DNA of 64,000 bases, taken from positions 1 to 64,000 of the forward strand of contig CP000875.1 in the NCBI GenBank assembly GCA_000018565.1, written 5' to 3'. Below the pieces are notes generated by a model. It was not told the DNA's origin, ran no database searches, and saw only the letters and a list, made by a program, of their open reading frames with translations. This DNA comes from Herpetosiphon aurantiacus DSM 785 (lineage in GTDB: Bacteria > Chloroflexota > Chloroflexia > Chloroflexales > Herpetosiphonaceae). The position numbers and the translations under genes are program-made. Positions 1 through 64,000 of the stretch are shown piece by piece. How positions within the stretch are numbered: position 1 is the stretch's first letter; each line of letters opens with the position of its first letter.

Positions 1-70
1 ATACAACGACTCTCCTGTGGGCTGATGAACTCAACGGCGAGTTGGACGACCCACCAGCACAGAGGAGCTT

Positions 71-1495
71 TTGGCTTTGGATACAAAACAGATTTGGTTT
101 ACTACGCTCGGAACATTGCAAAACCAAATACTTCGCTATGATTACGATACATGGCTTAAAACCACAGCATTGGTCTCGGTAGCCAACGATTTGGCGGTGA
201 TTGGTGCGCCCAATGTCACCACCAAACAAGTGATCGAAGATCGTTTTATGAGTGTGTTGCGCCGTGCTTTAGGCGAGGTTTTGGGCTATCAAGTTAATGT
301 ACGAGTGATTATCAGTAGCGCTACGCCAGCTCCAAGCGAGCCAGTTGCCGTAACTCCAAGCGAGCCAAGCCCAACAACTGAGGTGGCCGAGCCAAGTTTT
401 GCCAGTTTCAATCAGGCTGCGCCAATGCTCAACCAACTGCCGTTGGGCGATCCCAATCGCTCGTCAGTGCTCAACCCACGCTATACGTTTTCCTCGTTCA
501 TCGTTGGGACATCCAATCGTTTGGCCCATGCTGCCTGTATGGCAGTAGCCGAACACCCTGCCCAAGCCTATAATCCGCTCTTTTTATATGGTGGAGTGGG
601 GCTGGGCAAAACCCACTTGTTGCAGGCGATTGGCAACTATGCGCTTGATCGAAATCCTGAAGTGAATGTGCTCTATGTGTCGTCGGAGAAATTCACCAAC
701 GATTTGATCAACGCCATCCGTCGCCAACAAACCGAAGAATTTCGCATTCGCTACCGCAATATTGATATTTTGCTGATCGACGATATTCAGTTTATCGCGG
801 GCAAAGAAGGTACGCAGGAAGAATTTTTCCATACCTTCAATACCTTGCATGGCGCGGGCAAACAAATTGTGCTCAGCTCAGATCGCCCGCCAAAAGCGAT
901 TTTGACCCTTGAGGAGCGTTTACGTTCACGCTTTGAATGGGGCTTGATTGTCGATGTGCAAAACCCAGATCTCGAAACCCGCACGGCGATTTTGCGAGCC
1001 AAAGGCGAGACCTTACAAGTGCCTGTTTCCTCAGAGGTGATCGACTTCTTGGCTCAACGAATTCAAAGCAATATTCGCGAACTTGAGGGCTGTTTGAATC
1101 GGGTGATCGCTTATGCTAATCTCAATCGCACGCCAGTTACGGTTGAAGTTGCTTCGGCAGCCTTGGCCGATTTGCTCGATACCAGTCGGCGCAAACGGGT
1201 AACGGCTGATGATATTTTTCGCGAAGTTTCACAACATTATGGCATCGATCAACGGGCAATTCGGGGGCGAGGCCGTTCGCGCAATGTGGTGTTGCCGCGC
1301 CAAGTGGTGATGTATTTGCTGCGCGAAGAGACCGATGCCTCGCTGGTTGAAATTGGCGAGTTGCTTGGTGGCCGCGACCATACCACCGTCATGCATGGTT
1401 ACAACAAAATTACCGATGACCTCACCAGCGATGCCCGTTTGCGCAACGATATTACCTCGCTGCGCCAACGGCTCTACGGCGAAAACGCCCGTTGA
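71..1495 (+). CDS. dnaA: Chromosomal replication initiator DnaA
   Basis: Replication initiator that binds DnaA boxes at the origin and opens the duplex as an ATP-bound oligomer. 474 residues, the family length. Domain I is about residues 1-85, followed by a Pro/Ser/Glu-rich linker to about 135. The AAA+ core has Walker [10 protein letters not shown] near 175 and Walker B LLIDDIQF near 236. Domain IV carries the box-reading signature [15 protein letters not shown] near the C-terminus. The TTG start at 71 is chosen because AGAGGAG stands directly upstream and no in-frame ATG is near. dnaN does not follow; the next gene is convergent. No DnaA-box cluster is visible within the window, so the origin probably lies upstream of base 1. 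Identity is certain. Confidence 0.98.
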
Positions 1496-1499
1496 GCTT

Positions 1500-1579
1500 A
1501 TAACGGCCTCGCTTTACAACTATGGGCTAGGCCGTTATTGTGATTAATGTTCCAAATACCAAGGAACATTAATCACAAT
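1500..1579. terminator. Two adjoining inverted repeats between convergent dnaA and permease genes
   Basis: A 10-bp stem (1500-1509 with 1529-1538) follows the dnaA stop. It is followed at once by a 17-bp perfect inverted repeat (1537-1553 with 1563-1579, 9-nt loop). The second repeat covers the last 12 codons of the convergent permease, whose TAA stop lies inside the stem. Neither has a clear T-run, so a bidirectional terminator is plausible but not proven. Confidence 0.55.
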
Positions 1580-3412
1580 AATTTGGGCATTACCGCCAAA
1601 AAACAAACGGGCTTTTAAAACCATTCCCCGTTGTTTATGCAGTAAATAGTAATACCAGCGATTTTCAGCTAGTTCTGAGATAATTACAGCAATTTGGCGG
1701 TTAGGGTTGGCCTCACGTAAATCAAGAATAAAGCGCATTAATGGCCCGAACAACTGCCGATATGGCGATTCGATTAATTCAAAATGTGGTTGAGCCAACC
1801 CTGCCTCCTGAATTGGCTTAAGTACAATTTGTTCCCATTGTTCTCGTTTCGTTGCTGCTTCTTCAGCAGTACTTATCTGAACAGCATAGATATCAGGTGA
1901 TATTTTTAATGCAAAGCGTAGTGCCTTATGGGCCATTTTATTCCAACCACCAAACGGAATAACCACAATCGGGGCGGTTAAATTGCTGGTATCTAAGGCA
2001 ATATTCAGCTGTACTTGTTGGGCTACTTGCTGATAGTGTCGTCGTACCGCGAGAAATAAACCAACTAATGCTGGCAAGATGACTAAGGTAATCCATGCAC
2101 CAGTCGCAAATTTTGCGACTAAAATAACGATCAAGGTTATGCCGGTTGAGACTGCACCGACTCCATTAATCAACATATTGCGTCGGGCGTTGAGGCCACC
2201 ATGCTTAAACCAGTGCAGCACCATTCCGGTTTGGGAAAGCGTGAATGCTAAAAAGGCTCCCACCGCAAATAATGGAATCAAATGGTCAGTAATCCCCCCA
2301 AAGATGATCAAGATAATCCCAGCAAAACTCGCTAGGACTATAATCCCGATGCTATAAACTAAACGTCGTCCGCGTGAGGCAAAAGCATGGGGTAGAAAAT
2401 GATCGTGGGCAAGAATCCGACAGAGCCGTGGGAAATCGGCAAACCCTGTATTGGCTGACAAAGCGAGGACTGCTAAAGTAGAGCCAATTGTTAGAGTATA
2501 GAGGATGCCTTGCCCGCTCACGGCAGCGACAAGTTGCGATAAAACGCTCTGATAGCCAGCCTTGCCTGGTTCGGTCGCCCCAATTTGATACGATTTAGCC
2601 AGCCAAGCAATGCCTGCAAGCATCACCATCAATGTTCCAATGATAATTGTTAAGGTGCGGCGAGCATAATGGGTCGCTGGTTGACGGAAGGCACTTACCC
2701 CATTACTTACCGCTTCAACCCCGGTCATGGCAGTACAACCACTAGCAAAGGCTTGAATTAGGAGCCACCAGCTCAAGGTTGTCATGGTTGATGGTTGTGG
2801 CGCAGGAGCAATTTTAGCGATTGGCTTACCGCCACTCATGATTACAAAATAAGCTCCCATGGCTAAGATAATCAACATACAAGCAATGAATAGATAGGTA
2901 GGGATCACAAATGCTAGCCCTGATTCACGAACACCTCGCAGGTTGACAATCGTTATTAACCCTAAAATTAATAAACAGAGTGGGAGCATATAGGGTTGTA
3001 GTTTTGGAATTGCCGAAACGAGTGCACCTACGCCAGCCGAAATACCAACTGCTACAACAAGAATATAATCGAGTAAAAGCGCGGCGGCGGCGATGAGGCC
3101 AGGAATAACTCCTAAATTTTCATGGGCAACCGTATAGGAGCCGCCACCATTTGGATAGGCTGTGATTGTTTGGCGATAGGATAGAAAAACGATTCCCAGT
3201 AATACGATGATAATTGCAACGAGCGGCGTTATGGCATTAATGCCCAGCAAACCCAATGGTAGTAAGATCGTTAAAGCTGCCTCAGGGCCATAGGCTGCCG
3301 AGGCTAGCGCATCTAACCCTAACATGGGAATCCCTGCTACAACACCAACTCGTTGATGTTCCTCATCCTCATTTGCCAGTGGCCGCCCAAAAAGTAGATC
3401 CAAAACGCTCAT
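1544..3412 (-). CDS. APC-superfamily permease, KimA-like (potassium/amino acid transporter)
   Basis: Integral membrane transporter of about 622 residues with roughly 12 membrane segments and a cytoplasmic C-terminal region of about 150 residues. The N-terminal LGLDALASAAYGPEA and the helix-breaking PNGGGSYTVA and GCTAMTGVEAVSNGVS segments are typical of the APC superfamily. The length plus a soluble tail resembles the KimA potassium importers (YdaO group) more than plain amino acid permeases. The reading frame extends to a TTG at 3448, but the ATG at 3412 has AAGGG 8 nt upstream and begins the conserved MSVLDLLFGRPLA, so it is preferred. A possible promoter TTGATC-N16-TATGCT lies upstream. 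I found no c-di-AMP riboswitch in the leader, although many kimA genes have one. Substrate is inferred. Confidence 0.8.
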   Translation of the reverse strand: MSVLDLLFGRPLANEDEEHQRVGVVAGIPMLGLDALASAAYGPEAALTILLPLGLLGINAITPLVAIIIVLLGIVFLSYRQTITAYPNGGGSYTVAHENLGVIPGLIAAAALLLDYILVVAVGISAGVGALVSAIPKLQPYMLPLCLLILGLITIVNLRGVRESGLAFVIPTYLFIACMLIILAMGAYFVIMSGGKPIAKIAPAPQPSTMTTLSWWLLIQAFASGCTAMTGVEAVSNGVSAFRQPATHYARRTLTIIIGTLMVMLAGIAWLAKSYQIGATEPGKAGYQSVLSQLVAAVSGQGILYTLTIGSTLAVLALSANTGFADFPRLCRILAHDHFLPHAFASRGRRLVYSIGIIVLASFAGIILIIFGGITDHLIPLFAVGAFLAFTLSQTGMVLHWFKHGGLNARRNMLINGVGAVSTGITLIVILVAKFATGAWITLVILPALVGLFLAVRRHYQQVAQQVQLNIALDTSNLTAPIVVIPFGGWNKMAHKALRFALKISPDIYAVQISTAEEAATKREQWEQIVLKPIQEAGLAQPHFELIESPYRQLFGPLMRFILDLREANPNRQIAVIISELAENRWYYYLLHKQRGMVLKARLFFGGNAQIIVINVPWYLEH

Positions 3413-3560
3413 AGTAAGAACCCTTATATTGAAATGAGTTATAGCCAATTTGAAACTCGTCTGTTAGCTTAGCATAGGTATCTATAAGCGTAGATCAAGA
3501 AAACATCAAGATTAATCGAGGAGTTGCAGCGATGCGTGTTATGAGGTTAGGGAAGGTTTA

Positions 3561-3595
3561 CGTGTCAGCACCGATCATTCATTGATGCTGACACG
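3561..3595 (-). terminator. Hairpin downstream of the M28 peptidase gene
   Basis: Inverted repeat CGTGTCAGCA / TGCTGACACG (3561-3570 with 3586-3595) with an inner GATCA/TGAT pairing, 10 nt past the stop of the minus-strand peptidase gene. There is no T-run, so a terminator is likely but not typical. Confidence 0.5.
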
Positions 3596-3604
3596 CGAGA
3601 TGGT

Positions 3605-4564
3605 TTACTGCTTGGTGAGCCACTCTTCGAGCGTGCGACCGACTGCTTCTAGTGCCGAGGCACTGAGCTTATCGATCGTATCGCTGGTGGTGTGCCAATG
3701 CGGGTAATCGAAGTCGATTAGGTCGGCGGCGCTAAAGCCGCGTTGCAAGAAGGCGGTATGATCATCAAGAATATGGTGTTTGGTTTCCGAAATGAAGGTG
3801 GTATAACCCAAATCGGCGGCTTGTTGCCAAATTTCGGCCCGTAAAGCCGGCGTTGAGCTTTGCTCCAGGTAGACCTGTTGATCAGCATCGCCAATCATAT
3901 CGACGATCACCACAGCTTTGGGCGTGGTTTCGAGCTTGGGAGCTAGGTCGATTGAGCCAAGCGTCCAGTTCCATGTGCCAATCCCACCATTATCCTCGGC
4001 ATCGAAAAACACCAACCAAACTTCCTCGTTGAGCCGTTCGGGCTTGAGTACCCGCGCCAATTCCAGCAGCACCGCAACGCCGCTGGCTCCATCGTTGGCA
4101 GCTGGTACGGGCTGCATCCGCTTGGTTGGGTCGGGATCATTATCTGCGTAACGGCGAGCATCGTAGTGCGCCCCAAGCAAGACCAATGGTCCAGTGCCAC
4201 GGCGGGCGATAATATTGCGGCCTTTTTTATTTTCGGGCACGTTGAAAAATTGTTCTTCAACATCCCAGCCATATTCCAACAAAGTCTGTACAATCCAATC
4301 GCCGTTAGCTTGCCAGCCTGGTGTGCCCGTATCGCGCGGAATCCATTGCATTTGAACTTTGGCAAATTCCATGGCGTTGGCCCCGTTGAATTGGGGGCTT
4401 TCGGTTAGGCTAGGCTTGGGCAAGGGCACAATCGTCGGCGCACTCGTGGCGGCAACTGTTTGAACTGGATTGGCAACAGGTGTTCCAGTCGTTGCACCAC
4501 AGCCAGTTAGGCTGATGATCAGGCCAAGTTGCAGCAAGCGTTGGAACCAAAGGCGTTGGATCAT
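3605..4564 (-). CDS. M28-family zinc peptidase / glutaminyl cyclase-like lipoprotein
   Basis: Predicted membrane-anchored extracellular zinc hydrolase of 319 residues. The N-terminus has a hydrophobic stretch ending in the lipobox LTGC, so it should be lipidated on that Cys. Metal-site motifs of the M28 family follow in order: GAHYD, NDGASG, FFDAEDNGG, and a late HWHTTSDT. The last motif and the overall length are close to the bacterial glutaminyl-peptide cyclotransferase-like branch, so aminopeptidase versus cyclase cannot be settled by eye. The ATG overlaps the stop of the upstream M20 gene as ATGA, so the two are one transcription unit and probably translationally coupled. Together they suggest peptide or acyl-amino-acid scavenging. 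Confidence 0.85.
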   Translation of the reverse strand: MIQRLWFQRLLQLGLIISLTGCGATTGTPVANPVQTVAATSAPTIVPLPKPSLTESPQFNGANAMEFAKVQMQWIPRDTGTPGWQANGDWIVQTLLEYGWDVEEQFFNVPENKKGRNIIARRGTGPLVLLGAHYDARRYADNDPDPTKRMQPVPAANDGASGVAVLLELARVLKPERLNEEVWLVFFDAEDNGGIGTWNWTLGSIDLAPKLETTPKAVVIVDMIGDADQQVYLEQSSTPALRAEIWQQAADLGYTTFISETKHHILDDHTAFLQRGFSAADLIDFDYPHWHTTSDTIDKLSASALEAVGRTLEEWLTKQ

Positions 4565-5766
4565 TCGTTGCTCCCGTTGAGATAGCGGGTTGCGGCTTCA
4601 CATAAAATGGCAACGCCCAAGGGCAATACGCCTTCATCGAAGCTAAATGCTGGGTGATGATGCGGATGTGCGCCCAACTCGCGCTCAAGGGTTTGCCCGC
4701 CCAAGAAGAAATAGCAGCCAGGCACTTCATTCAACAGCACCGACATATCTTCTGAACCCATGGTGCGCACGCTGTCATCGACGTTCTCCGCGCCCAAAAT
4801 CGCTTCAGCTGCACCACGTACCAAGGCGGTTGCCGCAGGGTCGCAGATGGTTGCTGGGCACATTTCATCGTATTTGAGGGTAGCGGTTGCGCCAAAGGTT
4901 GCCGCCACGCCTTGCACTACTTCATGCACTCGTTGTTTCAAGCGCTCGCGAGCTTCGGGGTCATAGCTGCGAATTGTGCCAGTTAGAGTGGCGTTGTGGG
5001 CGATGATATTATGAGCTGTGCCAGCTTGTACCGAACCAACCGAAAGCACTGCGGGCTGTTCAGGGTGAACGTTGCGGCTAACGATTGAATGCAACGCAAC
5101 GACCATATGTGAAGCCACCAAAACCGAATCGACGGTAGTTTCAGGCTGAGCGCCGTGGCCACCTTTGCCAGTAATTTCCACGATAAAGGTATCGGCAGAA
5201 GCCATAATTGGCCCTGAACGCACATTGGCTTTACCCAAGGGCATGGGTGCCCAAATATGCAAACCAAGCGAAATATCAGGCCGTGGATTTTGCATCGCGC
5301 CTGCTTCGACCATCTTTTGAGCGCCGCCGCCGCCTTCTTCGGCAGGCTGGAATAGCAATTTAATCCCACCTGTGCCAAGCGCTTCGCGATTTTGCATCAG
5401 GGCTGCGGCCACGCCTAAGCCGATCGCAACATGGCCATCATGGCCACAAGCATGCATTTTGCCGTCGATGGTTGAGCGGTAATCGACATCGTTTTGCTCG
5501 TGGATTGGCAAGGCATCCATGTCGAAGCGCAACATGGCAACTTTGCCGCCTGGCTGAGCCGGAATATGGCCTAAAACGCCGGTGGTGGCAACCCCCTCGG
5601 TAACCTCGTAGCCTAACTCACGCAAACGATCAGCCACAATTTTGGCGGTACGAAACTCCTCGAAGCCAAGTTCAGGATGCTGGTGTAAATCGCGGCGATC
5701 AGTGATCAATTGCTCGACCAACGTGTGAGCAACATACCGAAAATCTGGACGACTAGCCATAGACAA
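4561..5766 (-). CDS. M20-family metal-dependent amidohydrolase
   Basis: Cytoplasmic hydrolase of 401 residues of the N-acyl-amino-acid/hippurate hydrolase type (M20D), cleaving amide-linked acyl groups from amino acids. It shows RRDLHQHPELGFEEF at the N-terminus, the metal-binding MHACGHDGHVA near residue 105 and FQPAEEGGGGA with the catalytic Glu near 140. The dimerisation (lid) domain lies in between and a late HHHPAFSFDE segment closes the site. No signal peptide. The ATG has AAAGGAG 6 nt upstream. First gene of a two-gene operon with the M28 lipoprotein, which it overlaps by four bases. Exact substrate unknown. Confidence 0.9.
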   Translation of the reverse strand: MSMASRPDFRYVAHTLVEQLITDRRDLHQHPELGFEEFRTAKIVADRLRELGYEVTEGVATTGVLGHIPAQPGGKVAMLRFDMDALPIHEQNDVDYRSTIDGKMHACGHDGHVAIGLGVAAALMQNREALGTGGIKLLFQPAEEGGGGAQKMVEAGAMQNPRPDISLGLHIWAPMPLGKANVRSGPIMASADTFIVEITGKGGHGAQPETTVDSVLVASHMVVALHSIVSRNVHPEQPAVLSVGSVQAGTAHNIIAHNATLTGTIRSYDPEARERLKQRVHEVVQGVAATFGATATLKYDEMCPATICDPAATALVRGAAEAILGAENVDDSVRTMGSEDMSVLLNEVPGCYFFLGGQTLERELGAHPHHHPAFSFDEGVLPLGVAILCEAATRYLNGSNE

Positions 5767-5882
5767 CTCCTTTAATTGTGAGCTTGCGCCGAAAAGACCA
5801 CTACTGTCATGCTACACAGATTTTGATCTTTGACAAAAGCTGAGATTGGCAAAAAATCACCCCTAACTCTTAACAATAGGCT

Positions 5883-5911
5883 TTGCCCGCATCTAAGGCG
5901 TGTGATACAAT
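5883..5911 (+). promoter_or_regulatory. Candidate sigma-70-type promoter for the TPR protein gene
   Basis: TTGCCC (5883-5888), 17-bp spacer, TACAAT (5906-5911), about 85 bp upstream of the ATG at 5996. Seen by eye only. Confidence 0.4.
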
Positions 5912-5995
5912 AACGCCCAATACCGTTGTATCCCTCTCTTATGGCACAAATTGTGCGCTAGTGCCTGGAACAATACGTGCAGGCAAGGAGACCGC

Positions 5996-7444
5996 ATGGC
6001 AGACAAAGAGAGCATCCTGCAGCTCGGTATCGAAGCTGCGCGTGCGGGTGACAAAGAAGAGGCGCGGAAGCTTTTCCGTTTGCTGACCCGCGAAACACCC
6101 TACGACCCTCAAGCATGGTTGTGGTTGGCTGGTGTTGCCGAGGATCGCGAAGAAAAGCGTGCTGCGCTGGAGAAAGTCACCGAACTTGATCCGTCGAATG
6201 AATTGGCTCGTCAAGGTTTAGATGCGTTGGGTGGTCCTGCGGCTAAGTCTGCTGCTCCAACCCCACCGCCTGCTCCAGAACCTGCACCAGTTTTTGTGGA
6301 GCCAGCAACCACTACCGCATTTGATGATTTTGATGTCGATTGGGGTCAACCAAGCCCCCGCAACGTTGAGCCAACTCCTGCGCCTGCTGCCAAAAAAGCG
6401 GAGCCTGCGCGTACCCGCGAACTAACGCCAGACGAAGAATTTGCCATGTCGTTGGATTCACTGGGTAGCTATTCTAATGCGATGAGTGATCGCCAAAAGA
6501 GTAGCGGCGGCGATTCATCGGTCGATTTCGATATTCCCGATTTTGGCGATGACTTGGATCTCGATGCTTACATGAATCGTGAACGCGTCGATATTTCGAC
6601 TATCGAAGTTAAGCCCGAAGAAGCCAAAAAACCAGTGCGCCGCTCGCCAACCTTGTCGGCAGCAACCGCTGAAAGCAATAATGTTACGCCCAAAGGTGGC
6701 AAGCGCAAGACGACCGAAGGTTCGGCTACCTTGAAACGCGCCTTGATTGGGATCTTCATTATGGTGGTGTTTGTCTTTATTTTGTGGCAAGTCTTTGGCT
6801 CGAAAGGCGATCAAGGTCCAGTTGCGGGGCGTAGTACCGCCGAGCCAACCGTTATAGGTGGCCCAACTAGCCCGATCTCGCCAACAGTTGATTTGGCGTT
6901 GGCAACCCCGATTGTCGAGCCAACCATCGACCCGAATGCACCACCACCAATCGAGGTTGTGCCAACGGTTGATCCAAATGCCTTCCCAGTTGATCAACAA
7001 TTGGGTAGTGCTCAACCAGCCTTCTTGCCTTCGGATGGTACGATTCCTTTGAATATTGATGGCTGGTTCTTCAACTATGCTGGTGGTAATTTGATTGCCG
7101 ATGGCAATGCGATTAATCTCCAGCCTCAAGGGCGCTGGGTGGCAGTACGCTTGTTGATGGCCGATACCTTCGGCGGTCGCACGATTCCTGCCGATTTGGT
7201 GGTCTTGAAGGATGCCCAAGGGCGGGTTTATCGCGCCAATCTTGATGCTTCCGAAGCGGTTACCAATGTCTATCCCGATTTTGTCAACCGTGGTTTCCCC
7301 TACATCAACCAAAAACAAACCGCACCTGGTGGCAACTTCACCATTGCCTTGGTGTTTGATGTAGCACCTGATGCCACCGATTTGGTGTTGTTTAGCCCGC
7401 AATACCTCGACCAAGGCTACTACGTTCGCGGCAACTCACAATAA
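5996..7444 (+). CDS. TPR-containing single-pass membrane protein
   Basis: Function unknown. About 482 residues. The N-terminal 80 residues form tetratricopeptide-like helices (ARAGDKEEARKLFRLL, then LEKVTELDPSNELARQGL). A long Pro/Ala/Glu-rich and acidic linker follows to about residue 245. One membrane helix (about 248-268) precedes a Pro-rich outer stalk, and a beta-rich C-terminal domain of about 140 residues resembles DUF4352-type modules. The topology implied is TPR inside the cell and the C-terminal domain outside. The ATG at 5996 is chosen over upstream starts because AAGGAG lies 5 nt before it and the TPR begins at once. A 14-bp hairpin follows the stop. Confidence 0.75.
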   Translation: MADKESILQLGIEAARAGDKEEARKLFRLLTRETPYDPQAWLWLAGVAEDREEKRAALEKVTELDPSNELARQGLDALGGPAAKSAAPTPPPAPEPAPVFVEPATTTAFDDFDVDWGQPSPRNVEPTPAPAAKKAEPARTRELTPDEEFAMSLDSLGSYSNAMSDRQKSSGGDSSVDFDIPDFGDDLDLDAYMNRERVDISTIEVKPEEAKKPVRRSPTLSAATAESNNVTPKGGKRKTTEGSATLKRALIGIFIMVVFVFILWQVFGSKGDQGPVAGRSTAEPTVIGGPTSPISPTVDLALATPIVEPTIDPNAPPPIEVVPTVDPNAFPVDQQLGSAQPAFLPSDGTIPLNIDGWFFNYAGGNLIADGNAINLQPQGRWVAVRLLMADTFGGRTIPADLVVLKDAQGRVYRANLDASEAVTNVYPDFVNRGFPYINQKQTAPGGNFTIALVFDVAPDATDLVLFSPQYLDQGYYVRGNSQ

Positions 7445-7472
7445 CCAAATATCCAATCAAATTGGTTGTTTG

Positions 7473-7510
7473 CAAGCGATCTTTCGAGTTTCGAAAGGTC
7501 GCTTGTTAGT
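7473..7510 (+). terminator. Hairpin terminator after the TPR protein gene
   Basis: 14-bp stem with one G-T pair (7473-7486 with 7492-7505), 5-nt loop, followed by TTAGTTG. It lies 29 nt past the stop; the T-run is weak. Confidence 0.6.
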
Positions 7511-7579
7511 TGTGCGGATCAAGCAAGGGCTGTGCTATCATAGCTCGTAGCAAAACCATCAGCACAAAGGAAGGTTGTT

Positions 7580-8269
7580 GTGGGTCTAGTCTTCAATGTA
7601 TTGTTGCTGGGTATCCCGCTGGGCTTAACTGTTTTGGGCGCGAGCCGTGGAATTCAGCGCGAGGCCATGACATTAATTGGCATTTTGTTGGGAGCCTTGT
7701 TGGCCGAATTGTGGGGGCCAATTTGGGGGCCGAATAATGCAACCCGCTTTAATCAAGATATTGCCAATACTACCGCTTGGATTTCGATTATTCTCTTGCT
7801 GGTTTGTACGATTTTCATTGGCTATGGCGGAGCATTGCTGCTGCCTTCGCGCAAGCAACTGGCCCAAGGCCGCTCACGCTGGTTTGGTGCTGGTGCTGGC
7901 TTGTTCAATGGGGTCTTGCTGCTCAGCCTGATTTTGCGCTATGGCAATGTTTACAACAATGACCTTCGGATTAGTGACTGGGTTGCGAGTAGCCGTGTAG
8001 CCATGCTGTTTATTGAGCGCTTCCCAACGATGTTGCTGATTGGGATTGTGACGATTGCCTTGCTGGTAAATCTGCGTTTATTGCAGCGCTTAATCTATAA
8101 AATTCATGGTAAGGATACTAAACCAGAAGAAAAGAAGAAGGCCGAGGAAAAACCTGCTGCCCCACCCCCACCACCAGAGCCAAAGCCCCCAGCTCCCGAT
8201 ACGGTCAACAACCCGATTTTGCGCGATTTGATTTTGGCTGAGATTAAAAAAGATAAACCACCAGCCTAA
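7580..8269 (+). CDS. CvpA-like multi-pass membrane protein
   Basis: 229 residues with four or five predicted membrane segments. The first segment contains LGASRGIQREAMTLIG, like the G-x-x-R-G turn of CvpA-family proteins. The last 50 residues are a charged, Lys/Glu- and Pro-rich cytoplasmic tail. The GTG start at 7580 has AAGGAAGG 5 nt upstream. Related proteins are linked to membrane integrity and secretion in other bacteria, but nothing here shows a specific role. It stands alone between hairpins at 7473 and 8279. The match to CvpA is by pattern only. Confidence 0.6.
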   Translation: MGLVFNVLLLGIPLGLTVLGASRGIQREAMTLIGILLGALLAELWGPIWGPNNATRFNQDIANTTAWISIILLLVCTIFIGYGGALLLPSRKQLAQGRSRWFGAGAGLFNGVLLLSLILRYGNVYNNDLRISDWVASSRVAMLFIERFPTMLLIGIVTIALLVNLRLLQRLIYKIHGKDTKPEEKKKAEEKPAAPPPPPEPKPPAPDTVNNPILRDLILAEIKKDKPPA

Positions 8270-8278
8270 AAAGACAAC

Positions 8279-8303
8279 AATGGCCGAAGTAACTTCGGCC
8301 ATT
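8279..8303. terminator. Bidirectional terminator between convergent genes
   Basis: 11-bp perfect stem (8279-8289 with 8293-8303, loop TAA) between stops at 8269 (plus) and 8321 (minus). The minus side is followed by GTTGTCTTTTT, a good T-run. Confidence 0.8.
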
Positions 8304-8320
8304 ATTGGTTAACCTGAAAG

Positions 8321-9760
8321 TTAGTAGTTGTTCATAGCGGCTGGCAAGAAGACCTGTTGGGTGTAGAGGAAGTCGATCTTCGCACCACACAAGGCATATT
8401 CACTGCTTGCCGACGACGCATCCCACACCAAGGCAAAGCCTTTTTCGGCGTTTTCAATTGGATAATTGATGTTGACGGCGTTCTGAGTACCCGTTCCCAT
8501 CACTGGTACACTGGTGATTGACGTAAAATCGCCGCTGCCAACAAAGCTGTAGAGGTTGAGGGTTGGGCCTGCCGCAGCATTCTTGTAGTAGAAGGTGACG
8601 CGGGCAGCCTTGGCTCCTTCGGGCGCAGTTACATTGGTGGTCAAATCTTCAACTTCGTTGCTTACATTGACACAACCATTGGCATCGCTCGTGTAGCTGA
8701 CATTCGAGCGGCGGGGCACGAAGGTGCTCCCAGTGATGAAGCGGCTATCTTGGGTTGGCTTAGCGCTGGGGTTGGTATATTGGAAACGCACCCCACACAA
8801 GCGAATTTGGTTGCTCAACACCCCACCAAAATCGGCCAAAACGCTCAACGATTCGCTGCTTTCGTTAACCGTGTAATTCAACGATTGATCAGCATTCACC
8901 ACCGCTGTATTCGACACCGGGCTGGTGAGGGTGGCCAGAGTATTGGTCACGCCTTGGCCATTTGAGGCAATTAATTTGACCGTGAGATCAGCGTTATTGA
9001 CATCGCGGAAATAGCTGCGTACCGCCGTTAGTTGGCTGCCTTGAGGCAAATCCACATCGGCATTGAGCGTGCGCCCGTTGATTTTGACAAAGGTACAGCC
9101 AGCCCCAGCATAGCCGTGTTCGGTGCTAGAGTTGGTGTTGACCAAGGTGCTGCCAACGATAAACAGATAATCAGTCGATGGACGTGGTTCGGCTGGCGCG
9201 GTGTAGGCGATCCGCACACCACATAATTGCATGGCCGCATTGGTTACGCGGGGAAACCACTCTAAGAACAAGCCACGGGTTTGCATATTGACCACATACG
9301 GGGCATAGAGTGCACCCATTGGGGCGTAGGTGTTGGTCAGGCCTACCGAGCTTGAAATTTCGACCGTGATCAATTCGCGGGGAGTAACCATATCGCTGTC
9401 GTTGAGGGTCAACTCAGCTTTGGTTTGCGTCGTGCTGGTATCATAGAGATAGTAATCCAAGCCCAAGATCGTTGCGCCATTGGGCACGGCAACTGGGGCG
9501 GTAAACTCGCCACTGCTGGTGGCATAAATACAACCAGTTGGTTGATTATTAACGTTACGAGTGGTTTCAAACGCCGTGGTTGAGTCGCGGGTTTGAAACG
9601 AACTGCCGGCAATCCATAGATACTGAGTATCGTTGGGAGTGGCAGGAGCTTGGGTTTGGGCTGGGCTAACGTGTGCCCGAGCTACAAAAACGGGGCCAAC
9701 GAGGAACAACATTGCCAATAGAACAATGGCGAGACGGAATGAAGCGCGGATTCGCGACAT
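8321..9760 (-). CDS. Secreted protein with three tandem beta-rich repeats
   Basis: 479 residues, extracellular. An N-terminal signal peptide ends near residue 30 (cleavage after an ARA-like site). Three repeats of about 145 residues follow. Each opens with a [FL]I.GS[ST]. segment, has an internal G-C (PTGCIY, GAGCTF, ANGCVN) and closes with LCG.[RK] and an aromatic strand (LCGVRIAYT, LCGVRFQYT, LCGAKIDFL). One Cys near the start and one near the end of each repeat suggest a disulfide per module. It ends in QQVFLPAAMNNY, a short hydrophobic tail resembling the YLP tail of the peptidase encoded at 57811. The ATG has AAAGGAAG upstream. No family recognised; a carbohydrate-binding or adhesive surface role is only a guess. 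Confidence 0.7.
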   Translation of the reverse strand: MSRIRASFRLAIVLLAMLFLVGPVFVARAHVSPAQTQAPATPNDTQYLWIAGSSFQTRDSTTAFETTRNVNNQPTGCIYATSSGEFTAPVAVPNGATILGLDYYLYDTSTTQTKAELTLNDSDMVTPRELITVEISSSVGLTNTYAPMGALYAPYVVNMQTRGLFLEWFPRVTNAAMQLCGVRIAYTAPAEPRPSTDYLFIVGSTLVNTNSSTEHGYAGAGCTFVKINGRTLNADVDLPQGSQLTAVRSYFRDVNNADLTVKLIASNGQGVTNTLATLTSPVSNTAVVNADQSLNYTVNESSESLSVLADFGGVLSNQIRLCGVRFQYTNPSAKPTQDSRFITGSTFVPRRSNVSYTSDANGCVNVSNEVEDLTTNVTAPEGAKAARVTFYYKNAAAGPTLNLYSFVGSGDFTSITSVPVMGTGTQNAVNINYPIENAEKGFALVWDASSASSEYALCGAKIDFLYTQQVFLPAAMNNY

Positions 9761-9906
9761 TGCTACTTCCTTTCCAAGAACTACGAATAGCGGTCGTAAA
9801 GATTAGCCCTATGCTAGCATAAAGAGATTAAAAAAGAAAACTTTTGAGGGAACCCGCATGGGTGTTTTTTCGGGTGATTTGCGCTCATCCTTGGTGAGGA
9901 TTCAGC

Positions 9907-10536
9907 TTATTCTGCGCGTTGTAAATCGCGTGGATCAGCCCCATACAGCCATTGATGCTGGGCTTGGGCTTCCCACCAACTGCTCGGAAATGTTGAGTTT
10001 GTCCCATTAACGGCTTCAATCGCGGCGCGAATTTGGCGGGCACAAATTGCTGGCTCAACCCGCCCAACTCCAGTGCCCAAGCCTGGAATCGCCACGGTTT
10101 TAACCACATCAGCAATTGCTTGGCCATCAGCTAAACGTCCATGCTTGATCAGCAGCAAAACTGCACGGCAGGCCAAATAGGGATTGACTGTGCCACGCAA
10201 AATCATGGGCACACGCATGGTTGGGGCGGCAATCACATAGGGAATTTTGGCATGATCGGTTGGCACAAGCGCTGCATTGCCAATCAACAACTCACCAAAA
10301 TGGGCTTGTTGAATAATTGTTTGCAAACGTTCTTGCACATGCCAGCCAAAAAAACGACTATAGAGCATATCGATGCCGCCATCCATAAAACCAAAACTGT
10401 TGGCGGGGCTAACCACGGCATCAGTCGCGCAATCGAGAATTGAGCCATGCTGAATGCTGACATTCGGCAAATCGCCACAAATGTGCTGCCATGCGGCGAC
10501 CATGGCTGGTTGAACATCGGCCAGAATGATCTGCAT
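9907..10536 (-). CDS. Macro-domain protein
   Basis: 209 residues, one macro domain, the fold that binds ADP-ribose and related nucleotides and often removes ADP-ribose from proteins. Visible landmarks are DAVVSPANSFGFMDGGID near residue 40 (nucleotide-binding loop with Asn and the GGID turn) and VAIPGLGTGVGRVEP near 150 (phosphate-binding loop). No membrane segment or extra domain. Its AAGGAG ribosome-binding site lies inside the last codons of the upstream thioesterase gene, which ends 3 nt before it, so the two are co-transcribed and probably coupled. No toxin-type ADP-ribosyltransferase is adjacent. Confidence 0.85.
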   Translation of the reverse strand: MQIILADVQPAMVAAWQHICGDLPNVSIQHGSILDCATDAVVSPANSFGFMDGGIDMLYSRFFGWHVQERLQTIIQQAHFGELLIGNAALVPTDHAKIPYVIAAPTMRVPMILRGTVNPYLACRAVLLLIKHGRLADGQAIADVVKTVAIPGLGTGVGRVEPAICARQIRAAIEAVNGTNSTFPSSWWEAQAQHQWLYGADPRDLQRAE

Positions 10537-10539
10537 TGC

Positions 10540-11025
10540 TCACTCCTTGGGATAATTGATAATCGCAAATGTGCCTTGACCTAAAGCCAATAATTCGCCA
10601 GCTTCGTTGACCACCCGCCCGGTCAAAATGCCAAACCGCGTGGTGCGTTCGACCAATTCGGCGGTAGCGATGATTGTGCCAGCAACGATTGGCCGCAAGT
10701 AGTTAATTTTCAATTCGAGCGTGGCGCAACCCAACGGGCGTTCGAGCGCAGTCCAAAATGCGCCACCCATGGCGGTATCTAGTAGGCTATAGGCTACGCC
10801 GCCGTGAGCGATACCAGCCGGATTGTAATGGCCTGGGTCGATCTGCAATGAGCAACGCGAGAAGCCAGGCTGAACATCCTCATACACCACGCCTAAACTC
10901 CAAGTAAAGCCGGCTCCATGGGCTTGGTGCTTGCCGATGCGCTTGATTAACGTCAGGGCCAATTGCTGTTCGCGCTCGTCCATGCGGGCCAAAAGTTGTT
11001 GGGTTTGCTCCAAAAGTGTGGTCAT
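10540..11025 (-). CDS. PaaI-type hotdog thioesterase
   Basis: 161 residues, single hotdog-fold domain hydrolysing acyl- or aryl-CoA thioesters. The signature HYNPAGIAHGGVAYSLLDTAMGG near residues 70-90 carries the HGG turn and the Asp of the active site. A first strand of the GVVYEDVQPGFSRCSL type and the NYLRPIV strand match the PaaI/YbgC-like group. The start has AAGGTG upstream. It is the first gene of a pair with the macro-domain gene; a terminator at 11037 separates it from the HAD gene upstream. CoA ester specificity unknown. Confidence 0.88.
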   Translation of the reverse strand: MTTLLEQTQQLLARMDEREQQLALTLIKRIGKHQAHGAGFTWSLGVVYEDVQPGFSRCSLQIDPGHYNPAGIAHGGVAYSLLDTAMGGAFWTALERPLGCATLELKINYLRPIVAGTIIATAELVERTTRFGILTGRVVNEAGELLALGQGTFAIINYPKE

Positions 11026-11036
11026 GGCAACACCTT

Positions 11037-11066
11037 AAAAAAAGCCTATGGCAAATCCATAGGCTT
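11037..11066 (-). terminator. Rho-independent terminator of the HAD hydrolase gene
   Basis: 10-bp stem AAGCCTATGG / CCATAGGCTT (11042-11051 with 11057-11066), 5-nt loop. On the minus strand it is followed by seven T (11037-11043), 46 nt past the stop. Confidence 0.85.
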
Positions 11067-11111
11067 ATGATTGAAGGACATTTGTTGATTAATGTAGCAC
11101 AGAATAATGCG

Positions 11112-11777
11112 TTAGGCCGCCAAATCCAGCGGCACACCACAGCGTTCATGGATGGCCAAGGTGCCAGCCAGGACATTCGGCACAATAATATCAGCAAAGG
11201 GATGTTGGGTGTCAGCGGGTGCAATCAGCACTGTGGTCATACCCAAGCTCTTAGCGGGAGCCAAATTGGCCATGGTATCTTCAAATAACACACATTCATG
11301 GCCTTGAGCGTTCAGCGCAGTCAAAACCGTGTGGTAAGCACTAAAATCGGGCTTGGCCAAAAATTCAAAGGCCCGAATATCAAAAATTTGGGCAAAATGG
11401 TCGTGCAAGCCCAGCCGATTGAGCACGCGCACCGCATGTTCACGCGGCGAGTTGGTGAAAATCACTTTTTGTAAGGGCAAGGCTTGGAGCGCAACATGCA
11501 ACGTGCCATCATCAGGCAACAGCACATCAAGGGTTAATTGATGAATAAATGCCAAATATTCTTCAGTTTCGACAACGCCATGGTGTTTTTGTAAGCCCGC
11601 CAAGGTTGTGCCATATTGCTCATAATAATGTTGGCGCAAGCGTTGGGCTTCCTCGCCGGCTAAATGTAAATGCTCTTGAAAAAACAACCCAATCCGATCA
11701 TTAATCTGTTCCATCAGCCCCGATGAGTCAGCGTAAAGGGTGTTATCTAAATCGTACAAAGCAAAACGAAGCGTCAT
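11112..11777 (-). CDS. HAD-superfamily pyrimidine 5'-nucleotidase-like hydrolase
   Basis: Phosphatase of 221 residues. Motif I is YDLDNTLY at the N-terminus (nucleophile and acid Asp), motif II is the Ser/Asn of IFTNSP, and motif III/IV lies around KPDFSAYH and CVLFEDTMAN. The alpha-helical cap between motif I and II is of the type in SDT1/phosphoglycolate phosphatase-like HAD proteins. The frame extends to 11813, but the ATG at 11777 is used because GGAGG lies 5 nt upstream and the product then starts directly at the catalytic strand. Likely dephosphorylates nucleotides or small metabolites; substrate not determinable. Confidence 0.85.
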   Translation of the reverse strand: MTLRFALYDLDNTLYADSSGLMEQINDRIGLFFQEHLHLAGEEAQRLRQHYYEQYGTTLAGLQKHHGVVETEEYLAFIHQLTLDVLLPDDGTLHVALQALPLQKVIFTNSPREHAVRVLNRLGLHDHFAQIFDIRAFEFLAKPDFSAYHTVLTALNAQGHECVLFEDTMANLAPAKSLGMTTVLIAPADTQHPFADIIVPNVLAGTLAIHERCGVPLDLAA

Positions 11778-11990
11778 TGGAGCCTCCTTCGACAACATCA
11801 GTGCTGGTTGCAATACCTCAACAAATCAAGCGATCAGCCAAAACCTCAAATTGAGGGTTTTTCTAGTCTATCACGCAGATCAAGAGGCCTGTGTAAATGG
11901 CATGTTAAGAAATGGGCTTAGTTTGGCTAAACCTTTAGCTGTTGCGAGGAGTTGCGCCGTTGCACATTGGACTTTCTCGATAACGCTAGA

Positions 11991-12287
11991 TTAGGCGATA
12001 CAGTCTCGTTCGCCAAATAAATCGTGGAGTGATTGAGGGTCGTTGGCGCAGGGATGAGGGTGTTTGGCAAGATAACAATCGGGCATCAGCCATGGTGGCA
12101 ACAATTGCGGTGGCGCTAATTCGGCGTTCCAGCCTGCCGTATAGAGCGCATCGAGGGTTTCGTGATAGGCTTCGACCAACATTGGGCGACGAGCCGTGTT
12201 GGCAAAGCGCCACCAGTTCGCTAGCTCGGCCAAATGCTCAAGCAGCTCGTGTTGGCGTTGATAGCTTAAATCGTATTCTTGCATCAT
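11991..12287 (-). CDS. Small hypothetical protein, about 98 residues
   Basis: Not recognised. Soluble and mixed helical: an N-terminal amphipathic helix (QRQHELLEHLAELANWW), then a Tyr/His/Trp/Pro-rich second half (LPPWLMPDCYLAKHPHP). The frame runs upstream to 12410, but ATG 12287 is preceded by AAAGGAG with a 7-nt spacer and the upstream residues look non-coding. A plausible minus-strand promoter (TTGTCG-N18-TACTAT) lies at 12429-12458. No operon partner; the HAD gene starts over 200 nt downstream. Confidence 0.6.
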   Translation of the reverse strand: MMQEYDLSYQRQHELLEHLAELANWWRFANTARRPMLVEAYHETLDALYTAGWNAELAPPQLLPPWLMPDCYLAKHPHPCANDPQSLHDLFGERDCIA

Positions 12288-12428
12288 GGGGTTGCTCCTT
12301 TGTGCTGGCCTCTCGCAACGAGAGGGGCTAGCGGTCAGGCTGAAAATCAAGCCACCGCCGATCATCAAATATCTACCTCCGCATGGTTGAGGGTGAACTA
12401 TGGGGTGCAAACAAGGGTTGTATTGGGT

Positions 12429-12458
12429 ATAGTACCCTACTTTTTAGCCAAACGACAA
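12429..12458 (-). promoter_or_regulatory. Candidate promoter of the small hypothetical gene
   Basis: On the minus strand TTGTCG (12458-12453), 18-bp spacer, TACTAT (12434-12429), about 140 bp upstream of the ATG at 12287. Seen by eye only. Confidence 0.35.
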
Positions 12459-12645
12459 CCTGATCAAAGCTGAATTCTTGGTTCACTCTCTGCTCCGATC
12501 GCTGATTGTCCCTACCAATTCCCCAACTTCGTGCTCTTCGTATTCTTCGCGGTTGCCATTCGTTTGTCGCCTGACCTCTCTACTCGATAGCAAGTGCTAT
12601 TCCGCCAGCGGTTTTCCAGGGTTCTGCGCATGCGTCGGCAGTAAT

Positions 12646-12683
12646 CTAAAAAGCCCCACGTCTAGGCAACTAGACGTGGGGCT
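12646..12683 (-). terminator. Strong rho-independent terminator of the beta-propeller gene
   Basis: 14-bp perfect stem AGCCCCACGTCTAG / CTAGACGTGGGGCT (12652-12665 with 12670-12683), 4-nt loop, followed on the minus strand by a T-run. It lies 21 nt past the stop at 12704. Confidence 0.92.
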
Positions 12684-12703
12684 GAGGAGTGGGAGTTTTG
12701 AGC

Positions 12704-14566
12704 TTATTGGCCCCAAACATTCCAGCGATCATCAGCGCTGTTGTTGGTCAATTGTGCTTGACCAGTGCCATCGGTGTTCATCACATACACATTCCAGTTG
12801 CCATCGCGGTTGCTATCGAAAGCGATTTTGGTCCCGTCGAGTTTCCACGAAGGAGCACCATCTTCGGCGCTGCTGTTGGTCAAACGGGTTTGGTTCGTGC
12901 CATCAGCATTCATCAAATAGACTTCGCTGTTGCCATCACGGTTTGAAGTAAAGACGATTTTGGTGCCGTCGGGCGAAACCCGTGGGAAGCCATTATCGCT
13001 GGTTGTGCTGTTGGTCAAATTGACCTTGTTGCGCAATTCCAATGAAAGATATGGATAGTCATTACTTGGTTGATCAGCCAACCAGTTCAGTTCGGCGCGA
13101 TAAATATTGTATTTGGCGTTCGTGCCACAGTTCGAGGCCCAGTAGAGATAGCGACCATCAGCACTCCAGCTGGGGGTTTGATGGTCACAATCATCAAGCG
13201 TTACTTGAGTTTGGCTGGCCCCGTTGGTATAGCTCACAAAGATTTGCGGCTTACCCGAACGATCTGAGACAAAGGCCATTTTGCTGCCGTCGGGCGAAAC
13301 TGAAGCATTGAAATCGTTCGATGGAGTGCCAACATAGCCTTGGTAAGGCACACCTGGAGGGGTGGGCGTACCGTCGGTGTAGGTCACACGGGTCATCGTA
13401 CCATCAGCGCCGACCGTCCAAATTTGGCGATTGCTGCCATTGCCACGGCGCGAATCGACGAACAATTTAACTTTGCTTGGGTCCCACGAACGTACCCATG
13501 AGTATGGCACGGTTTCTTTGCTATCGTTGCTAGCATACAACAATTGGCTGCTGCCATCGCCGTTCATGGCGTAGGTATCCCATTCGGCTCCACCATCGCG
13601 CTTTGAACCAAAAGCAATTGGCAAGCTCGGTTCTGAGCTATTCCATGGTGTTCCCAAATGGCCGTAGCGCCATTGGAAGTAGTGCTGACCGACGTTGCCC
13701 ATTTCGACTTGATAGGCGGCATCGTTGGTTGGGGTATAGGTCAAAATCCGTCGTTCAAACAATTGCACCAACAGATCTTTTTGCACGCCGCCAACTGTGG
13801 CTTTGACCCAGTAGGGATCACTAATTGGCAAGCCCATGGCGCTGGTCCAATCGACGATTGAGCCATTGGTGCGCTGACCATTGACGATAATTGGGCCAGT
13901 GCGATTCAAGAAATCCCAAAATACTTGCGGAATATTATGGCCAGTTGTCGCGTTGTAAACGACAATTTTGGTTTGATCTTTGTAGGCATCGCGTAAATCG
14001 TTGCGGGTTGATTTATTGCCCGATTTATCGATCGCATCGGCAATTGATTGATCGCGGCGATCTGGATCACGGTAGCCGTTGTTGTTGTAGGTTGAAACCG
14101 CTGCGAACGAGGCATAGGTTGGCGAATTGCTGTTAGTTTGATAGCCATCGCCAGCAACTGGCACACGGTCGGCAGCAGGGCGAATAGCGTTATCATAGGC
14201 GTTATCACCAGTTTTCAATTGGCCTGATACTAATTCAACCACCAACAAACCATTGGTTACATCGGTGTTACCGTTGATTCCATTGATTTCCATGCGAGCT
14301 TTATCGAAGTATTGCACGCGGCGTAGGCCATTTGGCGATTCACGGTAATATTCGTTATAATCAAACCACGGCCCAAAACCCCAATACAACGAGCGCCCAT
14401 CACGAACCCGTGGATCATCCGACCGTCGCCAGACTTCTTCGAACTTGGGTGAGACAAAGGCTGAACGATTGGCCCATGGAGCAGCGTTGGCATGGCCATT
14501 GAACAACGTACCAACCATAACTAAAGCGCTAAGTAGACCAGTTAAGCGAACCTTCAATCGAGACAT
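12704..14566 (-). CDS. Secreted TolB/PD40-type beta-propeller protein
   Basis: 620 residues, exported. The signal peptide ends near HANAA at about residue 28. The N-terminal half (to about 300) is a secreted domain seen by eye only as Trp/Tyr-rich, with no family assigned. The C-terminal half has PD40/WD40-like propeller blades of the form SPDGTKI.F.S.RDGN.[EQ][VI]Y[LV]MNADGT.QT[RQ]LT; at least five blades are recognisable, the last three closely similar. Such propellers usually bind proteins or polysaccharide at the cell surface. The ATG has AGGAGG about 9 nt upstream. Stands alone; strong terminator downstream. Confidence 0.8.
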   Translation of the reverse strand: MSRLKVRLTGLLSALVMVGTLFNGHANAAPWANRSAFVSPKFEEVWRRSDDPRVRDGRSLYWGFGPWFDYNEYYRESPNGLRRVQYFDKARMEINGINGNTDVTNGLLVVELVSGQLKTGDNAYDNAIRPAADRVPVAGDGYQTNSNSPTYASFAAVSTYNNNGYRDPDRRDQSIADAIDKSGNKSTRNDLRDAYKDQTKIVVYNATTGHNIPQVFWDFLNRTGPIIVNGQRTNGSIVDWTSAMGLPISDPYWVKATVGGVQKDLLVQLFERRILTYTPTNDAAYQVEMGNVGQHYFQWRYGHLGTPWNSSEPSLPIAFGSKRDGGAEWDTYAMNGDGSSQLLYASNDSKETVPYSWVRSWDPSKVKLFVDSRRGNGSNRQIWTVGADGTMTRVTYTDGTPTPPGVPYQGYVGTPSNDFNASVSPDGSKMAFVSDRSGKPQIFVSYTNGASQTQVTLDDCDHQTPSWSADGRYLYWASNCGTNAKYNIYRAELNWLADQPSNDYPYLSLELRNKVNLTNSTTSDNGFPRVSPDGTKIVFTSNRDGNSEVYLMNADGTNQTRLTNSSAEDGAPSWKLDGTKIAFDSNRDGNWNVYVMNTDGTGQAQLTNNSADDRWNVWGQ

Positions 14567-14744
14567 TGCGACTTCCTCCTAAGCAAAAGAACCAGTTTCT
14601 CGATCCGTCATCTACGGCATCTGGGTCTTACTATACAATGGTCATGGTGCAAACCATATTGTACAGATCTGAGATATCTGTCATAAAAGCTTGTTAAACC
14701 TGATAAACCTATTTTTCATCTAGCCAAGCCACGAGGATGAGCCA

Positions 14745-16076
14745 ATGGAACACGCCGAAGTTCGTCGCATGCCTAATGCCCATGTTTGGCCAATCAGTGC
14801 CAGTGTTGTTCATGAGCGCTTGCAGATTGCTAGTTGCGATCTGGCGGCGCTAGCGGCTGAATATGGAACCCCGCTCTATCTGCTGGATGCTGAGACGATT
14901 CGCACGATTGCAATGCGCTATAGTGCCGCATTACGCCATGCCTATGGCAGCAATGTCAGCATTCACTATGCCAGCAAAGCCTTGTTAAATGTAGGCGTGG
15001 CGCGATTAGTGCATTCCTTGGGCTTGGGGTTGGATGTGGTGTCAGGTGGCGAATTGGCAATTGCCCAACGTGCTGGAATGCCGCTCGACCATGTTCATTT
15101 GCACGGCAATGGTACACCACCAGCCGAATTAGCTCAAGCGGTCGAGGCGGGAATTGGCCGAATTGTGGTCGATAATCTTGATCAGCTTAAATGGTTGGCC
15201 GATTATTGCGCCAAACGCCCAACACCCCAAACGATTCTCTTGCGCATCGCTCCCGATGTAACGGCGGGAGCACACGCCCATATTCGCACTGGAGCCGCCA
15301 GCGCTAAGTTTGGCATGCCGCTTGATGATGGCACTGCTGCCGAGGCTGTGCGCTTAGCATTACAAGCACCAGGCTTGAATTTGGTTGGTTTACACGCCCA
15401 TATTGGCTCGCAAATGCGCGATTGGGCCGCCCTGCGCGAGATGATTGGGCGTTTGTTGGCCTTTGCCGATCAGCAACGCCGTGAGCGAAGTTGGCTTTTA
15501 ACTGAATTCAGCCCGGGTGGTGGTTTGGCGGTGGCTTACATGCCCAACGAGCAAGCTGGCGATATCGAAACCTACGCCAATACGATTGCCAATGCTGTGC
15601 GTTTAGGCTGCGAACGCTACCAAATTCCGCTGCCACGCTTGATTATTGAGCCTGGCCGATCATTGGTGGCGCGGGCTGGCGTGGCTCTGTATAGCGTAAC
15701 TGGGCACAAAACGGTGGTCGGTGGTAGCGATTATTTGCATATTGATGGTGGAATGGGCGATAATTTGCGGCCTTCGTTGTACAATGCTCAGTATACCGCT
15801 GCGTTAGTTGCTCGTCCCTGTGCTCCGCCGATTGCGCCCGTTCAATTGGCCGGAAGGTTTTGTGAGTCAGGCGATGTCTTAATTCGTGAAGTAGCGTTGC
15901 CTGCTGCCGAAGTTGGTGAGCTTGTGGCAGTGCCTGTCGCGGGAGCCTATACACTCAGTATGGCCAGCGCGTATAATGGCGTGCCACGCCCAGCCTTGGT
16001 TCTGTTAGATCGAGGTCAGGCGATGCTCATTCAACGCCGCGAAACCTACGCCGATTTGATGGCGCGGGATATTTAG
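14745..16076 (+). CDS. lysA: Diaminopimelate decarboxylase (PLP, fold type III)
   Basis: Catalyses the last step of lysine synthesis, meso-diaminopimelate to L-lysine plus CO2, in the cytoplasm. 443 residues. Fold-III landmarks: the PLP-binding lysine in HYASKALLN (K78), SGGELAIA, GLHAHIGSQ, the phosphate-binding GGGLAVAY, EPGRSLVA, and the active-site CESGD near residue 376. Ornithine/arginine decarboxylases share the fold, but CESGD and the overall pattern favour LysA. GAGGATGAG precedes the ATG. No lysine riboswitch is visible in the 178-nt leader. An intergenic word cluster follows. Confidence 0.9.
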   Translation: MEHAEVRRMPNAHVWPISASVVHERLQIASCDLAALAAEYGTPLYLLDAETIRTIAMRYSAALRHAYGSNVSIHYASKALLNVGVARLVHSLGLGLDVVSGGELAIAQRAGMPLDHVHLHGNGTPPAELAQAVEAGIGRIVVDNLDQLKWLADYCAKRPTPQTILLRIAPDVTAGAHAHIRTGAASAKFGMPLDDGTAAEAVRLALQAPGLNLVGLHAHIGSQMRDWAALREMIGRLLAFADQQRRERSWLLTEFSPGGGLAVAYMPNEQAGDIETYANTIANAVRLGCERYQIPLPRLIIEPGRSLVARAGVALYSVTGHKTVVGGSDYLHIDGGMGDNLRPSLYNAQYTAALVARPCAPPIAPVQLAGRFCESGDVLIREVALPAAEVGELVAVPVAGAYTLSMASAYNGVPRPALVLLDRGQAMLIQRRETYADLMARDI

Positions 16077-16080
16077 CGTA

Positions 16081-16206
16081 AAGGGATCAGGGGCTAGGGG
16101 TCAGGGATCAGGGACTAGCTTTAAATGCTGGTTTTGTGCTCTTCGTGGTTAAAAAAGGAGCCAATGATAGGTATAGCGCCGAACATACCTATGTTCTATG
16201 CTCTAA
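16081..16206. repeat. Intergenic word cluster 1 (lysA-dnaG)
   Basis: G-rich GGGATCAGGGGCTAGGGG words (16082-16117), a TGCTCTTCGTGGTT word (about 16136-16150) and an ATGTTCTATGCTCT word (16191-16204). The last word fills the place where a dnaG ribosome-binding site would be expected. Confidence 0.75.
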
Positions 16207-16238
16207 ACAATTATGAACTCAGTTATCGACGATATTAA
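16164..16238 (+). CDS. Possible 24-codon leader ORF overlapping dnaG
   Basis: ATG at 16164 with AAAAAAGGAG just upstream, ending in TAA at 16236-16238, i.e. 26 nt inside dnaG in another frame. dnaG itself has no Shine-Dalgarno, so translation of this short frame may feed ribosomes to the dnaG start. The peptide (MIGIAPNIPMFY...) is not recognised and partly encoded by the repeat word. Inference from spacing only. Confidence 0.35.
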   Translation: MIGIAPNIPMFYALNNYELSYRRY

Positions 16239-18150
16239 AGAACGCATTGACATTGTGTCGTTCATTAGCGATTATGTGCCGCTGCGTAAGGCGGGGCGCA
16301 ATTGGGTGGGCTTTTGCCCATTCCATTCGAATACCCGCACGCCAGCTTTTACGGTGTTTGCCGATAGTAATAGCTACCACTGTTTTGGCTGCAAAGCCAG
16401 CGGCACAATTTTTGATTTTCTGATGCAGCGCGAGGGCATCGACTTCCCTGAGGCACTGAATCAACTTGCGGCCCGCGCAGGAGTGCAATTACGCCAGCGT
16501 ACCGCCCAAGATGACCAAGAAGATGTGCTGCGTTCGCGCATGCTGGAGTTGAACGCCGCCGCTGCCCGTTTTTGGAGTCATCAATTATTACAATCGCCCA
16601 AAGCGGCTCATGTGCGTAGCTACATCGAGCAACGTGGGCTTACCCCGCAAACTGTTGAGCAATTTCAGTTGGGCTATGCTAGCGAAGATTGGTCAAGTTT
16701 GCTGGGTTACTTGCACGACCGCCACGGAGCCAATCCGAGTGAAGTGGCCGAGGTTGGCTTAGCCTTGGAACGTGAACAGGGCGGCTATTATGATCGCTTT
16801 CGTGGGCGTTTGATGTTTCCAATTCATAATGCCAAGGGCCAGATTGTAGGCTTTGGTGGGCGGATTTTGGGCGATGGCCACCCCAAATATATCAACTCGC
16901 CGCAAACCTTGCTGTTTGATAAAAGTAGCCTGTTGTATGGGCTATTTCAAGCCCGCGAGACGATTCGCAGCACTGATAGCGTGGTGGTGGTTGAGGGCTA
17001 TGTTGATGTGATTATGGCCCATCAAGCGGGCTTTCGCAATGTGCTAGCGCCGATGGGCACAGCCTTGACCGATGTGCATGCCGGCCAACTCAACAAAATG
17101 ACCAAGCGCATCACATTGGCAATGGATGGCGATGCTGCTGGCCAGTCGGCGGCCTTGCGTGGCTTGGAAACCTTGCGTGAAACGCTCGATACTCATGTGC
17201 GGCCTGTGCCAACTGCTTCGGGCATGTTGCGCTGGGAGCGCGAGCTTGATGCCACCATCAAGATTGCCCTGCTGCCTGATGGGCGTGACCCTGATGATAT
17301 TGTGCGCAACAACCCTGAGGAATGGCGCTCGCTGATTGCCAATGCTCAGCCGTTGATGGATTTTTATCTGGCAACTTTGACGAGAGGCTTGGATTTGAAT
17401 AGTGCCAAAGGCAAATCGACAGCAGTCGAGCGCCTTACGCCTTTGCTCAATCAAATTGCCGATCCAGTTGAAAAAGCCCATTATATTCAGCGGCTTGCCA
17501 ACCAGATCAAGATCGATCAGCGATTAATTGAAGGATCAATTGGTGGCGACCAACCAGAGCGTCAGCGCAAACCCAACCATCGTCAAAGCCGCCCCGCTGC
17601 ACCACCACCAGTTTTTTCAATCTTAGAGCAGGAGGCACGGCGCGAAGATTTTCTTTTATCGTTATTAATTCGCTTTCCCCAAGTGCAAGCAGTGGTTAGC
17701 GAACAACTACGTGATGATTTAGCCGCAGCGCCAACCCTGCGCGAGTTGTGGAGTGGCGATGTGAGCGAACTTTTTGAACGAGTCGAAAATCGTGTATTAT
17801 GGGATCTGTGGCGCTCAGCCCAGGCGATGGCTACTCCCAATCCAATTGAATGGCTTGAAACGGTACCTGCCGAATTGCAAGCCCATGGCGAACGCCTACT
17901 TAATTGGGATCATGCTCCACCAACCCGTAGTTTCCGTGTGACTCGTGAGGCCGAGGAATGTTTGCGCCCGTTGCGCCACCGTTTAGGCAAGCGCTGGAGC
18001 GACCGCCTTGGTCAGATAATTGCCGCCGCCGAACCTGATCAACAGGAACGATTGCTGGAGCAAGCCATGGCCATACAACATTATTTGCGTGCGACTTCGG
18101 AACCGCGTCGCAGCAGCTATTTTCTTGATACCCGTGATTCGCTCAAATAA
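16213..18150 (+). CDS. dnaG: DNA primase DnaG
   Basis: Synthesises RNA primers at the replication fork. 645 residues. CHC2 zinc finger at about 35-65 (FCPFHSNTRTPAF then YHCFGCKASG). RNA-polymerase core with the Toprim fold from about 255: VVVVEGYVDVIMAHQAG (catalytic Glu) and LAMDGDAAGQSA (metal-binding Asp pair). The C-terminal helicase-binding region is divergent, as usual. An in-frame TAA at 16204-16206 fixes ATG 16213 as the earliest start, and there is no recognisable ribosome-binding site before it. rpoD begins 15 nt after the stop, the conserved dnaG-rpoD arrangement without rpsU. Confidence 0.97.
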   Translation: MNSVIDDIKERIDIVSFISDYVPLRKAGRNWVGFCPFHSNTRTPAFTVFADSNSYHCFGCKASGTIFDFLMQREGIDFPEALNQLAARAGVQLRQRTAQDDQEDVLRSRMLELNAAAARFWSHQLLQSPKAAHVRSYIEQRGLTPQTVEQFQLGYASEDWSSLLGYLHDRHGANPSEVAEVGLALEREQGGYYDRFRGRLMFPIHNAKGQIVGFGGRILGDGHPKYINSPQTLLFDKSSLLYGLFQARETIRSTDSVVVVEGYVDVIMAHQAGFRNVLAPMGTALTDVHAGQLNKMTKRITLAMDGDAAGQSAALRGLETLRETLDTHVRPVPTASGMLRWERELDATIKIALLPDGRDPDDIVRNNPEEWRSLIANAQPLMDFYLATLTRGLDLNSAKGKSTAVERLTPLLNQIADPVEKAHYIQRLANQIKIDQRLIEGSIGGDQPERQRKPNHRQSRPAAPPPVFSILEQEARREDFLLSLLIRFPQVQAVVSEQLRDDLAAAPTLRELWSGDVSELFERVENRVLWDLWRSAQAMATPNPIEWLETVPAELQAHGERLLNWDHAPPTRSFRVTREAEECLRPLRHRLGKRWSDRLGQIIAAAEPDQQERLLEQAMAIQHYLRATSEPRRSSYFLDTRDSLK

Positions 18151-18165
18151 TTAGAGGAGGAACAG

Positions 18166-19368
18166 ATGGCTCTTGACGATGAAATCCTCGACTCTGAGCT
18201 TGCGGGTGATGAAACTGACGATTTTCCCGCTTTACGCACACTCAGCGATCTTTTAGCCACTGGCAAAAAACGGGGCTATGTTACGCCTGGCGAAATTCAG
18301 CAAATTATCGATTCGCAGCGTGACGAGGATAAACAACTCGAAGAAATTCGCGATACCTTGCAAAAGGCCAATATTCGAGTCGAGGAAACTGGCGACGACG
18401 ACGATGAAATTACGGTCAGCGAAAACCCTGAAGCCGATTTTTCCAATGAGGGCATCAGTGTCAACGACACCGTGCGCTTATATTTGCGCGAAATCGGCTT
18501 AGTGCCTTTGCTCAAAGGCGAGCAAGAGGTTGAGCTAGCCCGTGCTATGGAAGATGGCGATAAAGCCCAACAAGAGTTGATCGAGAACGATCATACGCTT
18601 TCGGATGTTGAACGCCTAGCCTTGCGCCGCCGCATCGACCGTGGCGAGCAAGCTCGTGAACACTTGACCACCGCCAACTTACGTTTGGTGGTCAGTGTGG
18701 CCAAAAAATACATTGGCCGTGGGCTTTCGTTACTCGATTTGATTCAAGAAGGCAATGTTGGCTTGATTCGCGCGGTCGAGAAATTCAACTACACCAAAGG
18801 CTTTAAGTTCTCTACCTACGCCACTTGGTGGATTCGCCAAGCAATCACGCGGGCAATCGCCGACCAAGCCCGTACCATTCGGATTCCGGTGCACATGGTC
18901 GAAACGATCAACCGTATGATGCGCACAGCACGGCGTTTAACCCAAGAGAATGGCCGCGAACCTAGCGATGAAGAACTGGCCCAGGCACTCGATCTGACGG
19001 TCGAGAAAGTGCGATCAATTCGCAAAACCTCGATGGAGCCAGTGTCGCTCGAAACCCCAGTTGGTCAAGAAGAAGATAGCCAACTTGGCGACTTCTTGCC
19101 CGATGAAAAACTTGAAGCGCCTTCCGATGCAGCTTCGCATCAGATGTTGCGCGAACAAGTTGCTCAGGTACTCGATCAACTGACCGAGCGTGAAAAGCGC
19201 GTGTTGAAGCTACGCTTTGGGCTAGAAGATGGAACCCAACGCACACTCGAAGAAGTTGGCAAAGAATTTGGAGTAACTCGCGAACGAATTCGCCAGATCG
19301 AGGTGAAGGCGCTGCGCAAACTGCGTCACCCGCGCTTTGGCAAAAAACTCCGCGATTATCTGGAATAA
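18166..19368 (+). CDS. rpoD: Primary sigma factor RpoD/SigA
   Basis: Housekeeping sigma factor directing RNA polymerase to -10/-35 promoters. 400 residues. N-terminal acidic region 1.1 (about 1-90), region 1.2 [11 protein letters not shown], region 2 with [12 protein letters not shown] and the -10 reading [15 protein letters not shown], region 3 [10 protein letters not shown], and region 4.2 with the -35 helix-turn-helix [27 protein letters not shown] precedes the ATG. Co-transcribed with dnaG. The consensus promoters elsewhere in the window fit this factor. Confidence 0.97.
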
Positions 19369-19381
19369 ATCGATTTAATAT

Positions 19382-19524
19382 TAACCACGAAGGACACGAA
19401 GAAACACGAAGATAGGTACTTCGCGATCTTCACGTTCTTCGTGGTTACAAACCTTGCTTCTCACTCGGATTCCCCGACCCCTGACCCCTAAACCCTTACG
19501 CTCTATGTTCTATGTTCTATTCAT
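19382..19524. repeat. Intergenic word cluster 2 (after rpoD)
   Basis: AACCACGAAGGACACGAAG words (19383-19411) face their reverse complement ACGTTCTTCGTGGTT (19432-19446), giving a hairpin of about 20 bp just after rpoD. Reverse-complement G-rich words (CCCCTGACCCCTAAACCC) and CTCTATGTTCTATGTTCTA follow. Confidence 0.75.
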
Positions 19525-19548
19525 GGCACGCCGCTTGCAAAAACCTAT

Positions 19549-19577
19549 TTGACATCAAACCCAACTCAATGTAGAGT
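19549..19577 (+). promoter_or_regulatory. Candidate promoter of the Mn riboswitch-terC transcript
   Basis: TTGACA (19549-19554), 17-bp spacer, TAGAGT (19572-19577), so the transcript would begin just before the riboswitch. The -35 is perfect, the -10 weaker. Confidence 0.5.
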
Positions 19578-19584
19578 TGATGGG

Positions 19585-19757
19585 TAGCAAAATACGAACT
19601 GCATGGGGAGTAGCCACCCGCCTTTCGGGGCAAATAGTCGTCAGTACGGAGTTAATTGCTCCCGGCTATTTGCACGTGATCAATGAATGTTCACGTCGGC
19701 AAGACCATCACGACACGTTTCTTTCTTATTCGTGCCGTGTGGTCTTGCGCGGCGTTT
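19585..19757 (+). promoter_or_regulatory. yybP-ykoY (manganese) riboswitch with transcription terminator
   Basis: The conserved yybP-ykoY core GGGGAGTAG stands at 19605-19613. It is followed by a small hairpin, then a stem GCAAATAG / CTATTTGC (19630-19637 with 19666-19673) whose loop side holds the second conserved element TACGG. About 25 nt further a long hairpin begins with GCAAGACCA (from 19699) and closes with TGGTCTTGC (to 19748), followed by a run of T (19754-19761). This class senses Mn2+ and is typically found before TerC/Alx and MntP genes; here it precedes terC. Ligand is by family knowledge. The usual mode would be Mn2+ binding preventing the terminator. Confidence 0.88.
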
Positions 19758-19805
19758 TTTTATGCCTCGCACCACTGGCCAAAACAAGTAGCGGAGGCGC
19801 ATTCG

Positions 19806-20792
19806 ATGGATATTGGAATTTGGCCGTGGGTTGGGTTTACGATCTTTGTATTTGCGATGCTGGCGCTCGACTTGGGCGTGTTCCATCGCAACTCGCACGA
19901 AGTTTCTGTCAAAGAAGCAGCAATTTGGAGCGTCGTCTGGATTTCGCTGGCGTTAACCTTTAACGTTGGTTTGTATTTCTGGCAAGGCGGTGATGTTGCG
20001 CTCAAATTCTTGACGGGCTATCTGATTGAGAAATCGCTGAGCGTTGATAATATCTTCGTGTTTGTGCTGATCTTCTCGTATTTCCAAGTGCCAGCCAAAT
20101 ATCAACACCGCGTTTTGTTCTGGGGTGTGTTTGGGGCGCTCGTGATGCGGGCCATCCTAATTTTTGTCGGGGCCGCCTTGATCGAACGCTTTGAATGGAT
20201 TATCTATGTCTTCGGGGCGTTCTTGATTTACACTGGGCTTAAAATGTTTCGCCAAGGTGAAACCCATCTTGATCCCGATAACAATCCAGTCGTTAAATTA
20301 GTACGCAAAGTGTTACCTGTTACCTCAGAGTACCACGGTGAGCATTTCTTTACCCGCCATGCTGGTAAATTAATGGCCACGCCATTATTCTTGGTCTTGG
20401 TTTTGGTTGAAGCCAGCGACTTGATTTTTGCGGTTGACTCGATTCCAGCGATCTTTGCCGTGACCACTGATACCTTCCTGGTCTATACCTCGAATGTATT
20501 TGCGATTCTTGGCTTGCGTTCACTCTACTTCGTTTTGGCTGGGGTGGTCGATAAATTCTACTATCTCAAGTATGGTTTGGCCGTGATTTTGACCTTCGTT
20601 GGTAGCAAGATGTTGATCATCGCGTTAGGTTATCACGTTCCAACTCCTGTTTCGTTGGCGGTAATTATTGGTGTGTTGGCAGTTGCGGTAATTGCTTCGC
20701 TGCGCCGTGCCAAACGCCTCGAAGGTGTTGATACACCGTTAGATAACCCAGTTACCAATAAGCCTGTGATCAAACCCGATAGCCAAGTCTAA
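19806..20792 (+). CDS. TerC/Alx-family integral membrane protein (metal homeostasis)
   Basis: 328 residues, about eight or nine membrane helices. Family landmarks: LSVDNIFVFVLIF in an early helix and EASDLIFAVDSIPAIFAVTTD (20 shown: EASDLIFAVDSIPAIFAVTT) in the middle, with intramembrane Asp/Glu likely handling a metal ion. TerC proteins are linked to manganese export/homeostasis, in line with the yybP-ykoY riboswitch directly upstream. The frame is open from 19683, but that part lies in the riboswitch terminator; ATG 19806 has GGAGGCG upstream and begins the first helix. A terminator shared with the convergent gene follows. Confidence 0.9.
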   Translation: MDIGIWPWVGFTIFVFAMLALDLGVFHRNSHEVSVKEAAIWSVVWISLALTFNVGLYFWQGGDVALKFLTGYLIEKSLSVDNIFVFVLIFSYFQVPAKYQHRVLFWGVFGALVMRAILIFVGAALIERFEWIIYVFGAFLIYTGLKMFRQGETHLDPDNNPVVKLVRKVLPVTSEYHGEHFFTRHAGKLMATPLFLVLVLVEASDLIFAVDSIPAIFAVTTDTFLVYTSNVFAILGLRSLYFVLAGVVDKFYYLKYGLAVILTFVGSKMLIIALGYHVPTPVSLAVIIGVLAVAVIASLRRAKRLEGVDTPLDNPVTNKPVIKPDSQV

Positions 20793-20804
20793 TCCAAGTT
20801 GATG

Positions 20805-20840
20805 CAACGCCCCCAATCTTGCAATAGATCGGGGGCGTTG
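20805..20840. terminator. Bidirectional terminator between terC and the acyltransferase gene
   Basis: 10-bp stem CAACGCCCCC / GGGGGCGTTG (20805-20814 with 20831-20840) with further inner ATCT/AGAT pairing; TTGATTTT follows on the plus side. It sits between stops at 20792 and 20847. Confidence 0.8.
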
Positions 20841-20846
20841 TTGATT

Positions 20847-21971
20847 TTAGCTGGTGGCCCAACGCAGCACTGTTTCCAATGGGCCATTATTGAAGCGTTT
20901 TTTCCACCAAACCGAGCAGCCAACCGCTAATCCAAAGAAGCCTAAGGCCAACCAGAGCGACGTTGCAAGGCTCTGATTCTGATAAAAACCAAGGCTGGTC
21001 AACACACCCAAGCCAATTACCACATGGCCGATATACCAGGTCAGCGCCAATTGGCCAGTTGCCGCCAAACCATGAATGATGCGGCTAGCACCAAATAATT
21101 GACTTAGCTGTACACAACTCATGATGATTGCCAAGGCCACACCACCAGCCGAGAGCAAAAATAAGGGCATTGGTGGAATTGAGCCAGTGCTAAACAACAA
21201 TTCGGCATCTGCCTGACCCAATATTGGCCAAACGTTGCTAAAAACGTAGGTTAATCCAATCGATCCAATTTGTACGCCCAGCGCCACACTTAGCCCAATC
21301 CAAAATAAGCGCCAACGCACGTGCGCAGCTTGCACGTTTTGGCGGCCAAGCCAGATACCAAAGAAAATCAGGCTAGTCCAAGGGAACACACTGCGGAAGC
21401 CATCAAAAAATAGATTGCGCAATCCGCCTTTGATCGTCCATAAATTAGTGTATTCGAGGGTTGTCCAATCCCAGTTTTGGTTGAAATTGAAGCGCAACAT
21501 CAGGCCAACAAAGGCCAGCATAAAGCCTAAGGCCAAGCCCAAAATTCGCCGATTTGAGCTTTGAAACAGCCAAGCAATCAGCAAAAAAGAAACCCCATAC
21601 ACCCGCAAAATATCGCCTGGCCAGATTGTTAGGTTGAGCAAGCCCAAGCCAAGCAGAAATAAGCCACGTTTGGTCAACGTCCAGCGTTTGGCTTGAATTG
21701 CCTCAGAGCTAGGATTAGCTTGGGTACGGGCGATCAAACTCAAGCCAACCCCTGCCAAAACGACAAACAAGGCCGCCGCGCGACCCTCGCAAAACTGCAC
21801 AATCAAGCTAAGCAGGCCATTGGTTGTGGGTTGTTCGATGTTGACGAAGGTTAATGCGAAGTGCACAATCACCATCGCTAAAATTGCCAAGGCTCGTGCT
21901 ACGTCATAACCAACAATCCGTTGCGAATCTTTGACCACATTTGTGGTCTTGGAACGGGATACAATTGCCAT
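20847..21971 (-). CDS. DUF418-type multi-pass membrane protein with acetyltransferase-like N-terminus
   Basis: 374 residues, about ten membrane helices. The N-terminus GYDVARALAILAMVIVHF resembles the heparan-alpha-glucosaminide N-acetyltransferase/acyltransferase-3 membrane fold. The C-terminal KKRFNNGPLETVLRW carries the W/RF..GPLE..LR signature of DUF418 proteins. Probably acylates or transports a cell-envelope component; no substrate can be named. The TetR gene lies 32 bp or less upstream in the same direction, with a perfect operator-like palindrome upstream of both, so expression is probably induced by whatever ligand the regulator senses. Confidence 0.75.
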   Translation of the reverse strand: MAIVSRSKTTNVVKDSQRIVGYDVARALAILAMVIVHFALTFVNIEQPTTNGLLSLIVQFCEGRAAALFVVLAGVGLSLIARTQANPSSEAIQAKRWTLTKRGLFLLGLGLLNLTIWPGDILRVYGVSFLLIAWLFQSSNRRILGLALGFMLAFVGLMLRFNFNQNWDWTTLEYTNLWTIKGGLRNLFFDGFRSVFPWTSLIFFGIWLGRQNVQAAHVRWRLFWIGLSVALGVQIGSIGLTYVFSNVWPILGQADAELLFSTGSIPPMPLFLLSAGGVALAIIMSCVQLSQLFGASRIIHGLAATGQLALTWYIGHVVIGLGVLTSLGFYQNQSLATSLWLALGFFGLAVGCSVWWKKRFNNGPLETVLRWATS

Positions 21972-22003
21972 AATACCTCTCCAAGTGCCATGAATTCCCG
22001 CAA

Positions 22004-22594
22004 TTAAAATCGAGTGCCAGACAACAGATATTTAATCGTGTGTTTGAGGCCAGCGGCATATAGGGTTAAATCATGTTCCGGATACAAACCCTTGCGCCAA
22101 GTTAGTCCATCGATCAGCATAATGATTAAATCGGCGATCTGCGGCAAATCTAAATCGGTTGGTAATTGCCCACGCTGTTGCGCCAGACTGAATAATTCAA
22201 TCAATGCTTGATGATTGGCCTGATCGCTCTGCCGAACCAAGCTGGCAATCCGTGGATTATGTATGGTTTCCGAGCCAATTTCGGCGCTAAGCTCAGCATA
22301 CAGCGGTGAATTAATGGCTGCCACCAACTGATCAACCAGCCAATCCAGCCCTTGCCATAAATTTGGCAGAGCACCAACTTGACGCAACAAGTCGCTCATA
22401 TCGCGGCTATCGTCTTCGACAAAAGCCGCGATAATTTCATCTTTGCTGCGATAGTAGCGATAGACCGAGCCTGGGCTAAGCTGAACTTCGCGACAAATAT
22501 CGTCCATGGTGGTCTGATGAAAGCCGCGCCGTGCAAAACAGATCGCTGCTGCATCCAAGATTTGGCGCTGGCGAGCTTGGGCTTTGTTGCTCAT
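22004..22594 (-). CDS. TetR/AcrR-family transcriptional repressor
   Basis: 196 residues. N-terminal helix-turn-helix: ILDAAAICFARRGFHQTTM, then DICREVQLSPGSVYRYYRSK, a very typical TetR DNA-binding domain. The C-terminal two-thirds is the ligand-binding helical domain and gives no hint of the ligand. Start is ambiguous: ATG 22594 (AGGAG 11 nt upstream) or TTG 22600 (5 nt). First gene of an operon with the DUF418 membrane protein. A 30-bp perfect palindrome 25 bp upstream is the expected operator, implying autoregulation. Confidence 0.92.
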   Translation of the reverse strand: MSNKAQARQRQILDAAAICFARRGFHQTTMDDICREVQLSPGSVYRYYRSKDEIIAAFVEDDSRDMSDLLRQVGALPNLWQGLDWLVDQLVAAINSPLYAELSAEIGSETIHNPRIASLVRQSDQANHQALIELFSLAQQRGQLPTDLDLPQIADLIIMLIDGLTWRKGLYPEHDLTLYAAGLKHTIKYLLSGTRF

Positions 22595-22618
22595 AGCCAA
22601 ATTAAACTCCTAGCTAGG

Positions 22619-22648
22619 AAAATGCGAATGAACGTTCATTCGCATTTT
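22619..22648. promoter_or_regulatory. 30-bp perfect palindrome, probable TetR operator
   Basis: Half-site AAAATGCGAATGAAC (22619-22633) followed by its exact reverse complement to 22648. The core ATGAACGTTCAT is typical of TetR/AcrR operators. A second small palindrome TCCTAGCTAGGA (22608-22619) adjoins it on the gene side. Confidence 0.85.
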
Positions 22649-22681
22649 ATAAGAAAGAAGCTATTTTGTCTAGAGTGATCA

Positions 22682-22885
22682 ACGAAGGAATCAAAACCGC
22701 GAAGAACGCGAAGTTAAGCTTTTAGCCACGAATTGCACGAAGGATGAGGGGTTAGGGATCAGCGGTTAGGGATCAGGTTCATGTAACGTGTTTCAAGCTG
22801 CTGACCCCTGACCCCTGAATCCTAATCCCTACTATTTGCCTTCTGCCTTCTGCCTTTTGATTTCTGCCTTCTGCCTTCTGGCTTT
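22682..22885. repeat. Intergenic word cluster 3 (upstream of the fucosidase gene)
   Basis: CGCGAAGAACGCGAAG words, then GGGGTTAGGGATCAG words (about 22747-22775), facing reverse-complement CTGACCCCTGACCCCTGAATCC (about 22800-22822). CTTCTGCCTTCTGCCTTTTG words follow to 22880. The arms around the loop containing TTTCAAGCTGC can pair. Confidence 0.75.
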
Positions 22886-22981
22886 ATCAAGAATTTCTGC
22901 GTGTTTTGGGCTAGGCGCAGGGCCAAAAATCGCTATGATAACGCTATCACACGAATAAGTTTAGCAAAGGAATCAATCGTG

Positions 22982-24307
22982 ATGACCCATGAACATCCGC
23001 TTATTACGGCGCGAAATCAGCGCACTGAATGGTTTTTGGCAGCACGCTTTGGCATGTTTATCCACTGGGGGTTATATGCCATTCCGGCACGCGGCGAGTG
23101 GGTACGCAGCCTAGAGAAAATCAGCAACGAAGCCTATCAACCCTACTTTGAGCAATTTAACCCAACCGAGTATCAGCCACGCGAATGGGCCAAGCTGGCC
23201 AAGGCGGCTGGTATGCGCTATGCAGTGCTGACTGCCAAGCATCACGATGGCTTTTGCCTTTTCGATAGCCAACTAACCGACTATAAATCGACGAATACTC
23301 CAGCCGGACGCGATTTGGTGCGCGAGTATGTTGCGGCCTTTCGGGCTGAGGGTTTGCAGGTTGGCTTATATTATTCGCTGCTCGATTGGCATCACCCCGA
23401 TTATCCTGCCTTCGACGACGAATATCATCCGATGCGTGGCAACGAGGCCTATCGTGATCAGCCGCGTGATTTTCAGCGCTACCTCGATTACATGCATGGC
23501 CAAATTGCCGAATTGCTGACCAACTATGGCAAAATTGATATTATGTGGTTCGATTTTTCGTATGGTGATCTGCATGGTGAGGCTTGGCGAGCCAGCGAGT
23601 TGATCAACAAAGCTCGTTCGTTGCAGCCAGATTTAATTATTGATAATCGTTTGGCGGCGAGTGGCGAGGGCAATAATAGCTTTGGCACGCCAAATCCCGA
23701 AATCTATGCTGGCGATTTTGCCTGCCCTGAACAGTTGATTCCGCCAACTGGTTTGGTTGACCAGTTTGGGCGTTCAGTGCCGTGGGAAGCCTGTATCACG
23801 CTCAATCAGCATTGGGGTTATTCGGCCAGCGATCGCGATTTCAAATCGTCGCGCCAAGTCGTGCATGGCTTAATTGAATGCGTCAGCAAAAATGGTAATT
23901 TGCTGCTGAATGTTGGGCCAGATGCCAAGGGCCGCATTCCGGCTGAGTGCCAGCTGATTTTGCAAGAAGTTGGGGTATGGATGGCCGAGCATAGCGAAAG
24001 TATTTATGGTTGTGGTCGGAGCCAACTGGAAAAACCTGAGTGGGGACGCTATACCCAACATGGCTCCACCATCTATGCCCACATTTACGAGCGCGGGATT
24101 GGCCCGATTAATTTTCGCGGCTTGAATGGCAAGGTCAAACGTGCTCGCCTGATCGCCGATAACTCCGAGGTTAAGCTTGAATTGCCGTGGATTGCCAAGG
24201 ACTACGCTGCCGATTTGTTTTTGAACTGGCCCTCGGCTCAATTGCCCAACCAAACCGCGACCGTTGTGGCGTTGGAGTTAGACGAGGGGCCAGAGGCTAG
24301 GGGCTAG
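22982..24307 (+). CDS. GH29-family alpha-L-fucosidase
   Basis: About 441 residues, no signal peptide, so probably intracellular. It hydrolyses terminal alpha-L-fucose. GH29 landmarks: FGMFIHWGLYAIPARGEW near the N-terminus, AVLTAKHHDGFCLFDS (substrate-binding His pair), GLYYSLLDWHHPDY, and the nucleophile Asp in KIDIMWFDFSYGD. A short C-terminal beta domain follows. Start is ATG 22982 or the in-frame GTG just before it (22979); AAAGG stands 7-10 nt upstream. The last eight codons (DEGPEARG) are encoded by the G-rich intergenic repeat, so the native tail may have been altered. Lone gene, no other sugar genes nearby. Confidence 0.9.
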   Translation: MTHEHPLITARNQRTEWFLAARFGMFIHWGLYAIPARGEWVRSLEKISNEAYQPYFEQFNPTEYQPREWAKLAKAAGMRYAVLTAKHHDGFCLFDSQLTDYKSTNTPAGRDLVREYVAAFRAEGLQVGLYYSLLDWHHPDYPAFDDEYHPMRGNEAYRDQPRDFQRYLDYMHGQIAELLTNYGKIDIMWFDFSYGDLHGEAWRASELINKARSLQPDLIIDNRLAASGEGNNSFGTPNPEIYAGDFACPEQLIPPTGLVDQFGRSVPWEACITLNQHWGYSASDRDFKSSRQVVHGLIECVSKNGNLLLNVGPDAKGRIPAECQLILQEVGVWMAEHSESIYGCGRSQLEKPEWGRYTQHGSTIYAHIYERGIGPINFRGLNGKVKRARLIADNSEVKLELPWIAKDYAADLFLNWPSAQLPNQTATVVALELDEGPEARG

Positions 24308-24485
24308 GGGCTAGGGGCTAGGAATCAGGCATTTAACGCAGAAGGTTGAGGGGTTAGGGATCAGGGGCTAGGGGTTCGCAACTTGAAACAAGCTGCATTA
24401 ACTGATCCCTGACCCCTGATCCCTCGTCCTTCGTGCCCTTCGTGTTCTTCGTGGTTAAAAACTGATCCCTGAGCACTAACACCTA
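24282..24485. repeat. Intergenic word cluster 4 (after the fucosidase gene)
   Basis: Tandem GGGGCTA words (24291-24322) start inside the fucosidase frame. A second block GGGGTTAGGGATCAGGGGCTA (20 nt shown: GGGGTTAGGGATCAGGGGCT) near 24350 faces CTGATCCCTGACCCCTGATCC at about 24399-24422. TTCGTGCCCTTCGTGTTCTTCGTGG words follow (about 24427-24455). The loop GAAACAAGCTGC resembles that of cluster 3. Confidence 0.8.
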
Positions 24486-24489
24486 GAGC

Positions 24490-24696
24490 CTATTCAGTGG
24501 AAATCAACTGCCCATTGATAATTTGCTGCACGCGCAGCTCGGCGTTTTGCAACAATTGATTGCATTGGGCCGCCAGAACCATCCCACGTTCATAATGACT
24601 CAAGGCTTGTTCCAATGGTAAATCGCCTGCTTCGAGCGCATGAACCGTTTGTTCCAACTCATGAAAGACCGTTTCATACGATAGATTGTTTGACAT
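24490..24696 (-). CDS. xseB: Exodeoxyribonuclease VII small subunit
   Basis: 68 residues, the usual size. Small subunit of exonuclease VII, which degrades single-stranded DNA from both ends in complex with XseA. The signature SYETVFHELEQTVHALE then GDLPLEQALSHYERGMVLA is clear. AAGGAG precedes the ATG. It lies 11 nt downstream of a type III polyketide synthase on the same strand; xseA is not in the window, so the subunits are encoded apart or xseA is further away. Confidence 0.92.
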   Translation of the reverse strand: MSNNLSYETVFHELEQTVHALEAGDLPLEQALSHYERGMVLAAQCNQLLQNAELRVQQIINGQLISTE

Positions 24697-24707
24697 AATA
24701 AATCTCC

Positions 24708-25772
24708 TTATTCGCCGCGAATTAATCCCAATTCGGCACTAAAACCAGGCCCGAACACCGCCAATAAGCCATATTCATCCTTGGCTAGAGGTTGGGCGGC
24801 TAAGGCTTGCTGCATTACAAAGAAAATGGTAGCCGACGACATGTTGCCATATTCGCGCAAGACTGCTCGCGAAACCGCCAAATCGGCATCGGCGAGATGC
24901 AACGATTCTTGGTAGGCTTGCACGACTTTTGCCCCACCAGGATGCAATAAATAGCGCCCAAGATCGGCTTGACTCAGGCCATGTTGGGCCAAAAATTGTT
25001 CCAACAAAGGGCGAAATTCTTCGCGCACAATCGAGGGAATCCGCGAAGAGAATACGACCTCAAACCCTGAATTAACCACATTCCAGCCCATAATTTCAGC
25101 GCTGTCGGGATAAAGATGACTCAGTGTGCCAACAATCTGGCCCAAGCCCGACCCACGCGGAGCCACCTGATCGCCTTCGAGCAGCACGGCGGTCACTCCA
25201 TCCCCAAACAGTGAAGTGGCAATCAAGTTGCGTTTGGAAAAATCATCGGCGAGATAGGTCAGCGAGCAAAATTCAACATTTATTAACAAGACCCGCTGAT
25301 TTGGCTCAGCGCGGAGATAATCGAAGGCCGTGTTGAGACCGCCCAAACCGCCAGCGCAGCCCAAGCCCCAAATTGGCGTGCGGCGCGTTTGAGGTTGCAT
25401 GCCAAGCCGCTGCATCAAACGCGCATCAAGGCTGGGCGCGGCCAAACCAGTTGTGGTCACCACCACCAAATGATCAATATCGTTGGGCGTGAGATCAAGT
25501 GGTTGTAAACAGGCCTCAATCGCTTGGCAACTCAAGTTGAGGGCTTCTTCGATAAAAATAGCATTGCATTCAGCAAAACTGCGCGGTTCATGCCACCACT
25601 CCAAGGGCCGTACCAAGTAGCGTGTATCGATTTGGGCATGGCGAAAAATCGTCAGATAGCGCTGAATTTCGGGAAACGCTGGAGCAAAGCGCTGGGCCAC
25701 CAACTCTTGCACCGCCCGCTGTGGTACGCAATACTGGGGCACACCTAGCCCAATTGCTTGGATTCGTGGCAT
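24708..25772 (-). CDS. Type III polyketide synthase (chalcone/stilbene synthase family)
   Basis: 354 residues. Homodimeric ketosynthase that extends an acyl-CoA with malonyl-CoA to make pyrones, resorcinols or phloroglucinol-type products. The catalytic triad is visible: Cys in IWGLGCAGGLGG (about residue 139), His in LLHPGGAKV, Asn in EYGNMSSATIFFV. The thiolase fold and length are complete. Two ATGs are adjacent at the start; the second (25772) has better spacing to AGGAA. It precedes xseB by 11 nt. No methyltransferase or oxidase is adjacent, so the product cannot be inferred. Confidence 0.93.
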   Translation of the reverse strand: MPRIQAIGLGVPQYCVPQRAVQELVAQRFAPAFPEIQRYLTIFRHAQIDTRYLVRPLEWWHEPRSFAECNAIFIEEALNLSCQAIEACLQPLDLTPNDIDHLVVVTTTGLAAPSLDARLMQRLGMQPQTRRTPIWGLGCAGGLGGLNTAFDYLRAEPNQRVLLINVEFCSLTYLADDFSKRNLIATSLFGDGVTAVLLEGDQVAPRGSGLGQIVGTLSHLYPDSAEIMGWNVVNSGFEVVFSSRIPSIVREEFRPLLEQFLAQHGLSQADLGRYLLHPGGAKVVQAYQESLHLADADLAVSRAVLREYGNMSSATIFFVMQQALAAQPLAKDEYGLLAVFGPGFSAELGLIRGE

Positions 25773-25852
25773 CATCGTTCCTATCTACTAGAGGCTGCTT
25801 ACCCGCTGAAGCAGTTGGCGGTTTAACTATAGCATGGGCTGAATCAGAACAT

Positions 25853-26007
25853 AGAGCGTAGAGCATAGAACATAGCGATTATGGATCAGTTATTGGAGAC
25901 TATAAGTTATTGACCCACGAAGGACACGAAGAGCAGGAAGTAATTAACCTTCGTGGTGCTTTGTGCCCTTCGTGGATCATTCTGGCTTTTGACTTTTGAC
26001 TTTACCT
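25853..26007. repeat. Intergenic word cluster 5
   Basis: ACATAGAGCGTAGAGCATAGAACATAG (20 nt: ACATAGAGCGTAGAGCATAG) words at about 25853-25876, then CCACGAAGGACACGAAG (25915-25931) facing TGTGCCCTTCGTGG (25963-25976), then GGCTTTTGACTTTTGACTTT (25985-26004). Fills most of the 390-nt gap between the polyketide synthase and the next gene. Confidence 0.75.
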
Positions 26008-26162
26008 GCTTCTTTCAAAAAACGATAAAATATAGTAGGATTAGCACAACAGCGCAGCGCGTCAAAACAGGCCCATTTTAATATTTTGACAGGCTGCCCA
26101 CGCTCCTCTATCATGAGGTCATTAATTTTTCGCTATCGAGCATGTGGTGTGGATGGGGTATC

Positions 26163-28562
26163 ATGGATTCGCAGCAACAGTTCACCGCTGCCTCGCATTT
26201 GACTGCCGATAATTTGCGTAGTATTGCGCATTCGATCTCGATCAGTCAGGTGTCGCGGTTGTCGTTGCCGGAGATCGATGCCGTTGTTGACCAAATCTCG
26301 CGGGTCGTGCCTGCTGGTAATGTCCCCGGGGTGATTTTAAGTGGCTTGGCGAAGTTGACGGGCCGTCGTCCAGCAGGCAATGTCATTAAGCGCGATGTAA
26401 ATTTGCTGTTTCGTGGGGTTGAGCAAGCCCTCGATAAAGCGGTGTTTAGCACGTTCTTTGCTGGGCCGGCTGCGGTTATTTGGGGTTACCAAAAACTGCT
26501 CGAATTGGCTGGCAAAGATCCGCAAGATGCGTTTCCGGAAGGCACATGGCAGTTTTATGTGGGCTATGCCTTGCGCGAAGATACTGCCCGCCATGCCAAC
26601 GAAACGATTGGCTTCGATGAAACCCTGAACGATCATAAAATTAATTTGCCACCAATCGACCGCATGACCGCTTGGGTTATGGCGGCGATTCATATTCTGC
26701 ATAGTTACCCCGATTTGCTCGAAAACGAATGGCGTGAGCGCGTTTCGTTGGCCTTGCTGCGCGATCTGACCAAGGTTAATCCTGAAACTCGTCAGTTTGC
26801 CGATTTATATAATCAATGGGAGCGCCAACGCCCTTATGGCCGTGGCCCCGATGTTCAATCGCAAGAAAATTATGCGCTGTATCGCAAACGCAAATTCGAT
26901 GAATTTATGGCCGAATCTACCCGCGATTTGCCCAAAGAAATTCGCGAACGTTGGGGCAAACAGTTTCAGCGTGCTCGCGAAATCGCCTTGCCAGCCTATC
27001 AACGCCAAATGGCCCTGGCAGCCTACCTTGATCCCACACCCTACAACGAAAATATGGTAGCTTTGCCACGCCAAAGTTGGCATATTGGCTTAATTTGGCG
27101 CGGCCATTATTATTTGATTCCTGCTTGTGCGCCCAATAGCACTCGACCCAATGATGTAAGCAGTGTGCGCAGCCAAATTGCTGCCTTGTTAGCCAGCCCA
27201 GCCAACCATGCCCCAACTTCATTAATTCCTTTGGCAACCACCAAACGCACAATCTTGCCCAGCATTTTGGGTAAGTTGCGGCCTGAAACCAGCCAACAAC
27301 TTGAGGCCTTGCGTTGTGCACCAATTTGGTTTAATGCTGATGGCCGACCGCGCCATTTGCCCTTAGCCGAGTTGCGCCTGACCGAACGTGGACTAGGCGA
27401 CCACGGCCTGACCTTGATCGATACTGGCTCAAGTATGGTCTTTGATCAATCGCATATTTTCTTCGATGGCGCTTGGGGTTCAGCCGTCGCCGAAATTATG
27501 ACCCTCGAAGCCTTGGCTTGGGCGGTCTATTTGCGTGGCCAACCAGCGCCAGTCGCGGGTACGGTACGCCCCTATGCACCCAATATTGAACTCAACGACG
27601 AAGAAAAACAGATTCTCGCTGATAGCCCCAAGATTGTGGCTGAAGCCAGCGCCGAATCAATCGGGGTTGATCTGAAGAAGATTTTGGAATTGCGCAAGTT
27701 GTTCAAGCAGCGTAACGACCAAATTCGAATTACAGTTAACGATATTTTGGTGCTCTATCGGGCAATTCATGCGGTTTCCTACAAGCCTAATCCAGAGTTG
27801 CAAGCGTCATTGCAAGAAGCCTCCAACGATGCCAATCTCAAAGCAGCGGTCGAAGCAACGATCACGGCGTTCGAGGAATCGCTGGCTAATCCGGCAATTC
27901 TCATTCCGGTTGATGGCAGCATTCCCAATCCCAGCGATCGACTGCACCCCATGACCTTCGAGGTTCCGCTGGAAGAGCTGGAAATTAGCAAATTGCATGA
28001 ACGCGCATTAAGTTTGCTCGATCAAGCGCGGCAAGAGTGGCGAGCGGAAGTCTGGGATACCTTTGAGGCAACCCAAAAGCATTATTTGGCGACGATTGCT
28101 GGCTTTGGCGAGGTTTCAGCCCGCGCCAAAGATATTGCCCAATCGGGCGAAAGCACTTCGTCAGGAGCCTTGCGCTTGTTGGCCCACGTACCGATGGCTT
28201 TGCAACGCTTGCTCGATGCGATTCCTGGTAAGTTCGATGTGCTCAACGATTTGATCAAAGGCCGCGAGGTGCTTTCAAATGTGGGCGCGGTGGCCGATAC
28301 CAGCTCATTAACCCGTTTTATCACTGCCAAAGACGATAACGAGAAAAAAACCTTGGCTTGGGGTGTTATCACCGATGCCAATGGGGTAATGCACGTTTCG
28401 CTACGCGACTTTCGCCCACATGTTGGCTTGTTTGTGGCTGCTGGACGACGCGATTTGGCCCGCCGGATCGCCAACGATTATCTTGAAAGCTATGTTAATG
28501 GTCTCAATCGCTTTATCAGTGAATTGACCAAAATTACCCAAGGCCGCCATAGTCGCCAATAA
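26163..28562 (+). CDS. Large uncharacterised protein, about 799 residues
   Basis: Not recognised. Soluble, no signal peptide, mostly helical. The N-terminal 60 residues contain an ISQVSRLSLPEIDAVVDQIS helix; a Gly/Ala-rich segment (STFFAGPAAVIWGYQKLLELAG) follows near 105. A compact ...FYVGYALREDTARHANETIGF block near 135-160 has an acidic/His spacing that might hold metal. A charged Arg/Lys/Glu helical stretch occupies 215-290, a beta-rich block around 300-470, and long helices fill the remainder to a conserved-looking VSLRDFRPHVGLFVAAGRRD near 755. ATG 26163 preferred over 26142 (GGATGGGG upstream). The double-kinase gene follows on the same strand after a 387-nt repeat-filled gap; functional link unproven. 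Confidence 0.6.
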   Translation: MDSQQQFTAASHLTADNLRSIAHSISISQVSRLSLPEIDAVVDQISRVVPAGNVPGVILSGLAKLTGRRPAGNVIKRDVNLLFRGVEQALDKAVFSTFFAGPAAVIWGYQKLLELAGKDPQDAFPEGTWQFYVGYALREDTARHANETIGFDETLNDHKINLPPIDRMTAWVMAAIHILHSYPDLLENEWRERVSLALLRDLTKVNPETRQFADLYNQWERQRPYGRGPDVQSQENYALYRKRKFDEFMAESTRDLPKEIRERWGKQFQRAREIALPAYQRQMALAAYLDPTPYNENMVALPRQSWHIGLIWRGHYYLIPACAPNSTRPNDVSSVRSQIAALLASPANHAPTSLIPLATTKRTILPSILGKLRPETSQQLEALRCAPIWFNADGRPRHLPLAELRLTERGLGDHGLTLIDTGSSMVFDQSHIFFDGAWGSAVAEIMTLEALAWAVYLRGQPAPVAGTVRPYAPNIELNDEEKQILADSPKIVAEASAESIGVDLKKILELRKLFKQRNDQIRITVNDILVLYRAIHAVSYKPNPELQASLQEASNDANLKAAVEATITAFEESLANPAILIPVDGSIPNPSDRLHPMTFEVPLEELEISKLHERALSLLDQARQEWRAEVWDTFEATQKHYLATIAGFGEVSARAKDIAQSGESTSSGALRLLAHVPMALQRLLDAIPGKFDVLNDLIKGREVLSNVGAVADTSSLTRFITAKDDNEKKTLAWGVITDANGVMHVSLRDFRPHVGLFVAAGRRDLARRIANDYLESYVNGLNRFISELTKITQGRHSRQ

Positions 28563-28588
28563 CCAAGGAAGAACTTAGAATATAGATA

Positions 28589-28723
28589 TAATGGTTCATG
28601 GATTAGCAATCAGTTTTCGTTCCCTCACCCCAACCCTCGCCCACTGCGGCGGGCGAGGGGAGCACTCGAGCGGTTCCCCCTCGCCTCGCGTGCGGGAGAG
28701 GGGGTCAGGGGCTAGGGATCAGG
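28589..28723. repeat. G/C-rich hairpin element, copy 1
   Basis: TAATGGTTCAT flank, then TCCCTCACCCC, a CGCCCACTGCGGCGGGCG palindrome, CCCCCTCGCCTCGCG and GCGGGAGAGGGGG, running into GGGTCAGGGGCTAGGG words. It shares its left flank and word order with copy 2 at 39844. Confidence 0.7.
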
Positions 28724-28734
28724 CGATTGGTATA

Positions 28735-28935
28735 AGATGATAATCAAACAAATCTGTACCAATCTGTGGCTAAAATAAATCGTCGTGGATCGATTCTTTA
28801 ACGCAGAGGCACAGCGGGAATTATGAAGAATGAGGGATGGAGGATGAGCAGCTTATTCATGTAATTCGTGCAATTCGTGGCTAGACATATCATTCGTGCT
28901 TTTCGCGGTTTCAGCCTTTTTTACTTTTTGAATTT
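28735..28935. repeat. Intergenic word cluster 6 (upstream of the double kinase)
   Basis: TTAACGCAGAGGCACAG, GAATGAGGGATGGAGGATGAG, TAATTCGTGCAATTCGTGG and CATTCGTGCTTTTCGCGG words. Similar words recur at 42850. No gene is supported here. Confidence 0.6.
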
Positions 28936-28949
28936 AAGTTTGGCACATT

Positions 28950-31190
28950 ATGACTGATGATCTGATTGGGAAACAACTCGCCAACTTCCGCATCGACCGC
29001 GTTCTAGGCCGTGGTGGCATGGGCTTGATTTACGTTGGCCACGATATCAAGCTTGATCGGCCTGTGGCAATCAAGGTGATCGATGGTCGTTATCGTCAAG
29101 TGCCAAGCTATGCCGAGCGTTTTGTGCGCGAAGCCCGCGCTATTGCCACGTGGCGGCACGAAAATATTGTGCAGATCTACTACGCCGACGATACTGACAA
29201 CCTCTATTATTTTGTCATGGAATATATCGATGGCGTTGATCTCTCGAAAGTTTTAGCCCAATATACCAGCACCAACAGCCTCTTGCCTCATAGCGCCGTG
29301 ATGCACATTGCCCGTAGTTTGGCCAGTGCGCTCGATTATGCCCATAAAAAGGGCGTAATTCACCGCGATATCAAGCCATCGAATGTGATGGTGGCCCATG
29401 ATCAGCGGGTCGTGTTGATGGATTTTGGCTTGGCGCTCGATACTCAGCTTGGCTCGCAGGGCGAAGTTTTTGGCACGGCCCACTATATCGCCCCGGAGCA
29501 AGCACGGCGTTCGGCTGATGCCATCCCCCAATCAGATTTATATGCCTTGGGCGTGATGTTGTATGAATTGTTGACTGGCTCGGTGCCATTCGATGATCCT
29601 TCGGCAACCAGCGTAGCCTTGCAACATCTTACTCAGCCGCCGCCACCGCCCCAAGAGAAAAACCCCAAGCTGAATAATGCTACAGCAGCAGTGTTGCTCC
29701 AAGCTTTAGCTAAAGCCCCAGCCGAGCGCTTTCAAACGGGCGCAGAGCTGATCGCAGCCCTAGAACAGGCTTTGGGGATCACAGGCAGTCATCAACTTGC
29801 GGCCAATGCCAATGCTGCGCCTGGAGTGCGACCACCTTCGCAACCAGGAGCCTTGGGCTTTGCCACTTTCGACCCCGAAAAACCTTTGGAAGGCCAATAT
29901 CTCGATGGCTATCGGGTTGAAGCCTTGCTGGGTCGTGGTGGCATGGCCAATATCTTTCGAGGGGTTGATGTGCGGCTCAATCGCACCGTCGCGATCAAAG
30001 TGATCGACACGCCCTTCCGCAACGATCAAAGCTATGCCGAGCGTTTCAATCGTGAAGCCCAAGCGATTGCCCAACTTGAGCATCCCAACATTGTGCGGCT
30101 CTATCACTATGGCGATTCATATGGCCTGTTGTATATGGTGATGGAGTATATCGAGGGCGATAATCTGCACAAGGTGATCGAGCAAGTGCGGACTAGCGCC
30201 CAAGAATGGACTCCACGCACACTCTGCCGCATGATTCGTGAAGTTTGTGCTGCTTTGGATTATGCCCATAGCAAAGGCGTTATCCATCGTGATGTCAAAC
30301 CATCGAATATTATGATCAACAAAGATGGACGGGCGATTTTGGCCGACTTTGGCTTGGCTTTGCTGACCGAAGTTGGCACACGCGGTGAGATTTTCGGTTC
30401 ACCACACTATGTCGCGCCTGAACAAGCGATTTCTTCGGCCAAAGTTGTGGCTCAAACTGACCTCTACAGCTTGGGCGTAATTTTGTATGAGCTTTGGACG
30501 GGCCAAGTACCATTTGACGACGCTGATCCATTGGCGATTGCGATGTTGCATATGGCCGAGCCACCCAAAGCCCCGCGCTCGATCAATCCGGCGATTTCGG
30601 CCCAACTTGAGGCGGTGATTCTCAAAATGTTGGCCAAAGATCCGGCTGAGCGCTTCCCAACTGGTTTGGATTTAGCCGAAGCGCTCGAAGCAGCCTTGGG
30701 CATTTCATCGACTGGCACTGGCGAATATGTGCGCAGCCAAATCACGCCGGTGCTGGATCAAGCGGTCAATGCCCCCAGCACCCCGGCAATTTCAAACCCA
30801 ACGCCGCCAGTGGTCGCCAGCGAGCCAAAAACTCCAACCACTCCGACTGCGCCTAAAACGGCCAGCCAACCGATTCCCAACGTCATTCCTGCAGAGTCGG
30901 TGCCAACGCCGCCAACCCCCGCGACCAAATATGAAAAAGCGTCTTCTGAGCCAACTAAACGGCGGGTACAGCCATTGCCGCCAACCCCAGCCGCCGTGGC
31001 CAAAGCCCCAGAGCCAACCAGTGCGCCAACCATGCCCATGCCACCCGCCGATAACACCATTCGCGAAGCACCAGCGCCGCGTTTGTATACCAATCGTCAA
31101 CAACGCAGTAATCTGCTGATTATGGCGATTGGGGTGATTGTGCTGATTACGTTCATTGTGATTATGTGGCAGTTGATGAGTATGATCTAG
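28950..31190 (+). CDS. Ser/Thr protein kinase with two complete tandem kinase domains
   Basis: 746 residues, membrane-anchored Hanks-type kinase. Kinase 1 is about 11-275: GRGGMG, VAIKVI, VIHRDIKPSN, MDFGLAL, APEQ, DLYALGVMLYEL. Kinase 2 is about 317-575: GRGGMA, VAIKVI, VIHRDVKPSN, ADFGLAL, APEQ, DLYSLGVILYEL. Both keep the ATP-binding Lys, HRD Asp and DFG Asp, so both should be active. A Pro/Thr-rich linker of about 115 residues follows and one C-terminal membrane helix (about 720-742), leaving almost nothing outside, so the signal must be internal or membrane-borne. The ATG lacks a clear ribosome-binding site. An internal duplication is likely, since the two domains share unusual wording such as SYAERF.REA.AIA. 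Confidence 0.95.
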   Translation: MTDDLIGKQLANFRIDRVLGRGGMGLIYVGHDIKLDRPVAIKVIDGRYRQVPSYAERFVREARAIATWRHENIVQIYYADDTDNLYYFVMEYIDGVDLSKVLAQYTSTNSLLPHSAVMHIARSLASALDYAHKKGVIHRDIKPSNVMVAHDQRVVLMDFGLALDTQLGSQGEVFGTAHYIAPEQARRSADAIPQSDLYALGVMLYELLTGSVPFDDPSATSVALQHLTQPPPPPQEKNPKLNNATAAVLLQALAKAPAERFQTGAELIAALEQALGITGSHQLAANANAAPGVRPPSQPGALGFATFDPEKPLEGQYLDGYRVEALLGRGGMANIFRGVDVRLNRTVAIKVIDTPFRNDQSYAERFNREAQAIAQLEHPNIVRLYHYGDSYGLLYMVMEYIEGDNLHKVIEQVRTSAQEWTPRTLCRMIREVCAALDYAHSKGVIHRDVKPSNIMINKDGRAILADFGLALLTEVGTRGEIFGSPHYVAPEQAISSAKVVAQTDLYSLGVILYELWTGQVPFDDADPLAIAMLHMAEPPKAPRSINPAISAQLEAVILKMLAKDPAERFPTGLDLAEALEAALGISSTGTGEYVRSQITPVLDQAVNAPSTPAISNPTPPVVASEPKTPTTPTAPKTASQPIPNVIPAESVPTPPTPATKYEKASSEPTKRRVQPLPPTPAAVAKAPEPTSAPTMPMPPADNTIREAPAPRLYTNRQQRSNLLIMAIGVIVLITFIVIMWQLMSMI

Positions 31191-31251
31191 CAGGTTGGAT
31201 ATGGGCATTAGTGCTACTATTTGAGCAGAATCGCCTTAGTAGGAGTGCTCA

Positions 31252-32151
31252 ATGTATACCAATGCCCATACTCACTTAGAACTTAGCGCCTTGGCCGAGG
31301 TTTGTCCCACTGGCCAAGAATTCGGCTCATGGCTACAAACCATGCTTGCGCGGCGCATGCAGCTTGATAACGCTACCCTCGAACGTGGTATCCACAAGGC
31401 TATCGAACAACTCCAGCAAAACCAAACCACCACAGTTGGCGATATTTCAGCCACCCGATTAAGCATCGAACCCTTGCTCAGCAGCGGCTTGGCGGGCGTG
31501 GTCTATCTCGAAGTGCTGGGCTTTGATCCAACGGTGGCGCTGGAGCGATTGAGCGCCGCCCAACGCGAAATCGACACATGGCGCAAACGGGAAACCGCCA
31601 TGAAAATTGGCTTGAGCATTCATGCACCCTATAGTTGTGCGCCAAGTTTGTTCGAAGCTGCGGCGCGTTGGTGTCGAGCTGAAGCTGTGCCTTGGGCCAT
31701 CCACATTGCCGAATCGCCTGCCGAAGTAGCTTTTTTGCAACAAGGCATTGGCTCATTACGTGAACTCAACCGCCGCATAACCCCCCATATCGAATGGCAA
31801 GCTCCGCAATGTTCGCCAATCGCCTATCTCGAACGCTTGGGCGTGCTCGAAGCCCAGCCTGTGTTAGTGCATGCCGTCCAAGTCGATGCCCATGATCTGG
31901 CGTTAATTGCTCAATATGATTGTGCTGTCGTGCATTGCCCGCGCTCTAACCACAACCTCTTATGTGGGCGCATGCCGCTTGAACAGATGCTGGCCCAAGG
32001 CATTCGGGTTGGCTTAGGCACTGATAGCCTGACCTCCGCCCAATCGCTGGACATGCGCGATGAAATTAGCTTTGCTCAGCAACTTCATGCCTACAAAGTT
32101 GCGCCAAACATCATTGAACAATTAGCAACTCAACCGAGCATTTTGGGCTAG
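31252..32151 (+). CDS. Amidohydrolase (aminodeoxyfutalosine/cytosine deaminase-like), short form
   Basis: 299 residues. Metal-dependent hydrolase barrel: NAHTHLELSAL at the very N-terminus (metal His pair), SIHAPYSCAP, AIHIAESPAEVAFL (His), LVHAVQVD, VVHCPRSNHNLL and GLGTDSLTSA (metal Asp). The motif set is that of the deaminase branch (TRZ/ATZ/MqnX-like). Normal members have about 400 residues with a small beta domain made of both termini. Here the protein begins at the metal motif and stops at LATQPSILG, so that domain is missing. I see no frameshift continuation. AGGAG precedes the ATG. It may be a genuine short subfamily or a trimmed gene. Confidence 0.8.
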   Translation: MYTNAHTHLELSALAEVCPTGQEFGSWLQTMLARRMQLDNATLERGIHKAIEQLQQNQTTTVGDISATRLSIEPLLSSGLAGVVYLEVLGFDPTVALERLSAAQREIDTWRKRETAMKIGLSIHAPYSCAPSLFEAAARWCRAEAVPWAIHIAESPAEVAFLQQGIGSLRELNRRITPHIEWQAPQCSPIAYLERLGVLEAQPVLVHAVQVDAHDLALIAQYDCAVVHCPRSNHNLLCGRMPLEQMLAQGIRVGLGTDSLTSAQSLDMRDEISFAQQLHAYKVAPNIIEQLATQPSILG

Positions 32152-32198
32152 CTAAAACAAAAATTTACCAGAATCCATGCTCTGCTGCACACTATAAA

Positions 32199-32273
32199 TT
32201 GTCCTTTAGGGGGTGCAGGGGGATGAAAACACCCTGCGTTCCCCGCCTTGAGGCAGGGCGGAGGGGTGGTGAT
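32199..32273. repeat. 65-75-bp element, copy 1
   Basis: TTGTCCTTTAGGGGGTGCAGG... through CCGCCTTGAGGC to GGGTGGTGAT (32273). It contains an inverted pair GTGCAGGG / CCCTGC and a CGCCTTGAGGCNGG hairpin. The same element, same length, stands at 60969-61043. Confidence 0.75.
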
Positions 32274-32385
32274 CACAATCAATTAAATTTAATTCAATAA
32301 AAAAGAATAAACATTGACAGATTGCTAATGCAACGAGCTGTGGCAGCGTGTTACACTCAAACCAGTAACACCAAGGAGGTCAGCG

Positions 32386-33102
32386 ATGACATTCTCAACC
32401 CCAATTCATACCAACGATCAAAGTTTCGAGCGCGTGCTCAATACTGGGTATCCCTTGATGGTCGTGTGGAGCAGCAAAACCGATCCTCAGAGCCAAGCCT
32501 TCGATAAAGTGCTGAATCTTTTGGCGATTCAATTTGAAGGTCGGGCCTTGATCGTCAAAGTCAATCCTGAAGAAAACCCGAAGCTTACCAAGGATTATGC
32601 AATTAGCGCAATTCCAAGTGCTGTCTTTATTCGCCAAGGCGAGGTACAAGGCCGTTGTGTTGGCGGATTGAGCAAAGAGCAATTGCAGCCTGTACTTGAG
32701 GCCTTAGTCAATGGCCAAGCCTTGGGTAATCTGCCGAATGCGGCTAGCACACCGCTAACACCAGCAGCAGCGGTTGCAGGCGGCTCAACCCCATTGACGC
32801 TGACTGATGCCAATTTTGAGCAAACCATTCGTAGCGGCCAAACTGTACTGGTCGATTTTTGGGCGGCTTGGTGTGGGCCGTGTCGGGCGATTGCGCCTTC
32901 GATCGAAAGCTTAGCCAAAGAATTTGCTGGGCGAGCAGTCGTAGCCAAATTGAATGTTGATGAAAACCCACGCATCGCCCAACGCTTCAATATCCAAGGC
33001 ATTCCAGCCTTGTTGGTGTTCAAGGGTGGCAAAGTGGTCGAACAAGTCACTGGAGCACAGCCCTTGCCTGCATTGCGCCAAGTCCTAGCCCGTCACGCCT
33101 AA
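32386..33102 (+). CDS. Double-domain thioredoxin-like protein
   Basis: 238 residues, cytoplasmic. Two thioredoxin folds joined by an Ala/Thr/Pro-rich linker (about 108-130). Domain 2 has the active WAAWCGPCRAIAP motif and the cis-Pro in GIPALLVF, so it is a working disulfide reductase. Domain 1 has WSSKTDPQSQ where WCGPC is expected, with no Cys, but keeps the cis-Pro AIPSAVFI; it must be a binding or structural module. AAGGAGGT with ideal spacing precedes the ATG, implying strong translation. Lone gene. The combination resembles CnoX/YbbN-type fusions only loosely. Confidence 0.88.
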   Translation: MTFSTPIHTNDQSFERVLNTGYPLMVVWSSKTDPQSQAFDKVLNLLAIQFEGRALIVKVNPEENPKLTKDYAISAIPSAVFIRQGEVQGRCVGGLSKEQLQPVLEALVNGQALGNLPNAASTPLTPAAAVAGGSTPLTLTDANFEQTIRSGQTVLVDFWAAWCGPCRAIAPSIESLAKEFAGRAVVAKLNVDENPRIAQRFNIQGIPALLVFKGGKVVEQVTGAQPLPALRQVLARHA

Positions 33103-33261
33103 ATTTGGCTATTGCTAGGCCATGAAGGCATGCGGTAAAATAAAGCCACGTTGCAGCACAAGCATTTGTGGTGCAAGCCGCATCCTCGCAATCGCCCTAG
33201 CTGCTGCAATTATCAAAATTTACCAACAGCGATGTTGGCCTATGATGGAGGGTTCTTGACC

Positions 33262-33489
33262 ATGGGTTGGAACGAAGAAGAAGATACCACTATCTACAAA
33301 GTTGTCGTGAATCATGAAGAGCAATATTCGATTTGGCCAGCCGATCGTGAAAATCCACTTGGCTGGAATGATGAAGGTAAAGTTGGCCCAAAAGCTGAAT
33401 GTTTAGAGCATATCAAACAAATTTGGACGGATATGCGCCCCTTGAGTTTGCGCAAAAAAATGGAAGAACTGGCTCGCGAAGGCCAATAA
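33262..33489 (+). CDS. MbtH-family protein (NRPS adenylation-domain partner)
   Basis: About 75 residues, the family size. MbtH proteins bind and activate adenylation domains of nonribosomal peptide synthetases. It shows the expected Y.VVVNHEEQYSIWP, PLGW and a C-terminal KAECLEHIKQIWTDMRPLSL with the conserved Trp residues. The frame is open from 33151 but the homology starts at ATG 33262, with GGAGGG 9 nt upstream. No peptide synthetase gene is in the window, so this is an orphan copy that may serve clusters elsewhere. A strong terminator follows. Confidence 0.9.
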   Translation: MGWNEEEDTTIYKVVVNHEEQYSIWPADRENPLGWNDEGKVGPKAECLEHIKQIWTDMRPLSLRKKMEELAREGQ

Positions 33490-33521
33490 TTGGTTTGTAA
33501 AGGTCAATCCCTGACACACCC

Positions 33522-33552
33522 AACGACTATCCTACAAGGGTAGTCGTTTTTT
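33522..33552 (+). terminator. Rho-independent terminator after the mbtH-like gene
   Basis: 11-bp stem with one G-T pair (33522-33532 with 33538-33548), 5-nt loop, run of six T ending at 33552. Confidence 0.88.
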
Positions 33553-33569
33553 CGTGCAAGGAGCCTGCT

Positions 33570-34424
33570 ATGAGCCACATTTTGCCCGCTTGGCACCGCG
33601 AATTGCGGCGCAACCAGACGCTTAATCAATGGGGCTTTCGTTGGCATTCACAACGCCGATTAAGCCGCACGCCAGCCCGTGCCGATGGCTTGATCAGCTT
33701 GGGTTCTTGCCCTTCAGTCACCACCCGCCATACCCGAGCCAGTATTTTGCTTGATCCGAGCCAACCACAGCAGCTTTGGCTGGATTTTTGTGGCGAGCCA
33801 GACGCACCACGCTTAAGCTGTGAACCAAGTTTCGACGCGCTCAGTCTGGTCTATCAACGCTATTTTCAGCGCTTCAATGGGCGGCCTCAATCCCGCGGAA
33901 TCAATCTGTTGCGTCAGGTGGTGCAATTGCGCTCCCAGCCAGCCCCGTTTGATCTGGCAACATTTTTGGGCGATGGCTATCATCAATTTCATCTGTTTTT
34001 GGGCTTGATCGATGATCAAACGATTATCGAGTTGGAAAATTCAATGGTGTTTAACCCATGGCTGAGCTTGCAGGCCTTGGCCTTGGATTCAGGCAGTGGT
34101 TGCGGCTATTCGCAATACCGCACCGCCTTCTCTGGCTCGATTTTGACCATGGAATTTAATCGTCAATTCGTAACCAAAGATGCAGCCTGTATTGCGCGAA
34201 TCGCTTATCACCCAGTACCTGTGGCCGAGCAAGCTAGCGTGCAACGCTGGCAAATGCAAAACCCCGCCAATGTTGTAGCAACCCTGCCGCAAGCTGTGCC
34301 ATTTGATGTGTTGGGGTTGTATCATCATCTCGATTGGCAATGGTGGCAAACTGCCGAACATGCGCAATCGATGGCTGCTGAAGGCGATAAGCATGCGGCG
34401 ATTGTGGTGCGTTTGTTGACTTAA
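33570..34424 (+). CDS. Hypothetical protein, 284 residues
   Basis: Not recognised. Soluble, no signal peptide or membrane helix. The N-terminus is Arg/Trp-rich (WHRELRRNQTLNQWGFRWH). The middle has aromatic strands (FLGDGYHQFHLFLGLID) and the C-terminus a HHLDWQWWQTAEHAQSM helix. AAGGAG precedes the ATG. It stands between terminators at 33522 and 34431, so it is a single-gene transcript, with its promoter presumably overlapping the mbtH terminator. Confidence 0.6.
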   Translation: MSHILPAWHRELRRNQTLNQWGFRWHSQRRLSRTPARADGLISLGSCPSVTTRHTRASILLDPSQPQQLWLDFCGEPDAPRLSCEPSFDALSLVYQRYFQRFNGRPQSRGINLLRQVVQLRSQPAPFDLATFLGDGYHQFHLFLGLIDDQTIIELENSMVFNPWLSLQALALDSGSGCGYSQYRTAFSGSILTMEFNRQFVTKDAACIARIAYHPVPVAEQASVQRWQMQNPANVVATLPQAVPFDVLGLYHHLDWQWWQTAEHAQSMAAEGDKHAAIVVRLLT

Positions 34425-34430
34425 ACCATT

Positions 34431-34464
34431 CAGCGGTCGGGAAGCAACTTCCCGACCGCTGTTT
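34431..34464. terminator. Terminator between convergent genes (hypothetical and clpC)
   Basis: 14-bp perfect stem CAGCGGTCGGGAAG / CTTCCCGACCGCTG (34431-34444 with 34448-34461), 3-nt loop, TTT on the plus side. It lies between stops at 34424 and 34479. Confidence 0.85.
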
Positions 34465-34478
34465 CGATACAAGTTTGG

Positions 34479-36947
34479 TTAGGCTGAAAGTGGCTCAACT
34501 GGCTTGCTACTGGTAATTTGCAAGCGTTCGCCTTTGTTGAAAATAATCACACCATTTTCAACATCGACTTCGACCACATCGCCAGCGCTGAATTCGCCTT
34601 TAAGCAAGGCGCGTGAGAGCGGCGTTTCGACCAAGCGTTGCAAGGTGCGGCGCAATGGACGTGCCCCATACACTGGGTTGTAGCCTTCTTGCACCAACAA
34701 TTCCTTGGCAGCGCGGGTCAGATGCAAGGTAATTTGCAACTCGCCCAAACGGCCTGCAACTTCAGAGGCCAAGATATCGATAATTCCAGTCAATTCGGCC
34801 ATTTCCAATGGCTTGAACAGAATAATTTCATCGATGCGGTTTAAGAACTCAGGTCGGAAGGTGCGTTTCATGGCATCGTCAACCCGCTTGCGCACTTCAC
34901 CCATATCAATTTTGTTCTCGCGGCGGAAGCCAATCGAGCCAGCCCGAATCTCATCAGTGCCCACATTCGAGGTCATAATGATCACGGTGTTGCGGAAATC
35001 GACGGTGCGGCCTTGAGCATCGGTCAAGCGGCCATCATCAAGCACTTGCAACAACGAATTGAAGACATCGCCATGGGCTTTTTCAATTTCATCGAACAAA
35101 ATTACTTGATATGGGCGGCGACGAATTGATTCGGTTAATTGACCGCCTTCGTCGTAGCCAACATAGCCTGGAGGTGCGCCAACCAAGCGCGAAACCGTGT
35201 GACGTTCTTGGTATTCCGACATATCGACGCGGGTCATGGCATCTTCGTCGTCGAACAAGAAGGCTGCCAAGGCTTTAGCCAATTCGGTTTTACCAACCCC
35301 AGTTGGCCCCACAAAAATGAATGAGCCAATTGGTCGGCGTGGGTCTTTGAGGCCAGATCGAGCACGGCGAATCGCATCGGCAACGGCGGTTACGGCTTCG
35401 TGTTGACCAACAACGCGAGCATGCAAACGTTCTTCCATCTCGACCAACTTGAGTTTTTCGGTTTCGAGCATACGCTGCACCGGAATCCCCGTCCAGTTGG
35501 CAACGATCGTGGCCACATCTTCTTCATCGACCACATCATCGAGCTGATTGGTTTCAAGCCATTGCTGGCGCTCAAGCTGAAATTCGCTCTCCAAGGCCAA
35601 GGCTTCGGCTTTGAGAATCGCCGCGCGTTCGTAATCGCGTTGATTGCCAGCATCTTCCTCGCCACGATGCAAATCACGAATTGCTTGTTGCTTTTCGCGC
35701 AACTCCTTGGGCATCGAATAAATATCAATTCGCAGTTTGGCCGAAGCTTCGTCGATCAAGTCGATGGCTTTATCGGGCAAGAAACGATCGTTGATATAGC
35801 GATGCGAGAGGTTGGCGGCGGCTTTCAAAGCAGCATCACTAATCGTCAAATTGTGATGTTCTTCGTAGCGACGGCGTAAACCACGCAGCATTTCGATCGT
35901 GGTTTCAACATCTGGCTCTTCAACATAGACTGGGGAGAAACGGCGTTCCAAGGCTGCATCTTTTTCGATGTGCTTGCGATATTCGTCGGTGGTAGTCGCG
36001 CCAACTGCCTGCATTTCACCGCGTGCCAAGGCTGGTTTGAGCATATTCGAGGCATCGATTGAGCCAGCCGCTGAGCCAGCCCCAACCACGGTGTGTAATT
36101 CATCGATAAAGACAATCACTTTGCCTTTGGCCGAGCGCACCTCATCCATCACTGCTTTGAGTCGTTCTTCAAACTCGCCACGGAATTTAGAGCCGGCGAC
36201 CATGCCTGCCAAATCGAGCGCCAGCACCCGCCGATTGCGCAACAACTCGGGCACATCGCCATTGGCAATGCGTTGGGCTAAGCCTTCAGCAATGGCAGTT
36301 TTACCAACGCCAGTTTCGCCTACCAACACCGGGTTATTTTTGCTGCGTCGGCTCAAAATCCGAATCACGCGGGTAATTTCGCTATCGCGGCCAACTACTG
36401 GGTCAAGCAAGCCTTGAGAGGCCAGGGCGGTTAGATCGGTGCTATATTTTTCCAGCACTTCATAACGGCTCTCGGCAGTTGGATCATCGGCGCGTTGCGA
36501 GCCACGAATCTCCATCAAAATTGAAAGCAAGCGCTCGGTGTCGATGCCAAAACTGGCCAGAATACGAGCGGAAGCACCTTCGCGTTCGCCAGCAATTGCA
36601 ATCAACAAATGCTCAGTTGAGACATATTGATCGCCCATGCGCTCAGCTTCTTGCTCGGCGCGTTTGACCAATCGTTGCGTGCGCGGCGTTACATAGACGC
36701 TTTGCTGCGGATAGCCATAGTTATAAACTTTGGGTGATTTATCAAGCTCGCGTTCGACGCGGGCAATTACTGATTCAACATTGACACTGAGGCGACCCAA
36801 AACCCGCCCGGCAATCCCATCCGATTGGCGCAACAACGCCAAGAAGATATGCTCAACATCGAGCTGCGAGTGATGCTGTTCGTGCATCAACTCTTGGGCA
36901 TGTTGAAACGCTTCTTGCGCTTTTTCGGTAAATCGTTCTAACTTCAT
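34479..36947 (-). CDS. clpC: ClpC-type AAA+ unfoldase
   Basis: 822 residues. Hexameric ATPase that unfolds proteins for the ClpP protease or for refolding. Double N-repeat domain (1-145), first AAA+ module with GETGVGKT and VIFIDELHT, a short linker containing a UVR-like coiled stretch ([15 protein letters not shown]), and second module with [10 protein letters not shown] and LFDEIEKAH. The short linker, rather than the long ClpB middle domain, and the SIGF tripeptide loop in module 2 (position of the ClpP-binding VGF loop) favour ClpC. ATG 36947 has AAAGGG upstream; the open frame extends eight codons further. Located directly downstream of dnaJ on the same strand, separated by a repeat. Confidence 0.93.
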
Positions 36948-36957
36948 ATAAAAACCC

Positions 36958-37026
36958 TTTGTCAAAATCAAAAGTCAAAAGGCAGAAGTCAAAACCCTTT
37001 TGCCTTTTGATTTTTGCCTTCTGACA
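36958..37026. repeat. Word cluster 8 between dnaJ and clpC
   Basis: AAAATCAAAAGTCAAAAGGCAG words followed by CCCTTTTGCCTTTTGATTTTTGCC, their reverse complement. The two halves can pair as a hairpin of about 25 bp inside the dnaJ-clpC transcript, between the dnaJ stop and the clpC ribosome-binding site. Confidence 0.75.
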
Positions 37027-38031
37027 TTATTCGCTGTCCCGTAGAGCCATTACCAATTCGCGCTGTTTGGGAGTCAGGCTGGTTGGTAGCACTGCCTGAA
37101 CTTTGACCAACAAATCGCCGCGAGTGTTCTGATCGCGCAGGCTGGGCACGCCCTGGCCGCGCAAACGAAACACTTTAGCATTTTGGGTCTGTTCAGGCAC
37201 CGTTAAGGTTAATTGCTTGCCATCAGGCAATGGAACTTTTATTTTGCCGCCAAGGATGAGGGTATGCCAATCGACTGCGAGATCGGTATGTAAATCGTTG
37301 CCTTTGCGCTCGAAGCGACTATCGGGCACGAGATTGACCACCAACATCAAATCGCCACGTTTGCCTTGGTCGATGCCAGGGCTGCCTTCGCCAGCAACGC
37401 GAATGCGTGAGCCTTGATCGACTCCGGCAGGAATGCGCACATTGATCGTGCGAGTGCTTGTGCCGCTCACACCAGTACCGCCACAGGTTGGGCAAATACT
37501 ACCACGGCTGGCCCCACTGCCACCACAATTGCTACACATTTCGGGTGCTTGCAATTGCAGCGTGCGTTGGGTACCACTGAGCACTTCAGCTAAAGTAACA
37601 TCAATGGCTTGCTCAACATTTTGGCCGCGTTGTGGTCGGCGATTGCCATAGACCCCGCTGGTTTGGCGGCGGCTGGCATTGCCAAACAACATTTCGAAAA
37701 AATCGGAGAACTCACCGTTGGCGAAATCGCCGCCAAAGTTGCTACCAAAACCACCTGGTTGCGAGGCGTATTGACTCCAATTAAACCCCGAACCTGTACT
37801 TTGGGCGCGTCCCCAATCGGCACCGAAGCGATCGTACTTCTCTCGCTTGTCTTTGTCCGACACTACCTCATAGGCTTCGTTGATTTCTTTAAATTTACGT
37901 TCAGCTTCAGAATCGCCGGGATTGAGGTCTGGGTGATATTGACGCGCCAATTTCCGATAGGCTTTTTTGATTTCAGCTTCGGTTGCAGTTTTTGTTACTC
38001 CAAGAATTGTGTAGTAATCCTTGTAATCCAT
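37027..38031 (-). CDS. dnaJ: DnaJ-family co-chaperone with half-size zinc finger
   Basis: 334 residues. Stimulates the DnaK ATPase and delivers substrates. J domain at 4-70 with the HPD motif (YHPDLNPGD), a Gly/Ser/Phe-rich region (about 75-115), and C-terminal substrate domains with [15 protein letters not shown]. The zinc-binding region has only two CxxCxGxG motifs (CSNCGGSG and CPTCGGTG) where classical DnaJ has four, enough for one zinc site at most. It is between DnaJ and the zinc-less CbpA type. AAGGGG precedes the ATG. A consensus promoter lies 40-70 nt upstream. clpC follows in the same direction, a stress-related pair; grpE and dnaK are not here. Confidence 0.92.
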
Positions 38032-38069
38032 TACAACCCCTTCTAGTGCGAACTTCTGAACGTGATTTG

Positions 38070-38098
38070 ATCATACGTCGCTCACCATGGCATGTCAA
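38070..38098 (-). promoter_or_regulatory. Consensus promoter of dnaJ(-clpC)
   Basis: On the minus strand TTGACA (38098-38093), 17-bp spacer, TATGAT (38075-38070). Excellent sigma-70/SigA match 39 nt upstream of the dnaJ ATG. Confidence 0.75.
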
Positions 38099-38124
38099 GA
38101 TAATGCAACGTTAACGGCTAATTT

Positions 38125-38139
38125 CTAACATGCTGTTAG
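38125..38139. promoter_or_regulatory. Inverted repeat upstream of the dnaJ promoter
   Basis: CTAACA-TGC-TGTTAG, 27 bp upstream of the -35. It is not a CIRCE element (TTAGCACTC-N9-GAGTGCTAA). Possible activator site; function unknown. Confidence 0.35.
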
Positions 38140-38336
38140 CAGTTAGGTTCAAAAGCGCCCGCCTATCACCCACTCCAATAGTACCAAGCGGAGCAATGAT
38201 TCGTCTAGCGTTTTCAGCCTAGGATCGCTCTAGTTCTTTCGGTATAACGCACCTAGCCCCAAATAGCCATCACAAGCCCTATTTCACGCTCTAGAATAAC
38301 AGCAGTTTGATTGAACCTTGCAATGCGGGAGGCATT

Positions 38337-38798
38337 ATGGTGGCTCAATTATTTTCGCTTAGCAGTTTGTTTGTCATGCCATTTTGGTTTCTGATGGTGG
38401 TGTTGCCGTTTTGGAAATGGACTCAGCGGATTATCCAATCGCCATGGATTATTCTTGGCCCAGCGCTGATTTATGCGATTGTCTTGTTGCCAATTTTTGC
38501 CACCGTTTGGGCTGACGTGAGCAACCCAACTTTGCCTGGCGTGATTGAATTGATTGGTAATGAGAGCGGTGCCACACTCAGTTGGGTGCACTTTTTGGCC
38601 TTTGATCTCTTTGTGGCTCGCTGGATCTATTTAGATAGCCGTGAACGCAACATTTTTGCCCTAATCATCAGTCCTATCCTTGTCAGCGTACTTATGGTCG
38701 GACCCGTCGGATTTTTGATCTATATGGTCGTGCGCACGATCCACGGTCTTGTTCGTTCACCCAACCTTACAACCATTGCTCAACCTGTAACTAAATAA
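38337..38798 (+). CDS. ABA4-like (DUF4281) membrane protein
   Basis: About 153 residues with four membrane helices. The pattern matches the ABA4-like family: FWFLMVVLPFW, then HFLAFDLFVARWIYLDSRER, then GPVGFLIYMVVR. In plants ABA4 is needed for neoxanthin formation from violaxanthin; bacterial homologues are uncharacterised. A carotenoid link would fit an orange-pigmented organism but is inference. ATG 38337 has GGGAGG 4 nt upstream; GTG 38340 in the same frame has better spacing. The next membrane protein starts 10 nt downstream, so the two form an operon. Confidence 0.75.
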   Translation: MVAQLFSLSSLFVMPFWFLMVVLPFWKWTQRIIQSPWIILGPALIYAIVLLPIFATVWADVSNPTLPGVIELIGNESGATLSWVHFLAFDLFVARWIYLDSRERNIFALIISPILVSVLMVGPVGFLIYMVVRTIHGLVRSPNLTTIAQPVTK

Positions 38799-38808
38799 AG
38801 GAACAGCC

Positions 38809-39813
38809 ATGACAACGACTGCTCAATTCCCAGAGGCTCGGCGTACTACGTCGGGAGCCGGAGCTATTTTGCGCCAATTTTGGGCCACCAGCAAAGGCAT
38901 GACGATCTTTTTCCTGCTTAGTTGCTTTTTCTTGGTGCTCGCAATCGCCGGGGTGACTGTTGACCCGCGTGAGGTGCTTGGCCAACCAGTTTGGATGAAA
39001 AGCCTAAAATTTGCGGTTTCGTTTGTGGTCTATGCGCCAACCGTTTTGTGGATGTTTAGCTATGTTAAGTTGCGGCCTCGTTTGATGCGTTTTGTGATGG
39101 ATGCCTGTGCTGCTGCGCTTTCAATCGAAATTGTGTTATTTATTACCCAAGCTGTGCGCGGCCAACCAATGCACTTCAACGTCGCAACTCCCATTGATGA
39201 AACCTTATGGAGCATCATGGGCACGACGATCACAGTCTTCTATCTGATTAATATTGTTGGATTTGTGGTTTTCCTGCGCCAAAAGCCAATTGCTGATCGC
39301 GTTTTTATGCTCAGTTTGAAGTTGGGAATGGGCTTGATGCTGCTTGGCTTTGGGCTTGGCTTTTTGATGACCAACCCCAGCCCTGCCCAAATGGAAGTGT
39401 TGCAAGCTGGCGGTTCGGTTCCCGCAATTGGTGCGCATACCGTCGGCGCTGCTGATGGCGGTCGTGGCATCGCGATTTTGGGCTGGAGCAGCGAGCATGG
39501 CGATTTACGGATCGCCCACTTTGTTGGCATTCACGGGGCACAAGTGCTGGCTTTGATTGGCTGGTTGCTCTATAACGCCAAACAACGTTTCAACGATAAG
39601 CAACGTTTGGCCTTGACCTGGGGCGCAGCGGTCGCCTATCTCGGCCTCGTCGCCAGCGTGACGGTGCAAGCATTGCGTGGTCAAGCCCTGTTGCAACCTG
39701 ATGCAACCACTTGGATCTCGTGGATTGGTTTGGTAGTTGGCAGTGTGTTGTTTACGAGTGTCGTTGTAAATCAGGGGTCAGTGGCGAGGGTTCAGGGTTC
39801 AGGTAGTTTTTAA
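38809..39813 (+). CDS. Uncharacterised integral membrane protein, 334 residues
   Basis: About seven or eight membrane helices; no named family recognised. Notable are a PVWMKSLKFAVSF helix start and a conserved-looking HGDLRIAHFVGIHGAQVL stretch with several His in or near the membrane, which could bind metal or heme. AAAGGA precedes the ATG. Co-transcribed with the ABA4-like gene. The last 13 codons or so (GSVARVQGSGSF) are read from a G-rich intergenic repeat (GGGGTCAGTGGCGAGGGTTC), so the natural C-terminus probably ended earlier. Confidence 0.7.
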   Translation: MTTTAQFPEARRTTSGAGAILRQFWATSKGMTIFFLLSCFFLVLAIAGVTVDPREVLGQPVWMKSLKFAVSFVVYAPTVLWMFSYVKLRPRLMRFVMDACAAALSIEIVLFITQAVRGQPMHFNVATPIDETLWSIMGTTITVFYLINIVGFVVFLRQKPIADRVFMLSLKLGMGLMLLGFGLGFLMTNPSPAQMEVLQAGGSVPAIGAHTVGAADGGRGIAILGWSSEHGDLRIAHFVGIHGAQVLALIGWLLYNAKQRFNDKQRLALTWGAAVAYLGLVASVTVQALRGQALLQPDATTWISWIGLVVGSVLFTSVVVNQGSVARVQGSGSF

Positions 39814-40080
39814 CGCAGAGGACGAAGGGCTATGGGCTATATATAATGGTTCATTGGGTTGGTAATGATGACTATCCCTCACCCCCTAGCCCCCTCTCCC
39901 GCCCGCGAGGCGAGGGGGAATCGCGCTGACAAGCCTCCCCTCGCTCGCCGCAGTGGGAGAGGGGTCGGGGGTGAGGGGACATTGACGGTTGTTATCCTCG
40001 TAAACCATTAAAGCTATCGGAACGTTTTTGGGAAATTGCGATGATTTCAAGAGCCCAAAGCCTATAGCCTATAGCGTCAT
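39772..40080. repeat. Word cluster 9 enclosing the G/C-rich hairpin element
   Basis: G-rich words (39774-39805), TTAACGCAGAGGACGAAGG and GGGCTATGGGCTATA (39827-39842) on the left. Reverse-complement GCCCAAAGCCTATAGCCTATAGC (20 nt: GCCCAAAGCCTATAGCCTAT) at about 40053-40075 on the right, with CTATCGGAACG at 40014. The left and right G words could close a stem around the element at 39844-40010. Confidence 0.75.
39844..40010. repeat. G/C-rich hairpin element, copy 2, with terminal inverted repeats
   Basis: 167 bp bounded by TAATGGTT (39844-39851) and AACCATTA (40003-40010). Inside, CCCTCACCCCCTAGCCCCC... on the left faces GGGGTCGGGGGTGAGGGG on the right. There is no coding capacity. This is the layout of a miniature hairpin element; no target duplication is evident. 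Confidence 0.7.
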
Positions 40081-40095
40081 CTTCGTAGATCAATA

Positions 40096-40145
40096 AAAAG
40101 GCTCTTGGCTTGGTAGATATTGGCATCTACTTCAGCCAAGAGCCT
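40096..40145 (-). terminator. Rho-independent terminator of the catalase gene
   Basis: 12-bp perfect stem AGGCTCTTGGCT / AGCCAAGAGCCT (40099-40110 with 40134-40145) with an inner TAGAT/ATCTA hairpin, followed on the minus strand by five T. It lies about 75 nt past the stop. CATCCCTCATAATTCAGCCTTCATCC words lie in between. Confidence 0.85.
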
Positions 40146-40218
40146 AAGCTTTAATCCACTGCATTACAAAGGCGCTAGATTTTCATCCCTCATAATTCAG
40201 CCTTCATCCTTAATAAAA

Positions 40219-41676
40219 CTAGGCTTCGAGGCTGCTGATATCGAGGCCCAGGGCGGCGGCAACTCCGCGACCATAAGCAGGATCTGCTTTCAAGAAGTGG
40301 CCGATTTGGCGCAATTGGATAAATTCAGGCACGCCTTGCATCGCCGCTGCAATGTTGTTGAATAACTGTTGTTGTTGATCAGCATTCATCAAGCGGAACA
40401 AATTGCCTGGTTGGGTGTAATCGTCGTTGCCATCGCGATGATTGTAGCGATCGGCATCGCCGCTGATTTTGAGGGCTGGTTCAGCGTAGCGTTCGTTTTG
40501 CACCGGGCCGCCAAAGCTGTTTGGCTCGTAGTTAACCGAGCCACCACCATTACCATCGAAACGCATTTGGCCATCGCGATGATAGGTGTTGACTGGTGAA
40601 TGCGGTTTGTTGACTGGTAGTGCAGCATAATTTACGCCAATGCGATAGCGGTGGGCATCAGCATACGACATAATCCGCGCTTGCAACATCTTATCAGGCG
40701 AGAAGCCAATGCCTGGCACAATGTTTGATGGTTCAAATGCAGCTTGCTCGATTTCAGCAAAATAGTTTTCGGGGTTACGATTCAACTCCATCGTGCCAAC
40801 TTCGATCAACGGATAATCGCCGTGTGGCCATACTTTGGTCAAATCGAATGGGTTGAGGTGGTAGGTTTCAGCATCAGCTTCGGGCATCACTTGGACGCAA
40901 AGCTTCCAGCTTGGATATTCGCCGCGTTCGATTGCATCGAACAAATCGCGTTGTGAGCTTTCGCGATCAACCCCAACCACTTCGGCGGCTTCGGCATTCG
41001 TCCAGTTCTTGATGCCTTGTTGGCAGCGGAAGTGGAACTTGATCCAGAAGCGTTCGCCTTGAGCGTTGATAAAGCTATAGGTGTGGCTGCCAAAGCCATG
41101 CACAAACCGATAGCTAATTGGCAAACCGCGATCGCTGAACAAGATCGTTACTTGGTGTAAGCTTTCGGGTGAGAGCGACCAGAAATCCCACATGGCTTGG
41201 GGCGAGCGCATGTTGGTTTTGGGGTCACGCTTTTGGGTATGAATAAAATCGCTGAATTTGTAGGGATCGCGCACAAAAAAGACTGGCGTATTATTCCCGA
41301 CCAAATCCCAGTTGCCTTCATCGGTATAGAATTTGACGGCAAAACCGCGCACATCGCGTTCGGCATCGGCAGCGCCGTGCTCGCCAGCAACGGTTGAGAA
41401 GCGCAATAACATTGGAGTTTGCTTGCCAACTGCTCCAAAGATAGAAGCCTTGGTATAGGCCGTTACATCATTGGTAACGGTAAACGTCCCAAATGCCCCT
41501 GAGCCTTTGGCATGGACGACCCGTTCTGGCACCCGTTCGCGATTGAAGGTCGCCATTTTTTCCAACAGTTGATAATCTTGCATCAACAGTGGGCCACGGG
41601 GGCCAGCCGTCAACGAGTTTTGATTGTCGGCAATTGGCGCACCATGGGCGGTCGTCAGTTGTTCTTGCTCATCCAT
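40219..41676 (-). CDS. katA: Monofunctional heme catalase (small-subunit clade)
   Basis: Dismutates hydrogen peroxide in the cytoplasm. 485 residues, typical of small-subunit (clade 3-like) catalases without the C-terminal flavodoxin domain. Distal His in [12 protein letters not shown], distal Asn in [14 protein letters not shown], the [20 protein letters not shown] (20 shown) block, and the proximal heme-ligand Tyr in [17 protein letters not shown] precedes the ATG. Divergent from oxyR, with OxyR-type sites in the 180-bp spacer, so peroxide induction is likely. Own terminator. Confidence 0.96.
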
Positions 41677-41800
41677 CGAACAAATCTCCTAAGGTAAACT
41701 GAGAAAACGGGAGGATGCTCAGCGTTCTGTTGGCACAAGCTGAGCAGAGTAATCGTTACAGGCGTTGGTGTGCAGACCATGCCTACAACTATACTGTATG

Positions 41801-41858
41801 CTATTATATCCATAGTTGCAACATCTTATTAACTATACAATCTATAGGCAACAACTAT
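41801..41858. promoter_or_regulatory. OxyR-type binding sites between katA and oxyR
   Basis: The known OxyR recognition element is ATAG-N7-CTAT units repeated in 11-bp register. Here CTAT-N7-ATAG stands at 41801-41815. CTAT-N7-ATAG-N7-CTAT stands at 41833-41858, with all three tetrads spaced exactly 11 bp apart. The last CTAT overlaps the oxyR start codon, which suggests autorepression. Confidence 0.8.
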
Positions 41859-42765
41859 GGAAATTCATCAATTGCTCTATTTTGTGGCGGTCGCTGAAAC
41901 TGGTGGTTTTAGTCGGGCTGCCCAACGTTGCGCCGTTAGCCAACCTTCGCTCAGCCAACAAATTATTAAATTGGAGCATGAACTCGGTCAAGCGCTGTTT
42001 GAACGTTTGGGTCGCACGATTCGCTTAACCACCGCGGGCCAAGCACTTTTGCCGCAAGCGCAGCAATTGCTCACCCAATGGCGTTCGATCAAACAACATG
42101 TTAGTGATAGTGTCGAGCAGCACGCTTGTCGTTTGGCAATTGGAATTATTCCGACGTTGGCTCCACGCTTTTTTCCGAACGTCAGCCAAGCCTTTCAACA
42201 CCATTTTCCCCGAACAACATTAAGCATAGTTGAACATACGACGAGCCAATTATTAATTCAACTAATCGAATATAGCCTCGATTTGCTAATTGCCAGCGGG
42301 CCGATTGAGCATCCGTTGATCCAGATTGAGCCTTTATTTGATGAAGTGTTGCTGGTAGCATTACCACACGATCATCAATATGCTCAGCGTTCGGTTTTGC
42401 AATTAAATGATTTATATCACATGCCGCTGCTGGCGTTACACGATGACCATTGTTTGAGCCAACAAGTTGATGCCTTTTGCTACGAACAATATTTGGAGCC
42501 GCAAGTGGTTGGGCGAGTCACCAATTTAACCACGATTCAACGCTGTGTAGCCGCAGGCTTGGGCATGGCGTTTGTACCACAATCACTCACCCAAGCCGAG
42601 CCGCATCCCAATGTGGTCTATCGGCGTTTGCTCGATGCCCAGCCACAACGCAAGATCATCGCCGCATGGCATCATCAACGCCCACCAAGCAGCAGTGTGC
42701 TCGATTTATTGCGCACAAACCTTGGAGCAAGTCAAAAGGCAGAAGTCAAAAGGCAAAAGAGTTAA
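41857..42765 (+). CDS. oxyR: OxyR-type LysR regulator
   Basis: 302 residues, peroxide sensor. N-terminal winged helix-turn-helix (FVAVAETGGFSRAAQRCAVS, then QPSLSQQIIKLE). In the sensor domain LALHDDHCLSQQ and DAFC place cysteines at residues 199 and 208, exactly the redox pair positions of E. coli OxyR, within the same HCL..Q.....FC wording. Divergent from catalase with OxyR-like boxes between. The final dozen residues (SQKAEVKRQKS) are encoded by an AAAGTCAAAAGGCAGAAG-type intergenic repeat, so the gene end has been replaced or extended. No Shine-Dalgarno is visible because the operator occupies the site. Confidence 0.93.
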   Translation: MEIHQLLYFVAVAETGGFSRAAQRCAVSQPSLSQQIIKLEHELGQALFERLGRTIRLTTAGQALLPQAQQLLTQWRSIKQHVSDSVEQHACRLAIGIIPTLAPRFFPNVSQAFQHHFPRTTLSIVEHTTSQLLIQLIEYSLDLLIASGPIEHPLIQIEPLFDEVLLVALPHDHQYAQRSVLQLNDLYHMPLLALHDDHCLSQQVDAFCYEQYLEPQVVGRVTNLTTIQRCVAAGLGMAFVPQSLTQAEPHPNVVYRRLLDAQPQRKIIAAWHHQRPPSSSVLDLLRTNLGASQKAEVKRQKS

Positions 42766-42955
42766 AGGGTGAGAGGGGTCAGGGGCTAGGGGTCAGGAGT
42801 AAGCATAGAACAGAGTGAATGCTGTGGCGGGTTGGAAATAGCAAAAGAATAATTCGTGCAATCCGTGCAATCTGTGGCTAAATATACCCTTCGCGTGCTT
42901 CGCGGTTTCAACCCTTCGTGTCCTTCGTGTCCTTCGTGGATCAATCAAGGAGCCG
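42729..42955. repeat. Intergenic word cluster 10 (after oxyR)
   Basis: GTCAAAAGGCAGAAGTCAAA words begin inside oxyR (42730). GAGGGGTCAGGGGCTAGGGG (about 42773-42796), AGCATAGAACAGAG, AATTCGTGCAATCCGTGCAA (about 42851) and CTTCGTGTCCTTCGTGTCCT (about 42915-42940) follow, up to the ribosome-binding site of the next gene. Confidence 0.8.
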
Positions 42956-42958
42956 TTT

Positions 42959-43624
42959 ATGGAACCAAACCTCTTAAATGTGAGCAGCAGTTATCGCCAG
43001 CTGATTGACGCTAATCGAGCGGAAATAACCGTGCGGATCAAAGGCTCGTCGGTGATTAGCAACAATACCGCCTTGGAAAAAGCCAAGGAAGTGCGCCAGT
43101 TGGTCGAAGCCTTGACCAGCTATGGCTTGGACAAGACGGCCATCCAACTCCAAAGCGTGGTGGCTGAGGTGAATAATGGCGTGTTGCTGCGCAGTTCGAG
43201 TGCCACCTATAGCCTCTTAATTCGCTGCACCGATTTAGAGCAACTGCCCGATGTGCTTGGCATTATCACCAGCCAAAAACAAGCCAATCTCGAACATGTT
43301 ACGTGGGGCTTTCCCGATGATCCAGCAATCTTGAATGGATGGCTACAAGCTGCCTTAGAATTAGCCAAAGCCAAGGCCAAAGCAATGGCGCAAACTCTTG
43401 GCGTGCGGATTATCGGCGTGCATCGGGTTGATGATCAATATGGCAGTGAACACCATCCGTATGCCCAAGATGGCGAGTTTCGTAAATCGGCTAGCTTCAT
43501 GCGCAGTGGCGGTAGCGGAATTAGCAAAGACGATTTGGGCCTTGCCATGATCCATCGCAAACAGATCGAAGTCAATGTCCAGGTTGCTTTTATCATCAGC
43601 CCAGATGAGAATTTTACGATCTAG
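42959..43624 (+). CDS. SIMPL-domain (DUF541) protein
   Basis: 221 residues. It contains a SIMPL/DUF541 domain: EITVRIKGSSVISNNTALEKA (20 shown: EITVRIKGSSVISNNTALEK), VEALTSYGLDKTAIQLQSV, a middle TYSLLIRCTDLEQLPDVLG, and AALELAKAKAKAMAQTLGV. Most family members are exported to the periplasm or surface; this one has no signal peptide and should be cytoplasmic. Function of the family is unclear beyond links to stress and membrane signalling. AAGGAG precedes the ATG. Single gene. Confidence 0.8.
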   Translation: MEPNLLNVSSSYRQLIDANRAEITVRIKGSSVISNNTALEKAKEVRQLVEALTSYGLDKTAIQLQSVVAEVNNGVLLRSSSATYSLLIRCTDLEQLPDVLGIITSQKQANLEHVTWGFPDDPAILNGWLQAALELAKAKAKAMAQTLGVRIIGVHRVDDQYGSEHHPYAQDGEFRKSASFMRSGGSGISKDDLGLAMIHRKQIEVNVQVAFIISPDENFTI

Positions 43625-43646
43625 CGAAAATTCGCTAAAAAAGTAC

Positions 43647-43674
43647 TTGATAATGCAATGCGTCATGCTATAAT
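43647..43674 (+). promoter_or_regulatory. Promoter of the CBS-domain gene
   Basis: TTGATA (43647-43652), 16-bp spacer ending in TGC (extended -10), TATAAT (43669-43674). Strong match about 50 nt before the ATG. Confidence 0.7.
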
Positions 43675-43725
43675 AGCCAACAATCGAACCTCGGCCAAAC
43701 CTCAGAAATGCAAAGGAGCATGGCA

Positions 43726-44142
43726 ATGACTGCTCAGTTAACCGTTGGCGATACCATGAACGCAGAAGTAATCTCCTGTCGAACCGAAACCAGCCTCCGC
43801 GAGGCAATCACGCTCCTACAAGGCAACCGCATTCAAGCCTTGGTGGTGGTTGATGGCCCTGGTTCTTTAGCGGGCGTTTTTTCGCAAACCGATGCCCTTG
43901 GTGCTTGGAGTCGTGGCCTCGATTATGAGCGCTCGATGGACAGCCCAGTTGGCGAGTTTATGACCCGCGATGTTATTACCTGTATGCCCCATGTTGATCT
44001 GAGCCGTGCCGCGAATCTGCTGACCAGCAACCGAATTCATCGCTTGGTCGTGGTTGAGGAGCGCAACGATGGCCGCGTTTGGCCGATCGGCGTGCTCTCA
44101 CAAACCGATATTGTGCGCAAATTGGGTGAAGAAGGCCACTAA
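43726..44142 (+). CDS. CBS-domain pair protein
   Basis: 138 residues made only of two CBS motifs (a Bateman module), which bind adenine nucleotides to regulate a partner. Motif 1: VGDTMNAEVISCRTETSLRE and VVVDGPGSLAGVFSQTD. Motif 2: VGEFMTRDVITCMPHVDLSR (20 residues) and IGVLSQTDIVR. No effector domain is attached, so it acts on another protein. ATG 43726 is chosen because AAAGGAG lies 7 nt upstream; two earlier in-frame ATGs overlap that site. A strong promoter lies just upstream. Confidence 0.9.
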   Translation: MTAQLTVGDTMNAEVISCRTETSLREAITLLQGNRIQALVVVDGPGSLAGVFSQTDALGAWSRGLDYERSMDSPVGEFMTRDVITCMPHVDLSRAANLLTSNRIHRLVVVEERNDGRVWPIGVLSQTDIVRKLGEEGH

Positions 44143-44149
44143 ACTAGGT

Positions 44150-44325
44150 CAAAAGTCAAAAGTCAAAAGTCAGAACATTAGACGAGAGGCATGCAGGAGA
44201 GATTAGGAACCACATTTTTAACCGCAAAGAGCACGAAGGATCGCTAAGATCAGTTCCTTCGTGCTCTTCGCGTCCTTCGCGGTTTAAACCTTCGTGTAAC
44301 TTCGTGTTCTTCGTGGATCAAGCCT
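44150..44325. repeat. Intergenic word cluster 11
   Basis: AAAGTCAAAAGTCAAAAGTC (44151-44175). AACCGCAAAGAGCACGAAGG (about 44211) faces CCTTCGTGCTCTTCGCGTCC and CTTCGCGGTT (about 44257-44285), then TTCGTGTTCTTCGTGGATCA. The middle part folds as a hairpin of over 20 bp. Confidence 0.8.
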
Positions 44326-44401
44326 TCCGCTCCCCAGCAACCAACCCTCAAAGCCATGTGCTATGATGCAAGGGCGATTGAATTTAGTGGATGGCGAGTG
44401 T

Positions 44402-44965
44402 ATGAGTGCCGAATCAATTAGCCCAATGACAATTGAGGAATATTTGGCTGGTGAGCGAACCAGCCCTGCTAAACATGAATTTCTGAATGGGCAGGTTTAT
44501 GCCTTGGCTGGCGCGAGTCGCAACCATAATTTGATTGTGGCCAATTTGATTGCCGAATTGCATAGCCAGTTAAAGCAGCGTTCTTGCACAGTTTTCCCCA
44601 GCGATCTCCGCATCAAAATTTCGGCTACAGGCTTGTATACCTATCCTGATGTCTCGGTTGTGCATGGCGAAACCTGGTTTGACGATAGCCATCAAGATAC
44701 CTTGCTTAACCCCACGCTGATTATTGAAGTGCTTTCGCCCTCAACCGAGCACTACGATCGTGGGGGGAAATTTCAGCATTATCGTCAAATTCCCTCGCTG
44801 CGTGAATACCTGTTAGTTGCCCAAGATCCCTACCATATTGAGCACTACAGTCGTCAGGCAGCCAATCAATGGCTCTTAAGCGAAATCGATGATCCACAAG
44901 TAGTGCTGGAGTTACGCTCAATTCAGTGTAGACTGACGGTTCAAGAAGTTTATGCCAAAATATAG
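44402..44965 (+). CDS. Uma2-family (DUF820) PD-(D/E)XK nuclease-like protein
   Basis: 187 residues. It shows the Uma2 layout: MTIEEYLAGERTSPAKHEFL near the N-terminus, FPSDLRIKI, YPDVSVVHG (catalytic Asp), LIIEVLSPSTEHYDRGGKFQ (20 residues; second acidic residue and Lys) and LREYLLVAQD. These proteins resemble restriction endonuclease-fold nucleases, occur in many copies in Cyanobacteria and Chloroflexota, and have no settled function. ATG 44402 begins the homology; the upstream 13 codons look non-coding. Stands alone between two repeat clusters. Confidence 0.88.
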   Translation: MSAESISPMTIEEYLAGERTSPAKHEFLNGQVYALAGASRNHNLIVANLIAELHSQLKQRSCTVFPSDLRIKISATGLYTYPDVSVVHGETWFDDSHQDTLLNPTLIIEVLSPSTEHYDRGGKFQHYRQIPSLREYLLVAQDPYHIEHYSRQAANQWLLSEIDDPQVVLELRSIQCRLTVQEVYAKI

Positions 44966-44967
44966 TG

Positions 44968-45207
44968 TAAAGTCAGAAGGCAAAAGTCAAAAATCAAAAG
45001 AGTCAAGGATATTTCAGGGGTCAGGTTTGTAAAGCAGAGGCACAGAGAAACTATGGCTATTGGCTGAGGGCTATGGTCTATCGGAACAATTGGTAGTATT
45101 TCAAACCAAGCTCCAATAGCCAAAAGCCTAGAGCCGCACTTCTGGTTCTTCGTGGTTTCAACAAGATTCAATTTTTTGCTTTTTGACTTCTGACTTTTGC
45201 CTTTATT
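44968..45207. repeat. Intergenic word cluster 12, mirrored
   Basis: AAAGTCAGAAGGCAAAAGTC (about 44971) on the left and TTTTGACTTCTGACTTTTGC (45181-45200) on the right are reverse complements. Inside them CTATGGCTATTGGC and GGTCTATCGGAAC face CCAATAGCCAAAAGCCTAGA. Also AGGGGTCAGG and TTCTTCGTGG. A nested imperfect inverted repeat of about 235 nt. Confidence 0.8.
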
Positions 45208-45213
45208 TGCTAC

Positions 45214-45242
45214 TTGACAAACTATCCAACCTTGAGTACACT
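45214..45242 (+). promoter_or_regulatory. Consensus promoter of a candidate small RNA
   Basis: TTGACA (45214-45219), exactly 17 bp, TACACT (45237-45242). A very good match with no reading frame behind it; the nearest gene starts 430 nt downstream beyond a terminator. Confidence 0.75.
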
Positions 45243-45248
45243 ACGCCC

Positions 45249-45445
45249 ATCAATAAAAACTGATTTATCCGATAAAACAGTTTTTATTATGACGCAGTTC
45301 TGAAGCACTGGACATGCATTCATCGGCAAAGCGTCAGCATTGATACGAGGGCGTAGCGGCAACTGCGCATCTCGGTGCTCCTCTCTCCCCTCTCCAGTTG
45401 GCACGCCAGCCGCTCATGGCACAGAGCGGCTGGTTCTTCTTTTAG
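45249..45445 (+). ncRNA. Candidate small structured RNA of about 200 nt
   Basis: Bounded by a consensus promoter and an intrinsic terminator (stem CCAGCCGCTC / GAGCGGCTGG at 45406-45415 and 45424-45433, then TTCTTCTTTTA). Early hairpin AATAAAAACTG / CAGTTTTTATT (11 bp). A later pairing GGCGT...CAACTG with CAGTTG...ACGCC competes with the terminator stem through the shared CC, as in a switch. No ORF longer than about 10 codons on this strand. Could be a trans-acting RNA or an attenuator leader of korAB at 45672. Not recognised as 6S, tmRNA, RNase P or SRP RNA. Confidence 0.5.
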
Positions 45446-45671
45446 CCCTAGAATAGCAAATCGCCCCTAAAACTGGTGAAAACTGCTGTTCTCATAGATT
45501 CTGTCTATGGATATAATAGATATAATACATCGCAGCTAAAGCAATCACGGCGTACAATTATGGTTTAGATAACCGCAAAAACCAGCGTTTTGTTGGTTGA
45601 CGAACCATTGTGTTCGCAGTATCTTTAGAGGCTATAACCTGGCAAAGAAGCCAATTAAGGAGAATACGTTC
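45446..45671. other. Upstream region of korA
   Basis: 226 nt with direct repeats of ATAATAGATATAATACAT type near 45511 and AAGGAG just before korA. No gene supported. Confidence 0.4.
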
Positions 45672-47507
45672 ATGGCAGTCGTAGATTATCAGACGGAGCA
45701 ACAGCCCGCTGAAATCGCCCGTGAGGACGTGAATATTAACGACTTCGCGATTATTGTGGCTACTCCCAATGGTTCTGGGAGCCAAACCGCCAATAATACC
45801 ATCCTCCGTGCATGTTTCAACATGGGTATTCCGGTCACAGGCAAGAACCTGTTTCCTTCAAACATCAAGGGTTTACCCACATGGTATTCAATTCGCTTGA
45901 GCAAGGATGGCTATCAAGCTCGTCGCCACAAACGCGATGTCTTGGTGGCAATGAATCCAGCTAGCTTTGGCGATGACCTTCAATCGCTTGAGCCAGGTGG
46001 GATTTGTCTGTATCCTGATGATTCACGCCAAGAGCTTTCACGTAGCGACGTGACCTACTTCCCCATGCCTGTCAAGGAATTGGTGAAGAATTCAGGGGTC
46101 GATGCGAGCTTGCGTGATTATATTGCCAACATGGTTTATGTTGGAGTTTTGGCGCACTTGGTCGGCATTGAAGTTGCCGAAATCGAAAGCGCCTTGAATA
46201 AACACTTCAAAGGCAAGCAAAAAGCCATTGCCTCGAACATGAATGTGGTGAATGCTGCGGTAGCCTGGGCTGCTGCTAATATCTCCACTCCATCGCCATT
46301 CCGCGTCGAGCGCATGGACAAAACCAAGGGCATGATTATGCTCGATGGTAATACATCTGGCGCACTTGGCTCGGTATTTGGCGGCGTTTCATTCGTCGCT
46401 TGGTATCCAATTACCCCTTCAACCAGCTTGGTCGATGCGCTCAACGACTACTTGCCAGAATTACGGATCGATAAAGAAACTGGTAAACCAACCTATGCCG
46501 TAGTCCAAGCCGAAGATGAGTTGGCAGCGATCGGGATGATTATCGGGGCTGGTTGGGCTGGCGCTCGCTCAATGACCGCTACCTCTGGCCCTGGGATTTC
46601 GTTGATGGCTGAGTTTACTGGCTTGGCTTATTTCACCGAAGTGCCATGTGTGGTTTGGGATGTGATGCGCATGGGCCCAAGTACGGGTATGCCAACCCGC
46701 ACCGGCCAAGGCGATTTGCTCTCAGCCTATTTCTTGAGCCACGGCGATACCCAACATGTTTGTTTGTTGCCTGCAAGCGTCAAGGAATGTTTTGAGTTTG
46801 GCTGGCGCTCATTCGATTTGGCCGAACGCTTGCAAACGATTGTGTTTGTACTCAGCGACCTCGACTTGGGCATGAACCAATGGATGTCAGAGCCATTCGA
46901 GTATCCAACCGAGCCAATGGATCGTGGTAAGGTGCTTGATGCTGAAGCTTTGACCGCTGTGGGCGATTGGGGCCGCTATCGCGACGTTGATGGCGACGGA
47001 ATTCCCTTCCGCACGTTGCCTGGCACCAACCACCCCAAAGCCGCCTTCTTCACCCGTGGTTCAGGCCACAACCAAGATGCCAAGTATACCGAACGCTCAG
47101 ACGAGTGGGTCGCTAACATGGATCGCTTGGCCCGCAAGTTTGAAACCGCTCGAACGATCGTTCCAGCACCAATCATGGTCAACGAAGAAAACGCCACAAT
47201 CGGGATTCTCTCGTATGGCTCGAACGACCCAGCAATTATCGAAGCCTTGGATCGTTTGCGCGAACTCAACATCAACGCCGCTTATCAACGGGTGCGGGCA
47301 TTGCCATTCACCAAAGAAGTTGGCGAATTTGTGGCCAAGTACGAACGCATTTACGTGGTTGACAACAACTACAACGGCCAAATGGCACAACTGTTGCGGA
47401 TGGAATACCCAGAATTAGCTGGCCGGATTATTGCTGTTGCAAGCTGCGATGGCTTGCCATTAACCGCCCGCTGGGTGACTGAATCAGTACAAAAAGGGGA
47501 AGCATAG
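45672..47507 (+). CDS. korA: 2-oxoacid:acceptor (ferredoxin) oxidoreductase, fused gamma-alpha subunit
   Basis: 611 residues. With KorB it oxidatively decarboxylates 2-oxoglutarate or a related 2-oxoacid to the acyl-CoA, passing electrons to ferredoxin. The N-terminal 200 residues are the gamma domain (GSGSQTANNTILRACFNMGI, 20 residues). The alpha domain begins near 215 with the conserved YPITPSTSLVDAL, then QAEDELAAIGMIIGAGWAGA (20), TATSGPGISLM and the CoA-region GMPTRTGQGDL. AAGGAG precedes ATG 45672. KorB starts 3 nt after the stop. The gamma-alpha fusion is typical for KorA in aerobic bacteria, where the system supplies the TCA cycle. Confidence 0.93.
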   Translation: MAVVDYQTEQQPAEIAREDVNINDFAIIVATPNGSGSQTANNTILRACFNMGIPVTGKNLFPSNIKGLPTWYSIRLSKDGYQARRHKRDVLVAMNPASFGDDLQSLEPGGICLYPDDSRQELSRSDVTYFPMPVKELVKNSGVDASLRDYIANMVYVGVLAHLVGIEVAEIESALNKHFKGKQKAIASNMNVVNAAVAWAAANISTPSPFRVERMDKTKGMIMLDGNTSGALGSVFGGVSFVAWYPITPSTSLVDALNDYLPELRIDKETGKPTYAVVQAEDELAAIGMIIGAGWAGARSMTATSGPGISLMAEFTGLAYFTEVPCVVWDVMRMGPSTGMPTRTGQGDLLSAYFLSHGDTQHVCLLPASVKECFEFGWRSFDLAERLQTIVFVLSDLDLGMNQWMSEPFEYPTEPMDRGKVLDAEALTAVGDWGRYRDVDGDGIPFRTLPGTNHPKAAFFTRGSGHNQDAKYTERSDEWVANMDRLARKFETARTIVPAPIMVNEENATIGILSYGSNDPAIIEALDRLRELNINAAYQRVRALPFTKEVGEFVAKYERIYVVDNNYNGQMAQLLRMEYPELAGRIIAVASCDGLPLTARWVTESVQKGEA

Positions 47508-47510
47508 GCC

Positions 47511-48557
47511 ATGGCAACGACCAAAGCGACTCCCAAGCCAAAAATTAACCTGCTTGGGTTTGAACAAGGTGAATACAAAGGCGCACCTTCGACGCTGTGT
47601 CCCGGGTGTGGCCACGACTCAATCTCATCACGGATTGTTTCGGTTTGTTTCGAATTAGGTGTCCAGCCCTATCAAGTTGCTAAATTTAGCGGCATCGGCT
47701 GTTCATCAAAAACTCCGGCTTATTTCTTGGGCCGCTCGCACGGTTTCAATAGCGTTCACGGACGCATGCCTTCAGTTGCCACTGGCGCAATCGTCACCAA
47801 CCGCAACTTGATCGGCTTGGCAGTGAGTGGCGACGGCGATACTGGCTCAATCGGCATGGGCCAATTCAAGCATTTGGTGCGCCGTAACGTACCAATGGTC
47901 TATATCGTCGAAAACAACGGCGTGTATGGCTTGACCAAAGGCCAATTCTCAGCAACCGCCGATATTGGCCAAAAGCTGAAATACGCAGGCTTGAATGAAC
48001 TCCCCCCAATTGATCTCTGTGCAGAAGCGATTATTGGTGGCGCAACTTTTGTTGCTCGTTCGTTCGCTGGCGACCCACGCCAAGTTGAAGCCTTGTTGAA
48101 AGCTGCTTTGAGCCACCGTGGTTTGGCGATTCTCGATATCATCAGCCCATGTGTGACCTTCAACAACCATGAAGATTCAACCAAGAGCTACGCTTACGGC
48201 AAGGAACACGAAGAACGTCTGCACGACATGACCTTCATCCGCGCTCAAGAAGAAATCACGGTTGATTACGAAGAAGGCGAAGCAATTCCCGTCAAGATGC
48301 ACGACGGCTCAACGATTGTGCTCAAAAAACTTGAGAACGAGTACGATCCCACTAACCGCGTTGCTGCTTTGGCTCGCTTGGATGCCGCTCGCGAAAACCA
48401 AGAGTTTATCACTGGCTTGATCTATGTGAATCAAAACAACAATCGTACTATCCACGATTTGTTGCACATGGACGAACAGCCCTTGAGCCAACTCTCAGCC
48501 GAACAACTGCGCCCAAGCAAAGAAGCCCTCGAATCAGTCTTGGCTGATTTGTACTAA
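47511..48557 (+). CDS. korB: 2-oxoacid:acceptor (ferredoxin) oxidoreductase, beta subunit
   Basis: 348 residues, the thiamine-diphosphate-binding subunit. It shows TLCPGCGHDSI near residue 28, GIGCSSKTPAYF, the ThDP/Mg motif SGDGDTGSIGMGQF and VENNGVYGLTKGQFS. CPGCGH and later Cys ligate the 4Fe-4S cluster expected in this subunit. The length and the C-terminal HEERLHDMTFI region fit KorB. Translationally close to korA (3-nt gap). A terminator follows at 48574. Confidence 0.93.
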   Translation: MATTKATPKPKINLLGFEQGEYKGAPSTLCPGCGHDSISSRIVSVCFELGVQPYQVAKFSGIGCSSKTPAYFLGRSHGFNSVHGRMPSVATGAIVTNRNLIGLAVSGDGDTGSIGMGQFKHLVRRNVPMVYIVENNGVYGLTKGQFSATADIGQKLKYAGLNELPPIDLCAEAIIGGATFVARSFAGDPRQVEALLKAALSHRGLAILDIISPCVTFNNHEDSTKSYAYGKEHEERLHDMTFIRAQEEITVDYEEGEAIPVKMHDGSTIVLKKLENEYDPTNRVAALARLDAARENQEFITGLIYVNQNNNRTIHDLLHMDEQPLSQLSAEQLRPSKEALESVLADLY

Positions 48558-48573
48558 TTCTGGTTTTGGCCTA

Positions 48574-48614
48574 CCACCCCAGTTCTGGCGTTTGCTCAGG
48601 GCTGGGGTGGTTTT
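48574..48614 (+). terminator. Rho-independent terminator of korAB
   Basis: Stem CCACCCCAG / CTGGGGTGG (48574-48582 with 48602-48610), followed by TTTTGATTT; 17 nt past the korB stop. Confidence 0.8.
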
Positions 48615-48619
48615 GATTT

Positions 48620-48860
48620 AAGGATGAAATATGAGGGATGAGGGATGAAAGCCAAAACATAGAGCATAACGTTGTGATTGGAGATTTAAGTTTTTTGATC
48701 CACGAAGGACACGAAGATCACGAAGGAGCGCTTGGTTATAACCCATAACGTTCCGATAGCCTATCGCCCAAAGCCAGTAACTATAGGTTCCCTGCATTAA
48801 ATCTGCCACCGATCCCCAATCTCTATTCTATGTTCTATGTTCTTTGCTCTATGTTCTCAT
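48620..48860. repeat. Intergenic word cluster 13, mirrored
   Basis: AAGGATGAAATATGAGGGAT words, ACATAGAGCATAACG (48657), CCACGAAGGACACGAAG (48702), then GTTCCGATAGCCTATCGCCC (20; 48751-48770), CCGATCCCCAATC and CTATTCTATGTTCTATGTTC (about 48823-48858). The first and last blocks (ACATAGAGC and CTCTATGT) are reverse complements. The rest of the gap to 49031 shows nothing I can name. Confidence 0.75.
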
Positions 48861-49031
48861 GTTGGCGTACAATCAGCCACGCTGGTCTTGATCCTGCGAT
48901 AGCTATGCTTTAAGTTTGGGCCAAACCAGTACATGCGCAGCGATTTTTCGCCCCTAAGAACTAGCAACTGATCAAAGGATAGTACTATGCGCAACAGTTG
49001 CAATGAATGCTAGAATTGAAAGAGCCAGTTG

Positions 49032-49556
49032 ATGACAACGCCAGCTATGCCACAACCCAACCGCTTACGGGCAATCCTGACTATTGGGTGTATGATCGTG
49101 ATCAGCCTTGGCTTGTTGCTGATCGATTTTCGCCATTTTGGTCAATATGGCTATGTTGGGGTGTTTGTGCTGGTGCTGTTGGGCAATGCAACGGTCGTGG
49201 TTCCTGCGCCAGCCTTTATGACCGCCCTCGCCGCTGGCCGCACCCTCAATCCCTGGTTGGTAGGCGTTATCAGTGGATTAGGGGCGGGCATTGGTGAACT
49301 AACTGGCTATATTGCTGGGCGGGCAGGTCGCAGCGCATTTGATCAACAACGCTTTACACGGATTCAGGGCTACGTTGAACGTTGGGGAGCATTTGCAATT
49401 TTTGGCTTAGCAGCCCTACCGAATCCACTGATGGATCTTGCAGGCATAGCCGCAGGGATTGCACGGATGCCATGGTACAAATTTTTGGTGGCATGTTGTG
49501 CTGGTAAAATTGTGCGCTTTACCATCCTTGCGCTGATCGGTCAATCTACAACGTGA
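49032..49556 (+). CDS. DedA/VTT-domain membrane protein
   Basis: 174 residues, four or five membrane segments. Pattern of the VTT (SNARE-associated/DedA) family: GYVGVFVLVLLGNATVVVPA, GAGIGELTGYIAGRAG with the G-x-x-x-G-Y turn, and ALPNPLMDLAGIAAGIARMP with the conserved Pro and Gly, followed by CCAGKIVRFTILALIG. DedA proteins are undecaprenyl-phosphate or lipid flippases in several bacteria. ATG 49032 starts just before the first helix; the ribosome-binding site is weak (AAAGAG). Confidence 0.82.
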   Translation: MTTPAMPQPNRLRAILTIGCMIVISLGLLLIDFRHFGQYGYVGVFVLVLLGNATVVVPAPAFMTALAAGRTLNPWLVGVISGLGAGIGELTGYIAGRAGRSAFDQQRFTRIQGYVERWGAFAIFGLAALPNPLMDLAGIAAGIARMPWYKFLVACCAGKIVRFTILALIGQSTT

Positions 49557-49589
49557 TGCCAGGTCATCTTTTTTGGAAGGGAGGAACAT

Positions 49590-51005
49590 GTGCATCATTT
49601 GCCAACGTTTCGTACATTAGGATTGCTTGGTTTGTTGGGGTTATTGTTGGTTGCCATACAACCGAGCCAAGCCCAACAACCACTATCACCAAAAATTAGG
49701 CCCGAGCCTAGCCTGAGCAATCGGCAGCCATTGCTTAGTGCAGCCCCGCAAGGTGGCAGTGAATGGCTGGTTCCTTGTGCTGCCAACGCTGAAAATTGGC
49801 AAAGTAGTGTGCGTGAAGATACAGCTGCGCTCAATTGCGAAATTTATGTGCCCGAATCGGCCATGATTTTTGTGATGGCGACCGGCAGTTTTAGCATGCA
49901 AACCAATGCTGTAACCAATACCTACGAAGGCCGAATTGGCCTAACCCTGGATGGAGTTTTGCGCGAGAGTAGCAATCGTTGGGGCAATGTTTATGCTTTA
50001 GGTCAACTCAATACTGGCGAAACCAGCATTTTTGCCAGCACCACGGTCTTTACGGCCAGTGCCGGGGTGCACACAGTGAGTTTAGTTGGGGGCTTTGTTG
50101 GTTATGGCCCGCTGACCTTGAACAACGCTCAACTAAGTGTTTTGGCCTTCCCAACCAACTCGGCTAATATTCGGGTTTGCGCCACCGATACGGGCTTAGG
50201 GGTCTGGCGAGCAACGCCAACCATGAGCACCATTCGTTCGTGCAGCTTCAACTTGCCAAGTAATAGCACGGTATTTGTCAGCGCCGATGGTTCAGCTTTG
50301 CCAATTCCTGGCAACGAGGTAGCCTTGCAATTTCGCTTGGGCGTTGATGAGGCTACCACTGGCGATGTACGAACTGATCGCTATGTTGATGTTGATAGCT
50401 TAGAACCAAATAATGAGCAAATCGATGGCAATGATATTTCGACTTCGATTGCCGCTAGCTTCAACCTAACTGCTGGCAACCACACCATTAATTTCTTGGG
50501 AAATGGCAGTGGCAGCAATCAGGCCTATCTGTCGCGCTCAAGTTTGGCAGTGTTGGCCTTCCCGAGTGGTAGCCCATTCCGTACCTGCACCAGCATGAAC
50601 GATACTAGTACCTTTTTCAGCAATAGCGAATTTAGCTCATGGGCCAATTGTCTGTTGACCGTCTCTGGTGCTCATCGCGGGATTATCGTGGGCAATGTGA
50701 CAGTTGGTCAGCAAAATGGCGAGCCGCAAGTCCGCACCCGTCTGCGAGCCAATACCGAGGTTGTGCTGGGTAGCACGCGCACCAGCGATTTGACGATCTT
50801 CCGTATGGTTGGCGGTCAAGGCGATGACAAGACTATGACTTCGGTTGGCATGAGCGAATTGGCTGGCGGCCTGAATATCTTCAATTTTGATGGCTATCCA
50901 TCCAACAGCAGCACCGTGCGCATGATCGATCCTAACATTCATGTACTAGCATTTCCCGACCCATTCAGGTATAAACAATACACGCCATTAGCGCTTGGCG
51001 AATAA
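49590..51005 (+). CDS. Secreted repeat protein, three modules ending in VLAFP
   Basis: 471 residues, extracellular; signal peptide to about 29 (QPSQAQQ cleavage region). After a short Pro/Ser stretch come three modules of about 140 residues. Each starts near a VPCAANAENW, IRVCATDTG or FRTCTSMND segment and contains a second Cys about 25-30 residues later (LNCEIYV, RSCSFNL, ANCLLTV). Each ends in [SAH]VLAFP. Beta-rich, Ser/Thr/Asn-rich, two Cys per module. The GTG start has AGGGAGG upstream. It differs in sequence from the secreted repeat protein at 8321 but shares the three-module, Cys-paired design. No family recognised; surface or matrix protein likely. Confidence 0.7.
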   Translation: MHHLPTFRTLGLLGLLGLLLVAIQPSQAQQPLSPKIRPEPSLSNRQPLLSAAPQGGSEWLVPCAANAENWQSSVREDTAALNCEIYVPESAMIFVMATGSFSMQTNAVTNTYEGRIGLTLDGVLRESSNRWGNVYALGQLNTGETSIFASTTVFTASAGVHTVSLVGGFVGYGPLTLNNAQLSVLAFPTNSANIRVCATDTGLGVWRATPTMSTIRSCSFNLPSNSTVFVSADGSALPIPGNEVALQFRLGVDEATTGDVRTDRYVDVDSLEPNNEQIDGNDISTSIAASFNLTAGNHTINFLGNGSGSNQAYLSRSSLAVLAFPSGSPFRTCTSMNDTSTFFSNSEFSSWANCLLTVSGAHRGIIVGNVTVGQQNGEPQVRTRLRANTEVVLGSTRTSDLTIFRMVGGQGDDKTMTSVGMSELAGGLNIFNFDGYPSNSSTVRMIDPNIHVLAFPDPFRYKQYTPLALGE

Positions 51006-51026
51006 GTGTTAGCCTGTGGGGGATTC

Positions 51027-51620
51027 ATGCGGGTCTATTTGATACGGCATGGTCAATCGGAAGAAAATGCCGCTGATTTAAAACGCTTAATTGGACTAGA
51101 AGATTTTCGGCAGTTATTGGAGCATGCTCAGCATTCGCCATTAACTGCCTTGGGCCGTGAACAGGCGGCGACTGTTGCCGAGGAAATAGCCGCATTCAAG
51201 CCAACCCATTTGTATAGCAGCCCTTATATCCGTGCCTTCGATACGGCCCAAATTATCGCAGCACGGGTTGGGCTGCCAATTCAAACGATCAACGAATTGC
51301 ATGAAATTAGTGCGATTGTGCCATTTTTGATGCGCCGCGAACGCCATCGAGCCTTGCGCACAATGTATATTCGCGGTTATCTCTCACAATTAATTCCTCA
51401 TCGCCCATTGTGGGGCGAAACTTGGTGGGTCGCTCAACGCCGCGTGATCAAAGCTTGGAATACCATGCTTGAGCAATGGTCGCCTAGTACTCGCGCCGTG
51501 GTTGTGGCCCATCGCGCTTTTATTTGGATGACCCTACGCTATTTGCAACGCCATGGTGGCTGGCGAATCATTCGGCGCAGCACCGACAATACTGGAATTT
51601 CTGAATTAGAGAGTATTTAG
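51027..51620 (+). CDS. Histidine phosphatase superfamily protein
   Basis: 197 residues, single domain. Phosphoglycerate-mutase-like phosphatase: VYLIRHGQSEENA with the nucleophile His at the N-terminus, SSPYIRAFDTAQII with the second Arg, the acid in ELHEIS, and VVVAHRAFIW with the closing His. Substrate open. The frame begins at 51006 next to the upstream stop, but ATG 51027 starts the motif and follows TGGGGG. The end overlaps the convergent glycosyltransferase gene by 15 bp. Confidence 0.88.
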   Translation: MRVYLIRHGQSEENAADLKRLIGLEDFRQLLEHAQHSPLTALGREQAATVAEEIAAFKPTHLYSSPYIRAFDTAQIIAARVGLPIQTINELHEISAIVPFLMRRERHRALRTMYIRGYLSQLIPHRPLWGETWWVAQRRVIKAWNTMLEQWSPSTRAVVVAHRAFIWMTLRYLQRHGGWRIIRRSTDNTGISELESI

Positions 51621-52706
51621 CTGCTGCTCCAATCGTTCAGCAACCTGTTGCCAGCTAAATTTGGCCGCCTGAGCGCTGGTTTGAGCGGCCAAGCTTTCGC
51701 GCCATGTCGAATCATGACACATGCGCTCTAGGGCTTTAATCCATGTTGCTTGCTCATTGGGCAACAAACACCCTGCCGCCCCAACCGCCTCAGGCAACGA
51801 CGAGCTGTTTTGGGCCAAAACTGGTGTGCCACAGGCAATCGCTTCAAGCGCTGGCAACCCAAAGCCTTCATATAACGAAGGAAATGCCAGCGCTAACGCT
51901 CCGCTATACAACGCAGCGAGTTCATCCTCAGGCACATCGGCAATGCGCCACACTCGCCCGTGAAGTTTGGGATGCTCTAGTAATTGCTCGCTCGTAGGGT
52001 TGCGCCACCGCCCGCCTAGCACCAAGCCAACCTCAGCAGTTTGGGCAGCTTGCCAAGCATCCAGCAAAAAGTCGATTTGCTTATGCGGTTTATCCGAGGC
52101 TACATAGACGATATAACGCTCTGGTAAGCCGTATTTTGCCCGTAGCGCTGCAATTGTAGTAGCAGGCTGGGGCTGAAATTGGGCTGAAATACCAACCCCT
52201 AAATAGGCCAAACGCTGTGGATTCACCCCATAAAACTGGGCAATATCGCTAGCTGCTGAATGCGAAATAGTGCCAATCGCCGCCGATTGCTGAATCGCCA
52301 CATGATGCAAGGCCGCGATTTGCCAACGTTTGCGGCGGCTAAATGTCGCTGGCACGCGCCACGAAATTGTGTCGTAAATTAATGTCAGGCTGGGGCAGGG
52401 CTGGAACAATGGGCGAATATAGTAGGGGAAAATCGCCAGATCAGCCTGAATCTCACTCAGCAAGCTGCGCCATTCGCGATGCTGACCGACGCTAAACAAG
52501 CTATGGGAAACCCGCGAGACTTTTGGGTGTTGCAGTAACGGCCTGAGATCAAATTGGGTACGCGGTTGCTGCGGCAAGATGAGATGCAATTGTTCAGCGA
52601 TTGGCGTTTGCAATAAAGCTAAACTTAATTCATAGCAAAAGCGCCCAATTCCCGGAAAGTGGTCGTCGAGCACACGTAAATCGAGGGCAATTGTGGCTTG
52701 TTTCAT
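51606..52706 (-). CDS. GT4-family glycosyltransferase
   Basis: 366 residues, retaining GT-B fold. Features: N-terminal [14 protein letters not shown] (acceptor domain), [17 protein letters not shown] at the start of the donor domain, and the EX7E region [20 protein letters not shown] (20 residues), then [15 protein letters not shown]. It likely adds a sugar to a surface polysaccharide or glycolipid. The frame extends to 52787, but ATG 52706 overlaps the stop of the upstream GT2 gene as ATGA, a coupled start. Part of a two-gene glycan operon. Confidence 0.9.
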
Positions 52707-53557
52707 ACCTGATACCAACCCCAAATATAGCCCAAGGCTCCAACATAACTGGTTAATGCCTTCAAGGGCTTGAAGCTGGGCCGCCACGATGGCGCAGCAA
52801 ACGAGTAGGGCAGAAAAATATTAATCGGCAAAATTAGCGTGCGCAGCAGCCAATAGGCCAAGGCATGCAACGGCGTTTTGAGCACGCGCCCTCGCCCACG
52901 CGCCGAATCTCGCCGCACCTCTTGGGCATGACCAACTCCATACAACCAGTGTTTGCGCAACAGTGCCCACAAATTGGCCGGAGCCGGATGCCACGTCCAC
53001 GTATTGGGGACTAAAATAAAGCGATAGCCCGCCCGCCGAATCCGCGTAAAAAACTCAGTATCAACCCCGCGAATCAATTCGTTGTTGAAACCAGCAACTT
53101 CATCGTACACTTCACGCCGCATCGCGCAACAGGTCGTGGTCAATTCGCAATAAAACGAAGGCGGATCAGGATTGCTTTCGAGTGGCGTTGGCACGATCGC
53201 ATGTTCAATGCGCGGAACTTCGCGGGCAACCCAACGCTGAAAAGTCGAAGCATCGGGCGGCAAGAGTTTCGATGCTCCCGTTACGCCAATCGTTGGATCG
53301 GTGAGCAAAGGCTTGACCAGTTGTTCAATCGCATCGTCGTTGGCTAAAATCGCATCATCATCAATAAAAACGAGGTAAGGCGCAGTTGTGCGCACGGTGG
53401 CAGTATTACGGGCTTTGCCATTGGGCCGCACGCCGACCGCAACCTCAATTTGGCAGGGCTGCCAAGTTTGGCGGGCAATCGAGGCCCGCAAGGCCGTAAT
53501 CTCGCCATTCAAGGCCGGAATAACCACAGCAATTTGGGGAATTTCTGTCACAACCAA
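52703..53557 (-). CDS. GT2-family glycosyltransferase
   Basis: 284 residues, inverting GT-A fold. QIAVVIPALNGEITALRASI near the start, the DXD-type YLVFIDDDAIL near 75 and a later RGVDTEFFTRIRRAGY with the catalytic acidic residue. A hydrophobic C-terminal region (about 235-265) probably associates with the membrane. The start is uncertain: TTG 53557 or GTG 53551, both with weak ribosome-binding sites. First gene of the operon with the GT4 enzyme. Confidence 0.88.
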   Translation of the reverse strand: MVVTEIPQIAVVIPALNGEITALRASIARQTWQPCQIEVAVGVRPNGKARNTATVRTTAPYLVFIDDDAILANDDAIEQLVKPLLTDPTIGVTGASKLLPPDASTFQRWVAREVPRIEHAIVPTPLESNPDPPSFYCELTTTCCAMRREVYDEVAGFNNELIRGVDTEFFTRIRRAGYRFILVPNTWTWHPAPANLWALLRKHWLYGVGHAQEVRRDSARGRGRVLKTPLHALAYWLLRTLILPINIFLPYSFAAPSWRPSFKPLKALTSYVGALGYIWGWYQV

Positions 53558-53627
53558 TCCATTCAGCTAAACCAGCAATGTTGCGGTTAATATACCATGG
53601 TGATAAGAAATACCTGCTAGAGTCCCG

Positions 53628-53655
53628 TTGTTTTGTTGCCAGAACCCTCTATAAT
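53628..53655 (+). promoter_or_regulatory. Promoter of the cyclase-like gene
   Basis: TTGTTT (53628-53633), 16-bp spacer, TATAAT (53650-53655), 47 bp before the ATG. Confidence 0.6.
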
Positions 53656-53701
53656 GCATTTGACAGTGATTGATGCTTGATACTTTGCTAAGGTTTATAC
53701 C

Positions 53702-56700
53702 ATGTCGATTCAGCCCCCATCGTCAGAATTTGCCTCATTGTTGCGTCAAGTTCAACAGGCCGAGGTAATGCCCACCCAAACGCAGCTCGATGATGTGTAT
53801 CGTCAGCTTGACCAACGGATTCAGCAATTGCAGCGCTACGTGCCCGACCCAATTGTGCAGCGCTTAAAACACGGCGAGTTGCCCATTCCCTATGGCGAAC
53901 GTTGGTTAGGCTCGTTGCTCTTTGCCGATCTTTCGGGCTTTACTGCGCTTTCCGAGAGCCTAACCCGTTTGGGCAAAGAGGGAGCCGAGCAAGTAACCAG
54001 CATTATCAACCGCTTGTTTAATCAGTTGGTAGCTGATATCGAGGCTCATGGCGGTGCATTAATCAAATTTGGCGGCGATGCAGTCACCGCCTTTTTTGAT
54101 CAAACCAAACTTGGCGAGCAGCATGCCTTGTATGCCGCCCACGCTGCCCAAGCTATGCAAACATCAATGGCAACCTTAGGCAAAATCCAGATTCGGGCTG
54201 GTCAATTTAATCTCACTTTGCGCATTGGCGTGCATAGCGGCGAGGCTTTTGCTGCTTTGCTGGGCGATCAACAGCATGCCGAGTTGATGCTGACTGGCAT
54301 TGCGGTTAACTTGGTGGCGCGTGCTCAAGAGTTGGCGCGACCTGGCGAGGTGGTTTGTTCCAAAGAAACCATGCGGTTGCTAGGCTTGCCGACCGATCCC
54401 ATGAATCCATTTACGGCCTTAACTACTGCGCTTGAACATCCGCCCTATCAATCAACCAGTCAAGCGCCAAGTATCCCGCAAACTATCACTTTAGCCGATG
54501 TTCAAGCCCTTGCCAGCATCTATGCAGGCATTCAGCGTTTGCTGCCCCAACGCATGAGCGAAGAACAACTGCTCAGCAACGCCGCCAGCAGAACTGGTGA
54601 AATTCGGCTGGTCACAATTGTTTTTGCCCATATTGCTCCCTTCAGCACGATTGTTGAATTGTGCAATGATGCTAGCGCAACTCAATTGCTCAACCACTAC
54701 TACCAACGCATGCAGCAAATCGTCAATCACTATGGCGGGGTGGTCAATAAGCTCGATATGGCTGCCGATGGCGATAAATTGCTGGCGATCTTTGGCGCAC
54801 CGATTGCCAACGAAAATGATACTGAGTTGGCAGTACGAACTGGCCTTGATATGCAATCGGCCATGAACGAAATTAATGCCTTGATTCAGCAGCACGACCC
54901 ACGTTTGCCCTTGCTTGACCAACAAATTGGAATCAATCAAGGCCATGTGTTTGCGGGCATTGTCGGCAGCGAAACCCGTCGCGAATATACCGTGATGGGT
55001 GATCCAGTCAATACTGCTGTGCGTTTGATGAGCGTTTGTCGCTATGGCGAAGTGCTGGCCAGCCCCACGATCAAGCGGCTTACCAGTCATGCCTTTGCCT
55101 ACGAAACCCTGCCAGCCTTACCACTCAAAGGCAAAAGCCAACCAATCGAGCCAGCGCGGGTCGATCGGGCCTACAATGTGCGCCGCGAAACCATGCGAGC
55201 CGATTTGGTTGGGCGGGTGCAAGAACTCGAACAATTAGCCACAATCAGCATTCAAGCGCTGCAAGGCCAAGGCCAAATTATCAATATCTTCGGTGAGGCC
55301 GGCATTGGCAAATCGCGCTTGCTCGAAGAGTTGCTCAGCCGTTTGTCGTTGGCTTCGTTCGACCCAAACTTGAACGTGCCCGAATTTATGCCAATTACGA
55401 TTGAATGCCAGTTGTATGAGCAAACGACTCCATTTGCTTCAGCCAGCGAAGTCTTGCGCCAAGTATTGCGCTTGAGCAGCAGCCTGAATGGCGAACGCTT
55501 GGTGCAAGTCATCAGCCAACGAGTCAATCGGCTTGTGCCCGAGCTAGAGCGCTTTTTGCCCTTGCTCAGCGATATTTTGCATGTAAGTTTGGATGAAAAC
55601 GAACTAACCCAAGCCCTAGCGCCCGAACAACGCCATGATCAAACGATTGAATTGGTAGTAGCCTTGATGTTAGCCACTGCCAACACCACGCCACTGGTGA
55701 TTTTATGGGATGATGCCCACTGGATCGATGCCTCATCGCGCCAATTGCTTGAACGTTTGGCCAAGCATGCGGATCAGGCCGCGATCGCCTTACTGATTGG
55801 TTCGCGCACCAAGGGCTTAAGTGCCATGACGTGGCCTGAGCAAACAGTGCATCTTGAGTTAAGCGAATTGAGCATGCCCGAAAGCGAAGCCCTTGCCAGC
55901 GCGATTATTGGCCATGCACCGTTGCCAGCAGCCTTGCTCGAACGCTGGCGACGCAGCGACGAACGCTTTTTCAACCCACAGGGCAATCCATTTTTTATCG
56001 AAGAAATGATGCGTAGCTTGATTCAACAAGGTGTGATTGTTGAAACTGCGGCGGGCTGGGATTTACGTGGCGAACTCGATAGCTTGCCAACCACGATTGA
56101 AGGCGTGATCACCGCACGCTTGGATCGGCTGGATAATCGGATTCGCGAAACGGTGCAAGTTGCTTCAGTGGTTGGGCGACGCTTTGAACTGAATATTTTG
56201 CGGGGCATTACCAACGACGACGATTTAGTTAATCAAATGGATCGCTTGACCAATGCTGATGTGGTGTTGCCCGACCATATTGCTGCCGAACTAGCTTATT
56301 TATTCAAACATACATTAACTCGCGATGTGGCCTACGAAGGCATTTTGTATGCCCGCCGCCGTGAGTTACATCGACGCGTAGCTGCGCGGATTCAAGAAGT
56401 GCATCGCCAAAATCTAGTTGATGTTCTGCCGATTTTGGCTCGCCACTATGCCCGTGCAGAGGATTGGCACGAAGCAGTACGCTATTATCGCGAAGCTGGC
56501 ATCGCCTCGCAAAAACGTTATTACAATGCCGAAGCCTGCGCCCATTATCGTGATGCCCTTGAGCTATTGCCAAATCTGAGCGCCTTTGATCGCTCGTTGG
56601 AGCAAGAACTAACTGAACGCTTGGGCTATGTAATGATGCAAGCTGGTGATTATGCTGAAGCCCTGCCAATTCTCGCTCAAGCCCAAATTCAATTACGCCA

Positions 56701-57784
56701 AAGCAGCGTTTATAGCAGTAGCCGCGAAGCACGGATTTTGCGCCATATCACCACAATTTACGAGCGGCGCGGCGAATACGAACCAGCCTTCGAGCATCTG
56801 CAACAAGCACTCAATTTGTTAGGCGAAAGTCAATCGGCGGAGCGAGTACGGGCCTTGTTGCTTGGCTCAGGGCTGCATCAACGCCAAGGTCGTTATCATG
56901 AAACAATTACCTGGGCCGAGCAAGCCTTAGCCATTGCCGAACAATTAAATGCCCAACCAGAACAAGCCCGTGCCTATTTGCTAATTGGCGGAACCCATCG
57001 CGTGCTTGGCTCGCGTGAGCAGGCCGTCGGCTATTTGGCCAAATCGATCGAGCTGTATCAGGCGGTCAACGACATTTCGCGTTTGGCCGATGCCTACAAC
57101 AATGCCGCGATCAACTTTAGCGATCTTGAACAATGGGAGGAATCAATCGCCTTATATCAGGCTGCCTTGAACATCAAAAAGACCATCAACGATAGTTATG
57201 GTCAAGCGCTCGTTAGCCTCAACCTTGGTGAGTTATATCGCAAGACTCAGCAATTTGACCAAGCTTTAGAGACCTTCAACCAAAGTTTACAGCTTTGGAA
57301 CAAGCTTAACTCCAAACTTGGAGCCGCCGTCACCCAGATGAATATGGGCAACACGCTGTTTGCTCAAGGCCAAAGCGCCACCGCTGAATCCATGCTCGAT
57401 CGCAGCCGCGCTATTTTTGATGAAATCCATGTCGATTCATTTTTACCCGAGCTGTATCGGATTTATGCTGAACTTTTTTATAGCCGCCACAACTATGCCA
57501 AAGCTTTAGATTATTGTGATTTTGCCTTGGAACAGGCTCGCCAACATTCAGCCAAAGCCGATGAAGGCCTCGCCCAACTGACTCAAAGTAAGATTCTGCT
57601 GGCCTTAGACCATTATGATCCAGCTCTACATGCTGCGGAACAAGCACTCAAGTTGTTGCAAGAATGCGATAACCAAGCTGATGTTGAACGCTGTTTGGAG
57701 CAACTGATCGCTCTGACCCAGACTAACGATCCGCAACGCATGGCTGATTATCAGAATCAACTAGACCAGTTAACCAAGGCTTAG
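53702..57784 (+). CDS. Tandem class III cyclase domains, ATPase and TPRs (soluble adenylyl cyclase layout)
   Basis: 1360 residues, cytoplasmic. Cyclase domain 1 (about 65-235) keeps LLFADLSGFTALSE and LIKFGGDAVTAFFD, i.e. both metal Asp. Cyclase domain 2 (about 300-465) has IVFAHIAPFST, where His replaces the first Asp, but keeps DGDKLLAIFGAP and GDPVNTAVRLMS. From about 505 an AAA/NACHT-like ATPase follows with GEAGIGKSRLLEE and a Walker B-like VILWDDAHWID, then about 400 residues of TPRs (about 920-1340). The order C1-C2-NTPase-TPR is that of mammalian soluble adenylyl cyclase, where a degenerate second half pairs with the first. It may make cAMP or be an ATP-driven signalling scaffold; activity unproven. 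Confidence 0.92.
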   Translation: MSIQPPSSEFASLLRQVQQAEVMPTQTQLDDVYRQLDQRIQQLQRYVPDPIVQRLKHGELPIPYGERWLGSLLFADLSGFTALSESLTRLGKEGAEQVTSIINRLFNQLVADIEAHGGALIKFGGDAVTAFFDQTKLGEQHALYAAHAAQAMQTSMATLGKIQIRAGQFNLTLRIGVHSGEAFAALLGDQQHAELMLTGIAVNLVARAQELARPGEVVCSKETMRLLGLPTDPMNPFTALTTALEHPPYQSTSQAPSIPQTITLADVQALASIYAGIQRLLPQRMSEEQLLSNAASRTGEIRLVTIVFAHIAPFSTIVELCNDASATQLLNHYYQRMQQIVNHYGGVVNKLDMAADGDKLLAIFGAPIANENDTELAVRTGLDMQSAMNEINALIQQHDPRLPLLDQQIGINQGHVFAGIVGSETRREYTVMGDPVNTAVRLMSVCRYGEVLASPTIKRLTSHAFAYETLPALPLKGKSQPIEPARVDRAYNVRRETMRADLVGRVQELEQLATISIQALQGQGQIINIFGEAGIGKSRLLEELLSRLSLASFDPNLNVPEFMPITIECQLYEQTTPFASASEVLRQVLRLSSSLNGERLVQVISQRVNRLVPELERFLPLLSDILHVSLDENELTQALAPEQRHDQTIELVVALMLATANTTPLVILWDDAHWIDASSRQLLERLAKHADQAAIALLIGSRTKGLSAMTWPEQTVHLELSELSMPESEALASAIIGHAPLPAALLERWRRSDERFFNPQGNPFFIEEMMRSLIQQGVIVETAAGWDLRGELDSLPTTIEGVITARLDRLDNRIRETVQVASVVGRRFELNILRGITNDDDLVNQMDRLTNADVVLPDHIAAELAYLFKHTLTRDVAYEGILYARRRELHRRVAARIQEVHRQNLVDVLPILARHYARAEDWHEAVRYYREAGIASQKRYYNAEACAHYRDALELLPNLSAFDRSLEQELTERLGYVMMQAGDYAEALPILAQAQIQLRQSSVYSSSREARILRHITTIYERRGEYEPAFEHLQQALNLLGESQSAERVRALLLGSGLHQRQGRYHETITWAEQALAIAEQLNAQPEQARAYLLIGGTHRVLGSREQAVGYLAKSIELYQAVNDISRLADAYNNAAINFSDLEQWEESIALYQAALNIKKTINDSYGQALVSLNLGELYRKTQQFDQALETFNQSLQLWNKLNSKLGAAVTQMNMGNTLFAQGQSATAESMLDRSRAIFDEIHVDSFLPELYRIYAELFYSRHNYAKALDYCDFALEQARQHSAKADEGLAQLTQSKILLALDHYDPALHAAEQALKLLQECDNQADVERCLEQLIALTQTNDPQRMADYQNQLDQLTKA

Positions 57785-57810
57785 CAACAGATTTTCGCGA
57801 TGGAGGGTTT

Positions 57811-60800
57811 ATGCGTCGTTTCAGTAAAGTCCGCTTACTGGGAATATGTGTTTTGCTGCTAAGTTTGACGGCTTATCAGCGAACTCCCAATAGTTCGGCT
57901 CAAGTGCTTCGCAGCCTTGTGCCAGTGCCCGAAGTCGAATCAAACGATACATGGCAAAATGCCCATGATCTGACCAGCAGTTGTTTATGGCCGAGCATTA
58001 CAATTTGTGATGTAACGGGCGAGCTTGATGATGGCGAGGATTTAGATTGGTACAAAATTACGGTGCGGCCTGCAACCACCTTGTCAATTAGCCTCACCGA
58101 TACCTTTGGTGATTATCAAGTTGCTTTATTTTATGATTTAGCCAAGCCAATCACCCAAACTGGCCATGTGTCGCTGGGCAACCTGAACGCGATTGGCAAC
58201 CTGAACGCGATTGGCAACCTGAACGCGATTGGCAACCTGAACGCGATTGGCAACCTGAACGCGATTGGCAACCTGAACGCGATTGGCAACCTGAACGCGA
58301 TTGGCAACCTGAACGCGATTGGTTCAAATGGCTATTCCGATGCCAGCATTGATAGCTTTTTATGGACACCTGGTTTTTATTATGTGCTGGTCTATCCGCT
58401 GGATGAAGATCAATCGGGTGATTACAACTTGGCAATTGAAGCAACATTTGATCAAAATTTGACCAAACCATTGCCAATTCCCTTTATGATTAACCAGAGT
58501 GAGCCACCAGATTGCAAACGCTCGCTGTATATCACCAACAGCGATTACTTTAATATTTATGAAGCATTCGCGCCTTATAACACCAGTGTTTATACCGAAT
58601 TACTTGGTTTAGCATCGAAACCAGGCGATACAAGCGGATTGGTGCTTGATTTAGCCAATATTTCATGGATTCAGCCAAGTAATGCATTTAGTGATCAATC
58701 AACGCAGTGGGATAACAATCGTAATAATCCGTTCTATGCCAATCGGATTGCTGAAGGCGTGCATCATCTAATCACTCAATATGCGCGACGCTGTGCGAGC
58801 TTGCGCTATGTCACAATTGTTGGCGGCGATTACGTTGTGCCATTCTATCGCGTGCCCGACGAAACCGTGATTGCCAACGAAGGCGATTATTTGGCAAGTT
58901 CGGGAATTAACACCAATAGCTTCACCGCCAGCAGCCTGAAATACAAAACAATCTTGACTGATAATATTTATGGGGCAATCAAGCCAATTCCTTATCGTGG
59001 TCGCCAGTTATGGGTGCCTGAACTCAGCGTAGGCCGCTTAGTCGAAGGTGCTGATGCAATTCATTTATATCTCAAGAGCATGAACCTGCATACCGATTTC
59101 CCGAGTGGCAGCATGATCAATTTAAATCCTCAACCGCAACAAGCAAATTTGGTGACAGGTTATGATTTCTTGCTTGATCAAGCCAAGGTTATCTCGGGAA
59201 CATTGACAAATTTAGTCGGTGCGCGTCCGGTTGGTTTGATCAGTGATACCTGGGATGCAGATGATTTACTCTCAATCTGGTGGCCCGATGTCAATAATGG
59301 GATGTCCAACTCGCCCTATCCAGCTCAATCAATTAATGCCCACTTTACCCACTATCAGGCGATTCCGGCCAATTTTGAAACCTCAACAGATGTAGTCGAA
59401 GCAAAGGTTCTCTTTCAGCATCCTTTTAGTCCGGTCGCCTTAGAAGATGCTTATCAACGTAATCGTTTAGGCTATAGCGTTGGCTGCCACTCAGGCTATA
59501 GCGTCTACGATAACGATGTTGCTGGTGGCCTTACAAACCCAGTTGCGATCGATTTCCCTCAAGCGTATATGAAGCAACATGGAGCATGGATTGGCAATAC
59601 TGGTTTTGGCTATGGTGATAGTGATTTAGTCGGCTATTCGGAAAAACTCATGGCTCAATTTACTCTCGAAATTGGCCGTGAGTGGAAAAATCAATCAGGA
59701 TTTTATGGGGGCATGCCTATTGGCTATGCCTTAGTTCGGGCCAAACGCAGCTACTTACGCGAAGGCACACCAGGCACATTTAGTGTCTACGATGAGAAAG
59801 TGCTGTTGCAATCAACCTTGTATGGTTTGCCAATGATTCGGGTCTTGGTGCCTAATCCAATTCCCTTCCCCCCAAATGATCGCCAAGATTTTGCCTGTTT
59901 GACCTGCCCACCATCAGTTGCCCATCGAGCAACTGTCACCGATCGGGCAATTGATCGCGATATTACCTTTAACATTAACTACACGACTGCCCAAGATAAT
60001 GCCCGTGGCAAAATCCTCAGGGCACAAGCAACCGTGGTCAACGATACCGAAGGTTTGCTCACGGGCCAGATGTTTAATAGCTCGTTGGTCAATGCGGCGG
60101 GTTTGCCATCATTGCCTAACTTTAGCATTCCACTGTCGCTGACCGATGGTTTTGGGGAACAACGGATTCAAGGGATTCAGTTCCTTGGTGGAACCACAAC
60201 CACCGCCGCAACCTTTAATCCGGTTATTACGCGTTTGATTACTGATGAGATTTATTTGAGCCACGAACCAACCTTTGATTTTACTGATCGTTGGTATCCC
60301 GACCAACCATTTAGCTATAGCGTGTTCGAAAGCGATAATCTCGATGATGATGGCCCGCTCAACCAAGATCGACGTTTCTCGCAGCTCTTGCTAACTCCAA
60401 CCCAATTTAAAGGCAACACATCGGGCGGTGAGTTACGCCAGTTCAGCACCATTACGCTACGGCTGAAATACTTGAGCGATGGCGCTGATGATGATTTGCT
60501 TGATGATACTTTTGACCCAATCGTTCGTGATACCCAGCGCACTAGCGACGGCAAAATTCGGGCAATTGTGATCGAGCGCGATAACGATGGCCCGGGTGAT
60601 GAGCTTGATGCTGAGATGGTTGTCAAAACCAACACTGGTGCTTGGCAAACTGTCAGCATGAATACCTTCCAGATTGGCACAACTGAACGCTGGCAAATTG
60701 AAGGCAGCCTTCCAGCCAATACCTTTCTACCCTTGCAACTGTTGATTCAAGCGGAAGATGAGGCTGGTAATGTCGGGGTTGAAACCTATGGCGGGCGTTT

Positions 60801-60849
60801 CGATATTGATTATGAAATGTATCTGCCCAATGTGAATGTCAACCGCTAG
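57811..60849 (+). CDS. Secreted C25-like (caspase-fold) cysteine peptidase with hexapeptide repeats
   Basis: 1012 residues, exported (signal peptide to about 31). The N-terminal PPC-like domain is about 39-212 (VESNDTWQNAHDL, then DLDWYKITV and GDYNLAIEA), with eight NLNAIG hexapeptides (residues 123-170) inserted in one loop. From about 230 a C25/gingipain-like catalytic region: YVTIVGGDYVVPFYRVPD, the likely catalytic His in NAHFTHYQ (511 or 514), Cys in SVGCHSGYS (C559) and AWIGNTGFGYGDSD after it. A beta-rich C-terminal part ends in EMYLPNVNVNR. Catalytic assignment is by pattern. GGAGG precedes the ATG. A predatory or scavenging role outside the cell is plausible. Confidence 0.75.
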   Translation: MRRFSKVRLLGICVLLLSLTAYQRTPNSSAQVLRSLVPVPEVESNDTWQNAHDLTSSCLWPSITICDVTGELDDGEDLDWYKITVRPATTLSISLTDTFGDYQVALFYDLAKPITQTGHVSLGNLNAIGNLNAIGNLNAIGNLNAIGNLNAIGNLNAIGNLNAIGNLNAIGSNGYSDASIDSFLWTPGFYYVLVYPLDEDQSGDYNLAIEATFDQNLTKPLPIPFMINQSEPPDCKRSLYITNSDYFNIYEAFAPYNTSVYTELLGLASKPGDTSGLVLDLANISWIQPSNAFSDQSTQWDNNRNNPFYANRIAEGVHHLITQYARRCASLRYVTIVGGDYVVPFYRVPDETVIANEGDYLASSGINTNSFTASSLKYKTILTDNIYGAIKPIPYRGRQLWVPELSVGRLVEGADAIHLYLKSMNLHTDFPSGSMINLNPQPQQANLVTGYDFLLDQAKVISGTLTNLVGARPVGLISDTWDADDLLSIWWPDVNNGMSNSPYPAQSINAHFTHYQAIPANFETSTDVVEAKVLFQHPFSPVALEDAYQRNRLGYSVGCHSGYSVYDNDVAGGLTNPVAIDFPQAYMKQHGAWIGNTGFGYGDSDLVGYSEKLMAQFTLEIGREWKNQSGFYGGMPIGYALVRAKRSYLREGTPGTFSVYDEKVLLQSTLYGLPMIRVLVPNPIPFPPNDRQDFACLTCPPSVAHRATVTDRAIDRDITFNINYTTAQDNARGKILRAQATVVNDTEGLLTGQMFNSSLVNAAGLPSLPNFSIPLSLTDGFGEQRIQGIQFLGGTTTTAATFNPVITRLITDEIYLSHEPTFDFTDRWYPDQPFSYSVFESDNLDDDGPLNQDRRFSQLLLTPTQFKGNTSGGELRQFSTITLRLKYLSDGADDDLLDDTFDPIVRDTQRTSDGKIRAIVIERDNDGPGDELDAEMVVKTNTGAWQTVSMNTFQIGTTERWQIEGSLPANTFLPLQLLIQAEDEAGNVGVETYGGRFDIDYEMYLPNVNVNR
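58177..58320 (+). repeat. Eight perfect 18-bp tandem repeats in the peptidase gene
   Basis: GGCAACCTGAACGCGATT repeated exactly 8 times (144 bp) without a single difference, encoding NLNAIG in frame. Identity at every wobble base points to recent expansion; copy number probably varies between strains without frameshifts. Confidence 0.97.
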
Positions 60850-60856
60850 CTAGCTT

Positions 60857-60904
60857 TCCCTCACCCCCTAGCCCCCTCTCCCGCCAAGCGAGAGAGGGGA
60901 AACC
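60857..60904. repeat. G/C-rich hairpin element, partial copy 3
   Basis: TCCCTCACCCCCTAGCCCCC, TCTCCCGCC then GAGAGAGGGGAAACC, the left half of the element at 39844 with a short closing arm. Confidence 0.6.
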
Positions 60905-60968
60905 TTACTTCGTTTTATTACAAATCAACAATTCTCTTATTCAGCGGCAGATGCATAGACATCCCTGA

Positions 60969-61043
60969 TTGTGCTTGAGGGGGTGCAGGGGGATTAAAGC
61001 CCCCTGCATCTCCCGCCTTGAGGCGGGACGGAAGGGTGGTGAT
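60969..61043. repeat. 65-75-bp element, copy 2
   Basis: Same order and same length as 32199-32273: TTGTGCTTGAGGGGGTGCAGG..., CCCCCTGCATCTCCCGCC, TTGAGGCGGGACGGAAGGGT and GGTGAT. The two copies differ at scattered bases. The remaining gap to 61204 shows no gene. Confidence 0.75.
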
Positions 61044-61204
61044 AGTCAATGGTTGCTTTTAATCCTACGCTTGAAAGTTTGGGGCGAGGGCTCTTCCCAT
61101 GCATTTGATCAAAAAAGTGCTACACTTAACTTTGTGTGATTGTTACCCCTATCCCTACCCCAACTAAACCCAGTTTCCGCCAAGCCTACAGGAGCACAAA
61201 ACCT

Positions 61205-62137
61205 ATGGAAGAGCAACCGACGAAGCCTGTTAAGGATGGGCTGATCGCCCAAAGTTATATTCCAACCGATCAAATTGCCACGGTGTTGTATTTGGCTGAT
61301 CGCTTGGAAAAGCCGTTATTGGCCGAAGGTCCAGCCGGGGTGGGTAAAACTGAGCTTGCCAAGGCTTGGGCTGCGGCAACTGGCCGCGAGTTGATTCGTT
61401 TGCAGTGCTATGAAGGGCTTGATGAAACCAAAGCGCTCTACGAGTGGGAATATGCCAAGCAAATGTTATATACCCAACTGCTGCGCGATAAACTCAATAA
61501 TTTGCTTTCTGATGCCGATTCGTTGCGCTCCGCCGCCGATCGTCTGGCCGCCGAAGAAGAAGTGTTCTTCTCGCAGCGCTTTTTATTGCAACGTCCCTTG
61601 CTCAAGGCAATTCTCAATCCTAAACCTACGCTGCTCTTGATCGACGAAATTGATCGGGCCGATGCTGAGTTTGAGGCCTTTTTGCTCGAAGTACTATCGG
61701 ATTTTCAAATTACTGTGCCTGAGCTTGGTACGCTCAAAGCAGCCCATCGGCCAATTGTGATTTTGACCAGCAACAATACGCGTGAGCTTTCCGAAGCCCT
61801 CAAGCGCCGTTGTATGTATTTATTTATTGGCTATCCTTCGCTCGAAGAAGAATTGCGAATCGTCGAGATGAAAGTGCCAGCCTTGGGAGCCAAATTGGCC
61901 CGCCAAGCGGTCGAATTTGTGCAACGTTTGCGCAATCTTGATCTCAAAAAGTCGCCTTCAATCTCCGAAACGCTGGATTGGGCACGGGCTTTGGTGCTGC
62001 TCAATGCCAAACAACTTGATCAGGATATCCTTGATCAAACCATGACCGTGCTTTTGAAGCATGAAAGCGACCTGCAACGCACCCAACGCGCCATCCAAAC
62101 AGGCCGCAACCGCAACGACGAAGGACGAAGAAAGTAA
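61205..62137 (+). CDS. MoxR-family AAA+ ATPase (CoxD-like)
   Basis: 310 residues, cytoplasmic. Walker [14 protein letters not shown] near residue 50, Walker B TLLLIDEIDRAD near 145, sensor TSNNTRELSEALKRRC near 185 and an insert with many charged residues. The MoxR class works with von Willebrand A proteins to assemble or activate metal enzymes. The VWA partner starts 130 nt downstream. ATG 61205 has AGGAG 10 nt upstream; the open frame extends to 61136 but that part is Pro/Thr-rich and unconserved-looking. The last residues (NRNDEGRRK) come from a CGACGAAGGACGAAG word, and the next repeat follows directly. Confidence 0.9.
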   Translation: MEEQPTKPVKDGLIAQSYIPTDQIATVLYLADRLEKPLLAEGPAGVGKTELAKAWAAATGRELIRLQCYEGLDETKALYEWEYAKQMLYTQLLRDKLNNLLSDADSLRSAADRLAAEEEVFFSQRFLLQRPLLKAILNPKPTLLLIDEIDRADAEFEAFLLEVLSDFQITVPELGTLKAAHRPIVILTSNNTRELSEALKRRCMYLFIGYPSLEEELRIVEMKVPALGAKLARQAVEFVQRLRNLDLKKSPSISETLDWARALVLLNAKQLDQDILDQTMTVLLKHESDLQRTQRAIQTGRNRNDEGRRK

Positions 62138-62255
62138 AATCAAAAGGCAAAAGTCAGAAATCAAAAGGCAAAAGACCTCAAGCGATTAGAATCTGTCATC
62201 GATCCTAACTTCTCACTTTTTGACCTTTGACTTTTGCCTTCTGACTTTTCAAAGG
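62100..62255. repeat. Word cluster 15 between the MoxR and VWA genes
   Basis: CGACGAAGGACGAAGAAAG (inside the MoxR gene end), AAAATCAAAAGGCAAAAGTC (62136-62155) and a repeat of it, facing TTTTTGACCTTTGACTTTTG and CCTTCTGACTTTTC (about 62217-62251). Left and right blocks are reverse complements, giving a hairpin within the operon. Confidence 0.8.
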
Positions 62256-62266
62256 GGGTTTTTACG

Positions 62267-63649
62267 ATGCATGAACGAATTGTGGCCTTTGTCAAGGCGC
62301 TGCGAGCAGCCGGAGTTCGTGTGTCGCTCGCCGAAAGCCTTGATAGTTTTAATGCCTTAGAACAGCTTGGCATCAGCGATCGCCAGCTTTTTCACGATGC
62401 GCTGTTGGCAACCTTGGTCAAAGATGCTAGCCAGCAAGCGCAGTTCGAGGAGCTATTTCCGCTTTTTTTTGGCCATGGCGATGCCCCGATGATCAGCGGA
62501 GCCAATGGCTTGAGCGGGCTAGATCCCGACGAATTACAACAATTGCGCCAAGAAATTGCCCAATTGCGCGAACGGATTCGCGAATTAATGCAACGGCTGA
62601 TGGATGGCCAAAATCTCACGCCTGAAGAATTGGCGGCACTAGCACGAAGTTCGGGCATCAATCACATTCAATCGCTCAACCAACGCCGCTGGGTCGAACG
62701 GCGCATGGAACAACAAATGGGCCTGAATGAATTTAAACAGGCGCTGGAAGCTTTGCTCAAACAATTGGAAGAAGGCGGGATGGATGCCGCCGCCTTGGCC
62801 GAAATTATGCAGCAAATGCAGGGCAATGCCCAAGCTATGCGCGACCAAATTAGCCAATTCGTTGGGTCGGGCTTAGCCGAGCGCATGAGCGACGACTACA
62901 ATCCGCAAACTGGTGATGATCTCCAGCATCGGCCATTTGGCTCGCTCTCCGATGCTGATGTGCAGCGTATGCGTCAAGAAGTACGCCGTTTGGCGGCTTT
63001 GTTGCGCTCACGAGCAGCGTTGCGCCAAAAACGCGATAAAGCGGGTCAGGTTGATATCAAACGCACCATGCGCAACAATATGCGCTACGACGGCGTGCCG
63101 ATGAAATTGGAATATCGTAAAAAGCAACAAAAACCTAAATTGGTAATTATTTGCGATATTTCGACCTCGATGCGACCTGTGGCTGAATTTATGCTGCGTA
63201 TGATTTACGAACTGCAAGATCAAGTTAGCAAAACCCATTCATTTGCTTTTATCGCTAATTTGCACGACATTACCGAGCAATTGAATGATAGCCGCGCCGA
63301 TATTAGCGTCAATGATGTGCTCGAAAGTATCCCGCCTGGCTACTACAACACCGACCTTGGTCATAGCCTCGATACGTTTTTGCATAGCCACCTTAGTACG
63401 GTCGATTGGCGTACTACGGTGATTATTGTGGGTGATGGCCGCAATAATTTCAACAATCCACGGCTGGAATCATTGCAAACAATTCGTCGCCATGCCAAGC
63501 GCTTAATCTGGTTTACTCCCGAAGATCGCTGGCAATGGGGCACTGGCGATAGCGATATGCAGCTCTACGCACCGCTTTGCGACCGTGTGCATCTCGTGAC
63601 CAACTTGGCTGAATTAACGGCAGCGGTTGATCGGCTATTGGCTAACTAG
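62267..63649 (+). CDS. CoxE-like VWA-domain protein
   Basis: 460 residues. N-terminal helical part RIVAFVKALRAAGVRVSLAE (20 residues) typical of CoxE-type VWA proteins, then a Gln/Met/Arg-rich helical middle (about 90-275). A C-terminal VWA domain carries the MIDAS motif IICDISTSMRPV (DxSxS) near 300 and later Asp/Thr residues in the GDGRNNF region. With the MoxR ATPase upstream it forms a pair like CoxD-CoxE, which matures carbon monoxide dehydrogenase elsewhere. No such enzyme is nearby, so the client is unknown. ATG 62267 has AAAGGGGG 8 nt upstream. Confidence 0.88.
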   Translation: MHERIVAFVKALRAAGVRVSLAESLDSFNALEQLGISDRQLFHDALLATLVKDASQQAQFEELFPLFFGHGDAPMISGANGLSGLDPDELQQLRQEIAQLRERIRELMQRLMDGQNLTPEELAALARSSGINHIQSLNQRRWVERRMEQQMGLNEFKQALEALLKQLEEGGMDAAALAEIMQQMQGNAQAMRDQISQFVGSGLAERMSDDYNPQTGDDLQHRPFGSLSDADVQRMRQEVRRLAALLRSRAALRQKRDKAGQVDIKRTMRNNMRYDGVPMKLEYRKKQQKPKLVIICDISTSMRPVAEFMLRMIYELQDQVSKTHSFAFIANLHDITEQLNDSRADISVNDVLESIPPGYYNTDLGHSLDTFLHSHLSTVDWRTTVIIVGDGRNNFNNPRLESLQTIRRHAKRLIWFTPEDRWQWGTGDSDMQLYAPLCDRVHLVTNLAELTAAVDRLLAN

Positions 63650-63658
63650 CTATTTAGC

Positions 63659-63685
63659 GAGCCACCTATAGGCCGTAGGTGGCTC
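63659..63685 (+). terminator. Hairpin after the VWA gene
   Basis: 10-bp perfect stem GAGCCACCTA / TAGGTGGCTC (63659-63668 with 63676-63685), 7-nt loop, 10 nt past the stop; no T-run. Confidence 0.55.
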
Positions 63686-63850
63686 ATGCACCCTCTAGAT
63701 TAATCCCCTCTGTGGTTGCTTTAATCCACAATTAACCTGTGCTATAGTTCGTTGGGCAAGTGTGAGCTAGCTAACAGCCGCTTGTTTGCGAATTGGGCAT
63801 AATAGAACCACGATACATCAAACCCACGTCAACCCAGAAGGAGACAACCA

Positions 63851-64000
63851 ATGACAACCATGACAGTGCGTTTTTGGGGTGTGCGTGGCAGCCACCCAGT
63901 ATCCGGCCCAGAATATTTGAAGTACGGCGGCAACACGTTATGCGTCGAGGTCGAGGCCAATGGCCATACGATTATCCTCGATGCTGGAACTGGCATTATT
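63851..64000 (+). CDS. MBL-fold metallohydrolase, 5' part (cut by window end)
   Basis: First 50 codons only. MTVRFWGVRGSHPVSGPEYL (20 residues) then KYGGNTLCVEVE and IILDAGTGI are the opening of phosphodiesterase-type metallo-beta-lactamase-fold proteins (the VRFWGVRGS family, often fused to or acting with cyclic-nucleotide or phosphoribosyl phosphodiester hydrolysis). Metal ligands lie beyond the window. AAGGAGA precedes the ATG by 6 nt. Catalytic role is by family only. Confidence 0.8.
   Translation, partial: MTTMTVRFWGVRGSHPVSGPEYLKYGGNTLCVEVEANGHTIILDAGTGII

Follow-up and report, generated by a model that had tools for sequence, protein, structure and literature searches.

Spacer repeat words encode the C-termini of some Herpetosiphon proteins and differ in family between sister species

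Some proteins of Herpetosiphon end in residues encoded by the tandem words that occupy the spacers between genes, and at one and the same gene end these words can belong to different families in sister species. We propose that such tails are probably passive products of fast-turning spacer repeats, which would overwrite DNA up to the last constrained codon. The analysis started from a window of 64,000 nucleotides (the whole stretch analysed; positions 1 to 64,000 of contig CP000875.1) in the genome of Herpetosiphon aurantiacus DSM 785 (G000; genus Herpetosiphon), which comprises 6.79 Mb in three contigs. This genome was compared with five others of the same genus (G001–G005), all of which hold orthologues of four proteins singled out by the first-pass annotation: a membrane protein, a GH29 fucosidase, an OxyR/LysR-type protein and a MoxR ATPase. 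The four frames, their tails and their stop codons exist as described there, all on the plus strand. It had further claimed that all four C-termini are made of intergenic words, and expected homology to stop where the word begins. The orthologue alignment bears this out for three of the four proteins; MoxR is the exception.

In the membrane protein, the conserved core runs to ..TSVVVN (38809–39771), and 6/6 same-genus genomes align to about this codon. The tail QGSVARVQGSGSF and its stop TAA follow (39772–39813; stop 39811–39813), with AGGGGTC words from 39773 onwards. Peptides from AGGG words end the protein in G000, G005, G003 and G002 (QGSGAGVQGSEIGL-TAG in the last of these), while at the same codon G001 and G004 have KKNIEQRA-TAG (an NKKNIEQRA end) from CATAGAA words. 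Among more distant relatives, 3 of 7 had a readable end, and their tails are short and unrelated. The GH29 tail DEGPEARG with its stop TAG (24281–24307; stop 24305–24307) lies inside AGGGGCT words, and the strict-array scan places an array across the stop codon itself (24299–24319, plus strand). The orthologues end in DEGSGIKG (G005), DES (G003) or LELE (G001, G002 and G004). In the OxyR-type protein, AAAAGTC words encode the tail SQKAEVKRQKS and the stop TAA (42730–42765; tail 42730–42762, stop 42763–42765). The AAAAGTC tail is common to four species of both clades (..TNLGASQKAEVKRQKS in G000, ..TNLGASQKAEVKRQIGASQKAEIKRQNN in G005, ..TNLVQSQKAEIKSQNS in G001 and ..TNLLQIQKEEIKSQNS in G002), whereas G003 ends in ..TKLLEG-TGA where GGATGAA words begin and G004 in ..TNLLGRT-TAG where CATAGAA words begin.

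For MoxR, a repeat-made tail was considered and ruled out. The residues NRNDEGR(R) (62111–62131) are gene-encoded in 6/6 species and are not a word: GRNRNDEGRR is identical in 6/6 genomes although the array behind the gene is of two kinds (AAAAGTC-type in G000 and G001, GGATGAA-type in G002–G005), and a genome from a different genus of the family has GRNRGGDDERRYR. In wider relatives, the motif is missing from 3 of 24 rows. Thus, at most the last 1–3 codons and the stop of MoxR are word-made. The stop and the spacer behind it (62135–62250, plus strand; stop 62135–62137) comprise an AAAAGTC array, a loop and a complementary array, to which we return below.

The spacers contain tandem words of 7 or 9 nt, of the AGGGGTC, AAAAGTC, CATAGAA, GGATGAA, GGCTATG and CACGAAGGA types; the first five form arrays of heptamer units and CACGAAGGA is a 9-mer. 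As read from the words, repeated G-tracts of three or more occur in the AGGG(G/A) family only, and the AAAAGTC, CATAGAA, GGATGAA and CACGAAGGA words are devoid of G-tracts of the G-quadruplex type. Arrays were scored by strict patterns, that is, as two or more consecutive words, so the counts are lower bounds, since strict patterns miss degenerate arrays; masking of words through frequent 11-mers was dropped as too noisy in coding DNA. The scan of G000 covered 464 kb in total: the window and, from other parts of the genome, 20 stretches of 20 kb (400 kb). The 70,108 nt of spacer yielded 183 strict arrays and the 393,892 nt of coding DNA 8, with a further 6 straddling the two; 5 of the 8 coding arrays are tail arrays at stop ends. 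Examples directly behind stop codons in the window, all on the plus strand, are an AGGGATC/AGGGGCT array at 16077–16129 (gene 14745–16076), an AAAAGTC array at 44143–44184 (gene 43726–44142), where G002, G003, G004 and G005 have a GGATGAA array, and an AAAAGTC array at 44966–45008 (gene 44363–44965), where G001 and G003 carry a CATAGAA array.

A considerable share of the arrays belongs to a dispersed element of about 190 nt, here called element H (87 of the 183 spacer arrays, 1 of the 8 coding arrays). It has TAATGGTT...AACCATTA ends and a CCCTCACCCCC/GGGGGTGAGGG core, and one copy occupies the spacer behind the membrane protein (39830–40015, approximate ends, no strand assigned). At E 1e-12, there are at least 43 matches in G000, 43 in G002, 40 in G003, 22 in G004 and 4 in G005; none was found in G001 among the best 40 candidates scored. 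Two other repeats were seen in passing. A 76-nt spacer element is present in two window copies that are 86% alike (32198–32273 and 60968–61043); G001 and G002 have a similar stretch downstream of the same gene, and G003 and G005 have none. Tandem 18-nt repeats (GGCAACCTGAACGCGATT) lie at 58136–58351, within the large gene 57811–60849.

Word-made tails are found beyond the proteins named above. Genes were called with a codon-usage caller, whose stops are more reliable than its starts. Across the six genomes, 27 of 646 called genes, falling into 11 orthologue groups and including those of a window selected for its tails, contain arrays that start more than 3 nt inside the stop end; all 29 such arrays are purine-rich on the coding strand. 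At the start end, no array begins more than 3 nt inside any of the 646 genes; one strict array overlaps a called start by 3 nt in the 464 kb of G000, and in a larger set 1 of 453 5′ ends has its first array up to 10 nt inside the called start. By the strict pattern, 7 of the 354 genes called in G000 have an array that begins inside the stop end: 3 of 46 in the window, which was chosen for its tails, and 4 of 308 outside it. Of the four genes so flagged in the 400 kb elsewhere, three were followed: their cores are conserved in the six genomes and their ends are species-specific, some read from words (..VGVQKSQKSEGKNQKG from AAAAGTC words, ..VGVQRSIEHRA from CATAGAA words) and others native-looking (..VGVQRSIEKLEE). 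The fourth (L089) ends in ..NEG. The claim that repeats supply both new C-terminal residues and new stop codons is well illustrated by the gene at 72641–73558, which ends in ..LSH-TAA in G001 and G002 and in ..LQG-TGA, inside GGATGAA words, in G000 and G005; the word-free form would be the older one.

Could the words be irrelevant to these ends, which would then reflect chance read-through of ordinary spacer DNA, or errors of gene calling? We give this next to no credence. The orthologue comparison covered 164 kb with 128 called genes, 116 of which had an orthologue in at least one of the five genomes, not every gene being covered in all five. Gene ends are kept in most genes: only 10 of the 116 have four or more unaligned C-terminal residues in any pair of genomes. 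Judged by eye, words account for 4 of these, ordinary shifts for 5 and a short frame in G005 for 1, so that six of the ten differ without any part played by words. Yet the density of arrays in spacers is about 100-fold that in coding DNA (464 kb of G000), and nevertheless they reach inside the stop ends counted above and no start ends. Moreover, the orthologues of the membrane protein, GH29 and OxyR, like those of the three genes followed elsewhere, diverge at the word, and for the three named proteins chance is thereby contradicted.

Arrays cluster at stop codons and are blurred at 5′ ends. Among 305 3′ ends with a spacer of at least 150 nt, a first array was found in 87, and in 51 of these it lies at −10 to +19 nt relative to the stop; 453 5′ ends gave 76 first arrays, scattered over 150 nt (these counts, and those of orientation, pool orthologous spacers of six species and are thus not independent). 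Orientation follows the gene borders. With element H excluded, 96 sense and 10 antisense arrays lie near stops, and 2 and 36, respectively, near starts. The first-pass annotation had assumed a process peculiar to 3′ ends; this is unsupported, since arrays also precede start codons, oriented the other way. All six families (AGGGGTC, AAAAGTC, CATAGAA, GGATGAA, GGCTATG and CACGAAGGA) are purine-rich outward from genes, and taken together they amount, in plus-strand reading, to 168 outward and 55 inward arrays in left spacer halves and 14 and 146 in right halves, with the same trend in divergent and convergent spacers. The rule is strict at gene borders (51:0 in the first tenth of tandem spacers) and weak more than 120 nt from both genes (left 51:45, right 21:47). 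Where a spacer holds both orientations (n = 101), it begins purine-rich in 100 cases and ends pyrimidine-rich in 101; in 93 the order is simply purine first and pyrimidine last, and in 8 it is otherwise.

These regularities could be taken to mean that a single process serves several word families and phyla, with words written outward, the purine strand leading, families rewritten in place, and C-termini drawn from a small shared vocabulary that is exchanged between sister species. We hold this broader reading to be doubtful, and it is made less likely by two kinds of sequence that do not follow the orientation. In CACAGATTA words no orientation is apparent (left halves: 8 sense, 15 antisense; right halves: 12 and 22), and element H departs from the rule, with 12 sense and 23 antisense arrays near stops. 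A further word, CGCAGAG, is represented by a single array.

The CACGAAGGA word reaches well beyond the genus. In the window it stands in tandem at 24427–24463, 42912–42948 and 44255–44325. Each Herpetosiphon genome has 54 to 72 occurrences of its pattern, and a genome from a different genus of the family has 0; among 301 Chloroflexota genomes, 14 contain it, including 6 of Herpetosiphon. A related pattern was met in at least 112 stretches from many phyla. Examination of 80 such loci (L144–L223), 72 of them outside Herpetosiphon, revealed tandem CACGAAGGA in Planctomycetes, Verrucomicrobia, several Proteobacteria, Acidobacteria and others, often close behind genes. Sites near the end of a long frame make up 29 of the 70 with enough upstream sequence, against 209 of 1420 random places. 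The other Herpetosiphon words are hardly found at the 72 loci outside the genus.

At 37 of those 72 loci, the reverse complement of the word lies within 500 nt, and this speaks for another explanation, namely that the arrays are arms of a mobile, MITE-like hairpin unit, in which a loop separates a purine array from a complementary pyrimidine array and which inserts as a whole at gene ends. The shape of the unit would then explain both the orientation and the overlap with stop codons. At MoxR, moreover, both arms change together between species, and at least two distant G000 loci have AAAAGTC hairpins like that of MoxR (105 nt at 78% and 112 nt at 73% identity), with loops that partly align with the MoxR loop. 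An earlier 9-mer test had also given a local pairing of 1.06 against 0.37 (sd 0.13, 133 spacers), terminators and element H being included in that figure. As a general rule, however, the hairpin was rejected on two tests. First, complementarity between the two arms of a spacer does not exceed that with arms taken from other spacers (15.8 vs 15.5, permutation sd 1.09, 80 spacers). Second, adjoining arms belong to one family in 20 of 109 transitions, barely above the permutation expectation of 15.0 (sd 3.6). By the first of these tests, the word arrays lack the complementary arms or terminal inverted repeats of MITE-like elements (RU, ERIC). We therefore regard a hairpin unit as an unlikely source of the arrays at large; the MoxR spacer fits such an element and is an exception to the general test.

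Comparison of orthologous ends reveals that the presence of an array at a gene end is conserved and its family is not. An array lies at −60 to +25 in at least one genome at 20 of the 116 gene ends, and at 5 of the 116 one or more genomes have it beginning within the gene; half of the array-bearing ends (10/20) have two or more word families among the orthologues. Between G000 and G001, 9 ends have arrays in both (same family at 5, different at 4; Fisher p 2e-7); the corresponding 9 ends shared with G002 divide into 4 and 5, and the 9 shared with the closer G005 into 7 and 2. Such differences between sister species suggest that turnover would be fast on the scale of species. The proposal that the repeats are recombining is borne out to this extent; some arrays are old, as the OxyR tail indicates, and there is no sign of present activity.

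In the region 42959–44362, G001 has a G000-like gene 42959–43624 (94% identical to that of G000) and, two genes downstream of it, a nearly identical spacer behind 44142, which G002 and G004 lack, their copies of the gene being 80% identical. The pattern of sequence identity makes exchange between species likely. Since genes and spacers can move between species in this manner, some of the switching between families may reflect imported alleles.

The conserved presence of arrays at gene ends in spite of changing families, their sharp clustering at the stop and the orientation shared by several families near gene borders are also what one would expect if the arrays were functional gene-end elements, kept for termination, mRNA stability or protein binding, with the tails as by-products. 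Against this, 96 of the 116 gene ends have no strict array in any genome, unrelated families replace one another at one end, and the window contains no Rfam match at gathering thresholds. We thus think it quite improbable that such a function accounts for the arrays.

The explanation that we favour, passive overwriting, would operate as follows. Several families of tandem 7- or 9-nt words would turn over quickly in the spacers, and their overwriting of spacer DNA would proceed as far as the first base held by selection. At a 3′ end this limit would be the last needed codon, and upstream of a start it would be the region of promoter and ribosome-binding site. Once an array extended past an old stop, translation would enter it and end at the first in-frame stop within the words. 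Such stops are offered by GGATGAA (TGA) and by CATAGAA and GGGGCTA words (TAG); AAAAGTC words have few on this strand and would give longer tails. The words near stops are rich in purines on the coding strand, and as a result the same set of peptides recurs (QGSG.., SQKAEVK.., KNIEQR.., ..EG). Passive overwriting would account for the sharp edge at stops, the blurred one at starts and the near absence of arrays inside starts, as well as for tails that end at the first in-frame stop in the words. What makes the words, and what orients them, lie outside this explanation. Word tails may also come under selection, given that four species have the AAAAGTC tail of OxyR in common and that the protein has the same length, 302 residues, in each of G000, G001 and G002.

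Heptamer repeats termed STRR are known from cyanobacteria. Heptamers at stop codons and repeat-made C-termini are, as kinds of phenomena, already known from three reports, cited here from those parts of them available to us. Rehm et al. (2015, PMC4692102) described G-rich heptamers (GGGAATC / GGGGA(C/T)T) of Xanthomonas and Nostoc, whose arrays are found preferentially on the sense strand at up to 50 bp downstream of the stop, or on the antisense strand ahead of an ORF, with some overlapping the stop, a preference for four units, and paired inverted arrays in Xanthomonas. Our heptamer arrays share the location in spacers and the preference for position and strand; unlike there, several families, most of them without G-tracts, share the orientation here. 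MacGregor (2015, PMC4679880) reported TAACTGA heptamers of Beggiatoaceae that lie over stop codons and in some cases encode protein ends, and argued that insertion succeeds mainly at the protein periphery. In contrast to Herpetosiphon, that system has one word, with most copies just before start codons, and the available part of the report has no comparison of orthologous ends between sister species such as was made here. The enterobacterial RU-1/RU-2/RU-3 elements (Delihas 2007, PMC2759123) remove the stop codon and supply C-terminal residues absent in orthologues; unlike the Herpetosiphon words, they are MITE-like units of 103 to 168 bp, with fusions in 24 gene loci, and replacement of family by family, as proposed for Herpetosiphon, was not found in the portion of that report consulted. 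Finally, de novo C-termini arise through stop-codon loss in yeast and flies (Andreatta et al. 2015, PMC4494051). There too non-coding DNA becomes a C-terminal extension; the stop is lost into non-coding sequence and, in the part of the text at hand, overwriting by repeats is not described. A literature search for the six word strings returned no papers, and titles and opening lines of abstracts on Herpetosiphon mention no such repeats. Replacement of families at one gene end, and the polarity of words without quadruplex-type tracts, were thus not encountered in the literature surveyed, to the extent that its text was available.

Since words without G-tracts share the orientation of G-rich heptamers, it would appear that this orientation does not require quadruplexes. 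With CACGAAGGA present in many phyla, the origin of such vocabularies becomes a testable question. For the genus itself, the word tails would constitute a route by which bacterial C-termini can change in steps of whole repeat-made peptides, and they offer natural replicates, in which the same gene carries different words at the same place, for testing whether C-termini are free or constrained.
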